A DNA stretch of 33,321 nucleotides from assembly GCA_007130525.1 (NCBI GenBank), contig SLSJ01000174.1:1-33321 (forward strand). Reading direction: 5' to 3'. The DNA comes from Ectothiorhodospiraceae bacterium (GTDB lineage: Bacteria > Pseudomonadota > Gammaproteobacteria > Nitrococcales > Aquisalimonadaceae). Shown piece after piece: positions 1 through 33,321 of this stretch. Under the pieces are notes generated by a model, which was given only the letters and a program-made list of their open reading frames with translations, was not told where the DNA came from and did not search any database. Position 1 is the stretch's first letter. The number at the start of each line of letters is the position of its first letter. The translations under genes and the position numbers were made by a program.

Positions 1-27
1 ATGCAGGGTTAGGGGTGAGCCTGCCCC

Positions 28-112
28 TGTAGGAGCCGAGCCCTCTCGGCGATGTGACAGCGCCAAGCGCCAAGCGCCAGGACCCCATCGGCCAGGGGGC
101 TGGCCTCCTACA
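28..112. repeat. Inverted pair of REP-like sequences (REPIN-like), GTAG type
   Basis: tgtaggagccgagccctctcggcgatgtgac (28-58) and, on the opposite strand, tgtaggaggccagccccctggccgatggggt (112-82). Each begins (T)GTAGGAG and has an internal hairpin (ccgag/ctcgg; ggccag/ctggcc). Confidence 0.75.
59..79. repeat. Three perfect tandem copies of 7-bp AGCGCCA between the two REP arms
   Basis: agcgcca-agcgcca-agcgcca read directly. Confidence 0.85.
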
Positions 113-122
113 TCGGGGTTAC

Positions 123-3580
<3,458 letters not shown>

Positions 3581-3584
<4 letters not shown>

Positions 3585-3877
3585 CTCTGCCGCCCTGCCG
3601 CGGCCTGATGTTCGGCCGGGGTCATGGCCTGGATAGTCAGGGCATGAATTTCGGTGTCCATCATGGTTCCCAGGGCATCGTAGACGAGGCGGTGCCGCTG
3701 CAGCGGCGACTTGTCACCGAACGCCTCGCTGACCACGAGCACGCGGAAATGGCCCCGGCCGTCGCGGGCGCCCGCATGGCCGATGTGCAGGTGGCTCTCA
3801 TCCTCCAGTTCCAGATGCTCTACGTCCAGGGCGGTACGCAGCCGCTCTTCGATCTGCTCCATGCGCTCCCGGCTCAT
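3581..3877 (-). CDS. BolA family protein
   Basis: 98 aa; BolA-type [43 protein letters not shown]; overlaps next gene by ATGA. Confidence 0.9.
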
Positions 3878-4173
3878 GGCATCACCTTGCGGAACGGCTT
3901 GACCACGACACCTGCATATACGCCGGCCTCGACGTATGGGTCGGCGTTGGCCCAGGCTTCGGCCTCGGCGAGGGAATCGAATTCGGCAATCACCAGGCTG
4001 CCGTGAAAACCGGCCTCGCCCGGGTCCTCGCTATCCACCGCCGGGAACGGCCCGGCCACCAGCAGGCGGCCGTCCGCCTGCAGCGCCCGCAGCCGGTCCA
4101 GGTGAGCGGAGCGCGCCTGCTTGCGCAGTGGCAGACTGTCCTCAACGTCTTCCGAAATAATCGCGTAGTACAT
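3874..4173 (-). CDS. YciI family protein
   Basis: 99 aa from [28 protein letters not shown]...[37 protein letters not shown]; typical YciI pattern. Confidence 0.88.
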
Positions 4174-4354
4174 GGTCGATGCCATCACTCCTGTGCGAGA
4201 CTGCATGTTCGGATTGGCGTCCCGGGCGCGCCGCGGGCGCGACTTCCGGCTGCCTCCGGCCGGAGCCGACTTTAGCATACCGTTGCCGGTGACCGGTTTC
4301 GAACCTCCGAATCCGTGGTTGCCGGGCCGGGTGGTGACAGGGGGTGCCGTCTGC

Positions 4355-4978
4355 ATGACACAGTATTTTGAGATCCATCCGGTGACCCCACAGTTGCGTT
4401 TGCTGAGGCAGGCGGTTCGTATCATTCGCGACGGCGGAGTCGTGGTCTACCCCACGGACACGACCTACGCCCTGGGCTGCGGCATGGGGGAGAAGGCGGC
4501 GATCGAGCGGATCCGCCAGATACGACAACTGGACAAGGGACACAACTTCACCCTCGCCTGTCGGGACCTTGCCGACATCGGCACCTATGCGCGCATCGAG
4601 AAAACCGCATATCGTCTGATCAAGGCGTTTACACCCGGCCCCTATACGTTCGTGCTGCGCGCCACGTCCGAAGTTCCGCGACGGCTGCAACATCCGAAGC
4701 GCAAGACCATCGGCATCCGTGTGCCGGACCATGCGATTGTCCGCGGCTTGCTGGAGGAACTCGGCGAACCGCTGATGACGACCAGTCTGCTGCTCCCGGG
4801 GCAGGACATCCCGTTCACGGAGGCAGCGGACATCCGCGCCCGGCTCGAGGGACAGGTGGATCTCATCATCGACGGTGGCGCCTGCGGGCTGGAGCCGTCC
4901 AGCGTGGTGGATCTCTATGACGGCGTGCCGGTGGTGCTGCGCAAGGGCGCCGGCGACGTGACCGTGTTCGCGGAGTGA
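4355..4978 (+). CDS. YrdC/Sua5-domain protein, YciO-like (L-threonylcarbamoyladenylate synthase family)
   Basis: [55 protein letters not shown] motifs; start at ATG 4355. Confidence 0.9.
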
Positions 4979-5048
4979 CCGCTGTCCGATTTCTGCCGAT
5001 TCGGCTGTTCTGGGTTATCATCGGCCGCCATATTGCATCGGCGATTGC

Positions 5049-6281
5049 TTGAGGAGAGCGTCTTTGAGTTCGATAGGGTCACGTCAAAGCCGTGTGTTGT
5101 CGGGCATGCGTCCCACCGGTCGTCTGCATCTGGGGCACTACCACGGTGTTCTTAAGAACTGGCTCAGGCTGCAGCAGGAACACGAGTGTTTTTTCTTCGT
5201 CGCCGACTGGCATGCCTTGACCACTCACTACGATGAGCGGGAGATCATTGCCGACAATGTCTGGGAGATGCTGATCGACTGGCTCGCCTGCGGCGTCAAT
5301 CCCGGCCTTGCCCGCGTCTTCATCCAGTCACGCGTGCCCGAGCACGCGGAACTTCACCTGCTGCTCTCCATGATTACGCCGCTGGGCTGGCTCGAGCGTG
5401 TGCCGACCTACAAGGACCAGCAGGAGAGGCTGCGGGAAAAGGATCTCGCCACGTACGGGTTTCTGGGCTATCCGGTGCTGCAATCCGCCGACATTCTCAT
5501 TTACCGTGCCACCTCGGTGCCCGTAGGCGAAGACCAGGTGGCCCATGTGGAGATCACCCGCGAAATCGCCCGGCGGTTCAACCACATGTTCGGCCGTGAG
5601 CCGGATTTCGGGGACAAGGCCCGGGATGCGGCACGCAAGATGGGCAAGAAGAACAACCGCATGTACATGGATCTGCGCCGCAAGTACCAGGAGCAGGGGG
5701 ATCAGGAAGCGCTGGAGGTGGCGAAGGCGCTGGTCGAGGGCCAGCAGAACATTACCCTGGCGGACCGGGAACGGCTGCTTGGCTACCTGGACGGCAGCGG
5801 CGTGGTGATACTGCCGGAACCGCAGGTGCTGCTGACACCGGCCGCGAGGATGCCGGGTCTCGACGGTCAGAAGATGTCCAAGTCTTACGGCAACACCATC
5901 GCCTTGCGCGAGGAACCCGCAGAGGTGGAGAGAAAGATCCGCACCATGCCCACCGATCCGGCCAGGGTCCGGCGCAATGATCCGGGCAACCCGGAAAAGT
6001 GCCCGGTCTGGGAATTTCACAAGATCTATTCCGATCAGGAGACCCGCGACTGGGTCTGGGAAGGGTGCACCACCGCCGGCATTGGATGCCTGGACTGCAA
6101 GAGGCCCGTGATCGAGGCCGTGCAGGCCGAATTGCGGCCCATCCGCGAGCGTGCCCGCGAATACGAACGCGATCCGGAAGCGGTGCGCAGTATAGTTGCC
6201 GACGGCGTCGAGGCGGCGCGCTCCGCGGCCCGGGACACCATGGAGGAGGTGCGTCGGGTCATGGGGCTCGAGTACCGTTGA
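5049..6281 (+). CDS. trpS: Tryptophanyl-tRNA synthetase (long form)
   Basis: SGMRPTGRLHLGHYHGVL (HIGH motif), KMSKSYGN (KMSKS motif). Start uncertain: TTG at 5049 or TTG at 5064 preceded by gaggag. Confidence 0.95.
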   Translation: MRRASLSSIGSRQSRVLSGMRPTGRLHLGHYHGVLKNWLRLQQEHECFFFVADWHALTTHYDEREIIADNVWEMLIDWLACGVNPGLARVFIQSRVPEHAELHLLLSMITPLGWLERVPTYKDQQERLREKDLATYGFLGYPVLQSADILIYRATSVPVGEDQVAHVEITREIARRFNHMFGREPDFGDKARDAARKMGKKNNRMYMDLRRKYQEQGDQEALEVAKALVEGQQNITLADRERLLGYLDGSGVVILPEPQVLLTPAARMPGLDGQKMSKSYGNTIALREEPAEVERKIRTMPTDPARVRRNDPGNPEKCPVWEFHKIYSDQETRDWVWEGCTTAGIGCLDCKRPVIEAVQAELRPIRERAREYERDPEAVRSIVADGVEAARSAARDTMEEVRRVMGLEYR

Positions 6282-6285
6282 CGGG

Positions 6286-7119
6286 ATGGAGGAAGCGGTG
6301 AACGAGCAGCTCACAGCCGAAAGGATGACGCCGGAGGAAGCCGTTGCGGTGACGTCCACGGTCAGGGTGCGCGGTGAGCGGCTGACGGAGTTGCCGCGCG
6401 ATCTCTACATACCGCCGGATGCCCTGGAAGTCTTCCTGGAAGCCTTCGAGGGCCCTCTCGATCTCCTGCTCTACCTGATCCGCAGGCAGAATCTCGATGT
6501 TCGGGATATCCCGATTGCCTCGATCACACGACAGTACATGGAGTATGTGGAGTTGATGAAGGATCTGCGGCTGGAACTCGCCGCCGAGTACCTGGTGATG
6601 GCCGCGGTGCTGGCGGAAATCAAGTCGCGCATATTGCTGCCCCGGCCGGTGCAGGCCGAGGAGGAGGACGAGGATCCCCGCGCCGAACTGGTCCGCCGCC
6701 TGCAGGAATACGAACGCTACAAGACGGCCGCCGAGAACATGGACTCCCTGCCGCGGATGGGGCGCGACCTGTTCGGCGCATCCGCATGTTCCCGCGGCAT
6801 GGAGGCCGGACGGCGGGAGCCGGAGGTCAGCCTGCAGGAACTGCTGGCGGCACTGGCCGACGTCATGGCCCGCGCCGAAATGTTCTCTCATCATCACGTT
6901 CAGCGGGAGACGCTGTCCGTGCGGGAGCGGATGAGCCAGACACTCGAACGACTCAGCGCCGATTCCTTCACCCAGTTCCACGACCTGCTTCGGCCCGAGG
7001 AGGGCAGACGCGGCATCGTGGTCAGCTTCCTGGCTCTGCTGGAACTGATCAAGGAGGCGCTGGTGGAACTGGTTCAGTCCGAGCCGTTCGCTCCAATCTA
7101 TGTGCGGGCCCGGGCGTAA
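6286..7119 (+). CDS. scpA: Segregation and condensation protein A
   Basis: FEGPLDLLLYLIRRQNLDVRDIPIASITRQYMEYV; adjacent to scpB. GTG 6298 with upstream ggagga is an alternative start. Confidence 0.94.
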   Translation: MEEAVNEQLTAERMTPEEAVAVTSTVRVRGERLTELPRDLYIPPDALEVFLEAFEGPLDLLLYLIRRQNLDVRDIPIASITRQYMEYVELMKDLRLELAAEYLVMAAVLAEIKSRILLPRPVQAEEEDEDPRAELVRRLQEYERYKTAAENMDSLPRMGRDLFGASACSRGMEAGRREPEVSLQELLAALADVMARAEMFSHHHVQRETLSVRERMSQTLERLSADSFTQFHDLLRPEEGRRGIVVSFLALLELIKEALVELVQSEPFAPIYVRARA

Positions 7120-7219
7120 TGAGCGCGCAATCTCCGGCGTACCGCGCCTAACGTTTCAACGCCGGGCCAGGAGGACTCCGATTCTTGCGGATTTTGCATT
7201 CAACCCCGGACCTTGAACG

Positions 7220-7852
7220 TTGAACGATTCTCCACCGCTCAAGCATATCCTCGAAGCGGCGCTCCTCGCCGCCGGCGGGCCGTTGTCCCTGGATCACATG
7301 CAGACGCTGTTCGCGCCCGGTAGCGTGCCGGACAAGACGGCGCTGCGCGGCGCGCTGGCGCAGTTGCAGCAGGATTACCACGGGCGTGGTGTGGAACTGG
7401 TGGAGGTGGGTGGCGGCTGGCGAATCCAGGTCCCGGCGTCGATGGCTCCGTGGGTGTCCAGGCTCTGGGAGGAGAAGCCGGGTCGGTACTCGAGGGCGCT
7501 GCTGGAGACACTGGCCATTATCGCCTACCGGCAGCCCGTGACCCGGGGGGAAATCGAGGAGATCCGCGGGGTAAGCGTCAGCACCTCGATCATGCGCACC
7601 CTCCAGGAACGAGGCTGGGTCCGGACTCTCGGGCATCGCGACGTGCCGGGTCGGCCGGCCATGTACGGGACTACCCGGGCCTTCCTCGATCACTTCAATC
7701 TCAAGAGCCTGGACCAGTTGCCGTCGCTGGCCGAACTGCGTGACCTGGACGAGATTCACCCGGAACTCGACCTGAAGTTTCCGGAGGACGCGGCGCCGGA
7801 GGCGAAGTCTCCGGACGGTGCCGTCATCGGCGAAGATCCCCAGGAGCGCTGA
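7220..7852 (+). CDS. scpB: SMC-Scp complex subunit ScpB
   Basis: LETLAIIAYRQPVTRGEIEEIRGVSVSTSIMRTLQERGWV winged-helix signature; TTG start. Confidence 0.94.
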   Translation: MNDSPPLKHILEAALLAAGGPLSLDHMQTLFAPGSVPDKTALRGALAQLQQDYHGRGVELVEVGGGWRIQVPASMAPWVSRLWEEKPGRYSRALLETLAIIAYRQPVTRGEIEEIRGVSVSTSIMRTLQERGWVRTLGHRDVPGRPAMYGTTRAFLDHFNLKSLDQLPSLAELRDLDEIHPELDLKFPEDAAPEAKSPDGAVIGEDPQER

Positions 7853-7998
7853 GTACTGTCGTGGGGGCAACCGGGTCGCTTCCCCGCCGTCGCGCTGCCC
7901 GGCTTGTGCCCATGGCAGGCGCGCTGTGGAATCGGAACGGGTACAATGCGACCTGACCTCTCAGGCGGAGCTGCGCGAATCTCCCAGTGTCATTCCAA

Positions 7999-8841
7999 AT
8001 GGACGAAAAGCTTCAGAAGGTTCTTGCCCGAGCCGGTTACGGGTCCCGCCGCCAGATCGAACAGTGGATCGCGGAGGGACGCGTGCAGGTCAACGGCGAG
8101 CCGGCGCGCCTGGGTGACCGGGTCACCGGCACCGAGCGGATACGCTGCAACGGGCGGCTGGTGCCCCGGGAGAAGCTTGCGGGCAGCCAGCGCAAGGTAC
8201 TCATGTATCACAAGCCGGTGGGCGAAATGAGCACGCGGCACGATCCGGAAGGCCGCACTACGGTATTCAACGCCCTGCCCGGGCTCGGCTCCGGTCGCTG
8301 GATCAGCATCGGCCGGCTGGATCTCAATACCCTGGGTCTGCTGCTGTTCACCAACGATGGCGAACTTGCCAATGCGCTGATGCATCCTTCCCGGGCGGTG
8401 GAACGCGAGTATGCCGTGCGCGTGTTCGGCGAGGTCGACCAGGCCATGCTGCAGCGGCTGCAGACCGGTGTGGAACTGGAGGACGGCACCGCAGCCTTCG
8501 ACTCCGTGGTCGCCGGGGGTGGCGATCGCGAAGGCGGTAATCAATGGTTTCACGTGGTGCTTCGCGAGGGGCGTCGCCGCGAGGTACGCCGATTGTGGGA
8601 GTCCCAGGGTGTGCAGGTCAGTCGCCTGATCCGGGTACGCTACGGCCCCATCAGGCTGCCCAGGGACCTGCCCCGGGGCAAATGGCGGTTTCTCAAACCC
8701 GAGCAGGTGGACGCGCTGGCCCGTGCGGCCGGATTGGCCGAGGCGTCCCGACCGGAGCCGTCCCTGCACCGGCACACGCGGGCGCGGGGCAAGGCGAGGG
8801 CGGGGCGCAAGCCGGGCGCCGGGAAGGTCAGGAAGGCATGA
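7999..8841 (+). CDS. rluB: 23S rRNA pseudouridine synthase, RluB-type
   Basis: S4 domain ([31 protein letters not shown]), [27 protein letters not shown] catalytic region, [10 protein letters not shown]; basic tail. GTG 7987 alternative start. Confidence 0.93.
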
Positions 8842-9557
8842 TGTCGCGGCCGGCGCCACGGGCGCGGGAACGAACACCGGACACCGAGCGTCGAACCATG
8901 TCCCGGGTCGATCTCCAGAGCATCTATCGCGAACTGCTGGACTGGTGCGGCCCCCGGCACTGGTGGCCCGCGGAGCACGGTTTCGAGGTCGTCGTGGGCG
9001 CGGTTCTTACCCAGAATACGGCCTGGGGCAATGTCGAAAAGGCGCTGGATCGGCTTCGTGACCGGGATCTGCTGGATCCGGCCGCCATGCTGGCCGAAAG
9101 TCACGAGGGCCTGGCCGAAGCCATTCGTCCGGCCGGCTACTACAACCTCAAGGCAAAGCGGCTACGAAACCTGGTTTCCACCCTGCACGCCGATGGCGGA
9201 CTGTCGGCATGGGACGGCATGGCCACACCGCGGTTGCGCGAGCGGCTGCTCGCTGTCAATGGGGTCGGCGAGGAGACGGCCGACTCGATTCTGCTGTATG
9301 TCTTCCGCCGGCCCGTATTCGTGATAGACGCCTATACCCGGCGCGTCTTCGGGAGGCTCGGTCTGGTTCGCGGTGATGAGCCCTATCGCGCGCTCGCTGA
9401 CATGTTCGAGAGCGAACTGGGCCCGGACGAAGCGCTCTACAACGAATACCATGCGCTGATCGTGGCCCTGGGAAATCGCGTGTGCCGGCCGAAACCGTTC
9501 TGCGGGCGCTGTCCGCTCGCGCACTGCTGCGACTGGATCAGGAACGCATCCTCCTGA
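8838..9557 (+). CDS. Endonuclease III-like HhH-GPD DNA glycosylase with 4Fe-4S loop
   Basis: [60 protein letters not shown]-x6-C-x2-C-x5-C at C-terminus. ATG 8838 overlaps the rluB stop; 8898 is an alternative. Confidence 0.88.
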
Positions 9558-9592
9558 CCCCGGTGAACGGCGCCCCCGGGGCGCGCAGGAGC

Positions 9593-9625
9593 CCAAAAGC
9601 AAACGCCCCGTCGATACGGGGCGTT
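9593..9625 (-). terminator. Rho-independent terminator for the minus-strand gene ending at 9657
   Basis: Minus strand: aacgccccg-tatcga-cggggcgtt stem followed by tgctttt; perfect 9-bp stem. Confidence 0.85.
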
Positions 9626-9656
9626 GGTTGGCGCGTTTCGATGTGTTGCCGGCGCT

Positions 9657-10109
9657 TCAGCGACCTCTTCCGTTGACTTCCTTGCCCTGGACACTGTGGC
9701 GGATGCGGACCACGGATTTTTCCAGTTCCGGCGGCACTTCCAGCGAAGAGTCCAGCATGATGACCAGCCGGCGCACCTGGTCGTCGCGGTCGAGTATGCG
9801 CGCCAGGGCTTTCTGGATGCTGGGTTTCTGCAGGGAAGGTCCCATGTCCCGCAGCAGATAGATGCCGTAGTGCCTGCTGGCGGCAATGTAACTGAGCGCA
9901 TCGCCGATGGTGCGGGTCTGGGGTATGAAGATCCGCTCCGTGCCCAGCCTGTACAGACCGTCGTCCTGTGACCAGCCGTAGACCGCCTTCCCTGTGGTCA
10001 GGGTCAGGTGCTTGAAGACATCGAAAAGGCGCTCCGGCTGCTCGGTTTCCAGGGCCGCGAGCCGGAAATCGGATTCGATCACGTTGGAAAGACTTAGGCT
10101 GTCGACCAT
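9657..10109 (-). CDS. Uncharacterised protein resembling the N-terminal domain of Ycf46-type AAA+ ATPases, without the ATPase module
   Basis: FRLAALETEQPERLFDVFKHLTLTTGKAVYGWSQDDGLYRLG...DALSYIAASRHYGIYLLRDMGPSLQKPSIQKALARILDRDDQVRRLVIMLDSSLEVPPELEKSV; no Walker motifs; own terminator. Confidence 0.65.
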   Translation of the reverse strand: MVDSLSLSNVIESDFRLAALETEQPERLFDVFKHLTLTTGKAVYGWSQDDGLYRLGTERIFIPQTRTIGDALSYIAASRHYGIYLLRDMGPSLQKPSIQKALARILDRDDQVRRLVIMLDSSLEVPPELEKSVVRIRHSVQGKEVNGRGR

Positions 10110-10228
10110 AACTTGATATCCCGGAATGTTATTGTGTCGGCTGCGTTGCCCACGCCTCAAACACTAGGCGGCGCGGGGGCGAGGTGCCGTGATACAGGTC
10201 ACAGTGCGACCGTGCCTGGGTCACGGCT

Positions 10229-11023
10229 TCAGCCGGAGTTCTCAAGTGCGAGTCGCCGTCCATGCAGTCCGGCTCCGGTAGGCCCGATCATATACAGATA
10301 GCATGGCACCAGGTCCCTTGCCTGTCGTAGTGTACCCGGATTTTCAGCGGGGTAGGCCTGTTTTCGCATGGCCGTGTTCACCGGCCCCGGGTCAAAGCTG
10401 TTCACCCGAATGCTGCTGTCCGCACCGAGTTCGGCGGCCAGGGTTTCCATCATGATCTCCAGCGCCCCGTTGGCTACCCCGTAGGCGCCCCAGAAGGCAT
10501 GGCCGCGACGGCCGGTGCGATCGCTGGTGAATATGATCCGGGCGTCATCGGATCGTGCCAGCAACGGCATGCAGGCCTGGGTCAACAGCAGCGGCGCGTT
10601 GATATTGACGTGCAGGGTTCGGGCCCAGATTTCCGGGTCATAATGTTGAAGCGGTGCGAGTTTGCCCAGCATCGCAGCGTTGTGAACCAGCGCGTCCAGA
10701 CGTCCGAACTGCTGATGCAGCGCCGTCGACAGTTCCATGAACTCAGCGGGACCGACGCCTTCCAGGTTCATGGGGTGGATGACCGGTTCGGCAGCGCCCG
10801 CCTCGGTGATCTCGTCATAGAGCGTTTCCAGGCGTTTCAGGTTCTTGTCCAGCAGAATCACCGTGGCTCCGGCTTCGGCGCAGCCGGCCGAGACGGCACG
10901 GCCAATGCCGTTGGCCGCTCCCGTGATCAGCACGATCCGGCCGGCAAGGCTGTCCGGTGGTGGCTGGTAATCCAGCGGTACGGTCGCCGGCTGACCGAGT
11001 TCGGTGAATTCGTCTTTGCTCAT
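10229..11023 (-). CDS. SDR family oxidoreductase, YciK-like
   Basis: TGAANGIGRA nucleotide-binding motif, HNAA, GAYGVANGALEIMMETLAAEL; the expected YxxxK reads YxxxN. Confidence 0.88.
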   Translation of the reverse strand: MSKDEFTELGQPATVPLDYQPPPDSLAGRIVLITGAANGIGRAVSAGCAEAGATVILLDKNLKRLETLYDEITEAGAAEPVIHPMNLEGVGPAEFMELSTALHQQFGRLDALVHNAAMLGKLAPLQHYDPEIWARTLHVNINAPLLLTQACMPLLARSDDARIIFTSDRTGRRGHAFWGAYGVANGALEIMMETLAAELGADSSIRVNSFDPGPVNTAMRKQAYPAENPGTLRQARDLVPCYLYMIGPTGAGLHGRRLALENSG

Positions 11024-11026
11024 GGC

Positions 11027-11872
11027 CTATCCTGCCCGACGGTTTCGGCGCGCTGTGCGCCAGGCGATCCACAGCTTGCGGATCGGTGTGAGTTCCAGGC
11101 CTCGCTCCAGCAAGGGGTAGTCCTCGGCCGCCATCTCCCGGAGCAGGGCGCGGGCGAGGGCGATTCGTACCAGCCCGAAGCGCTGGGCCCGCCGGTCCTC
11201 CGCCGGCAGTGCCTGCTCCGCCTCGCTGAAAAATGCCTCGACGCGCCGCGCCTGTTCTGCGAGTAATTTCCTTGTCGCTGTCGCCGTGCCCCGCTGCAGC
11301 AATTCGTCGGCGCTCAACCCGGCCGCTGCCAGTTCATTCTCGGGAATGTGGCAGCGGCCGCGCTCCGCGTGCGCGCGGACATCCCGCAGCAGGCGAAACA
11401 GGGCCAGCCCCATGCCGAGGTGGTGGCCGAAGCGCACGGTACCGCGGTTTCCGTAGCCGCAGATCTCCACTGACAGGTGCGCCAGTGCGCCGCCGGTGCG
11501 ATGGCAGTATGTCGACAAGCCATCGAAGTCCGGGTAGGAGCCGTATTCCAGGTCCATGGCGCTGCCCTCCACCATGTTCCGGAAGGGTTCGAACGATAGA
11601 TCGTGTCCTTCCATCGCGGTTGACAGCGCCCGGGTTGCCGGGTGCCGGGGCTGCCCGGCAAACGCCCGATCCAGTTCCTCGCGCCACCAATTGAGCTTGA
11701 CCGCGCCCACGGCCGGGTCGGATACCTCCATCGGAACCGCCATGATCTCCGCGAAACAGGCATGGGCGGCGAGCAGGCCGTCTCGTGCCGCCGGCCACGC
11801 GAAGCGCAGGGCATAGTGGAGTTCCGATCCCGGTGGAGCAACCCGGCTGCGGCAGTATTCGAGCGGTTCCAT
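11027..11872 (-). CDS. Squalene/phytoene synthase family protein (NDUFAF6-like, COG1562 type)
   Basis: EYCRSRVAPPGSELHYALRF, VGAVKLNWWREELDRAF, LLRDVRAHAERGRCHIPENEL. Confidence 0.82.
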   Translation of the reverse strand: MEPLEYCRSRVAPPGSELHYALRFAWPAARDGLLAAHACFAEIMAVPMEVSDPAVGAVKLNWWREELDRAFAGQPRHPATRALSTAMEGHDLSFEPFRNMVEGSAMDLEYGSYPDFDGLSTYCHRTGGALAHLSVEICGYGNRGTVRFGHHLGMGLALFRLLRDVRAHAERGRCHIPENELAAAGLSADELLQRGTATATRKLLAEQARRVEAFFSEAEQALPAEDRRAQRFGLVRIALARALLREMAAEDYPLLERGLELTPIRKLWIAWRTARRNRRAG

Positions 11873-11984
11873 GGTTTCGTGGTCCGGGCCCGGTCGCCGA
11901 TGCGGGCGACGAGTGGCGGCATACACTAGTGTCGTGTCTCACAAACATCTTTGCACTCTGCGCGCATCGGTTGCAGGGTCCCGT

Positions 11985-13304
11985 TCAGTCGTCCCGGCCA
12001 TTGCCGTCGTCATCGCCGATCAGCGGCGCCCGTACCCCTTTCTCCAGCGGCTCCATGACGTCAAGCGCCTTGCGCGGTCGCAGGCCCAGTTCGGTGAAAC
12101 GACGTGCGCCCGGCAGAACCTGCCGCTCCAGCGAACCGACAGCCTTGTTGTAGTTGTCCACGCTGCTGCCCAGGCTGCGTCCAAGTTTCTGCAGGTGTGC
12201 GGTGAAGGTGACCACCCGATCGTACAGGGCCTCGCCCAGCGACCGGATCTTTTCGGCGCTTTCGGCCACTGTCTCCTGCTGCCAGCCGAAGGCCACCGCC
12301 CGCAGCAGGGCCACCAGGCTGGTGGGCGTGGCGATGATGACACGCTGGCCGAGGGCGTCCTCCATCAGGGCGCGGTCGCGATCCTGTGCCGCGGCCAGGA
12401 ATTGTTCGCCGGGAATGAACAGCACCACGAAGTCCGGTGTATTGCTGAACTGCTGCCAGTAACTCTTCGAGGCCAGTTCACGAACCCGTTCGCGCACCTT
12501 GCGTGCGTGACGGTCCAGCGCCAGGTCGCGGCTATGGTCATCCACCGCTTCCACTGCCTCCAGGTAGGCGTCCAGGGGCGTCTTGGCATCGATGATCACC
12601 TGCCGGCCGTTGGGCATGCTCACAACCATGTCCGGCCGCTGCACCGCACCCTCCGCCCGGACGCTGGTCTGCTCCTCGAAATCACAGTGTTCGACCATGC
12701 CGGCAAGCTCGGCCAGGCGGCGCAGCGTCATCTCTCCCCAGCGGCCACGGACCTCCGGCCGCCGCAGGGCCTTCACCAGGTTTCGGGTCTCGGCCTGCAG
12801 TTCACCGTGGGCGCGGGCCATGCCCGTCAGGTGGCGTTCCAGGTCGCCATAGGCTTTCTGCCGGTCGCGTTCCATGTGGCGGATCTGTTCCTCGGTCCGC
12901 TTCAGGGCCTCGCCAATGGGCTTCACCAGCGATTCAACCGCCTTCTCGCGCTCGCTCAATTCGGCTTTCGCCTGCAACTGGTGCTGTTGCAGCCGCTCGC
13001 GGGCCAGGCGCAGGAATTCCTCATTGTTGTTGCGCAGCGCTTCCGAAGACAGCGCGCTGAAGCTCTGGGAGAGCTGCTCGCGGGCTTCGGCGAAGGCGGT
13101 CTTGCGTTCCTCCGCGACCCGCCGTTCCGCATCCAGGTCGCTTTGCAGTGCCGCATTCTGCTGCTCCAGTTGGCGGATGCGGCGCAGACCGTGGACATAC
13201 GCCGCCAGCCCGCCGGCGGCGGCTGCGAGAACGGCAACAAGGCCCAGGAGCAGAAACTGGCCGGCGGTCAAGGCTATGTCCATGTTGATCCTCATGCACT
13301 CCAA
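11985..13304 (-). CDS. rmuC: DNA recombination protein RmuC
   Basis: N-terminal TM, coiled coil, then VRGRWGEMTLRRLAELAGM, IIDAKTPLDAYLEA, FVVLFIPGEQFLAAA, IIATPTSLVALLRAVAFGWQQE; start could be a few codons downstream. Confidence 0.94.
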   Translation of the reverse strand: MECMRINMDIALTAGQFLLLGLVAVLAAAAGGLAAYVHGLRRIRQLEQQNAALQSDLDAERRVAEERKTAFAEAREQLSQSFSALSSEALRNNNEEFLRLARERLQQHQLQAKAELSEREKAVESLVKPIGEALKRTEEQIRHMERDRQKAYGDLERHLTGMARAHGELQAETRNLVKALRRPEVRGRWGEMTLRRLAELAGMVEHCDFEEQTSVRAEGAVQRPDMVVSMPNGRQVIIDAKTPLDAYLEAVEAVDDHSRDLALDRHARKVRERVRELASKSYWQQFSNTPDFVVLFIPGEQFLAAAQDRDRALMEDALGQRVIIATPTSLVALLRAVAFGWQQETVAESAEKIRSLGEALYDRVVTFTAHLQKLGRSLGSSVDNYNKAVGSLERQVLPGARRFTELGLRPRKALDVMEPLEKGVRAPLIGDDDGNGRDD

Positions 13305-13319
13305 CGGGACGGCTGTCGG

Positions 13320-14060
13320 TCAGTATTTCCGGGCCACCGTATACATGTCCCGGTCCAGCCAGGCCAGCAGGTCCAGCGGATCAGCCAGGAGGCCGTCGGC
13401 CCCCCAGTCGGCGGGGTGGTCGCCGGCACCGATGTAACCGAACAGCGCTGCCAGCGTGCCGGTGCCTGCAGCATGGCCGGCAATGACATCGCGGCGGTCG
13501 TCGCCCACCATCAGGGTACGTCCCGGCTCGATTCCCAACAGGCGGCATGCATGGAGCAGTGGTGTGGGGTGCGGCTTGCTGTGGCCGAGGGTGTCGCCGC
13601 AGACGATACAGCCGGGTCGCCCGGCGAGACCCAGTTCCCGGAGCAACGGCACGGTCAGCCAGGCCGGCTTGTTGGTCACCACCGCCCATGCCAGCCCGCG
13701 CCGCTCGATGGCGTCCAGCACTTCCGGAATACCTTCGAAGGGCCTGGTGCAGCGGCTGAGTCTGTTCTCGTAAAGGCCCAGGAAGCGCTTCTGCAGTGCC
13801 TCGATGCGCGGTTCGCCGACAGCCAGGTGGAATGCGTGGCGTACAATGCCGACGCTGCCCTGGGAAACCACGGGCAGTAGACTGGCCGCCGGCGGCGGCG
13901 TAATACCCTGCTCGCGAAGCAGTTCCTCGGCACAGCCAATCAGATCCGGCGCGGTATCCAGCAGGGTGCCGTCCAGATCGAACAGTATCGCCGCCGGTTT
14001 GCGTCCGGTCTCGCCTGGCCGCGGTGCGGGGGCGGTATCAGCTCCGGTCGTCGGGGTCAT
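13320..14060 (-). CDS. gph: HAD family hydrolase, phosphoglycolate phosphatase-like
   Basis: [40 protein letters not shown]; overlaps ubiG. Confidence 0.9.
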
Positions 14061-14772
14061 GGGCGTCGGCTTTCCGGTAGCAGGCAAGGTAGTTCACCGA
14101 AACATCGCGGCCCAGTGAATACTGTCGTGTGATCGGGTTGTACTGCATTCCGCGCAGGGCAATCAGCGCCAGATCGCCGGCACGTGCCCAGCCGTCCAGT
14201 TCAGAGGGGCGGATGAAGCGGGCGAAATCGTGGGTGCCCCGCGGCAGCATCCCGAGAATGTATTCGGCGGCCACTATCGCCAGCGCATAGGCTTTCGGAT
14301 TACGGTTCAGTGTCGAGAAAAAGGCGTGGCCACCGGGTCGGAGCAGGCGACTGCAGGCATTGACCACCGATGCGGGGTCCGGGACATGCTCCAGCATCTC
14401 CATGCAGGTGACCACATCGAACTGGCCGGGCATCTGGTCTGCCAGCGACTCCACGGACTGGTGCCGGTAATCGATCTCGACGCCGCTCTCAAGCGCATGC
14501 AGCCGGGCCACGTCCAGCGCCGACCGGCCCAAGTCCAGCCCCGTGGTCCTCGCCCCCTCCAGTGCCAGGCTCTCCGCCAGGATGCCGCCACCGCAGCCGA
14601 CGTCCACGGCGCGTGCGCCCTTCAGGTCCACGTGCTCGAGGATGAAGCCCAGGCGCAGGGGATTGATGTCGTGCAAGGGTTTGAACTCGCTGTCCGGATC
14701 CCACCAGCGGCTGGCGGACTGCTCGAACTTGTCGATTTCCGAGGGGCTGACATTGTCCGGTTCTTGGCTCAT
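14038..14772 (-). CDS. ubiG: Bifunctional ubiquinone biosynthesis O-methyltransferase UbiG
   Basis: [69 protein letters not shown]. Confidence 0.95.
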
Positions 14773-14839
14773 GGCGTTCTCTGTCCAGCGAATCCTGTTG
14801 GTTCCTCGTTTCCGCCGCTCCCGCGGTGGCGTGTCCACC

Positions 14840-16159
14840 TCAGGCCTGTGCGCGCAGCCGTTCCTGCCAGATTCCCATCCTGTCAAGCACGGCGCCGATG
14901 TTGATGGTTGTAAGCGCGCGCTCGCGAAGCAGCTGCCGACCGGCGACCCAGACATCGGTGACCTGCTCCCGGTTGGCCACATAGACCAGCTGCGAGATGG
15001 GATGGTATAGGGGTTCGGCGTCAACGCCGGTGAGCCGGATGGCCGTCAGGTCGGCGAACTTGCCGGGCACAAGTGATCCCACGGACTCGTCCAGGCCCAG
15101 GGCACGGGCGCCGTTCAGGGTGGCCATCGTAAGCGCACGGGCGGCCGGCAGCGCCGAGGCGTCGCCGGCGACGCCCTTGGCCAGCAGGGCGGCAGTGCGC
15201 ATCTCGCCGAACATGTCCAGGTCGTTGTTGCTGGCGGCGCCATCGGTGCCCAGCGCCACGTTGATGCCTGCGTCAAGCAGGCGCTGCACCGGGCAGAATC
15301 CGCTCGCCAGCTTGAGGTTGGATTCCGGGCAGTGCACGACGTTCGCGTTGGCCGCGGCAACCAGCGAGATCTCTCTGTCGGTGAGGTGAATCATGTGCAC
15401 GGCGATCAGCGATGGATTGACCAGGCCGGCCTCGTGCAGGCGTTGCAGCGGCCGGGCGCCACTTTGCCGCTGCGCGTCTTCCACTTCGAAGGCGGTTTCG
15501 TGGACGTGCATGTGGACCGGGGCATCCAGTTCGCCGGCCAGCACCGCAATGCGCTCCAGGGCGTCGTCGCCCACCGTATAGGGGGCGTGGGGCGCGAATG
15601 CCGTGGTGATCAGCGGATCGCCGCGAAGAGAGTCGCGCAGCGCCAGGCCCTTTTCCACGTATTCGTGGGGTCCGGAGGCATAGGCGCTGGGGAAATCGAT
15701 GACGATCATGCCCATGCAGGCACGTATGCCGGCCTGGCTCGCCACACGCGCCGCCACCTCGGGAAAGAAATACATGTCGTTGAAGCAGGTGACACCACCG
15801 GAAACCATTTCGGCGCAGGCGGACTGTACGCCGTCATGAACGAACTCCGGCCCCACATGCTCCTGTTCGGCGGGCCAGATATGTTCCTGAAGCCAGGTCA
15901 TCAGCGGCAGGTCGTCCGCCAGCCCGCGCATCAGGTTCATGGCCGCATGGGTATGGGCGTTGATGAGGCCGGGGATGAGGGCATGCTCGGACAATTCGGC
16001 GTGACTGGCCGCCTCGAACCGACGCGCGGCGTCGGCGGTCGGCAATACACCGACGATGCGTCCGTCCCGTACCGCGACGCTGTGGTGTTCGAGTACCAGT
16101 TCCTCCGGCTCGACCGGAATGACCCAGCGGGCGTCGATCAGGGTGTCGATCTGTTCCAT
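14840..16159 (-). CDS. mtaD: TRZ/ATZ family amidohydrolase, 5-methylthioadenosine/SAH deaminase-like
   Basis: [64 protein letters not shown]. Confidence 0.9.
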
Positions 16160-16230
16160 GCCTGTGATGTCCTCGTGCGGCTATGGTGCGCGGGGCCGCA
16201 GTATAACCCGGGAGCCTGACGGGCGGCCGC

Positions 16231-16258
16231 TTGTCGGGACCCGTGGCTATGCGACAAT
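16231..16258 (+). promoter_or_regulatory. Candidate sigma70 promoter upstream of mtnA
   Basis: TTGTCG - 16 bp - GACAAT in the divergent mtaD/mtnA intergenic region. Confidence 0.45.
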
Positions 16259-16326
16259 GTGATCTTACCGGATCGCCCGTTCCACCCACCGGCCGCGGTC
16301 CGCGTTGGCGCTCCTTCGGAGGATAC

Positions 16327-17388
16327 ATGCAGGTCCACGATAGCATTCGTCCCGTCCGCTGGACCTCGGACCATCTCCAGGTGCTGGATCAGCGCCGGCT
16401 TCCGAACCGGGAACGCTGGCTGCAGTGCCATCACTGCGATGCCGTGGTCGGGGCCATACGGGACATGGCGGTTCGCGGAGCCCCTGCAATCGGGATTACC
16501 GCGGCGTATGGCGTGGTGCTCGCCGCCCGGGCGCTGAAGGCTCCGGAGAATCCGCTGCAGGAGCTTGGTCCGGCCCTGGAAGCCCTGGCTGCTGCCCGGC
16601 CGACGGCTGTGAACCTGGCCTGGGCGCTGGCACGAATGCGCGGGCGGCTGACTGTGTTGGGGCGGGATCCGTATGCCGGGCTGCTGGCCGAGGCTCACGC
16701 CATCGCCGAGGAGGACATCGCCGGCAATCGGAAGATGGGGGCGCTCGGGGCGGCATACATCGAGCCCGGTTCGGCCGTGCTCACGCATTGCAATACCGGC
16801 TCGCTGGCCACCGGAGGTTTCGGCACGGCGCTGGGCGTCATCCGCCAGGCCTACGCCGATGGCCGCCTTGGCCAGGTATACGCGGGCGAGACGCGACCCT
16901 GGCTACAGGGTGCGCGACTGACTGCCTGGGAACTGGTGAGGGACGCCATCCCGGTGACCCTGATCGCCGACGGAGCCGCGGGCCTGCTCATGCAGCAGGG
17001 TGCGGTCCAGTGGGTGATAGTCGGGGCCGACCGTGTCGCCGCGAACGGCGATGTCGCCAACAAGATCGGAACCTACGGCCTGGCGCGGCTCGCCCGCGCC
17101 CACGGAGTGCGTTTCATGGTGGTTGCGCCGGCCTCCACCGTGGACATGGACTTGCCCGACGGCAGCCGCATCCCCATCGAGCACCGCCCCGTGGAAGAGC
17201 TGCTCGGCGTTGCCGGGCATCGTGTGGCCGCGGCCGGCGCGCTTGGTTGGAATCCGGTGTTTGACATCACCCCGGCGGAGCTGGTGGACGTGCTGGTGAC
17301 GGATCACGGTGTTCTGGAAAGGCCCGCACGCGCATCCATGACAGGCTTGTTCGGGGCGGTCGGAGGGACAGCCGGCAGTGCATGTTGA
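16327..17388 (+). CDS. mtnA: S-methyl-5-thioribose-1-phosphate isomerase
   Basis: [79 protein letters not shown]. Confidence 0.96.
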
Positions 17389-17731
17389 ACAGTCGGTGAT
17401 TCTGGGTGCGCTGATGCTCGGACTGGTGATCCTGGCCTGGCGGTCATCCATGGGTGCGGTGGAACGCGCACGTCTGGCGGGACGCCGCGCCTGCCGGCAG
17501 GCGGACGTGCAGTTTCTCGATGACAGCATGGTGTGTCGGCGCCTGCGTCTGCGCAGACCGCCCGGCGAGTTTCCGGAACTTGAGCGGCTTTACCTGTTCG
17601 AATTCGCTACCCGGGGTGACCGTCGCTATCGTGGCAGCGTGCTGGTGCGTGGCCGTCGGCCTCCGCGGGTTGAGATGGAGGCATTCGAGCCGATCGAGGA
17701 GATTGTCGGCCGGCAACCCAGAGATTCTTAG
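17378..17731 (+). CDS. Small membrane-anchored protein, DUF3301-like
   Basis: 117 aa; one N-terminal TM then [25 protein letters not shown]...[27 protein letters not shown] start overlapping mtnA. Confidence 0.75.
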
Positions 17732-17751
17732 ACAGGCCCGAGGAGAAATGC

Positions 17752-18342
17752 ATGAATATGTTGATGCGCTTGGTTACGGTACTGGGCATGGTGTTGGCCG
17801 TGACCGGCACCCAGGCCGGGCAGGCCGTGGCCGAAACCGGTGACGAGGGAGACAGACCGATGGTGGTATTCGAGACCAGTCAGGGTTCCATAACCCTGGA
17901 GTTGTTCGCCGAGGAGGCCCCCGTGACCGTCGAGAATTTTCTCGAGTATGTGGATGACGGCTTTTACGACGGCACGATCTTTCATCGCGTGATTCCCGGC
18001 TTCGTGATTCAGGGTGGCGGATTCACGGAGGACATGCAGCAGAAGGACACCCGCGATCCGATACGCAACGAGGCCGACAACGGCCTCAAGAACGAACGCG
18101 GCACGTTGTCAATGGCACGCACGCAGGAGGTGAACAGCGCCACCTCCCAGTTTTTCATCAACCTCAATGACAATGCCTTCCTGGATCACGGCAGCCGCGA
18201 TTTCGGCTACGCCGTGTTCGCCAGGGTGACCGAGGGCATGGACGTGGTGGACCGTATCGCCCGGGTGGAAACCGGCCACCATGGCATGCATCAGGACGTG
18301 CCCACGGAACCGATCGTGGTCGAACGGGCCCGTCGCAAGTAG
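17752..18342 (+). CDS. Cyclophilin-type peptidylprolyl isomerase with signal peptide
   Basis: Hydrophobic N-terminus; [79 protein letters not shown]. Confidence 0.94.
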
Positions 18343-18485
18343 CCGCCCATCGGGCATCCGGGCGCCGTCCGCGAAATCGCCGCGGGCGGCGCAGTTATGC
18401 TATCATCCGCTGTTTTTCGGGGGACCGCTCCACCGGCCGGTGCGAGCGTTCGGGGGTCTGTTCCACCACTAGCTGAGTACCGTCG

Positions 18486-21059
18486 ATGGCGAACGTCGCG
18501 AAAGAGATTCTGCCGGTCAATCTTGAAGACGAGATGAGGCAGTCGTACCTCGATTACGCCATGAGCGTGATCGTGGGCCGGGCGCTGCCCGATGTCAGGG
18601 ACGGGCTGAAGCCGGTGCACCGGCGCGTGCTCCATGCCATGCGGGAACTCGGCAACGACTGGAACAAGGCCTACAAGAAGTCCGCGCGCGTGGTGGGTGA
18701 CGTCATCGGCAAGTACCATCCCCACGGCGATGCCGCGGTCTACGACACCATTGTGCGCATGGCCCAGCCATTCGCCATGCGGTACATGCTGGTGGACGGA
18801 CAGGGCAACTTCGGCTCCGTGGACGGCGATGCCGCGGCGGCGATGCGGTATACCGAGGTGCGCATGGCGCGCATCGCGCATGAGCTGCTGGCCGACATCG
18901 AGAAGGAGACGGTCGATTTCCTGGACAACTACGACGGCAGCGAGCGCGAGCCTTCCGTACTGCCGGCTCGCATGCCCAACCTGCTGATCAACGGCGGCTC
19001 CGGCATCGCCGTGGGCATGGCTACCAACATTCCGCCGCACAACCTCACGGAAGTGGTCAGCGCCTGCATTGCGCTGATCGACAACGACGACCTGACCGTG
19101 GAAGAACTGATCGAGTACATACCCGGTCCGGATCTGCCCACAGCCGCCATCGTCAACGGTACCGCGGGCATCCACGAGGCTTACCGGACCGGTCGCGGCC
19201 GACTGCTGATGCGCGCCCGCACGCATATCGAGGATGACGAGCGTAGCGGCAAGCAGTCCATCATCGTCACCGAACTGCCGTACCAGGTGAACAAGGCGCG
19301 TTTGCTCGAGAAAATTGCCGAACTGGTCAAGGAAAAGCGTATCGAGGGCATCACCGAGCTGCGTGACGAGTCCGACAAGGACGGCATGCGCATGGTCATC
19401 GAGCTGCGTCGTGGCGAAGTCGCCGAGGTGGTGCTCAACAATCTCTTCCAGCACACGCAGATGCAGACCGTCTTCGGCATCAACATGGTGGCGCTGGTGG
19501 ACGGTCAGCCGCGGCTGCTCAACCTGCGCGAGATTCTCGTCGCTTTCCTCCGCCACCGCCGCGAGGTGGTCACCCGGCGTACCGTGTTCGACCTGCGCAA
19601 GGCCCGGGAACGGGCGCATGTGCTTGAAGGACTGGCCATTGCCCTGGCCAACATTGACGAGGTGATCGCGCTGATCAAGGCCTCGCCCGGTCCGGCCGAG
19701 GCGCGCGACGCGCTGGTCAGCCGCGCCTGGCAGCCCGGTGTGGTTACCGACATGCTGGAGCGGGCCGGTGCCGGCGCCTCCCGGCCCGAGGGCCTGGAGG
19801 CCCGCTTCGGGCTTGCCGACGATGGTTACCACCTGAGTGAGGCCCAGGCCCAGGCTATCCTCGATCTGCGCCTGCACCGGCTTACCGGCCTGGAACAGGA
19901 CAAGATACTCGATGAGTTTCGCACCTTGCTGGATCGGATCGCCGATCTGATCGAGGTGCTCGACAGCACCGAGCGCCTGATGCAGGTGATCCGAGAGGAA
20001 CTGGAAGCACTGCGCGACCAGTTCGGTGATGCCCGCCGTTCGGAGATCGTCCGGGAGCAGATCGACCTGACCATGGAAGACCTGATCACGCCCGAAGAGG
20101 TCGTGGTCACCCTTTCGCACCATGGTTATGCCAAGTACCAGCAGCTTGATACCTACCAGGCGCAGCGTCGTGGCGGCCGAGGCAAGAGCGCCACCGCCAT
20201 GAAGGACGAGGATTTCGTCGATCAGCTCTGGGTTGCCAACACCCATGACACGCTGTTGTGTTTCTCCAGTCGTGGCAAGTGCTACTGGCTCAAGGTCTAC
20301 GAACTCCCGCTGGGCAGCCGGGCGTCGCGCGGCAAGCCCATCGTCAACCTGTTGCCGCTGGAGAACGACGAACGCATCAACGCCGTGTTGCCCGTGCGCG
20401 AATTCGATGACGACCATTTCGTGTTCATGGCCACCCGCAACGGTACCGTCAAGAAGACGCCGCTTTCCCATTTCTCGCGACCGCGCTCCACGGGTATCAT
20501 CGCGCTGGACCTGCGCGACGACGATCACCTGATCAATGTCGGAATCACCGACGGCAGCCGCGAGGTGATGCTGCTCAGCGATGCGGGCAAGGCCATTCGT
20601 TTCCGTGAAACCGAAGTGCGGCCGATGGGGCGTGTCGCCGCGGGGGTGCGCGGCATGCGCCTGGGGCCCGGACAGCAGGTGATCGCCCTGCTGATCCTGG
20701 GGGAAGGCGACATTCTCACCGCCACCGAGCGCGGTTTCGGCAAGCGCACGCCGCTGGCCGACTATCCACTGCGGGGGCGCGGCGGCATGGGTGTGATTTC
20801 CATTCGCACCAGTGCCCGCAACGGCGCCGTGGTGGCCGCCGAGCAGGTTTTGGAGAACGACGAGATCATGCTCATCACCCGCAAGGGCACCTTGATCCGG
20901 ACGCCCGTGGCCGGGATTTCCGTGGTGGGGCGGAACACCCAGGGCGTGAAGCTGATCGCGCTGGCGGCCGACGAACCGCTGGTGGGGGTCCAGAGGATCG
21001 AGCAACTCAATGGTGATGACGAGCCGGCGGCTGTCGACGAGGTTCCCGGCGACAGCTGA
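18486..21059 (+). CDS. gyrA: DNA gyrase subunit A
   Basis: [59 protein letters not shown], GyrA box QRRGGRGK. Confidence 0.98.
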
Positions 21060-21096
21060 GCCGCCATACTCTTTATTCATATCCCGGGAGTGCCAG

Positions 21097-22173
21097 ATGT
21101 CACGTGTTTTCAACTTCAGTGCCGGGCCGGGCGCCCTGCCCGAGCCGGTCCTGCGCCAGGCGGCCGAAGAGATGCTGGACTGGCGGGGTTCGGGCATGTC
21201 GGTGATGGAAATGAGTCATCGGGGCAAGGAGTTTGTCTCCATTGCCGCCGAGGCCGAGGCCGATCTCCGGGCAATACTTTCGGTGCCGGACAACTACAAG
21301 GTGCTGTTCCTGCAGGGTGGCGCGTCCGGCATGTTCGCCGGTGTGCCCATGAACCTGCTGCGGGGACGTGCGCGCGCGGATTACGTCAACACCGGTTCTT
21401 GGTCGAAGAAGGCCATCGCCGAGGCCGGAAAGTTCTGCGACGTGAACGTGGCCGCGGCGAGCCCCGAGGGCGTGCTGACCATTCCGCCGCGAGACACCTG
21501 GAAGCTCTCCGACGATGCCGCCTACCTGCATTACTGCCCCAATGAGACGATTTCCGGCGTCGAGTTCCATTGGGTGCCGGAGGTCGCGGCGCCACTGGTG
21601 GCGGATATGTCGTCGACGATCCTCTCCCGGCCCATCGACGTTTCGAAATTCGGCCTGATCTACGCGGGTGCCCAGAAGAACGTCGGGCCTGCCGGGGTGA
21701 CCCTGGTAATAGTCCGCGACGACCTCATCGGGGAGGCGTTGCCCGGCACGCCGACGGTCTGGGATTTCAAGGTGCAGGCCGATGCGGGCTCCATGTCCAA
21801 CACTCCGCCCACCTACGCCTGGTATGTCGCGGGCCTGGTTTTCAAGTGGATCAGGGAACAGGGCGGACTCGATGCCATGGCCGAGCGCAATCGCCGCAAG
21901 GTGGAGACGCTGTATCGCGCCATTGATGCATCCGACTTCTACTCCAACCCCGTGGATCCGGATTGCCGTTCGTGGATGAACGTGCCGTTCGTTCTCGCCG
22001 ACAGCTCACTGGACAAGACATTTCTGGCCGAGGCCCGGGACGCCGGACTGGTTACACTCGCCGGTCATCGGTCGGTCGGCGGCATGCGCGCCAGCTTGTA
22101 CAACGCCATGCCGCAGGAGGGCGTGGACCGCCTGGTGGAATTCATGGCCGATTTCGAGCGCCGCAACGGCTAG
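21097..22173 (+). CDS. serC: Phosphoserine aminotransferase
   Basis: [61 protein letters not shown] stop shared with repeat copy 2. Confidence 0.97.
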
Positions 22174-22353
22174 CCCGCATATCTCGCCGCCGTTCGTCGC
22201 GAGGGCGTCGGGATGCCGCTGTGACGGGGGGCACGGACCGAAAGACGGCGACGGCGTAGCTGACACTGCGTCGAGCCGGCTGCAGCGGGTACGCCCCGAC
22301 ACGGCGAGCAGATCGGCGTGCGTAACAGAAGGGCGGTGAGACATGCGGGCCAG
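22170..22353 (+). mobile_element. MITE-like intergenic repeat, copy 2 (core 22174-22349, 176 bp)
   Basis: CTAG-cccgcatatctcgccgcc ... ggcggtgagacatgcggg-CCAG; same core length as copy 3, about 16 substitutions by eye and no indels. Confidence 0.88.
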
Positions 22354-22473
22354 GCGCCTGTCGCAGCGGGGCGATCGCCGCGAGCCGCGATCGGGACCGT
22401 GGCGCAGGAGACCCGTCCCAAGCCCGACAAGTGCCCGGGCGGGGTAATTCGGCCGCGTATGGTGGAGACAAAG

Positions 22474-23643
22474 ATGTACAGAATTCTTACACTCAACAAC
22501 ATTGCCGCGAAAGGGCTGGAGCGTCTGCCCCGTGACCAATACGAGGTTGCCTCGGAACTGGCGTCCCCGGACGCCATACTGGTGCGCTCCCACCGGATGC
22601 ACGACATGGAGATGCCCGAGTCGTTGAAGGCCATCGGCCGGGCCGGCGCGGGCGTCAACAATATTCCGGTGGAGGCCATGAGCCACCGGGGCGTGGCGGT
22701 GTTCAACACGCCGGGCGCCAATGCAAACGCGGTCAAGGAACTGGTGCTGGCCGGCATGCTGCTCGCGGCTCGCAATATCTGCCAGGGCTGGGAGTTTGCG
22801 CGTAATCTCTCCGGTGATGATGCCGAAATCAACCGGCAGGTTGAGGCAGGAAAAAAGCAATTCCGGGGCATCGAGCTTCCCGGCCGTACCCTGGGCGTGG
22901 TGGGGCTCGGCGCCATCGGCGTCAAGGTTGCCAATGCCGCCCGCGCCCTGGGGATGAGCGTGGTGGGACTTGACCCCGGCATTACCGTGAGCCGCGCCTG
23001 GGAACTTGAATCGGGTGTACGCCAGGCGCACAGCGTGGACGAACTCATGAGCCGCTCGGACATGATTTCGCTGCACGTGCCGTTCAACGAACATACCGCC
23101 AACCTGATCAACGAGGACAGGCTCGCCCTGATGCGTCCCGGCGGCACGCTGCTCAACTTCTCGCGTAGTGAAATCGTCGACGAGGCGGCGGTAGTGGCGG
23201 CGCTGGATGCCGGTCGCCTGCATGCCTACGTCAACGACTTCCCATCCAGGCTCACCAAGCAGCACCCGCGCTGCGTCACCCTGCCGCATCTGGGCGCCTC
23301 CACGGTCGAGGCGGAAGAAAACTGCGCGGTTATGGTCGTGGAGCAGATACGGGATTATCTTGAGACCGGCAACGTCAGGAACTCCGTCAACTTGCCGGAC
23401 ATCCAGATGCCGCGCGGTGACAAGGGCGACCGGATGACCGTCGTCAACGCCAATGTGCCCAATATGCTGGGGCAGGTATCCACGATGCTGGCGGAAGCGG
23501 GTCTCAACATCGACGACATGTACAACAAGTCGAGTGGCGATATCGCCTATACGCTGGTGGACGTCGAGGGCTCGATTCCCGATGCCGTGGTCCGGAATCT
23601 GCGGGCCGTGGACGGCGTGCTCGCCGTCCGCGTCATACGCTAG
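22474..23643 (+). CDS. serA: D-3-phosphoglycerate dehydrogenase (short form with ACT domain)
   Basis: GRAGAGVNNIPVEAMSHRGVAVFNTPGANANAVKEL, GVVGLGAIG, NFSRSEIVDEAAV, LPHLGASTVEAEENCA, C-terminal ACT NVPNMLGQVSTMLAEAGLNIDDM. Confidence 0.94.
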   Translation: MYRILTLNNIAAKGLERLPRDQYEVASELASPDAILVRSHRMHDMEMPESLKAIGRAGAGVNNIPVEAMSHRGVAVFNTPGANANAVKELVLAGMLLAARNICQGWEFARNLSGDDAEINRQVEAGKKQFRGIELPGRTLGVVGLGAIGVKVANAARALGMSVVGLDPGITVSRAWELESGVRQAHSVDELMSRSDMISLHVPFNEHTANLINEDRLALMRPGGTLLNFSRSEIVDEAAVVAALDAGRLHAYVNDFPSRLTKQHPRCVTLPHLGASTVEAEENCAVMVVEQIRDYLETGNVRNSVNLPDIQMPRGDKGDRMTVVNANVPNMLGQVSTMLAEAGLNIDDMYNKSSGDIAYTLVDVEGSIPDAVVRNLRAVDGVLAVRVIR

Positions 23644-23823
23644 CCCGCATATCTCACCGCCGTTCGTCGCGAGGGCGGTGAGATGCCGCTGTGACGGGGG
23701 GCACGGAGCGGAAGCCGGCGAAGGCGTAGCTGAGACTACGTCGAGCCGGCTGCAGGGAGTACGCCCCGACACAGCGAGCAGATCGGCGTGCGTAGTAGAA
23801 GGGCGGTGAGATATGCGGGCTAG
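23640..23823 (+). mobile_element. MITE-like intergenic repeat, copy 3 (core 23644-23819, 176 bp)
   Basis: Perfect 22-bp inverted termini including CTAG: ctagcccgcatatctcaccgcc / ggcggtgagatatgcgggctag. Confidence 0.9.
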
Positions 23824-23878
23824 GAGCGTCTTGGATTTGAGCGATCGTCGCGGGCCGGCTGAGAGAACAACGACCAGG

Positions 23879-23938
23879 GTTCTTCCGCCGTTGGAGGAGA
23901 ACAGCCGAAGCCATTTGACGAAATGGATCGGAAGAACG
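23879..23938. repeat. Nested inverted repeat in the serA-pheA intergenic region
   Basis: Outer arms gttcttccg (23879-23887) / cggaagaac (23930-23938); inner hairpin ccattt-gacg-aaatgg (23912-23927). Confidence 0.75.
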
Positions 23939-24000
23939 GGCCGCTGCCCGACAGGGGTGGCAGTTCGGCCTCGAATCCTGCAGGCCGTGGATCGCGGGGG

Positions 24001-25092
24001 ATGGGCATGACCGACCACGACAAGCTGAAAGGGGTGCGCGCCCGCATCGATGCGGTAGATGCGGAAATCCTGCGTCTGGTCAGTGAGCGTGGTCGTCTGG
24101 CCCAGGAAGTTGCGCGCATCAAGCGGGAGGTCGGCGAGCAGGGCGACTTCTACCGCCCGGACCGCGAACAGCAGGTGCTCCGCCGGATACGGCGGGAAAA
24201 CCCCGGGCCGCTGCCGGGGGACAGCGTGGTGCGCCTGTTTCGCGAGATCATGTCCTCGTGCCTGGCGCTTCAGATGCCTTTGAAAGTGGCCTATCTGGGG
24301 CCGGAAGGCACGTTTACGCAGGCTGCCGCGCTCGCCCATTTCGGTCACGACGTCCATCATCAGCCGCTGGCGACCATCGACAGCATTTTCCGCGAGGCGG
24401 AATCCGGCGACATGCACTACGGCGTGGTGCCGGTCGAGAATTCCACGGAAGGGGTCGTGAATCACACGCTGGACTGCTTCATGACCTCGCCGCTGCAGAT
24501 CGTGGGCGAGATCGAGTTGCGCATCCAGCATAACCTGGCCAGTCGCGAACTCGATCGAGCGGCGGTAACGCGGGTCTATTCGCATCAGCAGGGGCTCGCA
24601 CAGTGTCGTACCTGGCTGGACGTGAATCTGCCCGCCGCCGAGCGCATCACCGTCTCGAGTACCGCCGAGGCGGCCCGCCGGGCGGCGGAGGAATCCGGCT
24701 CCGCGGCCATTGCCGGCGATGCCGCGGTGGAGATGCATGGATTGAACCTGCTCGCGGAGGGTATTGAGGACATCTCCGGCAATACCACCCGTTTTCTGGT
24801 CATAGGCCGGCAGTCGCCACCGCCTACCGGCGACGACAAGACCTCGCTGCTGATTTCACGCGCCGATCAGCCCGGGGGCCTGTGTCGACTGCTGGAGCCC
24901 CTTGGCAGGCACGGCATCAACATGACCCGGCTCGATGCCCGTCCTTCCCGTCAGGGCGTATGGGAATACGCATTTTTCATTGACTGCCTCGGTCATGCCG
25001 ACGATCAGCCGTTGAAGGACGCCCTGGTGGAGATGCGCAAGGAGGCCTCGCTGTTTCGGGTGCTGGGTTCCTATCCGCGGGCGGCGCGCTGA
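24001..25092 (+). CDS. pheA: Chorismate mutase/prephenate dehydratase (P-protein)
   Basis: AroQ domain (LKGVRARIDAVDAEILRLVSERGRLAQEVARIK), YLGPEGTFTQAAALAHFG, VPVENSTEGVVNHTLD, ACT region RPSRQGVWEYAFFID. Confidence 0.96.
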   Translation: MGMTDHDKLKGVRARIDAVDAEILRLVSERGRLAQEVARIKREVGEQGDFYRPDREQQVLRRIRRENPGPLPGDSVVRLFREIMSSCLALQMPLKVAYLGPEGTFTQAAALAHFGHDVHHQPLATIDSIFREAESGDMHYGVVPVENSTEGVVNHTLDCFMTSPLQIVGEIELRIQHNLASRELDRAAVTRVYSHQQGLAQCRTWLDVNLPAAERITVSSTAEAARRAAEESGSAAIAGDAAVEMHGLNLLAEGIEDISGNTTRFLVIGRQSPPPTGDDKTSLLISRADQPGGLCRLLEPLGRHGINMTRLDARPSRQGVWEYAFFIDCLGHADDQPLKDALVEMRKEASLFRVLGSYPRAAR

Positions 25093-25174
25093 AGCCCGCG
25101 GCGGTTGCGGAGTCCGGCCGTGGTCGGGCCGAGCGGGGCTGAGCGGGATCTTGCCAACAACCACAGGTTGATTG

Positions 25175-26311
25175 ATGGTCGACAAGCACGTTTCATTCAG
25201 CGAACTGGCGGTGCCCGGGGTGCGTGGCCTCGAGCCCTACCAGCCAGGCAAGCCGGAGTCCGAGCTAAGGCGTGAGTATGGACTCGATGACGTCATCAAG
25301 CTGGCTTCCAACGAGAATCCGATGGGGCCGGGCGCGCGCGCCCTGGAAGCGGCTCGCGACGCCATGATCTCGGTGCATCGGTATCCCGACGGCGGCGGCT
25401 TCGAACTCCGCCAGGCGCTGGCGGCGCATCACGGCATACCCGCTGACTGCATTACCCTGGGCAACGGCTCCAATGACGTGCTCGCACTGGTGGCGGCGGC
25501 CTTTCTTGGCCCGGATAGGGAGGCCGTGTTCTCCGCGCACGCCTTTGCGGTCTATCCCATCGTGACCCGGGCGGCGGGGGCCGCGGCCCGGGTGACACCG
25601 GCGATATCGCGCAACAGCGCCATGCCCTTCGGCCACGACCTGGAGGCCATGCACGCGGCCATCGGGCCCGCGACTCGGGTGGTCTTTGTCGCCAATCCCA
25701 ATAATCCCACGGGCACCTGGTTGCGCGGCGGCGAGTTGCGGGCGTTCATTGAGGCCGTCCCCGCCGATGTGATCGTGGTGGTGGACGAGGCCTACTTCGA
25801 GTATGCAGACGATGCGGACTATCCGGATGCAAGCCGGTGGCTTGCCGCCCATGCCAATCTCGTGGTCACCCGGACATTCTCCAAGGCGCACGGGCTGGCC
25901 GGTTTGCGTGTCGGCTACGGCCTGTCGCATCCGGACATTGCCGACCTGCTGAACCGGGTGCGCCAGCCTTTCAACGTGAACACCGTGGCCCAGGCCGCAG
26001 CCGTGGCGTCACTGCGTGACACCGCGTATATCCGGCAATCGGTGGATCTCAACCACGAGCAGCGCGACTGGCTGCGCGCCGAGCTGGAGGCGCTGGGGCT
26101 GTGTGTGCTGCCATCGGCCGGCAATTTTCTGTGCTTCGAGGTAGGCCGGGCCGTGGCCGAGGTCAACGAAGGTCTGCTCAGGGACGGTGTGATCGTGCGT
26201 CCCGTAGCCAACTACCAGCTGCCCGGGTTTCTGCGGGTAACGGTGGGGCTCCCTGCGGAAAACGAGCGCTTCATCGGCGCGCTCTCCGAAAATCTGACGA
26301 GGGCGGCATGA
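25175..26311 (+). CDS. hisC: Histidinol-phosphate aminotransferase
   Basis: IKLASNENPMGPGARALEA, ITLGNGSNDVLALVAAAFL, FVANPNNPTGTWL, VVDEAYFEYA, TRTFSKAHGLAGLRVGYG. Confidence 0.95.
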   Translation: MVDKHVSFSELAVPGVRGLEPYQPGKPESELRREYGLDDVIKLASNENPMGPGARALEAARDAMISVHRYPDGGGFELRQALAAHHGIPADCITLGNGSNDVLALVAAAFLGPDREAVFSAHAFAVYPIVTRAAGAAARVTPAISRNSAMPFGHDLEAMHAAIGPATRVVFVANPNNPTGTWLRGGELRAFIEAVPADVIVVVDEAYFEYADDADYPDASRWLAAHANLVVTRTFSKAHGLAGLRVGYGLSHPDIADLLNRVRQPFNVNTVAQAAAVASLRDTAYIRQSVDLNHEQRDWLRAELEALGLCVLPSAGNFLCFEVGRAVAEVNEGLLRDGVIVRPVANYQLPGFLRVTVGLPAENERFIGALSENLTRAA

Positions 26312-27192
26312 GCGGTGCGCCGGCGATTCCGCGTATCTGTGTGATTGGCGTCGGCCTGATCGGCGGCAGTCTCATGCGCGCACTCAGGCTGGCCGGACAC
26401 GTGGGCGAGGTGGTCGGATGTGGCCGCAGCCTCGAGAATCTGCGCCATGCCGTTCGCCTGGGTGTGATCGACCGCTACGAAACGGAGCCGGCCCGTGCCG
26501 TCGATGGGGCTGACGTGGTGGTGCTGGCGTTGCCGCTGGGCGTCATGGAGTCCGTGATGCGCGCCATGGCGCCGGGACTGCCGGAGCAGTGCGTGATCAC
26601 CGATGCGGGCAGCGCCAAGGTCAGCGTGGTGCATGCGGCGCGGGCCGCGCTGCCGGATCACTTCACCTCCTTTGTGCCCGGTCATCCCATCGCCGGTACC
26701 GAGAAAAGCGGCGTCGAGGCGTCGTTCCCGGATCTGTACCGTGGTCGTCGGGTGATCCTCACGCCGTGTGCCGAGACCAGCAGTGAGGCCGTGGATCGCG
26801 TCGCCACACTGTGGCGGGTCGCCGGGGCCGATGTCAGCGAGATGGACGCCGCACACCACGACCAGGTGCTGGCGGCAACCAGCCACCTGCCGCATGTGCT
26901 GGCCTACGGGCTGGTGGACGCGCTGTCCCGCTGGAGTGATCGCGACGAAATCTTTCGCTATGCGGCCGGCGGCTTCCGCGATTTCACCCGTATCGCGTCC
27001 AGTGACCCGGAAATGTGGCGGGATATCTGCCTGGCCAATCACGAGGCACTGACGGCCGCGCTGGAGCGCTACGCACGAGAGCTGGACGCGCTCACCGACG
27101 CGGTTCGCAACCGCGACGGCGAGCGACTGAAGGCGGTATTCAGTAATGCCCGAGAGGCGCGCGAGCGATTCCTCGCCATGCTGGAAGGCTGA
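26308..27192 (+). CDS. tyrA: Prephenate dehydrogenase
   Basis: CVIGVGLIGGSLMRALR, TDAGSAKVSVV, FVPGHPIAGTEKSGVEA, AAHHDQVLAATSHLPHVLAY; ATGA overlap with hisC. Confidence 0.95.
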   Translation: MSGAPAIPRICVIGVGLIGGSLMRALRLAGHVGEVVGCGRSLENLRHAVRLGVIDRYETEPARAVDGADVVVLALPLGVMESVMRAMAPGLPEQCVITDAGSAKVSVVHAARAALPDHFTSFVPGHPIAGTEKSGVEASFPDLYRGRRVILTPCAETSSEAVDRVATLWRVAGADVSEMDAAHHDQVLAATSHLPHVLAYGLVDALSRWSDRDEIFRYAAGGFRDFTRIASSDPEMWRDICLANHEALTAALERYARELDALTDAVRNRDGERLKAVFSNAREARERFLAMLEG

Positions 27193-27213
27193 AAACAGGG
27201 ACGGACAGACCCC

Positions 27214-28542
27214 GTGACTACAGGCAAGATCTTCGAGGTGCAACCCGGCGGCACTGTTCGCGGGAGATTCCGCGTACCGGGGGACAAATCCATTTCACAC
27301 CGCGCGATCATGCTGGGCTCGCTGGCCGAAGGGATGACACGCGTCAGCGGTTTCCTCGAGGGCGCGGACGCGCTGGCGACACTCTCCGCCTTCCGCGCCA
27401 TGGGTGTGAACATCGGTGACCCGGGTCAGGGGCGTCTGCAGATCGAGGGTGTAGGATTGCATGGCCTGCAGGCACCGGCGGCGCCACTGGACCTGGGCAA
27501 CTCCGGCACGTCCATGCGGCTGTTGGCCGGGCTGCTCGCCGGGCAGAGGTTCAACTCCGAACTGACGGGGGATGCCTCGCTGTCGAAACGGCCAATGGAG
27601 CGCGTGACCGCGCCCCTGGCGGAGATGGGCGCCGTAATCGACACTGCCGAGGGCGGCACAGCCCCCCTGCGGATCAGGGGCGGCCAGACCCTGCAAGGAA
27701 TCCGCTACGACATGCCCGTGGCCAGCGCGCAGGTAAAGTCCAGCCTGCTGCTTGCCGGACTCTATGCGAAGGGTGAAACCTGGGTCCGGGAGCCGGCGCC
27801 AACCCGCGACCACACGGAGCGCATGCTTGAAGGCTTCGGCTATCCGGTGCTGAGGGAGCCCGACGGCTGGGTCGGGGTTCGGGGCGGCGGCGAACTGCGG
27901 GGCATGTCCATCGACGTGCCGGCCGATATCTCCTCGGCCGCCTTCTTCATGGTCGGCGCCACCATCGCTCCCGGTTCCGAAGTGATACTCGAGCATGTGG
28001 GCATCAACCCCACCCGTACCGGCGTGCTGGACATCCTGTCGCTGATGGGCGCGGACATCGAACTGCGCAACCGCAAGGAGGTGGGTGGCGAGCCGGTGGC
28101 CGACGTTCGCGTGCGTAGCACCACGTTGCACGGTGTCGAGATACCGCCTCGCATGGTGCCACTGGCCATCGATGAATTTCCCGCCATCTTCGTGGCTGCC
28201 GCCTGCGCCCACGGCACCACTGTGCTGACCGATGCCGCGGAGCTGCGGGTCAAGGAAAGCGACCGTATCGCGGTGATGGCCGATGGCCTGCAGCGGCTGG
28301 GCATCGATGCCCGGCCGACCGCGGACGGCATGGTGATAAAAGGCGGACAGTTCACGGGCGGCGAGGTGGACAGCCACGGCGACCACCGCATCGCCATGGC
28401 CTTTGCCATGGCCGCCCTGCGCGCGCCGGAACCGGTGGTCATCCATGACTGCGACAACGTGGATACCTCGTTTCCCGGATTCGCCGAACTGGCCGCAGCC
28501 CATGGTGTCGGTCTCAGGGTGGTCGGGGCGGGTGATCCATGA
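27214..28542 (+). CDS. aroA: 3-phosphoshikimate 1-carboxyvinyltransferase (EPSP synthase)
   Basis: RVPGDKSISHRAIMLGSLAEG, LGNSGTSMRLLAGLLAGQ, GDASLSKRPMERV, RVKESDRI, DHRIAMAFAMAAL; GTG start. Confidence 0.96.
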   Translation: MTTGKIFEVQPGGTVRGRFRVPGDKSISHRAIMLGSLAEGMTRVSGFLEGADALATLSAFRAMGVNIGDPGQGRLQIEGVGLHGLQAPAAPLDLGNSGTSMRLLAGLLAGQRFNSELTGDASLSKRPMERVTAPLAEMGAVIDTAEGGTAPLRIRGGQTLQGIRYDMPVASAQVKSSLLLAGLYAKGETWVREPAPTRDHTERMLEGFGYPVLREPDGWVGVRGGGELRGMSIDVPADISSAAFFMVGATIAPGSEVILEHVGINPTRTGVLDILSLMGADIELRNRKEVGGEPVADVRVRSTTLHGVEIPPRMVPLAIDEFPAIFVAAACAHGTTVLTDAAELRVKESDRIAVMADGLQRLGIDARPTADGMVIKGGQFTGGEVDSHGDHRIAMAFAMAALRAPEPVVIHDCDNVDTSFPGFAELAAAHGVGLRVVGAGDP

Positions 28543-29237
28543 GTGGGGAGGCGCCCGTCGTCGCCGTGGACGGTCCCGGAGGCTCGGGCAAGGGTACCGT
28601 CTGCCGCGCGCTCCAGCGGCGCCTCGGTTGGCATCTGCTGGATAGCGGTGCCATCTACCGTGCTCTTGCCGTGGCGGCGCAGCGCCGTGGGCTGGATGCC
28701 GGGCGGGTGGGCGACCTGGTCGGGCTTGCGCATGACCTCGATGTTGCCTTCGAGGCGGTCCCCGACAGCGAGCCGGTGGTGCGTGTGGATGGGGAGGACG
28801 TCTCCGCCGAACTGCGCACCGAGACCACTGGAAATCTGGCCTCGCGACTGGCGGCCATACCGGAAATCCGGGCCGCGTTAATGGAGCGTCAGCGCCGATT
28901 TCGTCGCCTGCCCGGCCTGGTTGCCGACGGCCGTGACATGGGCACGGTGGTGTTTCCGGACGCGGGCCTCAAGATTTTCCTCACCGCCAGCGCCGAGGAG
29001 CGCGCTCGTCGACGTCATAAGCAGTTGAAGGAACAGGGGGTGGGTGGTAATCTCTCCACCCTTTTACGGGAGATCAACGAGCGGGACGCGCGCGACGCAT
29101 CGCGTGCCGTGGCGCCGCTGATTCCCGCCGAGGATGCGGTGGTCATCGATACCACCGATCTGACCATCGATGCGGTGGTCGAGCGGGTGATGACGCTGCT
29201 TCGCCGTAAATCCGGCTCCCAGGATCGGGGCGGGTGA
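28539..29237 (+). CDS. cmk: Cytidylate kinase
   Basis: VDGPGGSGKGTVCRAL P-loop, DGRDMGTVVFPDAGLKIFLTASAEERARRR; ATGA overlap with aroA. Confidence 0.96.
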   Translation: MSGEAPVVAVDGPGGSGKGTVCRALQRRLGWHLLDSGAIYRALAVAAQRRGLDAGRVGDLVGLAHDLDVAFEAVPDSEPVVRVDGEDVSAELRTETTGNLASRLAAIPEIRAALMERQRRFRRLPGLVADGRDMGTVVFPDAGLKIFLTASAEERARRRHKQLKEQGVGGNLSTLLREINERDARDASRAVAPLIPAEDAVVIDTTDLTIDAVVERVMTLLRRKSGSQDRGG

Positions 29238-29354
29238 TTATTGCATGGACGAGTGGCAGACAGGTGGTCCGGTGTCCGTTGAGCGGAGGCGGGCTTTTTT
29301 CAATCATCAACCACAGACAACAACGCCATGTTGCGGTCTAGGAACGACTGACCA

Positions 29355-31034
29355 ATGAGCGAAAGCTTTGCAGAACTTTTTGAACAGAGCCTGGCCGAGA
29401 CCGACATGCGGCCGGGTTCCATCGTCACCGGTCGCGTGGTGGCGATCCAGGGTGATCACGTGGTGGTCAACGCCGGGCTGAAGTCCGAAGCGGTGATACC
29501 GGTGAACGAGTTCTACGGGGACTCGGGCGAACTGGAAGTGGCCGTCGGCGACGATGTCGAGGTAGCCCTGGATGCCGTCGAGGACGGCTTCGGTGAGACC
29601 AGGCTGTCCCGGGAGAAAGCGAAGCGCGCGCACGCATGGAAGTTCCTGGAGAAAGCGTACGAATCCAGCGATACCGTCACCGGGGTGATCAGCGGCAAGG
29701 TCAAGGGCGGTTTCACCGTCGACCTCAAACACATTCGCGCCTTCCTCCCCGGCTCGCTGGTGGATATCCGCCCGGTGCGCGACACGACCTACCTGGAAGG
29801 ACGGGAGCTGGAGTTCAAGGTCATCAAGCTCGACGAGCGCCGCAACAATGTCGTGGTTTCCCGGCGCGCGGTGGTCGAGGAAGAATACAGCGCCGAGCGC
29901 GAGGCTCTGCTGGAGCGCCTGCAGGAAGGCCAGCAGCTCAAGGGTATCGTCAAGAATCTCACCGATTACGGCGCTTTCGTGGACCTCGGCGGCATCGATG
30001 GTCTGCTGCATATCACCGACATGGCCTGGCGTCGGGTCAAACACCCGTCCGAGGTCGTTGACGTCGGCCAGGAAATCGAGGTCAAGGTGCTCAAGTTCGA
30101 CCGCGAGCGCAACCGCGTTTCCCTGGGACTGAAGCAGCTTGGCGAGGACCCGTGGGAGAACATAGCCCGCCGCTACCCCGAGAACACCCGGGTCTTTGGC
30201 AAGGTCACAAACATCACCGACTATGGCTGTTTCGTGGAGATCGAGGAAGGCGTCGAAGGCCTGGTGCACGTCTCCGAGATGGACTGGACCAACAAGAACG
30301 TGAACCCGGCCAAGGTTGTTTCCATCGGCGACGAAGTCGAGGTCATGGTCCTGGATATCGACGAGGAGCGCCGTCGTATCTCCCTGGGCATCAAGCAGTG
30401 CCAGCCCAATCCCTGGGAGGAGTTCGGCACCCGCTTCAACAAGGGCGACCGGGTCACCGGCGCCATCAAGTCGATCACCGATTTCGGTATCTTCGTCGGC
30501 CTGGAAGGCGGCATCGACGGCCTGGTTCATCTTTCCGACCTGTCCTGGGATGACAACAGCGAAGAGGCGGTCCGCGATTACAAGAAGGGTGACGAAGTCG
30601 AGGCCGTCGTGCTTTCGGTGGATCCGGAGCGGGAACGCATATCGCTCGGTATCAAGCAACTGGAGCAGGATCCGTTCTCGGCCTGGATGGCCGAGCATCC
30701 CAAGGGCTCGCTGGTCACCGGCACCGTGCGCGAGGTTGATTCCCGCATGGCCGTGGTGGACCTCGGCGACGGTATCGAGGGACATATTCGTGCCGCGGAT
30801 GTGGCCCGTGAGCGTGTTGACGATGTCAGCAAGTATCTGAAGGAGGGCGACGAGGTGGAAGCGAAGTTCATGGCGGTAGACCGCAAGAACCGCGCCATCA
30901 GCCTGTCCATCAAGGCCAAGGACTTCCAGGAGGATGCCCGGGCCGTACAGGACTACAGTCGCTCCAGCAGTACGGGCACCACTACGCTGGGGGATCTGCT
31001 CAAGGAGCAGATGGACGGAAACCAGAACGACTGA
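29355..31034 (+). CDS. rpsA: 30S ribosomal protein S1
   Basis: 559 aa, multiple S1 repeats ([89 protein letters not shown]). Confidence 0.98.
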
Positions 31035-31150
31035 TACGCACGGCGCCGGGGCGCTTCGACCCTCCTCCAGGGGTCGGGTTCGCCCCCGCGTGGTAACGGT
31101 AGTCGCGATGCCTCACGGGCGAATTGTCCTTTTCGGAACCTCAGGACACC

Positions 31151-31450
31151 ATGACAATGACCAAATCAGAGCTGATCGAACTGATCGCGTCCAGGCAGCA
31201 GCACTTGGTCTACAAGGACGTCGAGCTGGCCGTCAAGACCATACTCGAGCATATGAGCGAGGCGTTGTCCTCCGGGCAGCGTATCGAGATCCGGGGGTTC
31301 GGCAGTTTCTCGCTACACCACAGGCCGCCACGGATAGGACGCAATCCCAAGACCGGTGATCCGGTAGCGCTGCCTGGCAAGTATGTGCCCCATTTCAAAC
31401 CGGGCAAGCAGCTTCGTCAGCGCGTGAACGGGGAACACGGGTCCTCCTGA
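31151..31450 (+). CDS. ihfB: Integration host factor subunit beta
   Basis: [14 protein letters not shown]..., [48 protein letters not shown]. Confidence 0.95.
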
Positions 31451-31518
31451 CACGACACGACGGTCCCGCCGCCGTGGGGGGTGGCTTGTTCCCGAGTGAC
31501 TGCGAAGGGAGTAGGTAG

Positions 31519-31812
31519 ATGCGCCGTATCGTCGGACTCGCCTTGCTGCTTGTGGTCGTGCTGTTCGGCCTGAGCTTTTCTCTGTTGAATGCCGATCCGG
31601 TTACGCTCGACTACTATTTTGGCGTGCTTTCCCTGCCGCTTTCCCTGCTGATGGTCTTGATGATCATTGTCGGATCCCTGGTCGGGGTGATGTCATGTAT
31701 GGCAATGACGCTGAGCCGGGGTCGCGAGATGCGTCGGCTGAGGCGGCGGCTGACAGAGACGGAAAAGGAGCTCGATCAGCTTCGTCGATTGCCCCTGAAA
31801 GACAAGCCCTGA
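31519..31812 (+). CDS. lapA: LapA family membrane protein (YciS-like)
   Basis: Two TM helices, NADPVTLDYYFGVLSLPLSLLMVLMIIVGSLVG, cytosolic coiled coil; located between ihfB and lapB. Confidence 0.9.
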   Translation: MRRIVGLALLLVVVLFGLSFSLLNADPVTLDYYFGVLSLPLSLLMVLMIIVGSLVGVMSCMAMTLSRGREMRRLRRRLTETEKELDQLRRLPLKDKP

Positions 31813-31813
31813 C

Positions 31814-32977
31814 ATGGTGGAACTGCTCTGGCTGCTGCTACCGGTTGCCGCCCTGTCCGGGTGGATGGCCGGGCGGCGCTCCCGCGGCGGCGGACAGGGT
31901 CACGGTAGCCGCCTGCACGGCGAATACTTTCAGGGCCTGAACTACCTGCTCAATGAACAGCCCGACAAGGCGATCGAGGTGTTCATGCGCATGGTCGAGG
32001 TGGATTCCGATACCGTGGAAACCCATCTTGCCCTGGGCAATCTTTTCCGTCGCCGTGGTGAAGTCGACCGCGCCATCCGTATCCACCAGAATCTCATCGC
32101 GCGACCGTCCCTGAGCCGCGAACAGCGGACGTATGCCTTGCTGGAACTGGGAGAGGACTACCTGCGCGCCGGGCTGCTGGACCGGGCCGAGAGCCTGTTC
32201 ACGGAAGTCGTGGAGCTTGATGCCCACGTCGAGCCGGCCCTTCGCAGCCTGCTGGATATCTACCAGCAGGAGAAGGAATGGGGCAAGGCAATCGAGGTGG
32301 CGTCGAGGCTGGAATCCGTCAGTGGTGAGAAACTCTCGCCCATGATCGCCCAGTTTCTGTGCGAGCAGGCGGAACTGGCGCGCGCATCCGGTGAGATCAA
32401 TCAGGCGGGACAACTGCTCAGACACGCGCTCAGCGTCCATCCCGGTTGTGTGCGCGCCAGTATCCTGCAGGGTGACGTGGAACGCAGCGTGGCCAATTAC
32501 CGTGCCGCCATACCTGCCTATCAGCGCGTAGCGGACCAGGACGTGGAGTATCTTCCCGAGGTACTGCAGCCCTTGCGGGAGTGCTTCGAGGCCCTGGATC
32601 GTCGGCAGGATTTCATCGCCTACCTGGAGTCCATCCAGAACCGCTACCAGGGTGTATCGGTATTGCTGCTGCTCACCGAACAGATCCTGCATGAGCACGG
32701 CGAGGAAGCGGCCGCCTCCCACCTTATCCGGCAACTGCACCGACGGCCATCGGTGCGCGGCCTCAACCGTCTGATCGAACTCAATCTTGCGGGACATGGC
32801 GGTAGCGGCATGTCGGAGATGGAAGTGCTGCGCGACCTGTTCTCGGAACTACTGCGGGACAAGCCCGTCTATTCCTGCCGTCAGTGCGGCTTCTGTGCCC
32901 GCACATTGCACTGGCATTGCCCCAGTTGCCGTTCATGGGCATCGATCCGTCCCATCCAGGGCGTGGAGGGGGAATGA
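31814..32977 (+). CDS. lapB: Lipopolysaccharide assembly protein LapB (YciM)
   Basis: N-terminal TM, TPR repeats ([28 protein letters not shown]), C-terminal rubredoxin-like [23 protein letters not shown]. Confidence 0.95.
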
Positions 32978-33321
32978 GCCGGCAGGTCGATGAGGGGCCG
33001 CGCATCATCGTCGCGCTGGATTTTGACTGCGCGGATGCCGCCATGTTGCTGGTCGAACGCCTGTCTCCCGACCAGTGTCGACTCAAAGTGGGCAAGGAAC
33101 TGTTTGCCGCTGCCGGTCCGGACCTGGTGCGCAGGCTGGTGGATTGCGGTTTCGATGTCTTTCTCGACCTCAAGTACCACGACATCCCCAGCACTGTTGC
33201 AGCGGCCTGCCGCGTGGCCGCGAGGCTGGGAGTGTGGATGCTCAATGTGCACGCCCTGGGTGGGAGGCGGATGATGGAGGCCGCCCGCGATGCCGTCAGC
33301 GCCCAGAGGCACGGGCCGCTA
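32974..33321 (+). CDS. pyrF: Orotidine 5'-phosphate decarboxylase (3' end beyond window)
   Basis: [50 protein letters not shown] overlap with lapB; open to window end. Confidence 0.93.

Follow-up and report, generated by a model that had tools for sequence, protein, structure and literature searches.

The serC and serA genes of an Ectothiorhodospiraceae bacterium each end on a TAG stop codon that directly borders a copy of a dispersed repeat. This arrangement raises the question of whether the stop belongs to the gene or to the element. If the CTAG at the border is a target duplicated on insertion, the genes would have been left intact, and if it is part of the element, the element would have supplied their stops. 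We analysed the 33,321 nt of contig SLSJ01000174.1 (hereafter the window) together with the remainder of the assembly, related genomes and named genomes from several phyla.

The repeat bordering serC and serA

The window contains three copies of one repeat (Table 1). The serC gene ends in GGC TAG and serA in CGC TAG, and in both cases the TAG completes a CTAG, directly after which the element starts with CCCGCATATCTC. The original prediction had read copies 2 and 3 in this way, and had set the CTAG at the right border of copy 3 against CCAG at those of copies 1 and 2; the sequence agrees on both points. The left end of copy 1 is lost, and only its right border is readable. As had also been stated, TGA is the commonest stop (471 TGA, 81 TAG and 59 TAA among stops without element contact in a 767-kb sample).

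Table 1. Repeat copies, target duplications and adjoining genes in the window (contig SLSJ01000174.1, 33,321 nt)
Feature	Position	Strand	Remarks
Copy 1 of MITE	139..307	+	left terminal repeat degraded
Copy 1, right duplication	308..311	+	decayed to CCAG
serC	21097..22173	+	TAG stop 22171-22173 within copy 2 left target duplication; same end codon in orthologues of 7 relatives
Copy 2, left 4-bp target duplication CTAG	22170..22173	+	contains serC stop
Copy 2 of 176-bp palindromic MITE	22174..22349	+	IS1380-type
Copy 2, right duplication	22350..22353	+	decayed to CCAG
serA, 389 aa	22474..23643	+	TAG stop 23641-23643 within copy 3 left target duplication
Copy 3, left 4-bp target duplication CTAG	23640..23643	+	contains serA stop
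Copy 3 of MITE	23644..23819	+	intact reference copy; terminal inverted repeat CCCGCATATCTCACCGCC / GGCGGTGAGATATGCGGG
Copy 3, right 4-bp target duplication CTAG	23820..23823	+	intact

The repeat is a 176-bp near-palindrome, the consensus of which carries an 18-bp perfect terminal inverted repeat, and the mean identity among copies is 93%. A 19-base terminal pattern (up to three mismatches) matched 648 times in the 2.65-Mb assembly, as compared to 0 matches for its reversed control, and this number of ends corresponds to a genome copy number of about 320. The repeat is thus short, non-coding and dispersed in many copies, as MITEs are. Many contigs start or stop inside a copy (e.g. C141:1-182 and C146:1-182), and much of the fragmentation of the assembly is probably due to the repeat. 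A conserved RNA hairpin was rejected: although folding of the strand is highly stable (z -11.6), covariation contributes a term of only -0.5, which provides no evidence of RNA-level selection on the hairpin. An Rfam search of the window gave no match, and no terminator-like or promoter-like site was found at the elements. In the open 60-codon frame on the minus strand, there was no convincing sign of coding selection in the window genome (3 stops versus 3.8 expected); the substitutions are consistent with neutrality, and coding selection on this frame was rejected.

The flank and stop statistics below refer to 767 kb sampled from the 2.65-Mb assembly, which is fragmented and 87% complete, and the genes were called with a home-made codon-usage caller trained on the window genome. 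We started from 46 stringently paired copies, and a profile search then yielded 71 complete copies. These copies are mutually related, and their counts do not represent independent events.

Transposase family and target duplication

The original prediction had associated the repeat with the IS5 family, an assignment that the transposases present do not uphold. Within the window genome, no match to DDE_Tnp_1 (PF01609) was obtained, and contig C260 carries a decayed IS1380-type transposase (PF13701, E=3.4e-16, 85 residues, with an internal stop). The 15-bp end of the MITE, CCCGCATATCTCACC, is found without a mismatch (15/15) about 82 bp upstream of the reading frame of this remnant. The remnant (locus L127, 1288-1671) consists of a decayed transposase start next to a left terminal repeat that is still intact. 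No second IS1380 transposase was detected in the window genome, and this 87% complete, fragmented assembly yielded no intact one.

In named genomes, CTAG followed by the 15-bp end occurs, among the matches listed, in Gamma- and Alphaproteobacteria, Acidobacteriota, Myxococcales and Gemmatimonadetes. The Arenicellales chromosome OX638343.1 bears two intact 1784-bp IS1380 copies, the ends of which are identical to the MITE end at 14/15 and 15/15 positions. Both copies are flanked CTAG/CTAG within different outer flanks, and the 471-aa transposase of this element matches PF13701 (DDE_Tnp_1_4) with E=6e-152 over 455 aa. The MITE and its intact IS1380 partner therefore have the same target (YTAR at the MITEs, CTAG/CTAG at both IS copies), and the OX638343.1 elements tie both the ends and the target of the MITE to IS1380. 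On the basis of these sequences, the repeat is assigned to the IS1380 family and not to IS5, and the ends and target in common suggest that the MITE was mobilised by an IS1380 transposase.

The flanks of the copies reveal the nature of the CTAG. When the 4-mers on the two sides are compared in the 46 stringently paired copies, position 1 agrees in 43/46 and position 4 in 43/46, as compared to about 33 and 35, respectively, with shuffled partners (p<5e-5). The 71 complete copies are flanked by CTAG/CTAG (26), TTAG/TTAG (4), TTAA/TTAA (2) and CTAA/CTAA (1), with one-sided decay in others, including CCAG/CTAG (8) and CTGG/CTAG (7). Given that TTAG/TTAG and CTAA/CTAA are non-palindromic, they tell direct duplication apart from a motif inverted at the two termini, and the inverted combination TTAG/CTAA was found in 0/71 complete copies in the window genome. 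Head-to-tail copies have exactly one 4-mer in common, as expected if the second copy had inserted into a 4-mer duplicated by the first. Since the flanks match as direct repeats, YTAR is a target duplication and not element sequence: the duplicated 4-bp target is YTAR, mainly CTAG, and lies outside the element proper. Of the two readings originally offered, the covarying flanks thus bear out duplication of CTAG, and disfavour CTAG as a part of the element. YTAR was also found at the borders of copies other than those in the window.

Gene ends at the element borders

We compared the element-adjacent gene ends with those of relatives. The orthologues of serC end on the same codon in all seven relatives, and those of serA on the same codon or, in some relatives, one codon later. 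The stops of these orthologues are mostly TGA, and a pre-insertion CTAG is thus not seen directly at these two genes; the closest case is serA of the relative G006, which ends in an element-free CGC-TAG. For ten element-adjacent TAG genes with reciprocal best hits in the element-free congener G002, the C-termini lie within 0-2 residues in 9/10. Their G002 orthologues stop in TGA (7), TAG (2) and TAA (1), which does not differ significantly from the orthologues of free TAG genes (TGA 15, TAG 7, TAA 6; n=28). Since stop identity drifts between these species, the TGA of the relatives is no evidence against a former CTAG. The use of TAG is the same in the window genome (118/656) and in the element-free congener (130/707), and CTAG stops, occupied and free together, amount to 49/656 and 38/707, respectively, with no significant excess in the window genome (p=0.12). 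The proposal that insertion at a stop-codon CTAG keeps the gene intact therefore holds, as the gene ends of the orthologues coincide with, or lie close to, the element-adjacent ones.

These data bear on three other explanations. If CTAG were the terminal inverted tetranucleotide of the element, the element would supply new stops, replacing or truncating the native gene end. The CTAG at most borders and the TGA in the serC and most serA orthologues of relatives would be in keeping with this, and GTAG REPs are reported to give flanking ORFs TAG stops (PMC3733652). However, the non-palindromic flanks agree as direct and not as inverted repeats, and both the orthologue ends at or close to the same codon and the equal total TAG share in the element-free congener disfavour stop creation by the element, which we consider very unlikely. 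Insertion into CTAG with duplication of TA only, as in the IS630/mariner type, would be indistinguishable at CTAG targets, but the duplication extends to the outer positions 1 and 4 (43/46 each) and no DDE_3 transposase (PF13358) was detected in the window genome; we rejected it as hardly credible. An IS5-family element duplicating YTAR draws on the YTAR-type duplications known in other MITEs, such as the CTAG or YTAA that passages of PMC3189936 give for MITEPsy1. It was likewise rejected, with next to no probability left to it, because PF01609 transposases are missing here and the same terminal repeat is present on IS1380 transposons and on the IS1380 remnant of the window genome.

With the YTAR established as target duplication, we counted how often it serves as a stop. 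A predicted gene stops exactly on the TAR of the border in 24/71 complete copies (34%) of the 767-kb sample (another count flagged 25, including one gene running off its contig), and 13/50 borders of incomplete copies are also stop-fused, while a random noncoding position would act as a stop junction at about 0.7% per border; the frequency at the copies is thus well beyond a chance rate. The free CTAGs of the sample comprise 49 intragenic, 61 intergenic and 18 at stops. In the comparison with the CTAG background that the original prediction had called for, the stop share is 34% of copies versus 14% of all free CTAGs (p=0.001). Against the noncoding free CTAGs (23%), the values are 24/71 versus 18/79 (p=0.09), and 20/55 versus 18/79 when only CTAG-target copies are taken (p=0.065). 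No copies lie within genes, except possibly one at L122, whereas 38% of the free CTAGs are intragenic (p=1e-11); a disrupted gene would appear as a reading frame entering the element. At L122 (9892-10689), a predicted gene with a weak coding score reads across an entire copy and stops on the TAG of the right duplication, and this call is doubtful.

About 31 CTAG stops of the sampled genome are occupied versus 18 free, an occupancy of about 60%. All ten of the fused genes that were tested have Pfam domains (10/10), including ETF alpha, T2SS protein N, PhoU and two binding-protein-dependent permeases. At L099 (contig C104), three stop-fused copies (4866-5041, 6842-7017 and 8718-8893) sit in one co-directional gene run with PhoU and two binding-protein-dependent permease genes, which resembles serC-serA of the window.

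This occupancy, the 34% of copies at stops and the 13/25 in the genome G038 described below could point to active targeting, beyond YTAR itself, of stop codons or of the 3' ends of genes, with transcription termination or terminator structure as a possible guide. The excess over noncoding CTAGs is small, however, with neither comparison reaching significance, and many copies lie elsewhere in intergenic DNA. Strong active targeting was therefore rejected, and we judge targeting of this kind to be improbable. Target specificity together with loss of intragenic insertions best explains most of the pattern. Accordingly, the 'neutral niche' originally proposed stands insofar as the gene is left intact at its stop, but it is better termed survivorship, given the slight excess over noncoding CTAGs (p=0.06-0.09).

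The two duplicates at a gene end differ in their fate. Among the borders not serving as stops, YTAR is lost in 42/118, while the borders with strong in-frame coding just upstream comprise 20 intact stops and 0 decayed ones (Fisher p=0.0004 versus 42/118). No gene was found whose frame crosses a decayed border and enters the element; the sole read-through, at L122, is in a different frame. The gene-proximal duplicate is kept and the other drifts, as at copy 2, with CTAG at serC and CCAG on the far side. This is best explained by purifying selection that keeps the stop-bearing duplicate, and the contrast between the kept and the decaying duplicate points to selection acting on the target duplication.

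Related elements and implications

In G038, a complete genome from another family of the same order, hairpins of 54 to 444 bp carry the same end, and 13/25 sampled copies are stop-fused. The size variants at its loci L140-L169 (54, 146, 168, 176, 194, 444 bp and others) have a common end and CTAG. Some borders at these loci are unequal (CTAG/CTAA, TTAG/CTAA), which makes for a less regular duplication than that of the window genome. At loci of named genomes from several phyla, collected with CTAG as a requirement at one border, 15/45 copies are stop-fused. Convergent genes flank five copies, and in each case the stops of both genes fall in the border duplications (L148, L153 and L164 in G038; L251 and L256 in named genomes); the pairs include PAP2-domain protein/flavoprotein, GST/aminotransferase and YfaZ/M23 peptidase, most with Pfam domains. 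Before insertion, such a pair would have been a 4-bp tail-to-tail overlap at one CTAG or similar, and duplication would hand each gene its own stop. In Thioalkalivibrio sulfidiphilus, some 176-bp copies lie in frame inside large genes, where element plus duplication make up 180 bp, or 60 codons. In-frame copies adding about 60 residues (ARISH...GGEICGL) occur at L224, L263 and L279 (T. sulfidiphilus records) and at L282; their hosts are an outer membrane efflux protein, RrnaAD, a UvrA-like protein and ribonucleotide reductase.

The IS1380 family (DDE_Tnp_1_4, PF13701) offers a close comparison, with an identical terminal repeat, CTAG flanks and a transposase remnant in the window genome. The window element differs as a 176-bp non-coding derivative with a 4-bp YTAR duplication, and IS1247 of this family is listed with a 5-bp repeat (PMC3281130). 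In a piggyBac tree, IS1380 transposases form the outgroup, and TTAA is the prevailing piggyBac duplication, next to the variants TTAG and CTAA (PMC10813416); the CTAG of the window MITE would fit this type of duplication. According to passages of PMC3189936, MITEPsy1 of Pseudomonas syringae, probably derived from ISPsy2, is likewise a short non-coding element that duplicates CTAG or YTAA. It differs from the window MITE in its GGAAGG... terminal repeats and length of 100 bp, and these passages do not describe a stop-codon position for it. The RAYT-associated GTAG-type REPs, whose termini often provide TAG stops for flanking ORFs, are also palindromic, intergenic and present in high copy (PMC3733652). 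In REPs, however, the TAG belongs to a 20-40 bp repeat associated with tyrosine transposases, whereas here it lies in a DDE-type target duplication; and where REP/RAYT elements have a one-end tag and no target duplication, the window element has 176 bp, two terminal repeats and a 4-bp direct duplication. The Rickettsia palindromic elements (RPE) are short palindromic repeats tolerated in frame within genes (PMC3733652). The T. sulfidiphilus copies resemble them in this tolerance, while the window-genome copies disrupt no coding frame, save the doubtful L122. MITEs, CTAG/YTAA duplication and TAG-supplying REPs are therefore already known, and the IS1380-derived version is new; no report of IS1380-derived MITEs on stop codons was found in the literature searched, which covers a minority of subscription papers.

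Taken together, the repeats are probably non-autonomous MITEs moved by an IS1380-family transposase, which, judging from the ends in common, would recognise the 15-bp end. Insertion at YTAR, mostly CTAG, would duplicate the four bases, as the flanks attest, and the near-absence of intragenic copies suggests that insertions inside reading frames are removed by selection. YTAR carries TAG or TAA on both strands. Where the target spans the stop codon and the final base of the sense codon before it, an intact stop would still adjoin the gene after duplication. Since the duplication rebuilds the stop, insertions there would be close to harmless for the protein and would survive, after which selection may retain the stop-bearing duplicate while the other decays. 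We hold this account as a whole, from IS1380-driven movement and YTAR duplication to survival at stops and retention of the stop-bearing duplicate, to be very probable.

The CTAG/YTAR specificity could itself be an evolved low-harm strategy, in which gene ends are safe because the target is self-complementary and presents a stop codon on either strand, an idea that we regard as possible but rather doubtful. If true, it would explain the occurrence of one terminal repeat across several phyla as well as the occupation of about 60% of CTAG stops, and the safe landing sites would include the shared ends of convergent genes. The findings give a countable account of how a dense mobile family can lie inside essential operons (serC-serA; PhoU and permease-domain genes) with the proteins unbroken. 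For annotation, a TAG stop bordering such a repeat is to be taken as the native gene end.
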